From Selaginella tamariscina (Eukaryota; Streptophyta; Lycopodiopsida; Selaginellales; Selaginellaceae): a DNA stretch of 64,000 bases. Within the stretch, counting starts at the first letter, position 1; every line of letters begins with the position of its first letter. This document shows positions 1 to 64,000 of this stretch, in pieces. The DNA is taken from contig PUQB01000612.1 in the NCBI GenBank assembly GCA_003024785.1, positions 1 to 64,000 of the forward strand, written 5' to 3'. The notes below the pieces were generated by a model that was given only the letters and a program-made list of their open reading frames with translations, had not been told where the DNA came from and ran no database searches. The translations under genes were made by a program, and so were the position numbers.

Positions 1-199
1 AGGGCCAACTTTATGAAGAATCTGTAAGAAACCTGAAGTGAACCCTTTTTGATGAAGTTTTGGAAAATACTTAAGAATAAAGTCACCAATAACAAATTGA
101 GAAGGTGGCCAATGACGAGAATTATAATCTTGTTATTGTTGAACTTGTGCCTAACCAAATGTTGCTAAGGTAGCATGTAGTAAAAAAAGAGTTCGATTT

Positions 200-2900
200 A
201 ATAAGTCATTCAATATCGAGCTTTAGCATACTTAGGTTTGTTGAGAAGGCAAACTAACTTCTGAAGGCATTCGAGGTCGCCTACAATATTAAGACATGCT
301 AATGAAACTCTGAATGCCGATGTTGTATGCAAATTCTAAGTATTGTAAATATCAATCCCAATCATTTTGAATAGATTTATATACTTAAAAATTATACCTT
401 TAAAAATTCATTCAAATGCTCGACTAACCCATCCGTTTGTGGATGAAATAGAATGTGAAAGATTGTTGAATTCCCATCTAAAGTAAAACCTTCAAATTTT
501 CACTAATAAAGATGTGTTTATTATTTGATAAAATTTATTCTGGACATGAATGACACAAAATTACTTAAGTGAGTAAAAAATTGCAACACTATGGGCCATG
601 CCATCTAGTAAAGCTCAAACCTTCACCTAACATATTAGATAATTTGTTAAAGCCACAACATATCGGTTGCATGCAATCGAAGGTGGAAAATGACCAATTA
701 AATCCCATGCTACAAGTTTGAATGGCCGATCTACCTGTATAGATTCTAAAGCACCAGTTGATCATGAGGAATTCTGAATTTGACATAATGAACAACTTCA
801 TACGTACTAGATCACATCTTGTTTGTTTATTCAGCCACTAAAAGAACGTTATAAACTGTCTAAAGTTCTTTAATAACCAAAATGTCTACCAGAAAGTGGT
901 GAATCATGATATGTTACAAGATATTTAGGAACATAAGTGGTTGGAATTACCAAACATAGTGAAGTCATAACATTTGTGCCAATAAATAAACCACACCGTT
1001 ATATATGCAAATTGTCATAAATGAAGAGAAACAAGAGTTGGAACGGTTAAGAAGGATTGGTTAGTGCTAAATAAATAGTTGAATCCAAGCATCTGTTTCT
1101 TAAGCCTTGAGACCTTTATAAGAATGGAATTGAAATCCGATTGATTGGTCATAAATGCACAAGGAGTCCTAGAAAGAACATCAGCATCCATCATACTATC
1201 CCCGGATGATGTTTTAACCTCAAAGTCATACATTTAGAGCTAAAGTGCCCATCTGGCAGATCGTTCGAGTCACTTCATGTTCTTTAGTAAGGCAAAAATA
1301 GCTGCATGATCATACTCCACAAGCATATGAGACTTATGAAGAGATACATGAAGATGCTCAAAAGCCCACACTACAGTTAACACTCAAGATCTAAAGTACA
1401 ATAGTTATGTTCAGGGCATTGCAATGCCCTACTTACATATGCAATGGGATGTCGAACAGACTCATTACATACCTCAGTCTACATTAGAAATCCACCAATA
1501 CCTATGGCAAAAGCATTCATTTGTAATATAAAAGGACGAGAAAAATCGGATAATGAAGCATTGGGGGGACGTCAAATACTTCGTAGCTTACAAAAAGAAT
1601 CTTCACAATTGTCAGTCACACAAAAGGAACATCCTCATGCAACAAGGCTTGCAAAGGAGCATTGACATCAGCCAAACGAGGTATAAAACGTCCTAAATAT
1701 GTGACCTTACCAAGAAATCGTGTAAAGACCGTACATCTGTTGGACGAGGAAATTTTGCCACAGCCTCCACCTTGGATGGATCCACACGTAACCCCTAACC
1801 ATGTACCCCAAATACGTAGTTTCAATGTGCCAAAAACACACTTGGGCTTCTTCAACTTGAGCCCATACTCCCGTAAACGATCAAACACACGAGCTACTTC
1901 CTTGAGATGATCTTCCCAAATCCCTGAGTATGAACCAGAATGTCATCCAAGTACTTTGCAACTGTCTCCAAAACTCATCATTAAAAACTTCATCATCATG
2001 CGCTGAAATGTGGCAGGAAGATACTAAACCAAAAGCATAACAAGGAACTCATATAAACCAAAAGGAGTTCGAATGCTGTTTTGGGAATGTCTTCGGGAGC
2101 CATAGGAATTGCCAATAACCTAAAGTAAGATCCAATTTAGTAAACCAACGACTCTTACAATTGATCTAACAAATCTTATGTGTTAGAAAGGGATAGCTAT
2201 CTGGTTCTGTAATAGCATTGACGGACGTAATCCACCGTGAACCACTTAGATCCATCATGTTTCCACTAAATGAGGCTCCAATGCCCATGGACTAAAAGAA
2301 CAGCCAACTTCTTCTTCAGCAACTTTGACACACATTTTCATATAATGGCCAATGATTGCCTTTGAACATCAGCTTTAAAGATAAAGCGTCCTCTGTTCGA
2401 ATGTGGTATTATGTTTGAACCTTAGCAGTAGGGGTGATATATGTAGAGAAAAGATATGAATATTTCTTTAATAATTGTTGTATCTAAAACTCTTGTTAAG
2501 AAGAAGTTGGTTTGATTGCCACTTATACATCTCTAGAGTTTCTTGACACTGAGTACACCATATTGAAACATCTGGCTCATGCATGATGACACTCGACAAA
2601 ATTGTCCATATCACTTGAGAGGGAGTTTATCCAGGAAAAGGTGAATGACTTGGAAGTATCAACCACTGAGGCCCAAATTGGCAACTTGCCTTACATCACC
2701 CAAGGATAATGTCAAAAATTTGGTGTGAGAATACATGGAGTTGCAACTCGTCTGCATAAGTCCCAAACTGCAAAGGTACTTGAGCAAGTGTAGACGAAGC
2801 AACTTGAGTACATCCATCATCGTACAACACATGTAAAGCTTCCTTGCTTGGCACCGTTGTCAAAGCATAATGCATAACCACATTAGCAGAAATCAAAGAA
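200..2900 (-). mobile_element. E5: decayed Ty3/gypsy retrotransposon internal region
   Basis: Read on the minus strand, the pol order is protease, reverse transcriptase (RT), RNase H, integrase. The protease trace lies at about 2,700-2,890 (reads VLYDDGCTQVAS, where D-S/T-G is usual). The RT active-site motif YLDDILV lies at about 1,930-1,955. The segment after it (1,616-1,888) reads like the RT end and connection (LKLKKPKCVFG, then FLGKVTYLGRFIPR). The integrase motif HPQTDGLVEHLN, which carries the catalytic Glu, is at about 410-450. Every module is broken by stops and frameshifts, and I could not find LTRs. It resembles E3 and E6 in style. It is clearly non-functional. Confidence 0.75.
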
Positions 2901-5340
2901 ATACTAAAACTAGGGGTACTATGTACGAAACCTTGTAGTGTAAATGGGTATAACCCTTTTAAGAGTTCGTGAAATTTGAGATGAAAAAGAAAAAAAGATG
3001 AAGGACTAGGAGATAAAGGAAAAGTGTTGATTCTGACTTAGACACCACCTGGAGCCAATCAAGAAACCGTTAACAATGTTGATAAGTGTGACCAAGTACA
3101 CCAGAAGCCCAACAAGACAATTGTCATCATCCTTGTCCTTGATCATGACCAACACTATTAAGCAAGTAGCTTCCACCTCTATAGGCACATGATTAACAGG
3201 AACATTGAAAGTTAGAGAGTAATGACCTCTGGAATGGGTAATTGTACTCTTGGAGCGCTTTAAAACGTTATGCACAAGGGAAAGCCTCTTCCAAAGTGAT
3301 AACCTAGTGCTTGAACATAACCAACAAGATACAGTCGAAGAGCAGGCCACATTCAAATATGGTGATATCAACTTGCATCAAGAGATTACGAAATTTAATA
3401 GCAAATTGCATGATAATTCATTTGGTGCTTGCTTCAAACTATGGAGCTGTTGAAACGCATCGTCAAAATCTCTTGCTTTCTCAAAAGTTAATTTAAACTC
3501 CGCTTGAAGGGTGAACCAGCATTGCTCATTTGTGAATAAACTTGTTGGTGGTGACGATTATTATATCACTGGAGAGCAACATTTAAAACACACATTGGAA
3601 ACTTGCGAAGCAATACGTAATTGTTCATCCATGATATGTGGCAATATGAGAAATGAGCTAAACAATAGTGAACATCTGCACTCAAACCACTTCGGTTGAG
3701 GTTGTACACACGGATTTGATTAAGAAGAGGAGCTAGAACTTGTAAGCATTGAAGGAGCTATTTATGCTGATGTGTGATGTAAATTAGTTATTCCAAAAAT
3801 TATTGCTGCATAAGAACCATATGAAAATAAATAAAGAAAAAAAAGGAAAGATTGAAAAGAAATAAAAAAAAACAAGATCAAAAGAAACTTCTCTCACAAA
3901 TTATCCGACTTTTTCGCTAGTATGAGAATCCTCAAACATAACAGAATAAATATACTAGATATTCATTAGGGTTTATATATAAAAAGAAAAGGTATATTTT
4001 AATTATATTTGAACTATTTTATGAAGGATTTAACTACACTATAAATATCTATAGTAATTTCTAAATATACCGGTTAACCTTATTAATCAAGAGTATATAT
4101 CTAAACTATGTTTTATTTCCTGAGGTGTTTATCGACGGAGCTGTAGCAGGCTCATATACAATCCTTCACTTTCCATTTATATATCTTGGGAATTGATATT
4201 GTCACCACACTTTTTTGATAGTGTTACCACACCACACCACAAGATACACCCGCGGCTGGCGAAGTTGAAAGGACGGCCGTCCAGAGCCAAGATCAATCCA
4301 AAGTCATTGACTACGTGCGAGGCATAACTGTTGAGCAAGGTTCTTGGAAACGTCACCAATGTACTTGCGGATGGCAATTGTGGATGGCAATTGCATTGTT
4401 GCTCCATGCCACAGGACAGATCGTTCTTAGTGGTTGAGCATTGGTGCGTGCTGACTTACTCATGCTAGCCTCTTGCAAATTGAGGAGTGGCTGTCCTTTT
4501 ACTTGCTGACCAGTTTCACAGATCAATTTTATATTTCAGTTTATTCATTTAAAATTTTTGCTTGGCAGACTTAATCAGTGTTCCCATTAACAATCGACTG
4601 GAAGTAAAGGAGAATTGGTGTGCAGCCAACCGACTTACCTCCACTTATAAATACATTTAACACAAACAAAATGGGCATCATATTAATTGGCACACGATTC
4701 ACGCTGTATTTATTAATAAGATTGGTTCAAGTAGAAGCACATATAAATACCACGGTACTTCGCCTAAAGAGGACTTCAATATTTTTGAACTTTCTAAAAT
4801 ATGCAGTTGTGTAAAAACAAAAGGTTAAAACAAGATAAAGTTAGAAAATTCTGGAGAAATCTCTTTCATCTAAAGACTCCGATAAACAAACGTATAAAAA
4901 CTAAAATATAAACTTCTACATAAAGTTTTCACAAAGAACATACATCATTTTAATAAATCATGTTAATTATTTAATTAAAATCTCAATTTTACATCAAAAT
5001 TACAAAGGTTTTAAATTTTCTACTCTCATAGTACTCATATAGGATAGTAGTATATAAATAACAAATATATACAACAATATAATAAGACATATTATCTTAG
5101 GAAGGAAGACGTAATTATCTTCTCCTTTTTTCTATTCAGTGTACAATATTACCAGTCACCATATATAAATATTATTTGTAATAACATTTGAAAATTGTAT
5201 ATGTTATGCTAATTATTATACATTGTTATATGCTTGATTTCAATATGATTTCATGTGTTAAACATGAAGACTTAGTTGATAAAGCAACAATTTCATTTAT
5301 CATTTATCCATCGTAATTAAGAGTAATGGAAGTAGTAACG
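2901..5340. other. Intergenic, no gene recognised
   Basis: This stretch is AT-rich with only short open frames. The part next to E5 (about 3,000-3,700) may be its decayed gag, but I see no zinc knuckle or other firm motif. Nothing else is recognisable. Confidence 0.5.
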
Positions 5341-5344
5341 AATC

Positions 5345-6798
5345 TACTTGAGAACTATAAAATTCTCTCATCTCTTTTCTAAATGAAGATATTCTCCTCA
5401 CCATGTCCTTAAATGCATTCTCTTCCTCACTGCTTTTAAGATTTTGGTTAAACATCCGACCAAATCTTTGACTTTTAATGGCCTAGATTCTTGAGAATAT
5501 CTGTGACCTGTTCCTCGGTCACACCACACCCTGTTGTGTTTCCTTGTGCTCCTGCATTGGCTGCTGCCTTCTTTGTTGTGCATGTGCCGCTAGATGGGTA
5601 GCCCCCACCTACATTAAAGAAATTAATTTTATTAGTGTCATTATAATCACATTAATAATGTCTTTATATGCATATACGTGCTAGCAACGAACGTACCTAT
5701 GTACAAATGTCTAGACATCATGGGACATGATATATGTATATGCCCAATATACATGTCATATTACTTAAACTTTCATATGTCATTAAAACACCTGTAAACA
5801 TTTGTAACACATGCACTCAAATGCTAATACTAACGTTGGTTTTAGGCTTCTTAGATGTATTGCCATTGTGTCTGCATAGTTTGCTTTCTGTTTGCCTATG
5901 GCATTGGCCTCTTTAGTTGTCAATGAGGAAGACATCACATCCTTCATTTCACCATGGCCATCCGGATTTCCAAGTAATTTTTTCATCTCTTGTCCAGACT
6001 TATTTAATGCGCCGGCACCTTCTTGTGTTTGCTCTTCGGCCCCAATTTCATCCTCTTTAGCTTTTACTTCTTGTGGAGCATTCTTGTCAAAGCCCAAGTC
6101 TTCTCCCTCATCAACTGCCTCATCGTCATCTGAGAATGCCTCTTCATGCTCCCAATCCTCAACTCTTTCAACCTCATCTTCGGCATCAAAATCCTCTTGC
6201 TTTGCATATTCATCACAAGAAGGCTTTCCACAGTTCTTTTGGTTCCCATCACCACCAATCTTCTCAAGTTCTCCAAATGGAGTGTTTGCAGTCTTCATTA
6301 TCCATCTTCCAAAATCACCATATATGCAATCTTTCTATCGTTCTTCATGAGTTCTTCAGCTTCTTCAAGAGTGAGTTGCTGCTTGTGCTGGACAAGTTTG
6401 CTAAACTTGTACCGTGTCATCCTCGAGAATCCAAGGTTTTTTTTTTTCTTGTGTGAGCTTCAGCTTTTCTTGGCTAGATCGGTTTCTTTAGGAACATCTC
6501 TATGCATGCTCCAATGGACGTCCTCTCGTGAGAAAGATGGTAAACCCGCAGCAAATTGTCCCAGAAAGTATTATTTTCCTTTTCTGGTGACCTTCTCATT
6601 GACGAGAGATCCCACAGAGCAGGGAATCGACTTCTCTACCATCTTCTTGTTGCAATCCTTACAGATTGTCATGTGCCTACAAGTAGATGCAAACAGATGC
6701 TCTGCATGTTGAGTGTCACACTTGATGCAGTTCGATCGTAACACAAGATCCCTGCCTCCATGAAGCATTGCTTGTATATCAATGTCTAGGTTAGACAA
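5345..6798 (-). pseudogene. TFIIF alpha subunit (RAP74)-like pseudogene
   Basis: TFIIF alpha is a general RNA polymerase II initiation and elongation factor. On the minus strand, in order: a Cys-rich N-terminus (C-x2-C, then CRHMTICKDC, about 6,660-6,740) like the plant protein; a block reading YFLGQFAAGLPSF then PWILEDDT (about 6,430-6,560); LTLEEAEELMKN and MKTANTPFGELEKI (about 6,270-6,390); the acidic region with DWEHEEAFSDDDEAVDEGED (5,783-6,298) and NKSGQEMKKLLGN; an apparent intron (about 5,612-5,845); and the C-terminal winged-helix block VTEEQVTDILKNLG...DLVG...LKSSEEENAFKDMV (about 5,360-5,540). Between PWILEDDT and the LTLEEAEE block about 35 family residues are missing. There are in-frame stops and several frameshifts, including one at an A run. 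Because an intron is kept, this looks like a decayed genomic copy and not a retrocopy. Family call is firm; loss of function is very likely. Confidence 0.8.
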
Positions 6799-6969
6799 AT
6801 TAATCCGGCTTATATATGTTCAATCGGCAATAGCTCGTCTGGAAAAACATTTCCCAGCGGCACTAGAAAGAACCAATTTGACACATTTGCTTTCTCACTG
6901 CATAGATCACAGAATTGAACCTCTATCCTCCTACATATTCTACGAATTCTTCAGCCCTATAACCTAAAC

Positions 6970-7460
6970 GATCCCGACTTATGTACAACTTCACGCATGC
7001 ATACGTGCGTATGCGCATGCGTTGTATAACTTTTGTATAGTACGTTGGAGTACAACATTATAGGAACATGCCAATATGGGTATCTAGAATTTCTTCTATT
7101 AAATGCCTTATAAGATGCAAAGCATATCTTATTTATATATATGAATGATGTATAGATATTATTGGTTCCCTGCTTATGTACACATATAAAGGTACATGCA
7201 TTTAAAGGAGTCCATCGTACATTGAACCATAGAATAAAAAGAAGGTAGATATTATAATATAGCGCTAGGCTAATGATTATTTGACATTAAACGGAGAATC
7301 ACCATTTACTTACAAATGTAGAATTTTCATTATAAATGTGCAAAATAAATGAAGAATTCACATTACACACAAACGAATACAAGAGAAAAGAGAAAGGCCT
7401 TATTGTATTTGGAAACGCAAGGAAATCCTACACTTCAATTGTGTTATAAGGTATTATTTA
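6970..7460. other. Intergenic, no gene recognised
   Basis: AT-rich spacer between two gene remnants. I see no coding signal, RNA gene or repeat of note. Confidence 0.5.
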
Positions 7461-7461
7461 A

Positions 7462-7834
7462 TTAGAAGAGTTGTTTAAACACCGGCACTTGCTCTATGCA
7501 AATCTTTTGCCTTGTGTTTAGTGATGGCTTGTCAAAGCTATGAAGCTCCGGATTCTCTTCAAGCATCTCGTTTGTGAGATGCACATGTCGCTTCTTTATT
7601 GCAGAACTATCACCTGAACAAGAAATGGTTGTATAAAATAGTTGATCAGTAGTTTGAACGACATGACTTAGATATTCTTTGAAATTTCTTCTTCAGATCC
7701 ATGTGTCTCTTATTGGGATCTGCAATGCCAAAGTACACATCTGGATATGTCTTCTGAATTATCACATTAGACAGAACTGCACTGGCAAGAGCAAGTATTG
7801 TTGCAGGCCCCTTTACTGTGGAAGCATTAGCCAT
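7462..7834 (-). pseudogene. Type III polyketide synthase (chalcone synthase family), N-terminal fragment
   Basis: Chalcone synthases join coumaroyl-CoA to malonyl-CoA at the head of flavonoid synthesis. Exon 1 (7,834-7,663) starts MANASTVKGPATILALASAV, matching the family's GPATILAIGTA start, and continues TYPDVYFGIADPNKRHMDLKKKFQRIS. Exon 2 (7,613 down to a stop at 7,462-7,464) reads SSAIKKRHVHLTNEMLEENP then PSLNTRQKICIEQVPVF, matching the family block KKRYMHLTEEILKENP...PSLDARQ. The intron splits a Cys codon after its first base (T|GT), the intron position conserved across plant chalcone synthases. The frame ends after about 105 residues, against about 390 in the family. The catalytic Cys, His and Asn all lie in the missing part, so this fragment cannot be active. 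Confidence 0.85.
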
Positions 7835-8583
7835 GTTCAGAATGTGCTAAAGAAGAATTGATAAGAACAAAGTATAAAGGATCAATCTGGCTACTTCAGT
7901 TCCTAAGACAAGGTAACCCTTATATTATAAAGATTTACAATACACATTCAATTATTTAAATCAACACTGGCTTCGGAAGGAATAGTAAGTTAGTAACTAC
8001 CATTATCTTTCTCCTTATTATGTCACTGACTATCTGTACAATCCTTTTTCTTTATTATTTTCCAGATTTTTTTATTAATATTATAATACAAAATGGTCCC
8101 CTATTTATGTTTAATTAATCAGTTTTAGAATTCTTCTCTATTATCATTGACTATGACAATTTATTATTAATATTATAGTTACACAAATAACATCATAGCA
8201 CGGGACATACTGTTATATTCAAATGTTGTAATTACGGCTGCAATATGACAATTCTCCTTACTGTGAAGAAAAGAATTTGGTTGTAAATTGGCGGCTGTCC
8301 TACACTACAATGCATAAACAGGACATCTTTAATTAATTTTAGATATCTTAATTATTTCTACAATTTACTAGTTAATATTATAATGCAAATTATTTGAAAT
8401 ATGATTACTCCCCAGGATTACCAAGTTAACCATAGCATGCTAGAATGTTTCTAATTATATTTAAAAATCATTATGTAAGTAATTTTAATTAAAAATTATT
8501 AACCTGTAACTTAGTAATGTGAATGTGTGTATTAAGTTATGGGACTTATAAGAAAGACCACTTAAAACAAATTGATATATTAC

Positions 8584-8793
8584 TCAAATTAGCAGATGTG
8601 GAATTGGTTTGTCTACATATCCAGCCTTAAACAGCTGATCACTAAGGACCTGCATCGTCCTAGTAGGTAAATAAAACAAGACAAGGTGGTACATAAAGGC
8701 ACCACCGTTGATCTTGACTCGAATGAACAGCATACGCACGTCCAGCTGAACACACTCATATACACAGTTGTATATTGTGTGTACTTCTTGCAT
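8584..8793 (-). other. Unassigned open stretch
   Basis: An open frame on the minus strand includes LDVRMLFIRVKINGGAFMYH and a possible splice donor (GCAG|GTCC) near position 8,650. It looks more protein-like than its surroundings, but I do not recognise a family and there is no start or partner exon I can join. It may be another gene remnant like those at 5.3-7.8 kb. Confidence 0.2.
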
Positions 8794-9625
8794 GTGATAG
8801 AGTTATAGGGCTGAGCTATCTTAATCGCAAGATTAATGTTAATTCTGTGAGGCTTTAATTATAACTAATGTGAATGTGCAACGTTAATCAGTATGTACAG
8901 TTAGTTTATAAATAACAAACATTGAAAGCAATCCTTTTGTTCCAAAACGTTTAGGCCTAGATTAAAATGACCCTGACGCGTTGCATTTGTTACACATTGC
9001 TGCCACCCATTACATGGCAATCCATGAACAGTATTCACACCCCATTGTTTTTGTGTACCCTGTCTTAATCAGATGGTATATATATTTGAATAAATGAAGG
9101 ATTGGAACTCTGTGATGGAAAGTGTTGCAAGATAGCTATGCCTATAGTTGCTGATAATTAACATTTAAAAGCTCTCTATCTCTCTCTCAAATACACAAGT
9201 TTAATTTCATTTACACGTGAAATATGTGCCAAAGTTCCTGGGCGTATGACTGGATCCTCAATTCTCCGGCGACGAAGTTGAAAACGTTGTACTGCGCATA
9301 TCAAATTTAGCATACGAGTGGATATTATAAAGCTTACCCTGCTGTGCCTGGTTTGCTTTCAGTTTTCATGCGCTTAGAAGAACTGCAACAAGTTATATAC
9401 TGCGCTTTAGTAAATAGATATTCATACATGTGGTTTTTTTCATATCTCTTTCTCCAATAACACAACATAGGCACACGCATGTATCCACACATGTATTAAT
9501 ATATATAATCAGAAAGAAAGAGTCTATACTCACATTAATTCTTTCAGGTGCTCCATTGAACACATGTTTAGTGCCTCATATTAACAAACATAAAGCACAG
9601 TTATTTACCAGACTGTTTCTTCCTT

Positions 9626-9738
9626 ATGGCAACTCGATCATTTGCTGGCACCACGGAACCTCCTGGGAGACTTTTCAATATCCCAGGGTTCCTTCCGATG
9701 GATCACGGCAGCGGGGGTTACAAGGCACTCCTGAATCG
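9626..9738 (+). other. Possible first exon, family unknown
   Basis: ATG-led stretch reading MATRSFAGTTEPPGRLFNIP... and ending at a good donor (CG|GTAAGC). No partner exon can be fixed with confidence, although an open stretch in the same direction follows at 9,826-10,062. The family is not recognised. Confidence 0.25.
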
Positions 9739-9825
9739 GTAAGCATTTCTCACAAACCGCATCAATTTCGCGAGAGATCTACATGAATCTGTAAGAATTT
9801 TGTATCACATTGGCACGTCAAGCTG

Positions 9826-10062
9826 GAGAGGGTCGGGGAAGGAAGCCACTGGCAAGGGTACAAGGCGTGGGACATGACATCAGGGCACGCTTACCTCACC
9901 ACAGAAGCGACACCTTTCTTCGTCCGTTTCAAGCCGCGTTTCCTTCAGTGTGACCAGGCTCTGACTGGCGTTTGTGATTATTCAGGCTTTTGTGTGGAGC
10001 ATGTTGATAATAACGGGAAGCTCGAAATGACTTTTTTGGGAAACGCTTGTTTTCCATTTTAA
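9826..10062 (+). other. Unassigned open stretch, possible terminal exon
   Basis: An open frame of about 78 codons reads HVKLERVGEGSHWQGYKAWD... and ends FLGNACFPF before a TAA. It has fairly high GC for this AT-rich area and could be the last exon of the stretch starting at 9,626. I do not recognise a family and suggest no function. Confidence 0.25.
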
Positions 10063-10141
10063 CTATGACTATCTATCTAATAACACACACGCACACAGCA
10101 CCTTAGAAATACTATTTCCAATTAAACTGAGAATTCAAGTC

Positions 10142-10520
10142 CTAGATAGAGCAAACATCTCCTGAAGTTTCTGCCGTTCCTCTGGCATCAAATGAGGGAG
10201 ATATTTCATCATCTTTATATCTTCTAGCCAATGTGCATTGGCATTTGCTAGAGTTGTTAAGAATGTCCTCGCAAAGCATAACATGAATACGGCACAAATA
10301 GACTGTTAACAAACACGTATGTTCACACACATAGTCACACATACACACACGTATATGTAAATAAAAGAGATTCATACTCACAGCGTCCATTTGCTGAGGA
10401 ACTTCACGTACCTCCACCTTTTCAAAGTAAAGTCCCACGAGACAGCCTTCAAAACTAGGTTAAATACTTCAACTATCTCGTGAGCAGCTGCTCTATTACT
10501 TGCTTAGATTAAGAGTCGAA
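10142..10520 (-). other. Two exon-like stretches, family uncertain
   Basis: On the minus strand a stretch at about 10,520-10,405 reads SNRAAAHEIVEVFNLVLKAV then SWDF and meets a donor (GGAG|GTACGT). A second at about 10,270-10,142 reads NANAHWLEDIKMMKYLPHLM then PEERQKLQEMFALSR. The helical character and SWDF faintly recall exportin/HEAT-repeat proteins, but that is only an impression. I treat both as parts of an unidentified, probably broken gene. Confidence 0.25.
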
Positions 10521-10596
10521 GTAAGACAACTTTGGGCAAGATGAAGAATGAAAAGTGTCCAATAGTAACTACACATATGTGTCTCAGGAAGTCCTG

Positions 10597-10618
10597 CACA
10601 CACACACACACACACACT
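10597..10618. repeat. (CA)n microsatellite
   Basis: Uninterrupted CA dinucleotide run. Confidence 0.9.
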
Positions 10619-10723
10619 CAGTGAGAAGTATAAAATATTACTCTACCTTCTCACTCTAAATACGACTTTTATGGTTTTTGTGACTCATTCGACTATTATC
10701 TGACTTTCACAAATAGAGTTCCA

Positions 10724-10745
10724 TATATATATATATATATATATA
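10724..10745. repeat. (TA)n microsatellite
   Basis: Uninterrupted TA dinucleotide run. Confidence 0.9.
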
Positions 10746-10749
10746 GTCC

Positions 10750-12053
10750 AATATTCTCTAAATCACTTTCAAAGTTAAATGCAGCAAAAGACATGCTCTT
10801 TGCAAGTCAGCTTTGGTCAGTAGATTATTTCTCTTCGTTCTTTAATTTCTTTTAATATTATTACTATTATTTATTTTTAATAAGTTAAATACAAGTACCC
10901 TCAAAATACCCTATATCTTCAAGTCATTACCCGACGTTAAATCCCTTTCTTTAACTATAAATGGTTTATTCTTACAGTTTAAGTATACACTCCTGTAACC
11001 CTTATAAACATAATAAAAAATGTAAAACTTATAATTAATATTGAAATAGAAAAGAAGATATATGTATAAGAAGAAGAAATGTGTAAGCTCTGTACAGTGG
11101 ATGGTATATGCAGTCTAATGGGTAAAGAAGAAACTCGAAGATAAATTCCCAGACCATATTTCACTTATACCCACCCCTCGCACACAGGGATGCAAATGTA
11201 TGTACCACATCCAACCTAAGTTTCAGTGTCCTGTACACTTGCCTTTTATTTGCAAAAGACATTATATTTATGCTTTGTTTATTGTTGACATATATGTCTT
11301 TTAAGAGATTTGTTATAAATATATATATATCCAAACACAAGTATATACACTGTACTCATACATATGTATACAGAAGATAAGTTAGGCCAGTGATAGTTTT
11401 TTCTTTCTATCACATTATAACTCATAGGTGGTTTTGTGTATTTGCATGTGTCCCTTCTGCAAACCCACACTCACACAATGTATATGTGTGTGTATTGCAT
11501 GTACTCTGGTATATAATGGTGTAAAATTATGTTATATCTTTTTCACTCTTTAAAGATTAACATAAAATTAATTTAATATTCAGATATAAATTTTACGATT
11601 GACATATTATTTGATGATATGCAAAATAAAATAAATAAAAATCTCTCTCTCTCTCTCTCTATAACTTTTTATACATATTATTGAAGCAAGTTTTTAACTT
11701 AAATAAAATACATCTTCCAAGCCTGTCATAGCAATCTATATTCGCAAACATACATATCATATCTTGCAATTAAATATCTCTCATAATACAGTGTGTTACA
11801 TACACATACATACATATAATAAGGTTGAGTAACTTGCTTTTTCATATATATATAAAACACACATATATAATATGATAAAATATATATATATATACGTACT
11901 TTATACACAATACTCACGGTACTCAACGTTAATTAAGGTATACCATTGAAGATTAAGGTATATGAGATGATAATCTTTGCTTGTATGGTAACTCTTATCA
12001 TGTATGTTTGGTGTGTGTGTTGGGGGGTGTCGTGTGAGTCATCTCTCTCTCTC

Positions 12054-12124
<71 letters not shown>

Positions 12125-12430
12125 AATAACATTTTATGCATATTAATATGGTATGTAACATCGTATAATATTACCGTGTATACAGTGTTTTTACACTTAA
12201 TAACAAAAATAATGTTTAACTTATTTAAGAAAATATTTTAAACATATTCGTGATTGTTAAATAAATGTGATTCACTTGTGATTTTTAATAATCATGCATT
12301 CACTTGTTATATATAACTGTTTTCACTCACAATGTTTAGCAGATCCTACCCTATAAATCGACAAGGAGTACTAAAATTCTTGCGTTAGTTCAAGTTGAAA
12401 GCAACTTAGGCGTTTTGGATGGGAAAACGA
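10750..12430. other. AT-rich intergenic, no gene recognised
   Basis: Apart from simple repeats (a CT run near 11,641-11,660 and the AT/AG tract at 12,056-12,120) there is no coding signal I can support. Confidence 0.6.
12056..12120. repeat. Compound (AT)n(AG)n microsatellite
   Basis: About 18 AT units are followed directly by about 14 AG units. Such tracts are prone to length change and assembly error. Confidence 0.95.
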
Positions 12431-12438
12431 AAATTTAA

Positions 12439-15400
12439 TTACATTTTCATTTTAAGCCATGGAATTTTCCAGATTGATTGCCTCTTTTCACTCACCACAG
12501 TGCTCATGTTGGGTCTGTCTACAGAATTGTACTCCGTGCACGTGATAGCCACCTCCAGCATCTTCCAAGCTGCCTGATCATTATAACTAGTAATTGTTGA
12601 ATCAACCACAGCCGTCAGATTGCCTTTCAAGCTCCCTCCTGACCTGATGCCCCAAAGCCAACGCTATAAATTGCGAAGACATCATTCTAGGGCAACACTT
12701 ACCCATTGAACTAGGCTGACTTCATCATCTGGAAGTGTCTGGTCTATAGGTTCACGTCCGGTTACCAACTCAAGCAGGACGTCCAAAGCTGAAGACATCA
12801 GACTTCTCCGTTAGCCTGTTGGTGACGTGGTACCTTACACACACAAAACAAACATGAACAGCAGTAACAAATGGAGTTGCTTCTATCGCTTACTCTGGAT
12901 CGAGATATCCCAGCGTTCCTTTAACATTGTGGAGATATGAGTACCTCTGTCCTTGTGGTAGAGTTTAGAAATACCAAAGTCTGCAATCTTGGCCACCTTT
13001 GTGGAACTCAAAAGTATGTTTGTACTCTTGATATCTCTGTGGATGATTCCAAGCTTGCATCCAGTGTGTAGGTAATCCAAACCTTCACCGGGACATGCAA
13101 AACTTTCAGAACCATAAACCGTGTATATTTCCAAATACCTTGAGCTGCCTCCAAGCCAATACCAAGCCTCCGTTTCCAGTTGAAGATGCGTACGTCGATT
13201 ACCTGTGCCAGAAACTTATAACTTAGAGAGCTAAAACTGGTTTATGTTACCACGCAGGTGATCCTTGAGACTCCCATTTGGTAAGAACTCATAGACGAGG
13301 ATAAGTTTTGGACTGGTGAGAGCAAAATCCCACAAAATCCACCAAGTTTTTGTGGTGGACAAGAGAGAGTATATCAATCTGCAAGAGTTCTATTCAGTCT
13401 AACAAATGCATGGAGGTGAGAGACGTACCTCAGTGTTGAATTGAAGGAGACCTTGAGGAGACTTATCTGAGTGTACTTTCACAGCAATCTCTTGTCCGCT
13501 GGGGAGACAGCCACGGTACACTGGACCGAAACTGCCTTCCCCGACCTTGGTCTTGAAGGAGTTTGTTGCCTCTACAATCTCCTTATACGTGAACCTTTTG
13601 GCCTTGGCATTAGTGGCGGAACGTGCGCTGGTAGCGGTCTCTGAAGCTTCTTTTGGAGGCGGTTTCTTCTTATTTCGGAGGAAGACAAACACAGCGACTA
13701 GAATTACAAGAGTTACTGCACAAGGTACTGCAACTCCAACAATGACAGCTGTGGAGCTCTTGCTCTTTGAAGGCAAGCTAGGGAAGGAACACGTTGAAGA
13801 TGGATTTCCAGAGACGCTGTAAGATTCTTTATGTCAGTATGCATTCCAAAGAACGACCGGCTTACTTGAGAGAAAGTCCTGGTTTCTGTGTGAGGCAGAT
13901 GTCTGTGAGATTGTTGTTCTGCAAGTTCCTTCAAGACCAAGACAGTTCAACATGTTTTTCCAATGGAAAGAGATGAACTTACAGAACAGTCAGGTTGTGG
14001 AGCGAGCTGAAGTCTGGTATGGAGCCTCGAAAGCTGTTGTTGTCGAGGTATCTGAAAAGAACACCATATGATTATCTTCTGAAACTCTGTGCATGGAAGC
14101 TGTGCTTACATCTCTTGGAGATGCACGAGCTGAGTGATGCTCTGAGGAATGAAACCTTGTAAGTTCCGATTCGAAAGTTTGAGCCCGATGATCCTGGCAG
14201 AGCTCTTGCTGCAGATTATCCAGTCCCACGAGTAGCCGTCTGGGAAGCAAGGATCACCTGACCATCCAGACAAGTTGAAGTAGGACTTGATATTCTCGAT
14301 TGCACTAACTGCAAACAAAGCGACTGTAAAGAAGCTCAGCTCTATGAGAGTCTACGTAAGCTACCATCGTCATGGTCAGTTCCAGGATGGAGTGGAGAGA
14401 TAGAGCGGAAGATTTCAGCTGCATTCAGGATGACTCCCAGAGAAGTTGATGAATTATCTCCTGTAATGAAAGCGAACTTCGCCGTGGGAGTGAGAGCCTC
14501 GGGAGCCTCAGGAGTGTACTCGGTTGAAGTTAGCGGCACTTTTCCCATGTCAAAGCTCAACGTTAGAAACGAAACGGAAGACAAGTTGTTGATCTCTCCA
14601 ATAGCGAATCTCCTCGTCTTGTTAAGCTTTGCAAGCTCGGCAAAGTAGAAGGCGTAGGAGTACAAGAAGTTTTCATCCAGAGTTGTGCTTGGGAACTCAA
14701 AGAGAATGGTCGAGTTTGAAACTATAGCTGTACTCATGACTGCCGAGGGTGGCTTGTTGCGAGTATTTCCTACAGAGACCTCTGAAGTTGTAGAGATGTT
14801 GGGATACTCGGACCCTAGATATGTCCCGAAAATCTTTATCAGACTTCCATATTCTGTCGTACTCATCCAGAGGATACCTTCAAAACGGAAGACAAACAAA
14901 GTTCAAGGTCAATATCCTCTATTAGTGCGAAGAACCTGATATTGTCTTTTGAAGGGGCTGCCAAGTTCAATCTTTTGTAAACATGAAACGCTTGGTTTTG
15001 CTCCAGACTATACATATCGTCAGCTAGTTTCCTCAGCTCCAGGGTAGAGATGAATGGGACATCTACTGAAGAGGTGGAGTTTGATGCCACGCAGACGCTC
15101 AATGTGTTCCCCGATCTTGGAGCTTTGATGATGAAATCGTAGATCCATTTGTAAGCATTTGCTGTGAAGAAATAGTTAGCACCGACTATAACATCTACAA
15201 AGATGGAATCGCCGTTCTCAAACGTCTGTCATAGTTGCCGTAGGCGAAACCGGGTCTTAAGATATAAGTTCCACCAGGTTCCACTGGCAGCGTGTAGCAG
15301 TGCTTCCTGGACTTGTCTGGGAAGTACCGTAGAGTCTGATACTGCTTGGAGTAGTCTTCCAGGGACTCACTGGAAATGAGAGCACTCACACCCGTGGTGA

Positions 15401-15646
15401 TGTACTTGTTATCTGGTATCCAGTGTATGCCTGTATCTGGATCCGTGAATTCTTTATCACCTCCGCAGTCTAGGCTCAAGAATCCTGTACATATATGGAA
15501 GTATACAAGACGGTCTGCTGTACATCTGCAATCAAACTCAAAGTCTTACCTGGCTGTGCGGAGACATTTTCCAAGAAGACGTTCATCGCGAAGAAGATAA
15601 GGATCCACATTGCGATCCCACCGCGCAAACAGCACCATGAATCCAT
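12439..15646 (-). pseudogene. Malectin-like / LRR receptor kinase, multi-exon, broken
   Basis: A plant LRR-I type receptor-like kinase on the minus strand. Exon 1 starts at 15,646 (MDSWCC... with signal peptide AMWILIFFAMNVF). The malectin-like ectodomain follows: FLSLDCGGDKEFTDPDTGIH at about 15,480, then YPLDEYDRIW near 14,880 and IFRSISPLHPGTDHDDG near 14,370. Next come the LRR cap and repeats (SGWSGDPCFPDGYSWDWI, about 14,270), a membrane helix (AVIVGVAVPCAVTLVILVAV, about 13,730) and the kinase, with GEGSFGPVY, catalytic HRDIKSTN (about 13,045) and DFG (about 12,970). Frame breaks occur at about 15,220, 14,840, 12,930 (before GTLGYLDPE) and 12,770. Introns are mostly about 60-100 nt. A related copy lies inverted at the end of the window. 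The family call is firm; how many breaks are real is open. Confidence 0.85.
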
Positions 15647-15649
15647 TGA

Positions 15650-18590
15650 TCACAAACCAGTGACCAATCACAAACTCCAGTCGCCCGCAATGTATGTTTG
15701 CCTCTTAAAAACGCGGAAGAGATTCAGACACGGTCATTTACGATATATTATAAAGACATGTCAGTCTGGCAAGACATAAAAGCCTCCAGGGTACTTCACT
15801 CTGAAAGGTTGTTTTAATTTTTTGACTTTCAAATGAATTCTAAGTTACGGGTTTGCAACGTATATCTCTAATTATTTTTTAATTATATATAAGCAGTTAT
15901 AATTTTACCCAACTCGCATTGGCTGACAACACGGTAACAATCAAAGAAGTTCTGCCCTAAACGTTGACTAATCAAGATGCCCAACGACTTAACTGCATCA
16001 TCTTTCTTGCCTGCTGTAAAGCAAGCCATCTCAGGTGTTTTGCTGTCTACTGCATATCTATCTTCATTGTTGAAATAGCCACCAACAAATTATCAAAATA
16101 AATAATAAGATATTATGATAAATAATAAATAAATAAATAAATAATAAGATATTATATCAAAAAATTCAATCCTTCAAATTGACATGTCTACGTGCGTGTG
16201 GGGTGATTTTTAAATAACTTGTTAAGTAAATTCATTTTCTTAATATATATTATTGTTTCTTACGCCTTGTTAAAATTGTTATGTCTTGGTAGAATAAATG
16301 GTGTGTTACCCGTCGTATAAGAATTATTTTTATAATAAATGTTTAGTCCTTTTTTATTTATAACATAAAAAAGTTTTTATTATAGATGAGTAATTATTTT
16401 ATGTATAAATAATGCTATTACACTTAGTATCAGAAAAATTCCAATTCTTATCGAAAATACCTTCACTTTGATTTATTAGATGGAGGGAACAAGTATTATT
16501 TCTAAGTAGCACAACTAACAGAGACTGTTATCCTTGTGGAGGGTCAATGTTATTACCGTAGAATTAGATCGAGGCATTACCCAAGTAGTATACAAAATGT
16601 AGCAATTACTTTAATTACTTTTATAAGCATTATACACTCCACCATTCTTCCGCATCCATTATATATCATAAAGCAGTTCATAGGTTCAATAAAATGTGTT
16701 CAAGTTGTTCAAAAAGAAAATAAAATTACTATTACACATTTCTTATTTTACTAATCATCTCATTTACAATTAGCATGTAATGCACAGTTGATGACATATT
16801 ACGGTAACTTTACTACATATTCTGCAGGTTAACCATAAATGAAATATAATTCAAAATAATAATTATTTTTTTGTTACATTAATTATTAGGAATGTAATAA
16901 AAAAAACTTAAGAATTGTAAAGAATATGAGTTTTTTTAATTTATGTCAATAAAAAAGATTTAAAATAGTGTTTTAATTTAATCAGTTTTATTGACAAAAT
17001 CCTCCCCTAAACTATTCATTCAACAATAAATAGTATAGTTAATCTATCTTGAATAATTACTAATCCCTTAAGTAAATCAAGTAATATAAATTTGAAATTC
17101 TTGTAAGGATTTCTTTTATTCTAATTATTACAAATGAAATTCCATGATCTTGGCCAACCAGCAATTTATACCATGATAAATAATATTATTGATAAAAATG
17201 AAATAATTTATTTTAAAGTCCCTTTATTCTATATCCTTTCGATTTTAAAATAACTTCATTATTAAAATAAAAAGAATTTGCATTTTAATGACTTTGTTAA
17301 TTATACAATTCCACATCTAAGTATATGTGTTTCTTATTAAAATATTTATGAAAGTCATAAATCATTAAGTGTTTATGTGCTGTTTAACACATGTTAAGAA
17401 CTTTTGAGTTTAATAACCCTACATTTTTATTTTGACTATTGAGAAATTGGTAGTAATGAAGATGATGGAAATAAGAACATGCAACCACTTTTTTTCAATG
17501 CCCCGCTTCCACACTGCTTGTGGGATCCAACTAGCATTGTACATAGTCTCCTCTGTTTGGACAACCTGACTTCTACAGATCAACAACAAAGATGTTATAG
17601 TTATATATGTCCTTGCATCTTCAAATCTCTCAGAATTCCATCTTCTATTGTTGATACAGAAATAGGCCCAGTATATATATAAAGCCATGCGTTAACTGGA
17701 TAAGTATGTTCCCTGTAGGTATCAAAACTTAATACAGCGATCTTAAAATTATCTCACGGGACACTTCGGGAATTCCACGGGAAAGTTAAAATTAATTCAA
17801 AAAAGCCTTTAAATGCTAGCAAAGGATATTATAACTAATTACCCATGCCAATCTCACGGGAATTAAATTGAACTGGAGCCCCTCTCTTGCAAAATAAACC
17901 TCTAAGCAGCTTTACGTGTTCTGCATGAACGTAAGTGTCTATATATGCAATGTAATGTCTGACATACTATATGCCTTGTTTATGATATATACCATGTGCA
18001 TACCTGTGTATGCGTGTAAGTTTAGTGTGCATATATATAGGTAGGTACATACATGTGCGTAATTATATTATTTAAGTGTGCCTTAAGCAAGATTTCCTTT
18101 TGGTTACTTGCATTGAATTTACATTACACACACACACGTGTGTGTACCTCTAAGCTATTGCAGGTTACTGTACAAGTAATCTAGTTGTGACATGCGCACT
18201 AATAACTCATGATTTCACTGTATAAGGTCTGCACATGGTGGATCCTCTAAACTTGCCCAGATATGTTACCTTACCTGGTTATACTGGTGTGTTTTATATG
18301 TATATAAAATATAACTAATGTTATGTACTTCCATACAAAATAGATTTAAATCTATGCAACATGATGCTTAAAAGCTACATAAACTTAAACTATGAGATAA
18401 TAAACTGTGCATAATATGTACATGTTCACTGTGTCGGTCTATATTACGTGCATTCTATAGCCATATAGCCATATATATATATAATGATTAACTACAAAGC
18501 ATTAAATGAGAAAGATGATGTATATATATAAATATATAACCACAGCGATTCTGATAAATAAATAAAGTAATTATTTTAAAGCATCATGAT
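15650..18590. other. AT-rich intergenic, no gene recognised
   Basis: Long AT-rich spacer with an AATA-type simple repeat near 16,115-16,145. No gene or mobile element is recognised. Confidence 0.6.
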
Positions 18591-18594
18591 GCTT

Positions 18595-20212
18595 CTATGC
18601 ACAAGGTTTATCAACAAGCTTGCCACAAAGTCCTGGATTTCCTGCAAATCTAAAGACACATAGAAATCAAATATATATCTACAATAACTACTAAGTTGTA
18701 CCTGTCTGCATCGAGTTTGTCAAATACACCTCCAGATGGAATGGGACCAGACAAATTATTGTTTGCAACATTCCTGCAAACAGAAGTATATTTATAACTT
18801 AGATATTTAAATATACATGTACACACACTCTCTCTAACTTACAGATCCACAAGGTTCTGAAGTGTAGCTAAGGCTTGCGGGATCTGTCCAGAAAATGTGT
18901 TATTCTGCAGTAGCCTGCAGATATACGCTGTTACTATTAAATACATAACTCTACTGTACAGCGACGCAGTTAAGATATACTTACAGTCTTGTTAAGCTGT
19001 TGCATGAACCCAAGGATTGTGGCATAACTCCTGTAAGCTGGTTGCCAAATAGGATGACTGTGTCAAGCTCACTACCACTGCATAGAGATTCTGGAAGTGA
19101 ACCAGTGAGCCTATTAGTTGATAGATCAATCTTTTGAAGGTGTCTTTGCCCAGGAATATTAACATCCCCAGTGAGCTTGTTATCCCACAGATACAGCACT
19201 CGAAGATTTAGTGGTAGGGACGGGATCCGGCCAGAAAGACTGTTCTTGAACAGACTCAGAAGCTCCAAGTTTGTCAATTGAACCAGGCTCTTTGGAATCT
19301 GCCCCATCAGATCGTTGCAGGACAAATCTAGAGACTTCAAATTGGTGAGACTGCCAAGACTTCCTGGGATGGGGCCTGAAAGAGAGTTGTTGAAAAGAAA
19401 GAGAGTGTCCAGATTTTCCAGATTCCCTAACTCATCTGGGATTCCTACAGTCAGTCCACAATTTGCCAGATCAAGGTGGCGTAGATTCTTCAGGTTTCCC
19501 AATGCTGCAGGTATGCCACCTGTGAATCTGTTGAAGTAGCCAAGGTAGAGCTGCTCAAGCTGTGGAAGTTGCCCAAGCTGCCCAGGTATTGGACCTGTCA
19601 GATTGTTCCCAGACAGAGCCATGTACTTCAGAGTTGATACCGATCCATACTCGAGTGGTATAGATCCATCAAAGTAGTTACCGCCCAGATGAAGATAAGA
19701 AAGCTTAGAGAGTTTACTAACTCCAGTTGGAAGAGGGCCCTTGAAGTTGTTGTCATAAGCATCCAGGCTGACAAGTGAGGCTGCAGACGAGATATCACTG
19801 GGAAATTCTGGGCCAAAGCTGGAGTGTGACACATTGAGAAAAGCAAGAGATGGTAGCTTCGTGAAGATCTCCACAGGAAGAGGAGAGTTGGCAAAACTGT
19901 TGCCATCCAGAGAGATGTTTGTGAGTTGCCCTAACGCATCCCAAGTGGTTGAAATCGTGACAGTCCCGCGGAGCCTGAGATTGGATAGTGTCAGAGAGAT
20001 CACCCTGGAATTGGAGTTGCAGAGGACTCCGAACCATCTGCAAGGATCTGGACCCGTTTTCACCCAGTTGCTCAGCACACCGCTTGGATCCTCAAGGAGG
20101 ATCTCAACAGAATTAGGGCTTCTGCATCTGGAGAATAACCCGGGATATAACCCCAGCAGGACGTGGAAAGTATCATGCACACCAACAGCAGAAGGATTGC
20201 CTTAGACATCAT
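18595..20212 (-). CDS. CLV1/BAM-like LRR protein lacking membrane and kinase segments
   Basis: Four exons on the minus strand: 20,212-18,985, 18,914-18,843 (exactly 72 nt, one repeat), 18,773-18,702 and 18,649-18,595, joined by introns of about 50-70 nt with good borders. The first ATG gives a signal peptide (MMSKAILLLLVCMILSTSCW). The LRR cap (PDPCRWFGVLC) and about 16 repeats follow, including a BAM/CLV1-like segment (LYLGYFNRFTGGIPAALGNL, then HLDLANCGLT) and the closing GNPGLCG motif. A stop comes at CGKLVDKPCA, where the receptors of this group would continue to a membrane helix and kinase. There is one frame break near 20,095: the signal-peptide frame and the LRR frame differ by one base at a CC/TT run. 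It is either a secreted or receptor-like protein, or a truncated receptor kinase. Confidence 0.75.
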
Positions 20213-20597
20213 ACGGAATAAGAGAGAAGAAACGCAATTTCAGAAAATGAAATCTTTGGATAAAGAATAAATAATATTATTACACCTCTAGAATCCTGCA
20301 TTTATATATCCACGCCACGCCACACCACGCCACGCCGCCAAACTTATCTATCTATTAATGAACTCCAAATGCTTAATCATAACAAAGAATATGCTGTTGA
20401 CTGGCGGGTGCGTGTGTGTGTGAACTAAACATCCATCATTAACCCTTTATTTTATTCTTTAATATATCCTTTCTGCCCTCTTTGAAGGATATGTATATGC
20501 TATAGCCCTGGCTACAACTCCCTCGACAAACACCTAAAGAAAGGAAACATACTATATATACTTTATATATATATGCTTATGTTATAATGTATACTAT

Positions 20598-20716
20598 TGA
20601 AAGAGTAGATATATATTCAGAATGTCATATATATTCAGCTACAAAAACCCTATTATATACAGGAGACCTCCTACCACGTGGCACACATGCGACACGTGGC
20701 ACTGACACATGGGGGC
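20598..20716 (-). repeat. E3 left LTR, first part
   Basis: Matches the first part of the intact LTR at 44,669-44,871. It continues at 33,995 after the E1 insertion. Confidence 0.85.
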
Positions 20717-21221
20717 TGTTAAGCCACGATCCAGGAACTAGGAAGTGAGTAGGATTCCGAGAACATGAAGGCTTGACTCAAGAACAGGACAGGAATTAGG
20801 AACAGGAATAGGACGGATCCAGGAACAAGACAGGAACTAGATAGGATCCGGGAGCAAGACAGGAGCAGGAGGCAAAGAGTAAGACAAAAACAAGGAACAC
20901 GAATAATCGTAGAATGACTGGTGTTGATAGTAACTGATTGTATAACAATTAGGTCAGAGCTTTTATGCTCACAACTCCAAGCTAATCTAGTCATGAGTCT
21001 AATCTAGTCGTGAACTAAGAAATAGTGTCCCTTATCCTCTAGGCATATCCTGTAGCATATCCTATAGGCATATCCTATAGGAATATCCTATAGCTATATC
21101 CTGTAGGAATATCCTACAGGCATATCCTGTAACCCGTATCTTATATCCGAAATCCTGCATTCTGTATCCTGTATCCGGAATCCTGTATCCTGCATCCTGT
21201 ATCCTGTATCGGGTTGTGACA
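20717..21221 (-). repeat. E1 3' LTR
   Basis: A 505-bp LTR. It carries a run of near-repeats of ATATCCTATAGG type (about 21,030-21,130) and, separately, many CAGGA/GGATC units. Confidence 0.9.
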
Positions 21222-21229
21222 GCACCTCC

Positions 21230-22246
21230 TCCCTAAGGACGAGTTCCACGAGTCTTAAGACCTGGTTTAGTAGGATAATGCCGATGGAAGGCAGCAACTT
21301 TGGAAGAAGCATGGAGTAAGTTAGATGCAGGTTCCCAAGTGCGATCGGTAGGCAAATAACCTTTCCAATCCACCAAGTATTGAAGTTGGCGGCGATGAAG
21401 ACGAGAATTAAGGATGGCTGCAACTTCGTACTCAGGTTCACCAGCAATGACCACAGGAGGGGGAGGAGAAGAAGCAACGACCAGGAAGAGAAGAAGGATG
21501 ATACGGCTCCAACAAGGAGGTGTGAAACACAGGATGAAGTTTCACCGTGGATGGTAACTCGAGTCGGAAAGCTACAGGATTTACCTCCACCACGATCATG
21601 TAAGGGCCTAATCGTTGAAAATCCAACTTAGAAGAAGGCCTATTGGTGCGAATGTGTCGACGAAGAAGCCACACGAGATCACCAATCTTGTATGTAGGTG
21701 CCGGATGACGGTGAGCATCAGCATGATGCTTGTACCGTTCCTGTGCCTGCTAAAGGTGAACCTGGAGATCATCCTGTACCTGCCGAAGATGCTGAAGACG
21801 ATCATGTACTGCAGGAGCGGAAAGAAGGAGAAGCGGGAGGAGCGAAGTCAAAACGTGGATGGTGGCCTGTAAGAGCAAAGAAAGGTGTCTGTCCTGTAAA
21901 TGCGTGAACGGAGTTGTTGTAGGCAAACTCCGCCATTGGAAGAAGGTCCAGCCAGTTGTCCTGCTAGTAACTGATGAAGCAACGAAGATACTGTTCTAAG
22001 GTCTGAATTGTGCGTTCGGACTGCCCATCGGTTTGTGGGTGATATCCTGAAGAAAGATCCGCTTTAACCTGTAGACTCCGAAGAAGCTCTCGCCAAAACT
22101 TGGACATGAATTGTGGACCTCGATCGGAAACAATGCTCTCAGGAAGACCATGGTGTCAGAACACTTCGCAGATCACCAACTCAGCAGTTGTCTGGCCTGT
22201 AGCAGTCTTGTTACATGGTAGGAAATGAGCCTGTTTGGTGAAACGG
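21230..22246 (-). pseudogene. E1 integrase second part and C-terminal chromodomain
   Basis: Continues the integrase (LPCNKTATGQTTAELVI, about 22,160-22,220; [14 protein letters not shown] with catalytic Glu, about 21,990-22,040). The chromodomain follows at 21,233-21,440, with EYEVAAILNSRLHRRQLQYL then VDWKGYLPTDRTWEPASNL. Chromodomains steer integration of chromoviruses toward marked chromatin. Several frameshifts are present. Confidence 0.85.
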
Positions 22247-22976
22247 TGTCGAAGGAAAATCATTCGGGGACTCGTATGTTCGGGACTTGATGGCTTTAGT
22301 GATAGCGCATCGTAGTAGTCCTTGCTAATGATTACACACATGAATAAAAGAATAGAAAGGAAAGGGAAAACATGAGATGAAACTCATGACACGAAAGATA
22401 CACTAACTAATTTTTATATTTCATCATAGGAGCACACACAAAATAATGTCATCACACCTATTTACAAAGTAAGAAAAGAAAAGAAGAAACTAGAGACTCT
22501 TCTCTATATCTCTATATCTATATGTGTCCTCTCTTCCAAACCCTTGAGCCTTGGTTCCTTATATACCCAAAATAATATAAAGAATGCATGTAGGGTAGGG
22601 TAGGGATGTAAGAGAGGGTGTAAGATGGGGGTTACATAAGAATAATGGTAGGGGGTTATGGAAGAAGGTGGGCTTGACCCATAAATGATGGGGGTTATGG
22701 AAGAGGGTGACTTGACTTTGACTTGGGAAGGTGACTAGGAAGGTGCATGGAAGAAGACAAAGAAAATGTGCATGGTCAAAGCAGGCACTAATCATATGGA
22801 TTAACATAATAATGTTGACTAGTTTGACCATGCAAGAAAAGACAAAGAAGGTGAATAGTAAAGTGAAATGTAGACGTATAATACGAGTAGAAGACTAGTA
22901 TAATACGAGTAGAAGACTAGTCCACTACATGCATACCAGGGGCTACCAAGGTGACGGTCCAAATTTTCCCGTGACA
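22247..22976 (-). repeat. E4 3' LTR
   Basis: A 730-bp LTR. Its 22-bp unit (starting TATAATACGAG, about 22,878-22,921) occurs twice. Confidence 0.9.
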
Positions 22977-23035
22977 TAAATCCCACCCAAACAACACGCA
23001 TTGCCACGCGATGCGGGTTGTTTGAAAACTCATAG

Positions 23036-23533
23036 CTACTGCCGAACATGAAAGCGCTTCAACCTGTAACCATTAACCCGTGTGCCATGCTGTTCTCCAT
23101 CCAAGTTTGCCAAAAGATATGACCCATTCTTATAAACCTCCACAATGATGAAAGGTCCATCCCATCTTGGTAAGAACTTCTTTGAGAAGGTCTTATCCAA
23201 TCGACTATCATATCGCATCACTAAATCACCCACCTTGAGTGGTCGTTCTCGAATCTTCTTATCGAATTTGGCCTTCCACTTCTGCTGCATTGCTTCCACA
23301 AGTTGCAAGGCTTGTCTTCGTGATTCATCCATGCTCTCCAACTGAACCAACCTTGCTTGCAAGTCCTCACCATCTCCAAGCCCATGCTTCAATGCTAGAC
23401 GCAAGCTTGGTATCTCCAGCTCAATTGGGAGTATTGCTTCTATACCATAAACTAATTGAAATGGTGTGTACCTGGTAGCAACTTTGTGTGTTGTCCTGAA
23501 AGCCCAAAGTGCTGCTGGTAACCACTTTCCCAA
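23036..23533 (-). CDS. E4 integrase C-terminus with GPF module
   Basis: Continues from the previous piece after a one-base break: GKWLPAALWAFRTTHKVATR, TPFQLVYGIEAILP, then RWDGPFIIVEVYKNGSYLLA and a stop after LKRFHVRQ. It has no chromodomain. The GPF module close to the end is typical of Tat/Athila-type integrases. Confidence 0.85.
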   Translation of the reverse strand: MGKWLPAALWAFRTTHKVATRYTPFQLVYGIEAILPIELEIPSLRLALKHGLGDGEDLQARLVQLESMDESRRQALQLVEAMQQKWKAKFDKKIRERPLKVGDLVMRYDSRLDKTFSKKFLPRWDGPFIIVEVYKNGSYLLANLDGEQHGTRVNGYRLKRFHVRQ

Positions 23534-25272
23534 TCCTTCTTATGATCCACCGCAAGCTTAGCTAATATATTGCACAACACTCCATTTGTTCGTTCCACCA
23601 GTCCATTAGCTTGAGGGTAATAACTTGTTGATTGTCGCCGTGTGATGGACAATTGAGAAAGAAGAAGCTCCACCACTTCATTGCAGAAATGAGAACCCTG
23701 ATCTGTTACTATCTCTAATGGGCACCCAAACCTGGTGACAATGTTCTGGATGATGAAATTTGTTGCGACCTCCTTGGTACAAGCTCGAACAGAGACTGCT
23801 TCCACCCACCTCGTTAGATAGTCAGTACCCACAATAATGTATCTCTTTTGTGAAGAAGCCACTGGCAAGGGACCAACAAAGTCTATTCCCCACTTCTCAA
23901 ATGGACCTGTTGGTAAAATAGGATGCAAAGGTCCCTTGTACAACACTCTTCTTCCAAAAGTCTGACAAACCTGGCAAGTCCGACACCACTCCTTAACATC
24001 CTTGAAGAGGGTCGGCCAATAATATCCTGCATTGACTATCTTCTTGGAAGTGTAGTCGTGTGAGAAGTGTCCACCGCAAAATCCTTCATGGCATTGCTCC
24101 ATGATCTGTTTTCTCTCCTGACGACCCACCGCTCGTCGAAGCACACCATCTCGCCCTATCCTATAAAGTAACTCACCCATTACCATATAAGGTCGAGATT
24201 GTCGCATGATCGTCTTCTTCTGGGTTGTTGTACATCCTTCTGGAAACTTCCCATCCATCAAGAAATTGTAGACTTCTTGATAATCCTCCATGTCGGGTGA
24301 AAGAGCACAAACTTCCAAGAGATAATGGAACTTCTCAATGTCACCTTGGTCCAACATTTCTGCTAAACCCGCTCTTGTGCTCTTCTCATGTTGAAACTCA
24401 AAATCATACTCAGCCAAGGTCGTGATCCACCTAGAAAACTTCCCTGTGAGCCCAGGCTTATTGGCAATGTACTTAAGTGTTGCATTGTTGATGAGGAAAA
24501 CAAAGTGGCGCCCCCACAAGTAATGCTTGAACTTCTCCACTGCATATATGATTGCTGCTGCTTGCTTCTCCAACAATGGGTAGTTGAGCTCTGGCCCTTG
24601 TAATTGCCTTCCTGCATAATAAATAGGAAACAAGTATCCGCTTCTCCCCTTCTGCATCAGGATCACAGTGATTGAAACTTCTCCAACGCTGAGATTGACA
24701 TAAAATAACTCCTCCCATTTAGGTGCCACCAAAATCGGATGTGAACTTAGTGCGATCTTAAGCCTCTCAAATGATGCTTGGCATGAAGAAGTCCATTGAA
24801 ATGCAACTCCCTTACGAAGTAGCTGGTTCAATGGATATGCCATCTCTGCAAATCCCTCCACAAATCTACGATAGTACCCTGCCAACCCTACGAACTTTCG
24901 TACCTCCTTGACACAAGTCGGAGTTGGCAACATGAGTAGCTTGTCCACCTTGTCTTGACTTGGCTCAATGCCATCCTTTGAGATCACATGTCCTACTAAG
25001 GTGCCCTTAGTACTACCAATCTGACATTTTTCCGGGTTCAAGCATCCTTTTGCATCATCCATCCTTTGGAATGCTAGTTGTACCTTCTCCAAGTGGCTCA
25101 TCCTATCGCTATAGATGCAAAAGTCATCGAGGTAAACCCTAATGAATGAACCAAGATATGGTTCAAACACCTTGTTCATCAATCGTTGAAACGTTGCTGG
25201 AGCATTTGTGAGTCCAAACGGCATCACCCTATACGCAAAGGTTCCCCATGGTGTGGTGAAGGTAGTCTTCAC
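23452..25272 (-). CDS. E4 RT, degenerate RNase H, integrase
   Basis: A long open frame of about 600 codons. [15 protein letters not shown] and active site YLDDFCIYSD (about 25,100-25,140). The RNase H position then reads FYVNLSVGEVSITVI, YPLLEKQAAAII, LINNATLKYI and RAGLAEML. The four catalytic acids expected there (D, E, D, D) are N, Q, N and E, so this domain should be inactive. The integrase has an HHCC finger (HEGFCGGHF... CRTCQVC, about 23,950-24,090) and an intact DDE triad: D in IVGTDYLTRW, D in VTDQGSHF and E in NGLVERTNG. A one-base loss in a G run near 23,523 moves the frame. Confidence 0.9.
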   Translation of the reverse strand: MKTTFTTPWGTFAYRVMPFGLTNAPATFQRLMNKVFEPYLGSFIRVYLDDFCIYSDRMSHLEKVQLAFQRMDDAKGCLNPEKCQIGSTKGTLVGHVISKDGIEPSQDKVDKLLMLPTPTCVKEVRKFVGLAGYYRRFVEGFAEMAYPLNQLLRKGVAFQWTSSCQASFERLKIALSSHPILVAPKWEELFYVNLSVGEVSITVILMQKGRSGYLFPIYYAGRQLQGPELNYPLLEKQAAAIIYAVEKFKHYLWGRHFVFLINNATLKYIANKPGLTGKFSRWITTLAEYDFEFQHEKSTRAGLAEMLDQGDIEKFHYLLEVCALSPDMEDYQEVYNFLMDGKFPEGCTTTQKKTIMRQSRPYMVMGELLYRIGRDGVLRRAVGRQERKQIMEQCHEGFCGGHFSHDYTSKKIVNAGYYWPTLFKDVKEWCRTCQVCQTFGRRVLYKGPLHPILPTGPFEKWGIDFVGPLPVASSQKRYIIVGTDYLTRWVEAVSVRACTKEVATNFIIQNIVTRFGCPLEIVTDQGSHFCNEVVELLLSQLSITRRQSTSYYPQANGLVERTNGVLCNILAKLAVDHKKDWESGYQQHFGLSGQHTKLLPGTHHFN

Positions 25273-26248
25273 TGGTCCTCTTCTCGAATCCTGACTTGGA
25301 AATACCCAGAGTACCCATCACAAAATGTGTACATCTCATGCCCTGTCACTTCATCTAGTATCTCATCCATGAAAGGAATGGGGTGATGATCTCGATGTGT
25401 GCCATCATTTAATCGTTTGAAGTTGACACAAACTCGCCACTTACCATTTTTCTTTGGGGCTACCACCACAGGAGAAACCCAATCTGACGTTTCCACCTTA
25501 AAAATGAAATCCGAACGCTGTAGCTTCATGAGCTCCTCATAAACTATGCTCTGTTTCAAAGGACCCATCCTATAAGCCTTTTGTGCAACTCCCTTCATAC
25601 CTGGTTTAAGTGGGTCTCATGTTGCACAATATCTACTTGACGAAGCTCCTCATATGATGTCGCAAACAACTTGGGGAACTTCAATAGCATGCTCATGTAT
25701 TGCTCCTTCTCCTCAGGAGTCAAACTTGAACTAAGCATCTTCTCCAAAAGAGCTCGTCGCTCCACTTCCTTTGCCTCAAACTTGTTGCCACTACTTGCTT
25801 CCTGCCCCTTTTCAACAACCCCTACTACCCCTCCTTGAGCCTCCTGCTCCTGGGTGAGTTGTTGATCATAGACCTCATGTCTATCGTGAGGCTCCACACG
25901 CGTAGCAACCTTAGGAATCGCCTTGAGGGCATACAATTCCTTCTCCTCTTGCTCACTCTCAGAATCTGAGGTTGTCACCTCACTATTACTGCTAGAATCA
26001 TATTCCTCACTGGATGACTCCTCATCTACAACCTTTGTTGTGTTCTCCTTGATGGCTATTGTCACTCGTCTTGACTTATGACCAATAGTCATCTCCCCCT
26101 TTTTCCAATAATTCTTAGCATCAACCTTATAAAGCCAAGGTCGACCCAAGATCATAGGATAACCATGTGCATCCCGTCGTAGTTGCATGACATGCACATC
26201 TATAGAGGTAGTTATCCCGTGCACTGTGATCGGCAAGTCAATAATCAT
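25269..26248 (-). CDS. E4 protease end and start of RT
   Basis: Continues the protease with MIIDLPITVHG and MILGRPWL. A long acidic Ser/Glu linker (about 25,880-26,030) follows, then the RT start: PLKQSIVYEELMKLQRSDF, SPVVVAPKKNGKWRVCVNFK (about 25,430-25,500), FMDEILDEV and FCDGYSGYFQVRI. The frame passes to the next piece at 25,271, where CAGTGG has become CAGTG. One small frame change also lies near 25,597. Confidence 0.85.
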
Positions 26249-27746
26249 TCCACTGGCTTGACACGTCGATCATCTGCCACCCTAATCCTCCAATTCGAAG
26301 GTTGGTTGCACTTGAGACCAAGTTTCTCCATCAACCAGCTACTCATGACATTGATCTCTGCACCACCATCTACTAAAACACGTTGCACACGCATTCCATC
26401 TACTACCACATCCACAATTGGTGCCACGGCATTCGTATTGGATTCTCTTGTTATCACTTGTACATTTCGCATCACCTCATCCTCACCACTAGGACGTACC
26501 TTCTTTGCACGAGTACTAATCCCTTGTCGAAGCTCTCTCCTCAAGCTTGGGCATTTTGACAATAATTGTGCAACTGTAATGTTGGCACGAGTATCTCCTA
26601 GATCCTCGACAATTGAATATTCCTTCTGCCCCTTGCCAATCCCCATATCCTGTATACCAACCTTACGTCGTGGCTTGGTACCTTCCTTCCTTTTCTTCTT
26701 GCTTGCACGTGTCTCCACTTGTTCAGGTTGCTCCACTTGTTGCTCCCCTCTGGCTCTCTTAAGACCTAAGAGATCCAAGTCACCTTGCTCGGTTGTTAAC
26801 TCCACCAAATGAACACTAGGTTGGTCCCTCTGTTGTGGTGCAGGAGTTGATTGAGGTTTCTGAGGACACTCATTTGCATAGTGTCCCACCTGTTTACATG
26901 TAAAACATGTCACCTGTGGTCGTGGTTGTTGACATTCAGTGGCATAGTGACCTTGTTGTTTACAAATGTAACAAGTGACATTAGCTCGATCCCTAGGTGG
27001 CCTTGGAGGTTTTGGTCCTGTTGGCTTTGCTTGAAGCAAATGCAACTTGAGTTCGTTGAGATCTGAAGTTAATTTGGCAATACTACTCTCCAACTCAGAT
27101 GATTTGACTGGAACGGTTGCAGGAATCACAACTTGGGGTGTTTGTAGAATTGGTGCCAACCTTGGTTGTGGTGCTACCGTTGAGATTGAGGCTTCATCAA
27201 AATCCATGAGAAGTGCCTCCTTTTTCATAGCAATCTTCACAGCTTCCTGCAAGTTACTAGGCTCTTTGTTCTTTACCTTCTGGCGTAATACCGGCTTCAA
27301 TCCAGTAAGAAACTTGTTGAACACCAATGCATCTATCCCCACAGCTGGTTTGGACTCCTTGGATGCATCCTCCTGTCCTTCGGAGGCCTCCACTCCCAAA
27401 CCACTTCGTAGCTTACATTGGAGTTCCAACACACGCTCACTGAATGCCTTGACACTCTCTTCTTCACTTTGCCTCAATTGATCCAATTGCTTCATACCTC
27501 ATCCAATGTCTCTGGCTTTCCATACTCTCCTAGAAAAGCCTCACTCAACCTCTCCCAACTAGCCTTAACATCACTAGTTTGACGTTCAAACCACTTCAAT
27601 GCTCCATCCTCCAAAAAGGATGGTAGAAGTTCTGCCCAAGTGGTAGAACTTCTATCTCCATTCGAAATGCATGCTCGCTTAAATGAACGTAAATACCGAT
27701 CTGCATCCTCATTTTGCAGACCATGATATACTGGAATAGACACCAT
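26245..27746 (-). CDS. E4 gag and start of protease
   Basis: Starts MVSIPVYHGLQNEDADRYLR, with a capsid-like run (WAELLPSFLEDGALKWFERQ). One frame break is at about 27,493. Two CCHC knuckles follow (VTCYICKQQGHYATEC and VTCFTCKQVGHYANEC, about 26,880-26,985). The protease active site reads VDGGAEINVM (about 26,350), with Gly where Ser/Thr is usual between Asp and Gly. The frame ends at 26,245 at a likely one-base loss (expected GGG, seen GG), and the protease continues in the next frame. Confidence 0.85.
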
Positions 27747-27748
27747 CT

Positions 27749-28204
27749 TTACAAGTGTAAAAATGGCAAAGGTTTCACCTGATTACAAGTAGATGAAGAG
27801 ACGTCACTTTGACGAGGCAATGCCCCCCTCTGTGCAAGCTCGTCAGCCTCTAGATTCTCTCTTCGAGGAACGTGCTTTATCTCAAAAGTGTCGAATCCCC
27901 TTTTGAGATCTTGAACACGCTCAGAAAGCACCAACAACTCAGGCTTTCTCACTTTCCACTGACCTTGCACTTGGTTCACCACCAACTTAGAGTCACCAAT
28001 CGCAACCACGTTTTTCGCTCCTTGTTTCCTTGCCTCCTTCAATCCTCGAATCAATGCAGAATACTCCGCTTGATTGCAAGAATTAGCACTAGAAGTTGGC
28101 TCAGAAATTTTGATTCGCTTCCCTACTGGATCAGTTAGCACGACCCCTACACTCGCAACTTGCTTCTTTGGCTTGTATGCTCCATCAAAGTTGACTTGCC
28201 ACAT
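27749..28204 (-). CDS. E4 extra RNase H (type I, archaeal-like), upstream of gag
   Basis: RNase H removes RNA from RNA/DNA hybrids during reverse transcription. The ORF starts MWQVNFDGAYKPKKQ and shows the RNase HI layout with all four acids: D in VNFDGAY, E in NQAEYSALIRGLKEA, D in AIGDSKLVVNQVQG and D in ENLEADELAQRG. The layout resembles the single-domain RNase HI of plants and archaea more than the usual Ty3 RNase H. The start overlaps the stop of the preceding ORF as TAATG. Its own stop is followed two bases later by the gag ATG (TAAAGATG). Extra RNase H domains are known in Tat-type plant elements; placement before gag is the odd point. It probably does the work lost by the degenerate pol copy. 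Confidence 0.85.
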   Translation of the reverse strand: MWQVNFDGAYKPKKQVASVGVVLTDPVGKRIKISEPTSSANSCNQAEYSALIRGLKEARKQGAKNVVAIGDSKLVVNQVQGQWKVRKPELLVLSERVQDLKRGFDTFEIKHVPRRENLEADELAQRGALPRQSDVSSSTCNQVKPLPFLHL

Positions 28205-28626
28205 TAACAAGCACAACCGAACCTCTCACAACGCGCACAATACTCTTGCTTCACCAAACTCCACACTCCACAAGATTCCCAAAGACTTGGATGAATCCAT
28301 CGAGATATTGTCACGACTGCGATGTGAGGATCAATGTATGGAAGATCCATACACAAACGGTGTGCCTCATCGATATCACCACTATCACATGGGTGCCAAA
28401 TCTTGATCCATGCTCGATTCACCTCTCGCCTCCTCAAAAGCACATTCGCAATTGCAAGTTGTATTCCAAACTTGAATTCTTCAAATCCCCACGCTTGAAT
28501 GACCACCAACTTGTTATTTAAAGCAAACCCATGTGGATGCTCAAAACAACACTTCAATATTTGATTTTGAAGAGACCTTGAAAGTTGAAAGAACCTTCTC
28601 CAGAAAGGACGCTCAGGCTCATTCAT
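28204..28626 (-). CDS. E4 unknown first ORF
   Basis: About 140 codons, from MNEPERPFWRRFFQLSRS to a Cys-rich end (SLVKQEYCARCERFGCAC). It begins about 20 nt after the primer site. Its TAA stop overlaps the ATG of the next ORF (TAATG at 28,202-28,206). The family is not recognised. Visible features are a basic, Trp-containing start, a helical middle (QLAIANVLLRRREVNRAW) and paired Cys at the end that could bind zinc. The full open frame in a multi-copy element suggests it is used. It could be a captured host exon or a lineage-specific accessory protein. Confidence 0.6.
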   Translation of the reverse strand: MNEPERPFWRRFFQLSRSLQNQILKCCFEHPHGFALNNKLVVIQAWGFEEFKFGIQLAIANVLLRRREVNRAWIKIWHPCDSGDIDEAHRLCMDLPYIDPHIAVVTISRWIHPSLWESCGVWSLVKQEYCARCERFGCAC

Positions 28627-28646
28627 AAACAATGCACATTAGCATT

Positions 28647-28663
28647 CCACGCTCACCGCACCA
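28647..28663 (-). other. E4 primer-binding site
   Basis: Six bases inside the 5' LTR the minus strand reads TGGTGCGGTGAGCGTGG. It starts with the TGG opposite a tRNA CCA end. I could not name the tRNA. Confidence 0.55.
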
Positions 28664-28669
28664 AAAACA

Positions 28670-29421
28670 TGTCGAAGGAAAATCATTCGGGGACTCGTAT
28701 GTTCGGGACTTGATGGCTTTAGTGATAGCGCATCGTAGTAGTCCTTGCTAATGATTACACACATGAATAAAAGAATAGAAAGGAAAGGGAAAACATGAGA
28801 TGAAACTCATGACACGAAAGATACACTAACTAATTTTTATATTTCATCATAGGAGCACACACAAAATAATGTCATCACACCTATTTACAAAGTAAGAAAA
28901 GAAAAGAAGAAACTAGAGACTCTTCTCTATATCTCTATATCTATATGTGTCCTCTCTCTCCAAACCCTTGAGCCTTGGTTCCTTATATACCCAAAATAAT
29001 ATAAAAATGCATGTAGGGTAGGGTAGGGATGTAAGAGAGGGTGTAAGATGGGGGTTACATAAGAATAATGGTAGGGGGTTATGGAAGAAGGTGGGCTTGA
29101 CCCATAAATGATGGGGGTTATGGAAGAGGGTGACTTGACTTTGACTTGGGAAGGTGACTAGGAAGGTGCATGGAAGAAGACAAAGAAAATGTGCATGGTC
29201 AAAGCAGGCACTAATCATATGGATTAACATAATAATGTTGACTAGTTTGACCATGCAAGAAAAGACAAAGAAGGTGAATAGTAAAGTGAAATGTAGACGT
29301 ATAATACGAGTAGAAGACTAGTATAATACGAGTAGAAGACTAGTATAATACGAGTAGAAGACTAGTCCACTACATGCATACCAGGGGCTACCAAGGTGAC
29401 GGTCTAAATTTTCCCGTGACA
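28670..29421 (-). repeat. E4 5' LTR
   Basis: A 752-bp LTR, nearly identical to the one at 22,247. It has three copies of the 22-bp unit (about 29,299-29,364), which accounts for the length difference. Confidence 0.9.
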
Positions 29422-29946
29422 ACGGTCAACCACCACAAGAACTGCATCAAATCCACGAGAATGAGGAAGATTTGTGAGGAAATCCATAGAAATGGATCTC
29501 CAAGGAGCAGAAGGAACAGGAAGAGGACGAAGAAGACCAGAGGGTGCATGACGAGGCATCTTCGACCTATTGCAGGTGTCACAACTCCGTACAAACCTTT
29601 CCACAAAACCTCGCAACCCAGGCCACCAATAGTTGCGAGTCACCAACTTAACTGTCTTGGCCACACCAAAATGTCCTGTAGCCGGGGTATCATGACAATC
29701 CTGTACCACACGAGTCCTGCAAACACCAACAGGAACGTACAGGAGACCTTCCCGGTACAGGAGTCCGTCCTGTATGGCAAACAGCGTGTAGTCTGAATGG
29801 GAACTGGAGGAAGAGGAGCGTGCAATGTCAGGACTAATGTGTGAGAACACATTCTTGCCAAGTCGTCTGTAGCCAACTGCGAACGGATGTCCTGTAGAAG
29901 TGTTGAATTTGTTGGAGCCTAATGAACCTGTAGTGCCGCAAGCCAA
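29422..29946 (-). pseudogene. E1 integrase, first part
   Basis: Carries the HHCC zinc finger (CHDTPATGHFGVAKTVKLVT, then CDTCNRSK, about 29,560-29,700) and the first catalytic Asp (SISMDFLTNLP, then VVVDR). The reading frame is cut at 29,421 by the right LTR of E4 and resumes at 22,246. Confidence 0.85.
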
Positions 29947-32300
29947 AATCGATCAGGACCCAACAGCACTTGTCTTTGACAGTCATATGCAGGATCGCCT
30001 GGGACCGGTGCAAGGTAAGAGCGCCTAGACAATGCGTCCGCCTTGCCATTCCGAAAACCGGGCCTGTAGACAATGACGAAATCAAAACGTGATAGGAACT
30101 CCGCCCACCTAGCCTGTCGTCGACTGAGAACTCGAGCCGTTTGAAAATACTCCAGGTTCTTGTGATCCGTAAGAACTTGTACAGGATGCGTAGCACCTTC
30201 CAGGAAATGCCGCCACTCCTCGAACGAATCCACAATGGCCTTGAGTTCCTTGTCATGAATCTCGTAATTGATCTCCGCCGAAAGGAACTTATAAGAGTGA
30301 AAAGCTACAGGATGAAGCAACTTGTCTTCTCCAACTTGTGATAGGACGGATCCTACTGCAAAATCCAAGGCATCTGCTTCAACGAAGAAAGGTCGAGAAG
30401 GATCAGGATGTGCTAAAATTGGAGCTGTCGTGAAGGTGTCCTTGAGTGTTGTGAATGCATGTTCCGCCTTGTCGGACCAAGAGAAAACCTCTGTGCGCTT
30501 GGTGAGTTCTGTGAGTGGAAGTACACGCTTGGAGAAGTCATGTATGAACCGCTTGTAAAAATTTGCAAAGCCAAGGAAACATTGTACATCCCGTATAGAC
30601 TTGGGCCTCTCCCACTCCACGATGGTCTTCACCTTGTGCATGTCCATGGAAACGCCCGCAGGAGAGACGATGTAGCCCAAGAACTCCACAGAATCCCTAT
30701 CGAAAAAAACTTCTCCAACTTCGCATACAGGCCATGCTCGCGAAGCCGCTGTAAAACCAATCGTACATGCTTGTCATGTGCCGCCTGGTCCTTGGAGAAA
30801 ATCAAAATGTCGTCGAGGTAGATCACCACAAACTGGTCTAAGAAGTCACGAAAGATATCGTTCACCATGTGTTGGAACACGGCTGGGGCATTGGTAAGGT
30901 CGAAGGGCATTATCGTGTACTCGAAGTGTCCATACCTTGTACGAAAAGCAGTCTTCCACTCATCGCCTGGACGAATCCGTACAAGGTTGTAGGCCCCTCG
31001 TAAGTCGATCTTTGTGAACACCTTTGCTCCTCGCAGCCGATTGAGAAGTTCTGGGATCAATGGCAACGGGTACCGATTCCGAATGGTAACTTGATTCAAA
31101 CCCCTGTAGTCCACAACCAAACGTAAGCTCCCATCCTTCTTCTTGACAAAGAAGATAGGCGCTCCTGCAGGGGACTTTGAATGACGAATGAAGCCGGATG
31201 CCAAGTTGTCCTCGATGTACTTGCGAAGAACCTCCAACTCTGTGGGTGACAATGCGTAAATCGGTTGAACGGTGGAGTCTTTCCTTCTGCAAGATCAATA
31301 GGACAGTCGTAGGACCTGTGAACAGGAAGAACTGTAGCCTTGTGCTTGTCAAAAACGTCCTTAAAGTCGTGGTACTTGGATGGTAGAGAAGAAGGAGGAG
31401 AAGGAAAAGGAGTAGGCGAAGGAGATTGAAAAAACAGGAGAGTCAGACACAGGAAAGGTAGAGAGGACGTAGGAGTTACTTGAAAGGCAAAAAGGTGAAA
31501 AGGAGCAGGATCAGTGGTAAGTTCATGCATGGTAGTGGTAAGAACTCGAAGAGGAGAAGGAGCTGTGACTGAAAAAGAGGAAGGATCTTGGGGGGTGGAA
31601 CGGAAGCAGAGTAACAAAAGGAGGCAGGATTGGGAGAAGCCTGTGTGGATGTTGACGAGTGTACAGGATTGGAAGAATCCTGTACAGAAGTCCGTGGTTG
31701 CACAGGAGTGAGGGAAGCCTGTGAGTGTGCTGACGAACCAACAAGAGGTGGATCCTGTTGAGGAGGAACCTTCGACACTGATACATGATTGGAAGAACCC
31801 TGTACAGGAATCCACAAACTTACAGGAGTGGAGAGAACCTGCGGATGTGCTGAGGAACTGACAGGAGGTGAATCCTGTCGAGGAAGAGTCTTCAACACTG
31901 GTACAAGAACATGCACGGTCAATCCTGTAGCTTGTACTGCCTCAGACACCAAGGATGTATCCTGCACGCAGGAAGGTACAGGATTGATCCTGGCTGCTGG
32001 AGAGGAAAACGTGAGCGTCCTAGACCTCCAGTCGATTTGCGGATTTGCAACAACGAACCATGGTATGCCAAAATAATGGGAGTCGACCGAGTCTTGATCA
32101 AGTTGAAGGAAATCGAACAGTTAAATGGCGCATGACTGCAAAAGAGAGGTGTGGTAGCGTGGGTAACTGCGCCAGAAGCAATTAAACGACCATCGGCCAC
32201 TCTACAGGAACTGCACGCTTCAACTTCACCACCGAAATGCCATGCTGAGCTGCAAAAGTTGTCATTCATGAAACATGCATTGCACCAGTGTCTAACAGGG
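29919..32300 (-). pseudogene. E1 protease, linker, RT and RNase H
   Basis: The protease trace FALLDTGA is near 32,290. A long Ser/Thr/Pro/Val-rich linker with repeated S-x-Q-x-S-x-x-P units spans about 31,450-31,970. The RT is at 30,629-31,252, with the VVDYRGLN block, [13 protein letters not shown] and active site [10 protein letters not shown]. RNase H is at 29,919-30,689, with [31 protein letters not shown] and NGKADALSRR, so its catalytic acids are kept (unlike E4). Frame shifts separate the modules. Confidence 0.85.
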
Positions 32301-33383
32301 CAAACTCCTTGAGCTCTCGGTTATTGAGGCGATGTGTACAGGAAACTTGAGTGATTGAATGGTATGAGCAGCACCAATGGAGCCTGCACCTACGTCCAAC
32401 TTCGCGGCTCCTAAACGAAGTGGACATTGAAGTTTTTCGACTGAACTTCAGCTTCGACTTCACGCGTCTTGAACTTTCTGGCTTTATTAGGACATTCCGC
32501 CACCTTATGTCCTGCTTCACCACAATACAAGCATAGATTCTCACCCCGATGACGTTGCTTCTCAGCGTTGAAAGTGGGCCACGCTTGGATTTGTTAACTC
32601 ATAGGAACGCTCCAGAAGGTGTCCGTAGGAACATGTGCTACGGCTACAGGATTGGCTGGCAGGAACTGCTGACGGAATTTTTCCTGACGGCGCTCGAACA
32701 AACGGTTGTCGCAGCGAACGGCCTGTTGCATGATCTCCGCTAACGTTTGAGCATCCGCTAACGTAAGGAGAAGGTCCTTCACATCATCCCTCAGCCCAAA
32801 ATGGAAGTGTTCGATCAATGCAGTCTCGTCCCATGGAATGTTCGTGCACAATTGCTGAAATTCGGATGCATAAACGGAAGCTGGTCTGGATCCTTGTGTG
32901 AGCTTTCGTAACTTCGTGCATGCAGAACGGTACTTATCGGGATCTCCAAAAACATGCTTCAAAGGCAGCACGAAACCTTTAAAGTCTTCCATCAATGGGT
33001 CGTCACGCTCCAGCAAGGGAGCAACCCAAGCCCGTGGAGATCCACTTAGTAAGGATGCCAAAGGCCAACCTTTTGTGCATCCGTCGAGTAGCGGCGTGGT
33101 TGCATGCGGATCAAGAGCCGATCTGATTCAGGAAACCTTGGAAATCAGCACGGTTGCCACTGAACTTTTCTGGCATGCTGATCTTCGGCTCCGAAGAAAA
33201 GTTCGATGAAGAAGGAACCACCGATGCCTGAGAGAGAAGCCTGCGCAGCAGCCTTGGAGGATGCATCAGCAGCTGCATGTGCCGCATGGGTGGAGCCTTG
33301 CAGATCGGTGACCACTTGGCGAAAGTGGCCAGCTCATGAAGCAACATTTGGTGCTCGCGTTGAAAGTGCTCAAAATCAGCCAT
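32270..33383 (-). pseudogene. E1 gag (capsid and nucleocapsid)
   Basis: Starts at 33,383 (MADFEHFQREHQMLLHELAT). The capsid segment includes KFSGNRADFQGFLNQI and GSPRAWVAPLLERDDPLMED then FGDPDKYRSACTKLRKLTQG, very like Tf1/sushi gag. A CCHC knuckle C-x2-C-x4-H-x4-C (LYCGEAGHKVAEC) is at about 32,493-32,533. The frame is broken near 33,120 and 32,600. A near-identical gag starts E2. Confidence 0.85.
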
Positions 33384-33470
33384 GATCTTATGAAAGAAAG
33401 AAAGGAGAAAAACAAAGGAAAGAATCAAGGGAAAAAAAAAGGTAGCTGGGAAATGGAGAGCTATGAAAGG

Positions 33471-33482
33471 AGTTACTATCAA
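33471..33482 (-). other. E1 self-complementary primer site
   Basis: Two bases inside the 5' LTR the minus strand reads TTGATAGTAACT. It is the exact complement of 12 nt at the predicted RNA 5' end (33,702-33,713). No TGG-starting tRNA site is present here. This is the Tf1-type self-priming layout. Confidence 0.7.
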
Positions 33483-33484
33483 AC

Positions 33485-33994
33485 TGTCAAGCCACGATCC
33501 AAGAACCAGGTGAGTAGGATTCCGAGAACAGGAAGGCTTGATTCAGGAACAGGACCGAGAGCAGGACAGGAACTAGGAACAGGAACAGGACGGATCCAGG
33601 AGCAGGACAGGATCAGGATAGGATCTGGGAGCAAGACAGGAGCAGGAGGCAAAGAGTAAGACAAAAACAAGGAACAAGAATAATCGTAGAATGACTGGTG
33701 TTGATAGTAACTGATTGTACAACAATTAGGTCGGAGCTTTTATGCTCACAACTCCAAGCTAATCTAGTCATGAGTCTAATCTAGTCATGAGCTAAGAATA
33801 GTGTCCCTTATCCTCTAGGCATATCCTGTAGCATATCCTATGGCATATCCTATAGGAATATCCTATAGGTATATCCTGTAGAATATCCTGCAGGCATATC
33901 CTGTAACCCATATCCTATATCCGAAATCCTGCATCCTGTATCCTGTATCCGGAATCTTGTATCCTGCATCCTTATCCTATATCGGGTTGTGACA
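33485..33994 (-). repeat. E1 5' LTR
   Basis: A 510-bp LTR closely similar to the one at 20,717. It contains the presumed TATA element and transcript start. Confidence 0.9.
33701..33744 (-). promoter_or_regulatory. E1 LTR TATA element and presumed transcript start
   Basis: The minus strand shows CATAAAAG (33,737-33,744) and, about 30 nt downstream, CAGTTACTATCAA (33,701-33,713). The latter is complementary to the sequence just inside the LTR. The spacing suits a TATA-driven start there. Confidence 0.6.
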
Positions 33995-34081
33995 GGGCCA
34001 ATCACACCCATGTGTCACTATGCATATGTGTATATACACATGTGCATATACATTATGTTACATAATATATAGTATCTTACA
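33995..34081 (-). repeat. E3 left LTR, second part
   Basis: Continues the E3 LTR interrupted by E1. The two parts together, minus the 4-bp duplication, give about 202 bp, equal to the intact copy. Confidence 0.85.
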
Positions 34082-34299
34082 TTATCCTCCCTCTACGGCT
34101 GTGTAGATGGTGATGGATCTGATGGTCCTGGATCCGTGTGAGCTGGGCCATCTAAGGTATGACCGAATGTATTCAATGAGTCTCGAATGAAACCGTTTCA
34201 TTCGAAACTACGTGAACTATCTCAACTCATGAAATCCCACCAATTGACCTGATACACCTGAGGACCAACCTTTCGGGTACTCGGTAGGGACCAAGCCAC

Positions 34300-37200
34300 T
34301 TATCTAATAAACTAGTTGCAAGCCCAGGTGCAATCAGCTTGGGAAAACATACCAGTACTAAGTCACGTCAGCATAGTCTGGTGGATGATGTCGTGCATTG
34401 TAAGAAGATTGTTGCCGTATTTGAGCTCGACCAAGATGTTCATCAGACTCTGCATGCAGAAGAGGCAAGACAAATCCAAATATCGAGCCCACATTTGGCA
34501 CGTGGTAGATTCGATGATAATCCCAATTCACTAGGCACTTAGGATCATATCCAATGCCTTGAATGGAGAGATACCAATCGAACTCTGAATGCCTGTTACA
34601 TAAGCAAATCTTAAGCATCGCAAATACCAATTCCAGTCAGTGTAATTGAAGTTCATATACTTCAAGATCATACCCTTGAAGGTCTAATTCAATCGCTCCC
34701 ACCAAATCATCAGTTTATGGATGATATGGAGAGGCAAATGAGTGTTTTATCCTAACCTCTCTATAACACTCGGAATACCTCTGCAATGAAAGCAGGGCCA
34801 TTATCTGATAACATCCGCTCTGGACAAGAATGCTACAAAACCACATTATCGAACAAAAACAAGCTGTTGACATGGCAGTTGCATCCGGAAGAGCCACCTC
34901 CACCCACGAGTTAAATAATTAAATACGACAATGATGTATTGGTTACCTTGAGAAGAACGTGGAAAAGGTCCCATTAAATCCACTGCAATTAACTCAAAGG
35001 GCGAGAGACGTTGATGGGTTTTAACACCCCCATGGCCTGAGTCATAAAGGAATTTCGAGTTTGACAAATGGGACAACTCTGAATATACCTGATCATATCA
35101 CACGCATGCTAGGCCAATAAAAGAATTTGTGAGCTTCTCCAACACTCGTTGGTGACCAAGATGACCTCCAACAATAGGCGAATCATGATATGCTCGAAAA
35201 GGTGTGGAACATTGTAGAGGGCACACCCAACGCCATCTGTCTTCTGGATTTGTCCCAATAAATACAATAATCATCATGAAGTCAAACTGAGCATGATATT
35301 GTCAAAACCGAGGTTCAGAAAAGGATTTGCAAACGCATCCCGTAATTGCCTCGTCCCGGTTCACGTTTTTGGGCATCTTGCCACTGGTCTAAGGATGGTA
35401 AGTCGGCATCGATACCTAAGGGGCTTGTATCAAACAAACGCTACAGCGACTGCATAAGCAGGCAAAGTGGAATCAAAAAGGGTGCTCGAGAAAGTGCATC
35501 CGCATCCACCATTGTTTGCCCAGGCATGTGCACCACCTTAAAGTTATATACTTGGAGACGTAATGCCCATCTAGCTACATGATCCACTAAATTCTTCCTT
35601 TTAACAAGGAAGTGACAGTAGCATGATCATACCAAAGTGTTTCACTCCCATGTAAGTAGGCATGAAGTCATTCAAAACCCCAACAAACAGCAAGGCATTA
35701 TTTTTCAGTAATGGAATAATTCCGCTCAACCGGCATGAGTACTCGACTAATGTAAGCCACCGGGTATCGAATTGAAGGATCATAACATCTTTGCATCAAC
35801 ACACCATCAATCAACATCTGAGCATACTCATAAAATGAATGGACGAGTAATCTGGGTATTGAAGCAATGATGGAGTTGTTAAGAACTTTTAACTGGTCAA
35901 ATGCCTGCTAACACCTGCGAGTCCACCTGAAAGGTACTTGTGGGACGAACTAACTCTCGAAGAGGGGCAGTTCGATCAGTGAGATGATCAATGAATCGAC
36001 CCAAGTACTGCACCTTGCCCAAGAAATGCTGGACTTCTTATACTATAAGAGGACGAGGGAACTCTCAAACAGCTCATAACTTCATTGATCCACCTGTAAA
36101 CCCTCTCGAGATATATGGTAACCAAGTAAGTGGTGTCGATCGAACCAAACACACACTTTTCAAGTTTCAACTTTAGACCAACTTCTCGAAATCAATCAAG
36201 AACGCGCTGTACATCACGAATGTGATCCTCCCAAGAACCAGACCCATGAATGAGCACATCATCGATAAAATCGGCAATGATATCAGGCATATCTGAAAGA
36301 AGCTCATCCATTATGCATTGAAAGGTGGCAGGAGCTGAAGTCAATCCAAAAGGCATAACCAAAAACTCGTAAAGACCAAATAGTGTCCGAAAGGCCGTTT
36401 TTTAGAATATCCTCTCAGCCATAGGAACTTGCCAATATCCTGATGCCAATCCAACTTAGTAAACCATCGACTCTGACCCAAACGATCTAATAGATTGCAG
36501 AGTTCGGAAGTGGATAAACATCGTTGATGGTAACATCGTTGAGAGGTCAGTAATCCACACAAAATCGTAGAGATCCATCAAGCTTGGGAACCAAATGAGG
36601 TTCACATGCCCATGGACTCCATGATGGACGACACACCCGCTTACTGATCATATCTGTAACAGCTGTTCGCATGGCTGATAACTCTTTTGGTGACCTGTGT
36701 CAAACCGGGACTTTTGAAGGCTTTGCATACCAGTGGGTATTATAGTGTCGAGTCTTCACACGTGCACCTTGGGACAGATAAAATTTGAACAAACTTGCAT
36801 ACTGCTGCTTAAGTTGTTCGATGTATTGTGGCTCGATACTCAGGTGACGGATCTGACATTTGAACCTGTTGAGATGAACACCACCCCAAGACTGGAATCA
36901 AAGGAGCTGTATGCGTGATACAAACAGCAACAACTTCTCTGGACGTTAAAAGAACAGACTGTAAAGACATAGACTCCAAGCGTAATACAGGAGGAGAGAG
37001 TGAAAAATCAGACATACCTTTCGACTGCTTCAACCAATCACATCCTAAAATAATGTCAAAGACCTGGGAAGGAACAACCCTAAGAGACCCAGAGGAAACT
37101 TATGATTGTCACCCAAAACCAGCGTAGTCGAAGTGTACTGTGATACTGCACGAGACTGCCCATTACCATATAAAATGTGCAAGACCTTATATGCACGTCT

Positions 37201-37800
37201 TAGGGTAATGAGCACCGATGCGCTAGAGAAGTAGTTATGAAAGACATATTGGATCCTGTATCCAAAGTACTGTGACTGAAAGATCATTCACTTGTGCAGA
37301 AAATGTGAAACTGGATGATCTGGGAAACTTGCAAACCTTGATATGCATAGCGGAAAAAGCATGGAGGTGAAGTCTTCATCGAACGGGATCCCTCCGTTGC
37401 CTGTCGATTACTGGTTTTCCGCAACAGATCCATCTGCAAAAGAGGCTTTGTCATCTGGAAGCTCATCATCATACATAATGCCACCACAGGCACACCATCC
37501 GGAACAATGGTCGCCAGCCTGGATGTGGTGGATGCCAATCAGATACACATCGCTTGCCCACCAAGTATGTCTAGGTGCCCAACAGGCCCAATAATGAACT
37601 TGATTGGGTCGACCTACATTGTTTCGATTCCTCCTGTCACGAATCCGTGGATTTTGACCACCCCAGCAGGAACTGGAGCAAGTGCAGGACGATTTCGTGG
37701 AGGTGGTCACGAGGTGGGCCCCGAGGTCGACCACGAAAGGCTTGTCGTGCGGGCACATATGCAGCAGCGTCAACCTCTATTGGATCGGCACACTGAATAG
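34300..37800 (-). pseudogene. E3 pol remnants
   Basis: In minus-strand order: a possible gag-end/protease area (36,800-37,800), RT with active site FIDDVLIHG (36,244-36,275), RNase H traces (35,400-35,900), integrase core start (PFELIAVDLMGPFPRSSQGN, about 34,940-35,010) and the later integrase motif, now with a stop codon (YHP*TDD, about 34,700-34,730). FIDDVLIH is also seen in E6, so E3 and E6 look related. Stops and frameshifts are frequent. Confidence 0.7.
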
Positions 37801-37836
37801 GAGGAGCAAGTAACCCAAGGGGACCACGGCCCTCAT

Positions 37837-38396
37837 TGTCACAACCCGATACAGGATACAGGATTCCGGATACAGGATACAGGATGCAGGATTTCGGACA
37901 CAGGATACGGGTTACAGGATATACCTACAGGATATTCCTACAGGATATACCTACAGATATTCCTATAGGATATGCTATAGGATATGCCTAGAGGATAAGG
38001 GTCACTATTCTTAGCTCATGACTAGATTAGACTCATGACCAGATTAGCTTGGAGTTTGTGAGCATAAAAGCTCCGACCTAATTGTTGTACAATCAGTTAC
38101 AATCAACACCAGTCTTTCTACGATCATTATTGTTCTTGTCTTGTTCATGTCTTGCTCCTTGCCTCCTGCTCTTGTCTTGCTCCTGGATCCTGTCCTGCTC
38201 CTATATTGTTCCTGGATCCTGTCTTGCGCTTTCCTGTCTTGCTCCCGGATCCTATCCTGATCATGTCCTGCTCCTGGATCCGTCCTGTTCCTGTCTTATT
38301 CCTAGTTCCTGTCATGCACTCGGTCCTGTTCCTGAGTCAAGCCTCCCTATTCTTGGAATCCTACTCCCTTCCTAGTTCTTGGATCGTGGCTTGACA
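37837..38396 (+). repeat. E2 5' LTR
   Basis: A 560-bp LTR with repeated CAGGATA and TCCTG units. It matches the 3' LTR with small indels. Confidence 0.9.
38063..38106 (+). promoter_or_regulatory. E2 LTR TATA element and presumed transcript start
   Basis: CATAAAAG (38,063-38,070) is followed about 30 nt later by CAGTTACAATCAA (38,094-38,106). The latter is complementary to the sequence just inside the LTR. Confidence 0.6.
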
Positions 38397-38398
38397 GT

Positions 38399-38411
38399 TT
38401 GATTGTAACTG
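38399..38411 (+). other. E2 self-complementary primer site
   Basis: TTGATTGTAACTG, two bases inside the LTR, is an exact 13-nt complement of 38,094-38,106. The equivalent E1 pair differs by one base on both sides, so pairing is preserved. Confidence 0.7.
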
Positions 38412-38493
38412 CTTTCATAACTCTCCGTTTCTAGCTACTTTTTTTTCTTGAATCTTTTCCTTTGTTTTCTTCCTTTTTTTTCTTTCATAGATC

Positions 38494-41400
38494 ATGGCCG
38501 ATTTTGAGCACTTTCAACACGAGCACCAAATGTTACTTCATGAACTGGCCACTTTGTGCCAAGTGGTCACCGATCTACAAGGTTCCACCAATGCGGCAGA
38601 TGCAGCTGCTGATGCATCCTCCAAGGCTGCTGCGCAGGCTCTCTCTCAGGCACCAGGTTCCCTCTTCATCAAACTTTTCTTCAGAGACGAAGATCAGCAT
38701 GCCAGAAAAGTTCAGTGGCAATCGTGCCGATTTTCAAGGTTTCTTGAATCAGATCCGACTCTTGATCCGCATGGAACCACGCCGCTACTCGACGGATGCA
38801 CAAAAGGTTGGCTTTTTAGCATCCTTACTAAGTGGATCTCCACGGGCTTGGGTTGCTCCCTTGTTGGAGCGTGACGACCCATTGATGGAAGACTTTAAAG
38901 GTTTCGTGGCTGCCTTTGAAGCCTGCTTTGGGGATCCTGACAAGTACCGTTCCGCATGTATGAAGTTACGAAAACTCACTCAAGGATCCCGACCAGTTCC
39001 GTCTATGCATCCGAATTTCAGCAACTTTGCACGAACATTCCATGGGACGAGACTGCATTCATCGAACACTTCCGTTTGGGTTGAGGGATGACGTGAAGGA
39101 CCTTCTCTTACGTTACTAGATGCCCAAACTTTAGCAGAGATCATGCAACAAGCTGTTCGTTGCGACAACGTTTGTTCAAGCGTCAGGAAAGATCCCGTCA
39201 GCAGTTCTGCAAACAATCTGCAGCAGTGGTACATGTTCCTGCACCACCTCCTGGAGTAGTTCCTATGGAGGTTGAGAAATCCAAGCGTGGCTCTCTTTCC
39301 GCTGCTGAGAAGCAACGTCGCTGCAATGAGAAACCTATGCTTGTATTTGTGGTGAAGCAGGACACAAGGTAGCAGAATGTCCTATTAAAGCCAGGAAGTT
39401 CAAGACGCGTGAAGTTGAAGCTGGAGTTCAGTCAAAAAAACTTAATGTCCACTTCGTCTAGGAGCCGCGAAGTTGGACGTAGGTACAGGCTCCATTGGTG
39501 CTGCTCATACCATTCAAATCACTCAAGTTTCTTGTACACATTCATTTTAATAATCGAAAGCTCAAGGAGTTTGCCCTGTTAGACACTGGTGCAAATGCAT
39601 GCTTCATGGATGACACTTTTGTAACTCAACATGGCTAGTTCCTGTAGAGGTGGCCAATGGGCGTTTGATTGCTTCTGGCGCAGTTACCCATGCTGCCGAA
39701 CTCTCTCTTGCAGTCATGGCACATTCAACTATTCCATTTCCTTCAACTTGATCAAAACTCGGTCGACTCCCATCATTTTAGGCATGCCATGGTTCGTTGT
39801 TGCAAATCCGCAAATCGACTGGAGGGCTATAGGACGCTCACTTTTTCCTCTCCGACAGTTAGGATCAATCCTGTACCATCCTTCGTGCAGGACACATCTT
39901 TAGTATCTGAGGCAGTACAAGCTACAGGATTGACTGTGCCTGTTCCTGTATCAGTATTTGAAGACTCCTTCTTGACAGGATCCACTCATGTCAGCTCCTC
40001 AGCACATTCGCAGGTTCTCTCCACTCCTGTAAGTTTGTGGATTCATGTACAGGGTTCTTTCCAATCCTATATCAGTGTCGAAGTTCCTCCTCAATAGAAT
40101 CCACCTCCTGTTGGTTCGTCAACACACCACAGGCTTCCCTCACTCCTGTGCAACCACGGACTTTTGTACAAGATTCTTCAAATCCTGTACACTCGTCAAC
40201 ATCCACACAGGTTTCTCCCAATCCTGCCTCCTTTTGTTACTTTGTTTCTGTTCCACCCCCCAAGATGCTTCCTCTTTTTCAGTCACAGCTCCCTCCTTCT
40301 CCTCTCCGAGTTCTTACCACTACCATGCATGAACTTGCCACTGATCCTGCTCCTTTTCACCTTTTTGCCTTTCAAGTAACTCCTACGTCCTCTTTTACCT
40401 TTCCTGTGTCGGACTCTCCTATTTTTCAATCTTCTTCTCCTGCTCCTGTTCCTCTCTTCCTTCTTCCTACCATCCAAGTATCACTCCTTTCAGGACGTTT
40501 TTGACAAGCACAAGGTTGCAGTTCTTCCTGTTCACAGGTCCTACGACTGTCCTATTGATCTTGCGAAGGAAGACTCCACCGTTCGGACCGATTTATGCAC
40601 TATCACCACAGAGTGGGGTTCTTCGTCAGTACATCGAGGACAACTTGGCATCTGGCTTCATTCGTCACTCAAAGTCCTTGCAGGAGCAACCTATTTTCTT
40701 TGTCAAGGAAGAAGGATGGGAGTTTACATTTGTTGTGGACTACAGGGGTTTGAATCAAGTCACCACTCGGAATCGGTACCCGTTTCCATTGATTCCAGAA
40801 CTTCTCGCCGGTGTGAGGAGCAAAGGTGTTCACGAAGATCGACTTTACGAAGGGCCTACAACCTTGTACGAATTCGTCCAGGCGATGAGTGGAAGACTAC
40901 CTTTCGTACAAGGTATGGACACTTCAAGTACACGGTGATGCCCTTCGGCCTTACCAATGCCCAGCCGTGTTCCAACACATGGTAAACGACATCTTTCGTG
41001 ACTTTCTTGGACCAGTTTGTGGTGATCTACCTCGACGACATTTTAATTTTCTCCAAGGACCAGGCGGCACATGACAAGCATTACGATTGTTCTACAACGG
41101 CTTCGCGAGCATGGCCTGTATGCGAAGTTGGAGAAGTGTTTTTTCGATAGGGATTCTGTGGAGTTCTTGGGCTATATCGTCTCTCCTGCTGGCGTTTCCA
41201 TGGACATGCAAAGGTGAAGCCATCGTGGAGTGGGAGAGGCCCAAGTCTGTACGAGATGTACAATGTTTCCTTGGCTTTGCAACTTTTAAGGCGGTTCATA
41301 CAGGACTTCCCAAGCGTGTACTTCCACTCACGGAACTCACCAAACGCACAGAGGTTTTCTTTTGGTCCGACAAGGCGGAACATGCATTCACAACACTCAA

Positions 41401-43421
41401 GGACGCCTTCACGACAGCTCCGATTTTAGGCACATCCTGATCCTTCTCGTCCTTTCTTCGTTGAAGCAGATGCCTCGGATTTTTGCAGTAGGATTGTTCC
41501 TATCACAAGTTGGAGAAGACAAGTTGCTTCATCCTGTAGCTTTTCACTCTCGTAAGTTCCCTTTCGGCGGAGATCAATTACAAGATTCATGACAAGGAAC
41601 TCAAGGCCATTGTGGATTCGTTCGAGGAGTGGCGGGCATTTCCTGGAAGGTGCTGCGCATCCTGTACAAGTTCTTACGGATCACAAGAACCTGGAGTATT
41701 TTCAAACGGCTCGAGTTCTCAGTCGGCGGACAGGCTAGGTGGGCGGAGTTCCTATCATGTTTTGATTTCATCATTGTCTACAGGCCCGGTTTTCGGCAAT
41801 GGCAAGGCAAACGCATTGTCTAGGCGCTCTTACCTTGCACCGGTCCCAAGAGATCCTGCATATGACTGTCAAAGACAAGTGTTGTGGGTCCTGATCGATT
41901 CCGGCTTACAGCACTACAGGTTCATCAGGCTCCAGCAAATTCAACACTCCTACAGGACATCCGTTCGCAGTTGGCTACAGACGACTTGGCAAAGAATGTG
42001 TTCTCACACATTCATCCTGACATTGCAAGTTCCTCTTCCTCAGTTCCCGTTCAGACTACAAGTTGTTCACCATACAGGATGGACTCCTGTACCGGGAAGG
42101 TCTCCTGTATGTTCCTATTGGTATTTCCAGGACTCGTGTGTACAGGATTGTCATGATACCCGGCTACAGGACATTTTGGTGTGGCCAAGACAGTGGAGTT
42201 GGTGACTCGCAACTATTGGTGGCCTGGGTTGCGAGGTTTTGTGGAAAGGTTTGTACGGAGCTGTGACACTTGTAACAGGTCGAAGATGCCTCATCATGCA
42301 CCCTCTGGTCTTCTTCGTCCTTTCTTGTTCTTCTACTTCTTGGAGATCCATTTCTATGGATTTCCTCACAGATCTTCCTCCTCATGGATTCTATACATTC
42401 TTGTGGTGGTTGACCGTTTCACCAAGCAGGCTCATTTCCTACCCTGCAACAAGACAGCTACAGGACAGACAACTGCTGAGTTGGTGATCCATGAAGTGTT
42501 CCGACATCATGGTCTTCCTGAGAGCATTGTTTCGATCGAGTCCACAATTCATGTCCAAGTTTTGGCGAGAGCTTCTTCGGAGTTTACAGGTTAAAGCGGA
42601 TCTTTCTCAGGATATCATCCGCAAACTGATGGGCAGTCAGAACGCACAATTCAGACCTTGGAACAGTAGTATCGCTTGCTTCATCAGTTACCAACAGGAC
42701 AACTAGTTGGACCTTCTTCCAATGGCGGAATTTGCCTATAACAACTGCATTCATGCATCTACAGGCCAGACACCATTTCTTTGCTCTTACAGGCCACCAT
42801 CCACGTTTTGACTTTGCTCCTCCTACTTCTCCTTCTTCCGCTCCTGCAGTGCAGGATCGTCTCCAGCATCTTCGTCAGGTACAGGATGATCTCCGGGTTC
42901 ATCTTCAGCAGGCACATGAACGATACAAGCATCATGCTGATGCTTCACCGTCAGCCGGCACCTACATACAAGATTGGTGATCTCATGTGCTTCTTCGTTG
43001 ACACATTCGCACCAACAGGCCTTCTTCTAAGTTGGATTTTCAACGATTGGGCCCTTACAACATTGTGGCGAAGGTTAATCCTGTAGCTTTCTGACTCGAG
43101 TTATCATCTACGGTGAAACTTCATCCTGTGTTTCACACCTCCTTGTTGGAGCCGTATCATCCTTCTTCTCTTCCTGGTCGTGCTTCTTCTCCTCCCCCTC
43201 CTGTGGTCATTGCTAGTAAACCTGAGTACGAAGTTGCAACCATCCTTGATTCTCGTCTTCATCGCCGCCAACTTCAATACTTGGTGGATTGGAAAGGTTA
43301 TTGCCTACCGATCGCACTTGGGAACCTGCATCCAACTTACTCCATGCTTCTTCCAAAGTTGCTGCCTTCCATCGGTTATCCTGCTAAACCAGGTCCTAAG
43401 ACTTGTGGAATTCGTCCTTAG
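38494..43421 (+). pseudogene. E2 gag-pol polyprotein, broken
   Basis: Starts MADFEHFQHEHQMLLHELAT. Capsid: KFSGNRADFQGFLNQIRLLI and GSPRAWVAPLLERDDPLMED (about 38,700-38,960). The zinc-knuckle segment at about 39,340-39,385 has an extra T relative to E1. Protease: KEFALLDTGA (about 39,560-39,600). The Ser/Thr/Pro linker is at about 39,900-40,480, RT at about 40,540-41,200, RNase H at about 41,380-41,830, integrase at about 42,140-42,760 (SCDTCNRSK, VVVDRFTKQAHFLPCN) and the chromodomain at about 43,220-43,330 (EYEVATILDSRLHRRQLQYL). Frame breaks are numerous throughout, so it cannot make the full protein as read. Confidence 0.85.
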
Positions 43422-43432
43422 GGAGGAGGTGC

Positions 43433-43965
43433 TGTCACAACCCGATACAGGATACAGGATTCCGGATACAAGATATAGGATGCAGAATTTCGGACACAGG
43501 ATACGGGTTACAGGATTACCTACAGGATATTCCTATAGGATATGCTATAGGATATGCCTAGAGGATAAGGGTCACTATTCTTAGCTCATGACTAGATTAG
43601 ACTCATGACCAGATTAGCTTGGAGTTGTGAGCATAAAAGCTCCGACTTAATTGTTGTACAATCAGTTACAATTAACACCAGTCTTTCTATGATCATTTCT
43701 TGTTCTTGTCTTGTTCGTGTCTTGCTCCTTGCCTCCTGCTCTTGTCTTGCTCCTGGATCCTGTCCTACTCCTATCTTGTTCCTGGATCCTGTCTTGCGCT
43801 TTCCCTGTCTTGCTCCCGGATCCTATCCTGATCATGTCCTACTCCTGGATCCGTCCTGTTCCTGTCTTATTCCTAGTTCCTGTCCTGCACTCGGTCCTTC
43901 CTGAGTCAAGCCTCCCTATTCTTGGAATCCTACTCCCTTCCTGGTTTCTGGATCGTGGCTTGACA
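43433..43965 (+). repeat. E2 3' LTR
   Basis: A 533-bp LTR. It differs from the 5' LTR by small indels and substitutions, including one base in the self-priming segment (CAATTAA for CAATCAA near 43,670). Confidence 0.9.
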
Positions 43966-43969
43966 CTCA

Positions 43970-44640
43970 CCAGGCACCAACTTAAATCGTTAAGTTAGTG
44001 CAAAAACTTCCTCCAATGTGGTAGGACGAAGAGCCCGAATTAATCGAACAAGTTCGAGTCGCATAGTTGGCCATAATATACCGAGCTTAATGGGCTTAGG
44101 CATGTTAGGATATGCACGTTGAGCTAAACCCCGAACCTAATACTGAACGCATAACAAACTCACCAGGATGTTGTCGTATTGCATGTAGTTGTTGGAAAGT
44201 ATCATCTGAATCCTCAACTTTGCCAAACGTACGTTTGAGGCATTCCATCAACCGATTACTATTGGCTTGAATGTCCGCAGCCAATCCATTATACCACTTG
44301 AGCGCAGAGCTTTCCAAACATGTAGGGAATTCTCTAAGAGCACGAGCCTCATTCTAACCATGGTAACGAACAATAACTTGGAAATGATCAAACTAGTGGT
44401 ATACATCATCTCCGGATCACCACAAAAAGATCGGGGTTGAACCCTCGGATTTGTGGTCTGTGAAGAAGATGAAGAGTACTAAAAGCAGATCCCCCGGCAG
44501 GAGGCTCAAGCGGGGAAGAGGAGGACGAACCTTCAACAAAGCACTCCAAACAACTTAGTTTGTGCATCAATAGTAGTAGCAATAATGCTAAAAGCCGTCT
44601 CCATATTCATTGTCATGGAAACAAGAAAAGGAAAAGGCGG
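43970..44640 (-). pseudogene. E3 gag remnant
   Basis: A capsid-like stretch at 44,105-44,317 reads SSALKWYNGLAADIQANSNR then LMECLKRTFG, which fits the Ty3 gag pattern. E2 interrupts the element just downstream. No zinc knuckle is visible in this part. Confidence 0.55.
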
Positions 44641-44651
44641 AAAAAGGAATA

Positions 44652-44667
44652 CCCAACTTCTCCACCA
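44652..44667 (-). other. E3 primer-binding site
   Basis: One base inside the 5' LTR the minus strand reads TGGTGGAGAAGTTGGG. It starts with the TGG expected opposite a tRNA CCA end. I cannot name the tRNA. This is a normal tRNA-primed layout, unlike E1 and E2. Confidence 0.55.
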
Positions 44668-44668
44668 A

Positions 44669-44871
44669 TGAAAGAGCAGATATATATTCAGAATGTCAGA
44701 TATATTCAGCTACAAAAACCCTGCTTATATACAGGAGACCTCCTCGCAGGTGCACACATGCGACACATGGCGCTGACACATGGGGCTAGATTACACCCAT
44801 GTGTCACTACGCATGTGTGTATATACACATGCGTATATAACATTATGTTACATAATATACAGTATCTTACA
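44669..44871 (-). repeat. E3 right LTR (5' LTR)
   Basis: Intact 203-bp LTR. Being on the minus strand, this is the promoter-side copy. Confidence 0.85.
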
Positions 44872-47800
44872 TTATAATTTTTAGTTATATAATGTATATA
44901 AATTAGTCACTCTATGTATATATTATATGATATACATATTTATGTGTTTCTAGTAGTTAACACAAACAAAACAACAGACAACACACCTACCTTTCGAAAT
45001 AAACAGTTTCTAATCATGTACCAACAATGATAATTATAGATGTAGTCGAAAACTGAATGGCATTTCAAGCGAAGGACTACCCCCAGTTTGGTACATCAAA
45101 TATTAAAAGTTATCTTAGTTAATAGTCTGTTCCACTAATACAATGAGTTTAGAGTGGCACCTATTTTAATTCCTCAAGGTAAGTCTTAAAGTTCAAATCG
45201 TTTTAATCATTTCAATGCAGAAATGATATATATATACAAACAAAAATTGGCTATTAAACTTATTAAAAGAGCTTCATGATGGATCATAAGAAACCCTTTA
45301 ATATGAGAAAAAATCTATTTTAGAAAAGAATTTAAAGGTTGGATTATATTGATATTCTTTTTTGTTATATATATATATATATAATTATATATATAATATA
45401 TATATATATAATTATATATTGTCTTTAAACATCTCAAATCAAAAATTAAGAATACTTATAAATTATATTATATAAGGAACTTCAATGAAAAGATTGAAAA
45501 TATAAAGATAAATAATTTTTATAAAAAACAGGCATCATATACTTTCTCAAATTTTCCATAATGTGCACATTTATTTCTTTTTAAAAATAATTCTAGTATA
45601 TTTAGTCTCCACTTGTAATGTATGAGTTGATTGAGCACAATTCAAAGAAGGGTTACTAGGATGGTGTTGTCTAATGTTAAAGGTAGGATAAGTGCATCCA
45701 TAAGATGAACTATTGTGCAGGAATAAGGTGGGGAGTTGTCAACAAGTTTTCCTATTAAGTAGGAAGGGGAACTTGTAAGTTGAGAGGAAAATGAACCTCC
45801 TAGGAAGGAGATCCTCTTAAGAAAGGTAATCCTCTATGGAAGGAAGGATAGTTGGGATGGTTAGAGTTATGTGGCAAAATAGATATGGAAAGTAGGTAGG
45901 TATGGGAGAAGGAAGTATCCACAGTTATATTTCATCTTAGAAATACAAGTGCATCTTATGGGGAATCATGTTATGTGTGCGATTCTATTAAGAGGACTTC
46001 CTATGAGAGACAACACGCTTGGCCAAAGTAAGTTCTTATCTTTATTTGATTTGGGAGACTAGTCAGGTAGTGAGAAGATAGCAAATATATACATATAACT
46101 AATAAGAAAGTAACCTATTGTTTAGAGAGGAAAGTTGTTCTTCTTGTTGTAACACAATATTGATTAAAGGGAAATAAGGAGAGTGTTTTGGCATTTAACA
46201 TGCAGATTGCATACTCAGCATCAAGAATGGAAAGTGCCTTGAGAGGAGTCCGATACATGGATATCCAACTGCATTCTATCAATCCTCAGTACCTAGGACG
46301 GTGACCACTAGACAATGGGTGTGAAAGGAAAAGGTAACATGTCATGAAATTGAAAACATACCTTAAACCCAACATCATAAACAAATTTTCAAATGGAACT
46401 TTTGTTGAGCTATGAGTTGGAACATTTTGCTTTTACAAATGACTATGACATAACCACGTTGAGATAAGTACATATCACATACTAAAAAAGATGTCTTCTC
46501 ATTTTCAGTAGGTTTTGTTACAAGGTTTCATGACTTAAGATTCTTTTTGCCCTTCTTGACAAACTAGAAGGCAAATCATTAAAAATGAGTTGGTACACTG
46601 CATTTCTAGATCCTATTGCTTGTTCATTAGAGGAGGTGGATGCACCATATGAATGACTAGGCTTGTTTGCATTGTAGAATTCAAATATCCTAGCCAAGAT
46701 AGTGGGGTTTATTTCCATATCATCAAATCTTAAACCAGGAATTGAGGCCTTGAGAATCAAGACGTGGCAAAACATAAGTCTCATAACACCAGCTTCTCAT
46801 TAAATCCATGGTGGTAAATGGAAGGAGCTCATCATCAATTTGTTCAATTTGTTTATGGTCCTCCGATTATTGAGAACTTGCTATTGTGAGTCTTTTGCCT
46901 TTGACTAACTTCCTTTAAGACTACATATTATTTTAAAATTTCCTCTCATCTTCAAGAATGAGATCTAAATCTAGGTACAAGGGCACTTTGTCAACCTCAT
47001 TTTCTATTATACAAGGTGGAACCTTAGTTTCAACTTATCATTAAATGTGAACATATCACTACCCCACTGTCAACAACCAAAAGTCCATTGCATGCGAAGG
47101 TAGGGACAAGCATTGTTAATTATATTACCAAACCTAATAAAGAAAACTTTTCAATCCAATTGAAGTATGTTGCTTACCCTTAGAAACATCTTACATGCAT
47201 TTGTGGTGTATATAGAAATGGAAGAGGTCCCTCTTGTCCTTCTTCAATACATTGAAGACCTTGAGAATGTACGGATATCATGAGAGATTTGGAGATTTTT
47301 GCTGGATTCTATATAGAAAATTCTAGAGTGAACGGTGATGTTGTCCACGATACCCTCCATACCTCAGGTTAAAACATGATACACTGTTAAGCTTTTCTAG
47401 ATCACTTGAAAATGCATCCACTTGATATATAGCCATGGCTTGAAATTGCTATCACCTCGTTTGATGTTTATATTCTTGAAGTTCTTTCTAGACTTTCATT
47501 TGGAAATTGCATCCCCTATCGCTGTCCATTGGTGAAAGTTGGGCTAGAAAAGAGATTTATGTTTCCTGCCTCCGACCATTGGAATTTGGTGACCTTCTTT
47601 ATGAATTCGGGGTCATTCAACTTCTCATCAACAATGGAGAAATACTTCCTTATTATTGTCATTTAGTGGTTCTACACATCTTGCTTGATCTTGTTTATCA
47701 TGGCCACACTTGCCTTTCCTTCTCTTAACCCTTTCCATCTTCTCCCTCTCCTCGGTCATGTATTCATGCTATAGAGTAAAATGGAACATCAAGTGACTTC

Positions 47801-50700
47801 AAGCATCAACCATCATCCTCAGTACTGAGGATGATCTTATAAAGGAGACATGTTGTCGTCCTTGGTGTCACATGTGTTCCTATGTAAGATCATCCTATTC
47901 CAATAGACTAAAACGAGACTTACCCCAAAACATAAAATCATGTGGCTTTCAAAAGAGAACTAACAACTACAGCATTGCTCTCTATCTCTATAACAATTCT
48001 TATGTTCTCTTCAATAACCTTTAATATAGTACTCATAATTTGCAAACTTTATGCATTGATACAACATATTAATGTCTTTGTGGTAGCTCCATCACGATTT
48101 GGGTGGTGGTGAAAGCTTTGCACAATACCATGTCATCAAAATGATTTTGTTCACAAGTGCATACAAGTATTACATACAAGGTATTAAATATAGTTGTCAA
48201 ATAAGTGCATACAAGTATTACATATTGGATGAGTTTGACCTTCTCAAAGTTGTTTTAAATTTCAAGAAGTGTTATGTTCACACAAATGTGATAATTTTGT
48301 TGTATCCTCCTTTTTATTATGTGAGCCATTGAAGTTAATGGTTTCTACACAATCAACATTATTAAATAGTTCACATAAATTAATAACAAACATCTACTAA
48401 GAGTGTTATAGTTTTAATATGATCCTTTTTACTTTGGAGGTTGATTGGAGACTTACCAAACTATGTTGACAAGCCCTAGGTATAGAAGAAACATTCTACT
48501 TAATGCATTTGGGTATTTAATAATGGTTCAGTTGGGTGTTTAAGTATTTGCAAGATACGTTGGGTAAAGTTAGCATTTTCATCTAGAAAACTCTCCCTTC
48601 ATTTTTGGTATCCCAATTTGTGAGTTTGGTGTGTTAGTTATAACTAAAAAGACTTAACCCTTGGGTTAGGGTTTAAGGGTTGATGGGTATTAAGTTAAAA
48701 ACTCATCAAGTATATTTTATTGGAATAAATTCCGTGTTACCCCACTTTATAAAATAGAAAAATAGGGTGAGGGGTGATGGGGTGAGGGGGAGGAGGGGGA
48801 CAAGGGGCTTTGTCACATATATTAAGTAGAGGGGTGTGGGAAAAGCATGCTAGAGACTGAGAGATGTAGTTTCTTCCTCCCTGCCAGCATAAGCCTAGTT
48901 TATGTTGTTAAAGCACACTATTTGTGCCACCCAAAATTTCAACGTATAGGGGTATGTCACACTATAAGGGTATCCACATTGTTATACCTGGGTAACTCCT
49001 TTAGTTCAGGGTTTACAGAGGAGTTCTCGAGTTGGTATTTAAGGGGCCACGTTTGTGGCACCATGTGTAACTCTTGATTCTAAGGGGCTATAACAAGATA
49101 ACCAACATCTTAGGAAATAGTGTCACATGAACATGTGACACTAAGTTAGATGACATGCGGTACAATGCTTGAGGCATGCCTTTATGAGTTTATCACTGAA
49201 GGGTTGGATATCCTAACAAGTAGGTGTACTTGTGCTCGCATTAGGGTGCTAAGCCTTGGGCATTTACTCAAGGGAGGTTAGGTATAATAATTGGGTGTGT
49301 TAACAAGCACACTTGGCCAGGGGTGTTCTTCATGGGTGTGTGTAAATATATTTATGATTTGAACAACCTAAGCTTATTAGTAAGAGCCTTTTGTGAGGCA
49401 CTTGTGTGGTACATGCTTAGGGTTTTCCAAACCTAGACTTAGGTGTTCTCTTAGCACAACACTTGTGTTCGCCTTAGGTACACACTTGTGTTGACACTAA
49501 ATACTAACCTTGGGACTAGGATATAACTTGGCCTCACAAATCCTTATGAGTTAATAGTGGGTCAAGGTCTCCCTTGTCGCCCTAAAGGGAAATAAGGGTG
49601 ATTTGGGAGTACACATGAGTAAGTGACAATGCCTTAGTTTTGTCATGAGACTATGTGTGAAACACGTCTCCTTGGTAGGGTTAGGGCATGAACATGTGTA
49701 AGTCTCTTGGGCATGATCCTAAAAATATACTTGAGGTATCTTTTGAGGTTTTGGGGATAATCATTTTAAAGAACTTAGGGTACGACCTTAAAATCTCGTG
49801 CCTATTTAGGCATTTGAGTTAGATTCTTGGGGTCATCTTAAAAGATTTAGCCTTGCTCAACATAGGTTGTTAATGTTGGATGGCCACTTAACAATCACGT
49901 GTTAGCCCTTTGGGTTAAAACTTTAACAAAGAGAGTAACTACAAGTTCTTAATGTATAGTCTTTAACAAAAAACTAGGACTCTTAAAAAAACATTCAATA
50001 TTAAAAAAGGATCTACTTTTAAATGTTAAGAAGATTACCATGAGTTCGGGGTCTTGTAGCTGTGTAGCACCTCCAAATAGCAAGAAGGATCCACTAGTAG
50101 AATGGGCTAGGCTCCTCGAAAATGTGCTTCTCACTACACAACCACACTAACCCAAGACTGAGACAAGACAAGCATACAAAAATAACCACTTCAGATAAAA
50201 TTTTCCGTTTTATATTCAATTTTTTCTCTTTTGTTGTTTCTTATGGTGCAAATTCCATGATTTCATATGGAAAAGTCATGAAGTTGCAGCATATTCTTGT
50301 AGGACTAGGAGGACTCAACCCAAGATATTTCAGCTTAACTCAAATGATTGTTTTAGGTCCCAAATGCCTAGTCTTGTCTCCACAATGATTTGTCTTCAAC
50401 TTCCAAAATTTTAGTTGGTTCTTTAACCAAAATCTCCCCTACCATCTCATCTTGGTTCTCCAAGGTCTAAGATTAAACCAACAAACAAATGGTACAATTA
50501 CCCTTAGTTGTAGCCTACTTTGCAAAACGCCACCCCATCGGAACACATTAAGTTAGGTATGTTATGGCCAACACTTTGTTAAGACCTTGTGAGGCTTGTG
50601 TATGCACTAGCTTCAGTGACTCTTAACAATGCTCTATGGCTAGCACAACAATATGAGACATCCCCCCCCACTTGCAACTTCACGTTCTCTAGTTCCACTT
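44872..50700. other. Mostly unassigned region
   Basis: 44.9-45.6 kb is very AT-rich. The minus-strand stretch 46,518-46,784 (with DMEINPTILARIFEFYNANK) is open but not recognised. About 48,600-50,100 is G/T-rich on the plus strand with many short TTAGGG- and CTTGGG-like words, and could be LTR or leader sequence of E6. I found no matching repeat after 62.2 kb to confirm this. No host gene is supported. Confidence 0.4.
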
Positions 50701-53208
50701 CATGTTGGGATAGTCATGTTATAATGGAGGTTGATGTTGTTGATGCTCGTGTACCAGCACAAGGTTAGGGTCATGAACATGCAGTCCGTTGTTGGGCATG
50801 TGATAAGGTTGGACACACATATTGGCACTGTCAACATTTTCCCGATTGGCATCCTCCATTTCTAAGGTGGAGGCCTTTACATCAACAATGTCCGGTTGGT
50901 CCTTGTGCAAACCCTCAGTCTTTCTTTGGGAATTTCATCAAGGGGTTCACTCGACACCAATTCATCCAGTATTTACTTTTCAAATTCAATTTAATAACAC
51001 GACATGTTTTGATTTTCTTTTAGTGTTGGTTGACTTTTCTAGACATGTTTTACACATTGTTGTCTTCATTTATGCCATGTGGTAAAACCAATCTTCATTC
51101 TTTACGGCAACGGATACACTCATGCTTGTTTGCGGGATGAGACTAACTCATTATTCATGTGAATGATAGTGAGCTTAAGTTTCAATCTTTGTAGGTGGTG
51201 CTAAGTCAAGCTTTTGACCTTATTTTTGGTATGGATTGACTTGCAATCATATCAAATGTAACTTTGAAAAGTCTCCCTCTTAATTGACTATCCCTCATTT
51301 TTCTTCCATTCCTCTTACTTCTATTCCACTTTGTTCATTTACTTCTAACTCTACTTTCATCACTTTTATCTTATCCTTACTTCTTGTAGTTTTTCTTCAT
51401 GCTCTTTCATTCCCTCTCTGGATCCTTCATATGATCATTGTGATGCAATCATTGATTAATTCAAGAAAGAGTATACTGATCTTTTCGACTTTGACTTATC
51501 ATATAAAGCCAAGATTGCAACATGTCACCCTATTCCAACTAGGAATACTAGGTTAATAAAGGTACATGTTTAGCGTTAGTCACCAAAGGAGCTCAAGATC
51601 TTATGAGCAATGTTAAAAAAATGTTGGAGAAGGGTGTTATCCAAAAGTCTCAAAGTCCTTGGGCGCGTGAACTTCATCTTGTGATGAAGTTAAATGAGAG
51701 CATTTGGTTCTGCATTGACTATTGCCGATTAAATGATGTAATTATTTCAGATGTTTACCACTTCCTCATATTGCAGATCTTCTGGATCAATTAGGACGAA
51801 GTTGTTGGTTCACCAAGTTATATCTCACCTTTGGATATTAGCGAGTTTTGATGGCTGACATGAACATTCTTAAAACTGCTTTTTGGACACCATTTGATTT
51901 GTATGAATTCTTAGTGATGCCTTTTGGTTTAAGCAATGCTCCAGCAACTTTCCAGCATATGATGAACGAAGTTATTTGTAATATGCCGAAGGTGACTACC
52001 GACTTCATCGATGATGTTTTGATCCACTCGAAAGAAACATAGGAGAAGTATGTTTGTGATGTATGTAAGGTTTTGAATTAGATGCGGGAAGTTGATTTGA
52101 AAGCTGAAGCAGTATAAATGTGTGTTTGGATTCAAGGACATTACTTATTTTGGCTATCACATTTCCCATGAAGGTTTATAATAACTTATTGTAGTTCTGA
52201 AGTTCCCTATTCCAAAATGTGTGAACGATGTGCATTTTTTGGCAAGGCACAATTATCTTGGTTGTTTTATTAATTATCTTTCAAATCGTACTACACCATT
52301 ACATGCATTACTAAAGTCGCCAATGTCATCTTTTGTGTAGTTCAAGGATTGCAAGCAAGTGTTTAAAGATCTTAAGGAACTATTGATGACTCCTCCAGTT
52401 TTGGTATACCCTAATTACACTCATCCCTTCATCTTGCATGTGGATGTTTCTAACATTGATCTCAGGGGCGTGTTGATGTAGGAGAGTATGAGTGTGTATG
52501 GTCAACTTTATCTTATTGTGTACATCAACTGTATGTTATAGCCAATAGAGGTGAACTACTCCACAATAGAGAAGGAGTGTCTAACAACGATTTGGGGTTT
52601 TGAGAAGCTCCATGCCTACTTGCATGATTCTTAGATACTGTTGAAAGGCAATCATGCTACAATCACTTCATTGTTAAAGTAGGAGAACTTAATTGGTTGT
52701 ATTGCTTGATGGGTCTTGAAGCTTCAAATTTACAACTTTGAGGTTGTTCATTGCTTAGGGAGTTCCATTGCTAATGCTGACGCTCTTTCTTAAACTCCTC
52801 TTTCACCTTTTCTCTCTTCATTTATTCTAAAGGAGCCAGTTGTTCCAACATCAGTGAATTTTCTGAATGAAGATTTGGTACTGTCAACAACTATTGAGCC
52901 ATGGATCAAAAGGCTTCATTTCATGATGGGTTTAAGAATTCTATATTGCTTGCTAATGACTTGCCATTCAAGCACTTACATTCTCATGACGACCTTCTTT
53001 ATTTTGTAAGGATTGATCCGGATGATCATTTGCGGTTGGTGGTGTCTTCAATCTTCATTCCACGCTTCCTCCATGCTTACCATGACTCTCCTGTTTTTAG
53101 CATGCACATAGAACATCATCATGTAATTGAGAAGCTACACAAATCTTTTTATTGGCCAGAGTTGTGAAGAGATGTGATCTGGATGTGGTAGTTGTGTGTG
53201 GTGCCAAG
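50700..53208 (+). pseudogene. E6: decayed Ty3/gypsy element, part before the MULE
   Basis: A CCHC knuckle (RCWACDKVGHTYWHC) is at 50,787-50,831, with protease traces at about 51,100-51,250. RT: a start at 51,603 (KKMLEKGVIQKSQSPWAREL), then MPFGLSNAPATFQHMMNEV and active site FIDDVLIHSKE (about 52,000-52,035). RNase H traces are at 52,400-52,800. The integrase zinc finger begins at about 53,060 (HHHVIEKLHKSFYWPEL). The finger is cut at 53,208 by the MULE and resumes at 61,125. Many stops are present. It is related to E3 by its FIDDVLIH motif. Confidence 0.8.
53200..53208 (+). repeat. MULE target-site duplication, left
   Basis: GGTGCCAAG, identical to 61,116-61,124. Confidence 0.9.
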
Positions 53209-53320
53209 GAGGATTAGCAAAAACCGGGCTTCGTACAACGGGCTTTTCGCATATTCCCGAATATCCAAGAATATTCTGTCAAATAAACGGGAATATTCTA
53301 GAATATTCTGCCAAGTAGAT
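53209..53320 (+). repeat. MULE left terminal inverted repeat and subterminal region
   Basis: The first about 25 bp pair imperfectly with the right end (shared GAGG, CAAAAA, GGGCTTC). Then several GAATATTC palindromes occur, and nearby (53,340-53,410) three CCGAC-containing half-sites of the central array. Confidence 0.8.
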
Positions 53321-53614
53321 TATCTTTAACTTTCAATATAAAATGCCGACCAACAAGTGAAAAAAACTAATTATTTGCCGACTAGACTTTACTATACCGA
53401 CTGGACTTAAAAGGTCGCAGGTTTGACATTGCACTTGCAATCAACCAATAACCGATGCACTTCTGCTGGAGTAAGGGTCCGCCTCTGTAAGAAGTAAGTA
53501 ATCGTTGGTCCAATCCAAGAACATGAGTGTACACAAAATACATGTGTTGGCAGGGGCTCCAGTTCTTGGCTTTCTGAAAAGTTGCACAAGTGCATGACGG
53601 AACAGTAGAAATTG

Positions 53615-56578
53615 TTACCTAGCAGATTGCATGCCTGCAGAGACAATGAAGGCCTCAGTCTTCCCTCTTTGAACCACCTCCACGTTGTTGATCCGACCTT
53701 GAAGAATCTTTGCCTGGTTGTAATGTTTCTCATGTTCCTTGGACATTCTTGTTGGTGTTCGCACACTCCGTCCATGGTATGTTGGTACTCTATGTGCTCC
53801 CTCTCCTCTTGGTGGTGATGGTGTTCGATCCATTCGGCTACTACTGTCGTCTACCATTTCTTCAAATCCCTCCAACTTGAATCCTGCTTTCAGAAGAGCT
53901 TCAACCTCATTTGCATTCAAGTTTGTTCCTTTTTGAACTGGCCAAACCTCTGGAACTTCTGGAATACTCTCAGGAGGAATCCCTGCATATGGTCGTCTGA
54001 AGCAACAAGAATCGCGTGGGCAGAACCATAACATCTGATGAGTGAACTCAATGTTCCCAAATGCATTTGTATATTGCCGTCTACCGTGAAATCCTGGTGC
54101 CGGTACACGATGTGGATATCCTATGGGTCTGCCACACTTGCTGTTACCGTCCTGAGTGAGACCTAGACATTTCACCTGACTTGCCTCCCCAATGCGTCTG
54201 ATGGCCCACTGAGTCATCAACGTCTCTCTTTCAGTGACATTGACATCTTGAAACTTGAGTTTTTTCCTGCGTGCATTTGGGATGACTTGTTCTGCATATT
54301 GTGTGTCATGTCTATGTGTACGAAGTGCATCAATCCCATGGTCCCCAGTTGACGGTTGACGAACGGTTCGAACACGAACATTTGTTGTAGAGGCAAACTC
54401 TGGACTTGCAAGATGCTCTTCATCACTAACAAGATTTGCAAAAGTTGTTGGAGACACTGATTTTCCCGCTGAAAGTTTCTGCTGTGCACGTTTCAGAAGA
54501 GTTTCCATGGAAGGACCTGTGCCTGAATATCTCCCTTCAAATGATGCCTTGACCTTTGCACTTTGGAAAACAGCATCTGTTAAATCTAACATTGTTGCCT
54601 CCAACAAAGGAACACGCTTCGTCAGCCTTGCTCTTCGTGCTCTTGCATGAACAACTTCGGAGTTGTTAGTGGTAGGCACATTCGCAACACCATCTTCTGT
54701 CAAGTCAATTATCTCTGTCATGGAAATATGATCTTCATGTCTTGCCCACCATGACAGCCATGTTTGCAAAGCGCTAACGTTACTGGACCTGCCTTCCCAA
54801 AATGACTCCAACATTACTCGTCGTTCCAACTTATCTTGGTTGGTTAGTGCTGCAGGCCATGAGCGTGCAAGGTTCATGTGCTCCTCCCTGTGTTCCTCAA
54901 GTATCCACTTCTTTGTAACTTGACGCACTGACTGCATGTAATGGAACAAACAACTCCTTTCTCTTCCTCTCATCTTTGACCCATTGTTGAAAACTTGACG
55001 CAATGCTAACCAAATTGCACCTGACTCATCTGACATGAACCCCGCAAAGTTCACATTATGAAGTCCTTGCTTGCTGCACACTTGAAGCATAGTGTTCAAA
55101 AATTTGATCACCGCCACACTATCCTCCCTGATCATGTCACCATAAGCAAGTGTCACCATCGACCTTAAACTACACAAACATAAGTGCATTATATTAGTAA
55201 GTATTTTAAAACATAGATATGTTAATACTTACAATGGATCATAGAGATGTATTCCCAGTGTACACCAATCATCAATACGATATGTGTGGTCTAGCACCAC
55301 CCACTGCTGTTCGAGATCACCTCCAGATTGACACCTTCTAATGTAGTCTATTCCGGATCCTGGGCCGGCAACCGTCATTTTGAAGATTAAAGGCTGCTCT
55401 TCAGCTCCGTTGAGGTCCATTCCGGGTATGTGGATAACATGTATGAATGGGATTGATAGCTTCTTCTTTAACTGCAGAAGTCCTTCGTAACCTTCTTTGA
55501 AACGAGTGTCTCTTGTTCTAGCCTGAGATATCCATTCTCTTGTTCTACAGTGGAAAGGTTAAGCATCTCCAAAAGGAAATAATAATTTTTTTGCTTACCG
55601 GCGGTGATTTGTGAGTGGTAGTAGATCTGACAGAACCTTGTCGTATGATACATCTCCAGAATCTGTTACCAGTTTTTCCAAAATTATATTGCGTGCTGCT
55701 TGAAACTCTATGACACGTTGATTAGTTCTTGGGGTTGCAGCGACTGCTTTGTTGATTGTCTCCTTAGCTCTGTCTTTAGAGACCATGGATTCGGGTGGTC
55801 TACGTGGGTGTTGATGTTCTCCAAGATGGATGAAAAGCCTCGTGCATGTGATATCATCTGGAATTATGTAATATGCAACAACGGAGCATGTCTGCACTAG
55901 AAGGGGCTCATTGTTGCAATGCACACACTTCATTCCAAGCACTCTACCATCTGAAGATAACTGGACTTTATCAATGGTGCCCTTAAATTGGCAGTCATTT
56001 GCTTTCTTACTGAAGCTGATGAACGGACATGTTTCCTTTACGCATTTCATGTGGCCAATACATGAACTGCGACTAACACGAGCTGGAACATTCCAATGTG
56101 TTGTGCAGCGTTGAGTCCAGTAATCACACCCATCCTTCCTATTCATCCCTTTGTACTTGTCCTTCATTGTTTCGTGTGCTGGCAACTCGTAAATCACATT
56201 TCCGTTGCAATCTTCTGGGACCTCAGCAACTTGCTGAATCGATGACGAGACCACCAGTTGCTTCCCAATCCTACATCTCTGACTATTGCGAAGTATTGTT
56301 ACCATAGAATTGTCCCGATCTGTTGTCTCCAACCGGAATAGCGGTCCTTTGGAAGGAAGAAGTGTGTAATACACAAAACTGCTAGCTCTTGCCCCTTCTG
56401 GTTCTACCTCAACATTCGCAGCATCTCCACCAACAACAGACATCAAATGCAGCACTTTAAAAGATTGCCAAGGTGGAATGTCAAATGCAGACCTGAGATC
56501 TGTTTCAAAGACAAATGCAATACCATCTTCATCTGCAGGGAAGTCCTTGTCAACACCATTGTAGCTGATTCTTGCCAT
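53615..56578 (-). CDS. MULE transposase, three exons
   Basis: Exons 56,578-55,599, 55,544-55,233 and 55,169-53,615 (introns of 54 and 63 nt, GTAAGC...TAG and GTAAGT...TAG) give 2,847 nt, an unbroken frame of about 948 residues from MARISYNGVDKDFPADEDG. The N-terminal part has a Cys/His cluster resembling the GCM/WRKY-like DNA-binding fingers of MULEs (SSCIGHMKCVKETC, GMKCVHC, HLGEHQHP). The catalytic part shows D in WVVLDHTYRIDDW (about 55,291), D in GFMSDESGAIWLAL (about 55,030) and the C/H motif SCLFHYMQSVRQ. The third acid I could not place surely. The Cys-rich C-terminus (CLGLTQDGNSKCGRP, WFCPRDSCC) may be a second zinc region. It should cut and move the element. An in-frame upstream ATG at 56,620 is an alternative start. 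Confidence 0.85.
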
Positions 56579-56843
56579 GTAGCAAAAATGGAACAAACAA
56601 AAGTTAAAATTCAAAGACAATGAACATATTACACACGATGGTTAATGTGTTTGTTAGTCGTGAGGCAATCATTTCATTGACAAATATTAAAAATAATATT
56701 AATTGCGTGCGTCTGGGTAGAAGAGTGAAATTAATTTACTGCGTCTGGGTAGGTTTTTTGTAAATTAAAAAGTTTTACTATGTACAAGTGGCGATCATGC
56801 ATGCAATATGTTTACAGAAATTAGGTTGGTTTTTAATTGATTT

Positions 56844-56905
56844 AGGGCGGCTAGGGTTTTGCAATTAGGGCGGCTAGGGCAGCTAGGGCGGCTAGGTTTT
56901 CGTGG
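56844..56905. promoter_or_regulatory. GGCGGCTAGG repeats with telo-box-like motif
   Basis: Four GGC(G/A)GCTAGG-type units flank TAGGGTTTT, which reads as AAACCCTA (telo-box) on the minus strand. It lies about 270 bp upstream of the transposase start. In plants this motif is common in promoters of growth-related genes. Its role here is inferred. Confidence 0.4.
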
Positions 56906-57074
56906 AGCAGGGGCTCATTTGGGGGCATAGCGTGGAGCAAGTGTGGCTCCAGGGATTAATCACAATAGGCTTCCATTGAGGGGGTGAGTATTTTCTGATT
57001 TCTTCATGATCTGCTCATGATCTTTTCATGATCTGTTCATCTTTTTACATCTCTTCACAGTTGCAAGAAATCCG

Positions 57075-57506
57075 AGTCGGCCTGCCGACTCGGACTGACT
57101 TCGTTGTCCGTCCCAGTCGGCAGGCCGACTGGGGTGGACTGTTCCAGATCCAGTCAACATTTTGACCGGGGTTGACTGTTCCAGCCCCAGTCAGCATTTT
57201 GACTAGGGTTGACTGTTCTAGTCCCACCTAGCATTTTGACTGGGCCTTGCTTCGTTCCCAGTCCCAGACTGGGCCTCCCTTTGTTGCCAGTCCCAGTCGG
57301 CATGCCGACTGGGCTCCCTTTGTTGCCAGGCCCAGTCGGCATGCCGACTGGGACTCCCTTTGATGCCAGTCCCAGTCGGCATGCCGACTGGGCTCCCTTT
57401 GTTGCCAGTCCCAGTCGGCATGCCGACTGGGCTCCCTTTGTGCCAGGCCCAGTCGGCATGCCGACTGGGACTTACAGCAACTGCTCTCTCAGTCGGCACG
57501 CCGACT
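57075..57506. repeat. Array of palindromes spaced about 40 bp between the two MULE genes
   Basis: Five perfect copies of the palindrome AGTCGGCATGCCGACT start at 57,295, 57,334, 57,374, 57,413 and 57,451. One-base variants start at 57,075, 57,115 and 57,491, and decayed units at about 57,152, 57,189 and 57,227. Spacing is 37-40 bp. The array fills the gap between the divergent genes and half-sites occur near both element ends. Likely a protein-binding array (transposase or methyltransferase). Confidence 0.9.
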
Positions 57507-57591
57507 GTGAGGGCTAGTATGTTTTTTTAATTTTTTTAAACATCTTTGAACATTTATTACAGTTTTTTGTTAAACCTTATTGCTTTTGTAG

Positions 57592-60500
57592 ATGCGCTCT
57601 TCACAACGTTTACAAGAAAAGAAGATGAAGGAGCCTACTGAGAGAGAAGCAGAAGCTAGAGCTGCAATTCAGAGAGGGCGTCGGGGTCGTGGGAGAGGAA
57701 GTAGGAAGCTGGCTGTGGTTCAGGAACAAGGACCTTCAAGTGATGCTCCAGTTGAACAGGCAAGCCAGCAGGACTGGTCAGGAGAGCAAGAGGATGTAGT
57801 TCAACCCCAACAAGAACAATCAGACTTTGTTGAAGAAGTTGAGGATGATGTCTTACCACAGGAGACACAGGAGCAGACAGAAGGCACACAAGCCTCATGC
57901 GCAGTGACTTTGTCGAGTGACGAAGAGGATGAACCCAAGAACAAGAAGAGACGACGCAAAGCTGCTGGAGATTCAGAGGCTGCTAAGAAGAAGAAGAAGG
58001 GTAAAGCAGAAGTGCCAGATAATGAGGAAGTTTACAACATTGCAGCCAGCATGCATTCGGAGAGTGCAGTGCGTCTTCTCGCGAAGATCACAATCCGAGA
58101 ATATGGAGAGGCACCGGATGTCCCTATTTGCCGAATTCTGGGAAATGAGCAGGTGCGGAGAGTCAATCCAGCGGATCTGGAATCTTTGACTAGGAGTTTC
58201 AAGAAGGCAGTTGGTTATTTGCGCAACACCACTCAGTTCATCCTTCAAGTTGGGGACCCCATGACAGATGCAGATCTGGCAGCATTGAGAAGCGATGAAG
58301 CGATGTATGCTCAGCATTTGGCTTTTGAGGAGGAGCTTCAGTCTGACATGTTCCGGCAATGGGCACCAATGCTTTCGATGAAGAAGTTCATCTGTTGGGA
58401 TGGTAATCACAGGCTAAAGGTGCTTCAGAAGCTGTACACAGAAGACACGGAAGATAAGAATCAGTGGGCAGTGAGAGTGCGTTCAGGCTTCATCCGTGCT
58501 GGGGTCATGGATAATCTTCAGCTTGTGACAATGTTTCAGCAAATTAATAGGTAAACATAGTGACCTCTAGATCATAGGATTAACTAACTTCGAGATTTTC
58601 AAATATGCAGTTCCTCCGCAACGGCAGTGCAAACCACACTGCCACATCTTCTGCTATCTGTGAAGACATGTTGCACCAGTGAGGAGGGCACAGCGAAGAT
58701 CTTGGCCAGGCTCAGTGACAAGGAACGAGATGACATAAGAAAGTGGAAGGAAAGCGCACTGGACAACAAGCTTGGCATCCACTTCCGAATTTGATCTGTG
58801 CAAAGATTTTTTTGAGGTACCACGTCTCACACTTATATTACTTAGTTGATTACGTCTGTGAATTACAGAGTGAGATTGAGGATGATCTTGAGAAGGCTGC
58901 AAGGGCATCCAAAGGCAACAAATACCAGGAGCAACAACAGGTCTACATTAAGCATGACAAGCGCATGATGAAGATCTTAGCCATCATCGATCCTGCATTG
59001 GGTGAAGAGTGGTTCGACAAGGTGACCCAAATCACATGGAAACAATGCAGATGGATGGGGTTGGAAAAGCTGTACGCGCTTTCAAGGGCGAGAATTCCAA
59101 ACGAGACGAGAATCATGTACTTCAATAAACTGGTACGTCTCGAACTGAAGAGAGAGCAAGAGACACTTGGATTGCCGGGTGTTCAGGATAAGGAGTGGAT
59201 AAGGTGGTTTACTATCGATTTGTATTGGCGGCGATCAGAGAGGAGGCAGTACAGATTCTCACGGGACTCATCGAGGATGGCGAGTGGACAGGCCGGTTAC
59301 AGATTTCACGACTTGGTACGATGAAGTGCGGGTAAAATGCAAGAACGTGATGTTCCAGCCATTCCATGAGTGTGTGAAGTTCACTTACTCCATAGAGCCG
59401 AAAGAGTTCCTCGAACACGAAGAGACAGCAAGAAGGATGATTTGGAGGTAAGGATGATCTTCTTGACATTGTTACATTCTGACACTACTATATGTTCATT
59501 ACAGGTATGTCGCAGCGAGAAAGGTGCCTCACACACAGACTATGGTATTCTGGTCAGATTACATGGAAGCACCACACATGTGGTCGAAGACAAGATCTGG
59601 CCTGACAGAGTTCGAACGTGTAAACGTACCGTTCTGGCTTGATTATCCACCTGGGCAACCACCAACATGGGAGAAGGATCTCTACAATGAACACTCAAAA
59701 GATCTCCCATGCATCTCATGGGATCCGGCAGAGGTCGACTTCATTAAGAAGACAAAGGCCAAGGCAAAGCGGCGTCAGCCTGTGCAGCAGTCAAAGACCT
59801 CAGATACAGTAGCTGGCACCTCCACTACTCGCGATCCAGCTGCCTTCTTCAATTTATCTGAAGTGCTACCATCGCAGGGAACCATGGACATCAAGGATGA
59901 CTTGGTCACATTCGTCCCTTCACTTGCTACAACTCGAGGTGATAATTTCTTGGCGATTGATGACATCGAGGAGATGCAACAGGCCGTGCTCACGGATGAG
60001 AAGGAAGAGGAGGTTCCTGACGCTAGACTGGTTCCTTATAGAAAAGTTCAGACACAGGTGGCCAGGTACCATACAGCTGACAGCCAGACTCGCTACCAGC
60101 ATATTGCGGGAGAATATGGTTTCAACTTGGTGATCTTCGACCTTCCAAATGGGACCTTGCCAGGAAATACAACGAGTGATACGCCATACCTCTACCTTGA
60201 TCCAGTGAAGTTCGATGAAGCACTCCAGTTTGCAGGTATGCATATGGCTGCAAATGGTTGGTTGGTTGTGTTTGCTGCAGCAAACACCTGGGATCAAGTT
60301 GTCCGAGCTGCAAGTGTGGTGGACCTTCAACTTGCTGCAACGTACTACATCTACAGAGGGCGTGGTTGGGGCTACCGCAACAAGATGAAGGTACTTTTTT
60401 CTTTATTCATGAAGTTCATTAATGATTTTGATGTTTTAACAGGAGAGCATCCTGCTCCTTCTTGTCTTCCAAGATGCATCTAGAGGATTGCGCGATAATC

Positions 60501-60905
60501 CGCTGCGTTTGTCATCAACAATTCTTGTTGATAATCCTGAGCGGTTCCAAGAACCATGGTAGGCATTTCATTTCAACAATTTAAGTATTTACCATTATCT
60601 TCACATGCAGGATGGACTACCAACCGAAGAGCACTCGATTGATGCAGCTCGTGATAGAACGACTCACCCGGCCAGGTGATCTTATCTGGGATATAGGCAG
60701 TGGTACGGGGTCCTCAATGCTTGCAGCTATCGAGCTGGGGAGAAACATTGTTGGGACTGAGAAGAACCCTGAGCTCGGGAGAATTGCTATGAACAGGATT
60801 AAAGAGAACATCCAGCCAGAGGAAATCCCAACCCAACCAATAGCGACGTCAAGTAGGACTGGTGGTTCACGAATTGCAGCATTGCTCAATCGTAAGAAGA
60901 AGTGA
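57592..60905 (+). CDS. ParB-like domain plus DNA amino-methyltransferase protein, seven exons
   Basis: Exons 57,592-58,550, 58,611-58,816, 58,869-about 59,132, about 59,187-59,447, 59,505-60,390, 60,443-60,558 and 60,611-60,905, with introns of 52-60 nt. Layout: acidic/basic tail with a nuclear-signal-like run (KNKKRRRK, about residue 116); ParB/Srx-like domain (VPICRILGNEQVRRVNPADL, about residue 175; WDGNHRLKVL, about 270); a helical middle; then a beta-class methyltransferase, motif IV before motif I: VIFDLPNGT (60,133-60,156), a GWLVVFAA strand, LIWDIGSGTGSS (motif I, 60,690) and LGRNIVGTEKNPELGRIAMN. This class methylates adenine N6 or cytosine N4. Motif IV is DLPN where DPPY is usual. 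Frame slips are needed near 58,786, 59,203 and 59,285, all at G or C runs. An AG acceptor-like TTTTGTAG just before the ATG may end a 5' UTR intron. Confidence 0.8.
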
Positions 60906-60999
60906 CAAGTGTTGAATTGTACTCTTTGGTGTTGAAATAAAACTTTAATAATACAGTATAAACATGGCTATGATTTAAATATTTTTTGTTGTTAATTGC

Positions 61000-61115
61000 C
61001 GACTGAGCCAAAATCCTAAATTCTAAGAATATTTAGGAATATTCTAAGAATATTCTGGTAGATTCTTTAGAATATTCCGGGTCCAAGCCCGGAAGCCCTC
61101 TTTTTGTCGGACCTC
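61000..61115 (-). repeat. MULE right terminal inverted repeat and subterminal region
   Basis: Mirror of the left end, with AGAATATTCT palindromes at about 61,020-61,080 and one GCCGACTGAG half-site near 61,000. Confidence 0.8.
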
Positions 61116-61124
61116 GGTGCCAAG
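61116..61124 (+). repeat. MULE target-site duplication, right
   Basis: GGTGCCAAG, identical to 53,200-53,208. Confidence 0.9.
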
Positions 61125-62215
61125 CTCACAATACTCCTTCTTGTACTTTGGAAGGATGGTTGGAATCCATTGCAGTTTCTCATCTTTTTGAGTTGATGAC
61201 GTTTGATTTGATGAGACCTTTTTCACAGTTGACTACTAGTAACAAGTATGTTATTATCGCTTTTGACTACCTAACTCATTGGCTGGAAGTTGGTGCTTTT
61301 ACTAATGTAACTACTTATATTGTTGGTCACTTTCTCTATAATACGGTAACGTTCCAGCATTCTTGTCCAGGGTGGATTCTCTTGGACAATGGTCCTACAT
61401 TTATGACTGAGGCATTTCGAGTCTTAACATCTCAGCTGGGGATACACCACACTTTCACAAGTACTATCATCCTTAAACAGATGGTTTAGTGGAATAGCTC
61501 GTCAAAATTTTTAAGGGGATGTGATTACAAAGTATGTAAACTTTCAACATTTAAATTGGAATAGTTATTTGCCCTCTCTTCGATATGCTTATGTCATTGG
61601 AGTATAAGTTTTATTGGTACTTCACCATATGGTCATGACCTAGTGTTACCGATAGAGGTAGGTTTACCTTCGAGGTCTTGGAATTGATATTTGACGAGCA
61701 TTCTTCCATTGGTTTGAGTGGAGTCTATAGAACATTTGGGCCATGTACAAGTGGAAGAACAACGCTACTACAATTCTCATCATCGTCCACACTGTGGAGT
61801 ACAAGGTGGATGAGTTGGTGTTGGTTTCGTCTTCTCAAGTTTACAATACATGGTTTAGCCAAGAGTCTCCTTGCTTAGTGAAAAAGACCATATCGAGTGT
61901 TGTGAGGCAAGTAGGCCACAAGTTCATAAGGTTTGGCATGACATTCAACCCGATCCTTCAAAAATTGTGCATGTGCAATGCTTGAAGCATTTTGTGCAAT
62001 AGGATTAAGAACAATTTGTGCCACCTACATATTCACTAATGCCTCCTCATGATGTTTCTCAAGATTTGGTCCCATATCCATATACCAAAAACCCTAACCA
62101 CCTTTTCATCCTTACGAGCGGAGGAGATGTAAGGTCAAGATGTACAACTACAATGCCATATACTTTTATTAACGTAGTGAGATTTTTGATAAGCATTAGA
62201 TTGATTTCAATCTGA
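61125..62215 (+). pseudogene. E6 integrase and C-terminus, part after the MULE
   Basis: The integrase core includes FELMTFDLMRPF, IIAFDYLTHWLEVG (first catalytic Asp) and ILLDNGPTFMTEAF (second Asp), at about 61,180-61,420. The end (about 61,780-62,200) has a basic, poorly preserved segment. No LTR was found after it. Confidence 0.8.
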
Positions 62216-63060
62216 ACCAGTCACTCTTCTATATAAGTTAAAAGTGTTGGGCTAAAACAATATACACATTTCTATATTCTACTGAAGTCTCACAACATAT
62301 AAATATATATAAAATTCATATAAAATACATTACAACCAAACATATCAAAAATTATGTAAAAGATACCATTAAGTACTTCATAAAAGAGTCATGTACAAAA
62401 TCGTTAAAAAAAGACAAATGGGATAGATGTGAATCACCCATGCAAAAGTCATATTTATTTTTTTTGATTTTATATGTGATTTTAATTATGATTTATTTTA
62501 TTAAAAAACATATAATTAAACCATATTAAAAAATTTAACACATAAAAAATTGTGTAAAATAAGAAAATTATAAAAGTCTCAAAATAAATTAGTATACAAT
62601 TTGGGAAAAAATTCAATTTTATCAACGTGTAACCTTCTCTTACTTCAGGAATTTCTTGTTTTTTTTTCCTTTCTTTAATATATATTTCACATTAATGTAA
62701 TTGTGACTGGAAAAAAGGTGGTTAGATAGTTATAATGCAGGTTTATAATGAAAAATAGTTATATATGTAATGATCCCAAACCAGAGTACATTTACAATTA
62801 GAAAAATTTCTTTTTTTCTTTTTTAATTTTATACAGTGAAGATGGATATGCAATAGTCAACATACAGTGATGCACGTCAAAAATATTATTAAGGCAGAAT
62901 AGTTCTTTCAACTTCCATTGTTGTCAGCCAAGACGACAAAATGCTTTGTAATAATTGATAAATTTATATTTACGTTTTAACTGTTTATACATAATTAAAA
63001 ATTAAAGTTGTATTTGAAAGTAAAAAATTGAGCAACTTTCTTAGTGAACAACTTCCAGGA
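62216..63060. other. AT-rich intergenic, no gene recognised
   Basis: Very AT-rich, with homopolymer runs. Nothing supported. Confidence 0.6.
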
Positions 63061-63225
63061 CGTGAGACGCGATTGAAATGTCGTATAATACTTATTGTGG
63101 GTCCATGATCATGGAAATGGTCGCGTCTGAATCCGAAATGGTCGCCGACTGTGTCTTCCGTCCCTTCAAAAAGTCAACATGCATTGCGGGCTACTGGAGT
63201 TTGTACTTGCTCAAGCTTTGTGATC

Positions 63226-64000
63226 AATGGATTCATGGTGCTTTGCGCTGTGGTATCGCAATATGGATCCTTGTCTTCTTCGCGATGAATGTTTTCTTGA
63301 AGAATGTTTCCGCGCAACCAGGTAAGACTTTGAAGATGTACAAGACCATCTTGTGTACTCCATACATGTACAGGCTTCTTGAGCCTAGACTGCGGAGGTG
63401 ATAAAGAATTCACGGATCCAAATACAAGCATACACTGGATACCAGATAACAAGACATCACACAGGTGTGGAGTGCTCTTGATTTCCAGTGAGAACCTGGG
63501 AAACTACCCAAGCAGTACCAGACTCTACGCTACTTCCCAGACAAGTCCAGGAGCACTGCACGCTCTTCCAGTGGAATCCGGTGGAACTTATATCTTAAGA
63601 CCCGGTTCGCCTACGGCAACTATGACAGACGTTTGAGAACGGATAATTCCATCTTTGTAGATGTTATAGTCGGTGCTAACTATTTCTACACAGCAAATGC
63701 TTACACATGATCTACGATTTCATCATCAAAGCTCCAAGCTCGGGGAACACATTGAGCGTCTGCGTGGCAAAACCCATCTCTTCAGTAGATGTCCCATTCA
63801 TCTCTACGCTGAACTGAGGCAACTAGCTGACGATATGTTATGGTCTGGAGCAAAACCAAGCGTTTCATGTTTACAGAAGATTAAACTTGGCTGCGCCTTC
63901 AAAAGACAATATCAGGTTCTTCGCACTAATAGAGGAAGTTATCGACCTTAACTTTGCTTGTCTTCTGTTTTGAAGGTATCCTCTGGATGAGTACACAGAG
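63226..64000 (+). pseudogene. Second malectin-like receptor kinase copy, N-terminal part, broken, runs off the window
   Basis: Matches exons 1-3 of the gene at 12,439-15,646, on the opposite strand. The exon 1 ATG (63,226 region, MDSWC) is followed by a 2-base loss, so WILVFFAMNVFLKNVSAQP is out of frame with it. An intron of about 50 nt (GGTAAGAC to TACAG) leads to LSLDCGGDKEFTDPNTSIHW (about 63,385). Several frameshifts follow. The frame break after YDR (CGTTTGAGAACGG) is shared with the first copy, and a further stop lies at AYT. The copy continues past the window end. Confidence 0.85.

Follow-up and report, generated by a model that had tools for sequence, protein, structure and literature searches.

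A DNA transposon of 7.9 kb lies at positions 53209-61115 of the window, the 64,000-nt stretch of Selaginella tamariscina DNA that was analysed, and carries beside its transposase gene a second gene whose product joins ParB-like motifs to a methyltransferase fold. As read from the sequence, the two genes form a divergent pair with relatives in a second family, the second gene is under purifying selection and GCCGACT is a cis element common to both families. The best explanation as a whole, which is held tentatively, is that this is a MULE-like DNA transposon, one copy of a recently amplified land-plant family, whose accessory protein (composed of a ParB-like region of the NTP-binding type, a middle part and a beta-class, SAM-binding methyltransferase fold) may serve in self-recognition and work like VANC of the VANDAL elements. 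The original prediction of a plant transposon with a bacterial- or phage-like methyltransferase gene beside its transposase is supported, and it also applies to a diverged family (family B) in addition to that of the window element (family A).

Ends and class of the element

The element is bounded by a 9-bp duplication and by inverted repeats as had been predicted, the repeats being imperfect. Direct reading of the flanks places the two copies of the target-site duplication (GGTGCCAAG) at 53200-53208 and 61116-61124. The left terminal inverted repeat and a subterminal region with AGAATATTCT-type palindromes occupy 53209-53320, and the right terminal inverted repeat with its subterminal AGAATATTCT-type repeats occupies 61020-61115; the inverted repeats are short, with 17 of the 25 outermost bases alike by eye. 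Repeats of the AATATTCT type are present at both the left and the right end. Duplications of 9 bp flank the window copy and the copies L039 and L041, none was found in the flanks of L040, and in the family B copy L065 the sequence GCTGGGAAT is seen by eye on both sides.

The transposase gene is on the minus strand at 53615-56578 and, in keeping with its earlier description as clean, is open over three exons (56578-55599, 55544-55233 and 55169-53615) that encode 948 aa. The core of MULE transposases is D..D..E with C..H after the second D. Residues resembling D..D..CLFH..E, assigned by eye, are present in the protein and conserved in family B, and the stretches VVLDHT, FMSDExGAIW, CLFH and LESFWEGR are kept between families A and B. 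No transposase family was matched in Pfam, either with the whole protein up to E 5 or with two pieces of it up to E 10, and a protein-database search with the transposase returned no relatives. The predicted Mutator-like class is consistent with the 9-bp duplication and the catalytic-looking residues, but a profile match to a transposase is absent.

The accessory gene and its product

The second gene is on the plus strand at 57592-60905, divergent to the transposase gene and interrupted by introns as predicted. Its six exons (57592-58550, 58611-58816, 58869-59447, 59505-60390, 60443-60558 and 60611-60905) encode about 1014 aa with a long, low-complexity N terminus, and the introns are GT-AG and 52-60 nt in length. 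In the window copy the frame is disrupted by indels of a single base in exons 2 and 3, and some of the indel states of its second gene are common to L039 or L040. Exons 1-3 are open only in L041, one of the four copies compared, where the frame breaks in exon 4; of the four copies in which each of the six exons was read, none has the gene open throughout. These frame-breaking indels may be assembly noise or real decay.

The ParB-like region (58117-58550, plus strand) contains NEQVR, LxxSFxxxxGYL, which is Box I-like by eye, and WDGNHRLKVL, which holds the GxxR of Box II, following the definitions of both boxes in the available part of PMC12704722. The stretch DGNHRLKVL named in the original prediction is thus present. 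Box II (the P motif) is short and reads DGNHRL in families A and B and in group C, and a stretch like LxxSFxxxxGYL, similar to Box I by eye, is found in all three; the region as such is also retained by family B and by group C, which is decayed. No match to this part was found among Pfam, PHROGs and NCBIfam profiles, a PDB sequence search gave no support for a ParB identity, and tblastn against phage records detected no relatives. Fold predictions of the region were of low confidence (pLDDT 45.7 from the single sequence and 45.4 from 11 rows), and a Foldseek search gave no match at E 0.001. The predicted ParB/Srx-like domain is seen in its motifs, DGNHRLKVL included, but not in profile or fold searches, and ParB is recognised here by motif only.

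The methyltransferase domain consists of a motif IV half in exon 4 (FNLVIFDLPNG; 60121-60390, plus strand) and a motif I half in exon 6 (DLIWDIGSGTGS; 60611-60905, plus strand). The last exon matches PF01555 in Pfam with an E of 7.5e-10, over the family cut-off, and motif I, which reads DIGSGTGS, follows motif IV and lies in a region that aligns to MboIIA, DpnA and CcrM; the beta-class fold that had been predicted, with motif IV before motif I, is upheld by this match and this order. The usual catalytic motif IV of the beta class is D/N/S-PP-Y/F/W. It is absent at the motif IV position from families A and B, where DLPN is read instead: of nine distinct copies of family A, 7 have it in frame and two are out of frame there, and it is read at 4/5 loci of family B (one is out of frame).

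These features bear on whether the accessory protein could have DNA amino-methyltransferase activity and place 6mA or 4mC on the DNA of its own element. The PF01555 match, the beta-class motif order, the likeness to MboIIA, DpnA and CcrM and the purifying selection on both catalytic halves (see below) would all fit such an enzyme, but the DLPN of both families does not, and this reading is considered rather unlikely. Because motif IV reads DLPN, catalysis and DNA marking by the protein are doubtful, and the earlier suggestion that the gene could mark the element's own DNA retains the fold but hardly the activity. For the same reason the methyltransferase fold, instead of being an ordinary 6mA/4mC writer, may serve as a SAM-dependent module for binding or structure, or its chemistry may be altered.

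No relatives of the accessory gene product were found in protein-database searches of limited reach or in scans of viral and genome contigs by exact short peptide patterns, and the phage matches to the protein were only partial and C-terminal.

A palindrome array between the two genes

Between the divergent genes, at 57075-57506, is an array of five perfect 22-bp palindromes (CCCAGTCGGCATGCCGACTGGG) and three variants, with GCCGACT as the palindrome core and 16 GCCGACT half-sites in total. The perfect palindromes start at 57292, 57331, 57371, 57410 and 57448, a spacing of 38-40 bp. A further half-site (TTGCCGACTGAG) is located near the right end (60998-61004, plus strand) and another at 53377, beyond the left subterminal region, so that element A has 18. 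The two family B loci have 10 and 7, with 9 and 6 in the spacer and one each near the right end, and elsewhere GCCGACT occurs 3 times in the remaining 56.1 kb of the window, and it is absent from 36.2 kb of other loci. Genome-wide, 1092 perfect copies of the 22-bp palindrome were counted, compared with 0 for a reversed control, and the array differs in size among copies (8, 8, 6 and 12 sites). Both the array between the genes and the recurrence of its core in the spacer and right ends of family B are new here.

Such an array could also be a putative binding or regulatory site used by the transposase or by a host factor, with the accessory protein doing something else, for example assisting transposition. 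Transposases bind at element ends, and GCCGACT is found close to the right end, in family A also close to the left one. The array moreover separates the starts of the two genes, an expected place for promoters, and some copies have kept the transposase while most or all of the second gene is missing (see below). The sites are however mostly central (16/18 in A, and 9/10 and 6/7 in B), and clustered palindromes would fit a dimeric binder of the ParB type, which makes this explanation unlikely in our judgement.

Palindromes deaminated at one of the two CG pairs are scarce: there are 4 such variants to 1092 perfect sites, compared with an expectation of 27-39 if CG decay had run as in the element ends, and no CG changes were seen in the palindrome at 67 sites across 8 sequences. 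This scarcity may also have its source in array turnover or youth, and is at most an indirect hint of methylation loss at the array.

Copies, selection and decay

A 321-bp piece of the second gene was used to look for copies, and the 40 best of 226 genome candidates were all 100% identical, so the presence of the gene in many copies is far beyond chance. Further copies with both genes show about 98-99% identity, and the transposon seems to have been recently active. Both genes are found, as in the window, in three full copies picked for matches at both ends (L039-L041) and in two that were reached via the palindrome alone (L045, and L046, which was seen in part); with the family B relatives, these are the further elements carrying both genes that the original prediction had proposed to look for. 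When left ends were checked (37, from the 40 best of 215 candidates), in 31 the 3' end of the methyltransferase gene lay as far away as expected.

Family B (L065 and L066) carries relatives of both genes, and its methyltransferase protein is 51-75% identical to that of family A in five compared parts. The transposase match in L066 ends at residue 478 of 948 and L065 is internally rearranged; neither of the two has a complete ordered gene pair. Over 331 compared codons of the second gene, pN between families A and B is 0.25 and pS is 0.82 (saturated), and pN is well below pS in each of the five parts. The second gene is under purifying selection in the compared parts, which include both catalytic halves. 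The group C contexts (L067 and L068) lack motif I and GCCGACT, and a transposase of the element's kind could not be recognised in them.

Incomplete copies also occur. L088 has an internal deletion, keeping the right end and the transposase and missing most of the second gene, L089 ends shortly beyond the start of the transposase gene and has no second gene, and L087 has lost the 3' part of that gene. Copies without most or all of the methyltransferase gene, whose absence had been named beforehand as evidence against the element's ownership of it, therefore exist (L088 and L089, and partly L087), but the other half of that evidence, a gene standing by itself at another place, did not turn up in a non-exhaustive search. 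The second gene could also be a captured passenger that is multiplied with the transposon and does little or nothing. This is in line with L088 and L089 and with the lack of a fully open copy among four, but is made very unlikely by the purifying selection and by the occurrence of both genes, as relatives, in families A and B.

Substitutions among the copies carry a CG- and CHG-biased C-to-T decay footprint. The copies thus do not simply escape host methylation, and any anti-silencing would be partial or local; the complete escape from host silencing that had been envisaged is unlikely.

Comparison with known systems

No described family with this pair had been known to the original prediction; similar ParB-methyltransferase genes are in print for algal DNA transposons. 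The available part of PMC12477816 describes such an accessory gene in Sola1-1_Ec32 of Ectocarpus and cites green and red algal elements with such genes as Iyer 2011 and Petroll 2025; a role in writing 6mA/4mC has been suggested in print for the protein of these algal relatives. Compared by description only, Sola1-1_Ec32 also has accessory gene and transposase on opposite strands, and the accessory product has ParB-like and N4C/N6A-type methyltransferase domains (1104 aa, about 1014 aa here, where ParB is recognised by motif only), but the element belongs to the Sola kind, is 21.5 kb long and comes from a brown alga, whereas the present one is a 7.9-kb land-plant element with 9-bp duplications, two families and a palindrome array. 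In searches of one open-licence library the pair was not listed for any land plant.

VANC of Arabidopsis is the element's own protein that binds the motif arrays of VANDAL elements, which like the present array are tandemly repeated short motifs in non-coding parts that vary between copies (PMC5735166). The available text of that source does not describe VANC as a ParB or methyltransferase protein, the VANDAL motifs YAGTATTAY and AGTTGTCC/AGTTGTAC are unlike GCCGACT, and loss of methylation has been demonstrated for VANDAL (PMC5735166) but is at most hinted at for the present array. Fusions of the ParB fold to PF01555 are listed, in the part of PMC12704722 available, as more frequent in phages; these phage and bacterial proteins are alike in the two-domain idea, the GxxR Box II and the Box I-like helix-loop, but no relatives of the present ParB-like part were found in phage records, motif IV here is another, and there are introns and a low-complexity N terminus. 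Methyltransferases are also carried by retrotransposons and DIRS elements (PMC5890265), but those are retroelements with C5-cytosine or Dam-like enzymes and another mode of transposition, and a ParB part is not mentioned in the available text.

A possible role in self-recognition

The position of the palindrome array between the two genes suggests that the element owns the means to recognise its own DNA. In the preferred, VANC-like reading the accessory protein would load on the GCCGACT array in a parS-like manner, recognise the element's own copies, and influence their chromatin or the pair of divergent promoters, by which the element would be kept expressible. A more specific version is decidedly unlikely: here the palindromic arrays would be loaded with a ParB-type clamp fused to a SAM-binding methyltransferase fold, which, as a prokaryote-derived counterpart of VANC, would mark the element's promoter region or shield it from CG/CHG methylation by the host, so that many copies stay expressible.

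A class of accessory gene found in print only for algae now extends to a land plant, and the use of ParB-type loading or amino-methylation for self-recognition by eukaryotic transposons becomes directly testable. Most plant transposons are held down by host silencing. How some of them multiply despite it is a question on which this element, with its many near-identical copies, conserved accessory gene and cis array, bears.

Structure and genes of the element

The element at window positions 53209 to 61115 is flanked on both sides by the target-site duplication GGTGCCAAG and carries a transposase of 948 aa in three exons on its minus strand, and a second gene of six exons (approximately 1014 aa) on its plus strand; the introns are short (52–63 nt) and GT-AG. 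The original prediction had placed it among the Mutator-like transposons, with which the 9-bp duplication and catalytic-looking residues agree, but the transposase fell short in the MULE profile test, and for this reason the element is labelled MULE-like and is not filed as a MULE. ORF fragments in the flanks (52898–53167 and 61130–61490) resemble, by eye, retrotransposon integrase pieces, which suggests that an older retrotransposon was the insertion site. A leucine-rich-repeat receptor-like ORF at 18981–20201 stands out as the window's clearest plant gene; it supports a plant origin of the DNA, as do the short GT-AG introns and the decay at CG and CHG sites.

Indels in exons 2 and 3 break the frame of the second gene in the window copy, some of them common to the full-length copies L039 or L040. 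Four copies (window, L039, L040 and L041) could be read across the full set of six exons, and not one of them is open from end to end; exons 1–3 are open in L041, and exons 4–6 in the window, L001, L002 and L004. The frame-breaking indels may be assembly noise or real decay. Several copies also share clusters of small indels and substitutions at 59616–59623 and 60501–60505, which may reflect sequencing error, hypermutation or something else.

Copies of family A

The genome searched comprised 300.7 Mb in 1391 contigs. A 321-bp probe from the methyltransferase 3' end gave 226 first-look candidates and a left-end probe 215, numbers which are not exact copy counts; the best 40 scored for the former were all 100% identical, and 40 scored for the latter were 96–100% identical. 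L039, L040 and L041, picked because both ends matched, are collinear with the whole element at 97.99–99.09% identity. Two further copies found via the palindrome alone (L045, and L046 which covers element positions 711–6755 only) each contain both genes, at 98.0–98.7% identity.

Among the matches listed, 18 of 40 left ends had a methyltransferase match 7.3–8.7 kb away on the same strand. For 18 of the other 22 a sample was taken where the 3' end should lie, and 13 of these samples contained the element 3' end; one left end, C132, diverges from the element after 572 bp, and C13 and two left ends running off their contig were left outside the check. The methyltransferase 3' end was therefore at the expected place for 31 of the 37 left ends checked. 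At L034 a left end is adjoined by another, incomplete stretch of this element.

Three of the five sampled negatives were examined further, selected for being negative. Collinearity ends at element position 6646, in exon 4, in L087, and extends only to position 3466, just past the transposase start, in L089; L088 still has the right end but is without positions 4965–7601, which hold the greater part of the methyltransferase gene. Deletion or truncation has thus produced copies that have the transposase but little of the second gene. The proposal that the gene had become part of the transposon was to fail if such copies occurred while the gene stood alone elsewhere: the former are seen, but the latter was not seen in this non-exhaustive search.

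Diverged relatives

A genome search with PF01555 (739 candidates, best 150 scored) gave, besides family A, family B, whose own probe had 533 candidates, the best 40 at 98–100% identity. Two family B loci, L065 and L066, contain relatives of both the transposase and the second gene. L066 keeps the divergent gene order and its transposase match stops at residue 478; L065 has transposase pieces up to residue 941 and is internally rearranged, with 9-bp duplications GCTGGGAAT on either side. The middle of L065 is inverted, yet the copy still sits within one 9-bp duplication. Palindromes of the AATATTCT type lie near both ends of both families (window 53291–53308 and 61037–61055; L065 1646–1675 and 9211–9226).

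Between the families, five parts of the second protein were selected for comparison, all free of stops, and share 51–75% identity; this falls to about 36–47% in other stretches. In those five parts (331 of about 1014 codons) pS is 0.82 and pN 0.25, so constraint acted on the second gene during the divergence of families A and B.

A third, decayed set of ParB-like sequences (group C, L053–L064, matches at about 1501) reads NEQVR..DSFRQNGYIS..FNVWDGNHRLQWL. The pattern has 13 genome sites, not all belonging to group C, versus 3 for a reversed control. The motif GCCGACT is absent from L053–L064, and no methyltransferase was found in the two group C contexts read further.

Domains of the second protein

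The last exon matches PF01555 (E 7.5e-10), and the motif I region matches MboIIA, DpnA and CcrM (E 4e-4 to 3e-3). The C-terminal half has matches in 93 phage records at E ≤0.01 (best listed E 1e-5), of which 0 cover 80% of the query. Motif IV is DLPN in families A and B and DPAY in the longest-matching phage relative, a pairing made by eye; the BLAST alignment puts the motifs elsewhere. That the protein is an ordinary 6mA/4mC writer is considered rather unlikely.

The N-terminal part contains NEQVR, LxxSFxxxxGYL and WDGNHRL, conserved in family B and in decayed group C. According to PMC12704722, the ParB-CTPase fold has a Box I and a GxxR Box II; the N-terminal motifs fit the latter, and Box I by eye. 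The predicted ParB domain is recognisable by motif, but no profile search gave a ParB match to the second protein, and 'ParB-like' is a motif-level call. Structure models of this part were too poor for use.

Palindrome array

Between the two start codons, at window 57075–57506, lies an array of 22-bp palindromes, five perfect and three variants. Genome-wide the perfect palindrome has 1092 occurrences, versus 0 for a reversed control, and a family A copy is present on all nine contigs with palindrome sites listed. Array size varies by copy (8, 8, 6 and 12 sites in the window, L039, L040 and L041). The family B spacer differs in layout from that of A, but the core GCCGACT recurs, and TTGCCGACTGAG is near the right end in both families. 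GCCGACT is rare elsewhere, with 3 occurrences in 56.1 kb and none in 36.2 kb. That the transposase or a host factor reads the array is likewise considered rather unlikely, marginally less probable than the 6mA/4mC writer.

Probable footprint of host methylation

Excluding clustered differences at both ends, C>T/G>A changes made up 87 of 113 counted substitutions at left ends (n=28) and 57 of 94 in right-end sequences (n=24, one copy counted twice as L008/L040). Per available cytosine, decay was highest at CG (left 36/104, right 23/54), then CHG (24/137, 16/77), then CHH (27/501, 18/288), a bias that would be expected from host CG and CHG methylation. Palindromes deaminated at one of the two CG pairs number 4 genome-wide versus 1092 intact, where 27–39 would be expected at end-region rates, and no CG changes were found in 67 palindrome sites of eight sequences. 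This scarcity may be due to local hypomethylation, selection or array turnover.

Possible role of the second gene

The gene pair is similar to transposon accessory genes of algae described in PMC12477816, and the palindrome array resembles the target arrays of VANC in VANDAL elements (PMC5735166). That the second gene is a passenger is very improbable. We tentatively favour a self-recognition accessory protein, which would recognise the element itself by acting on the element's own array.
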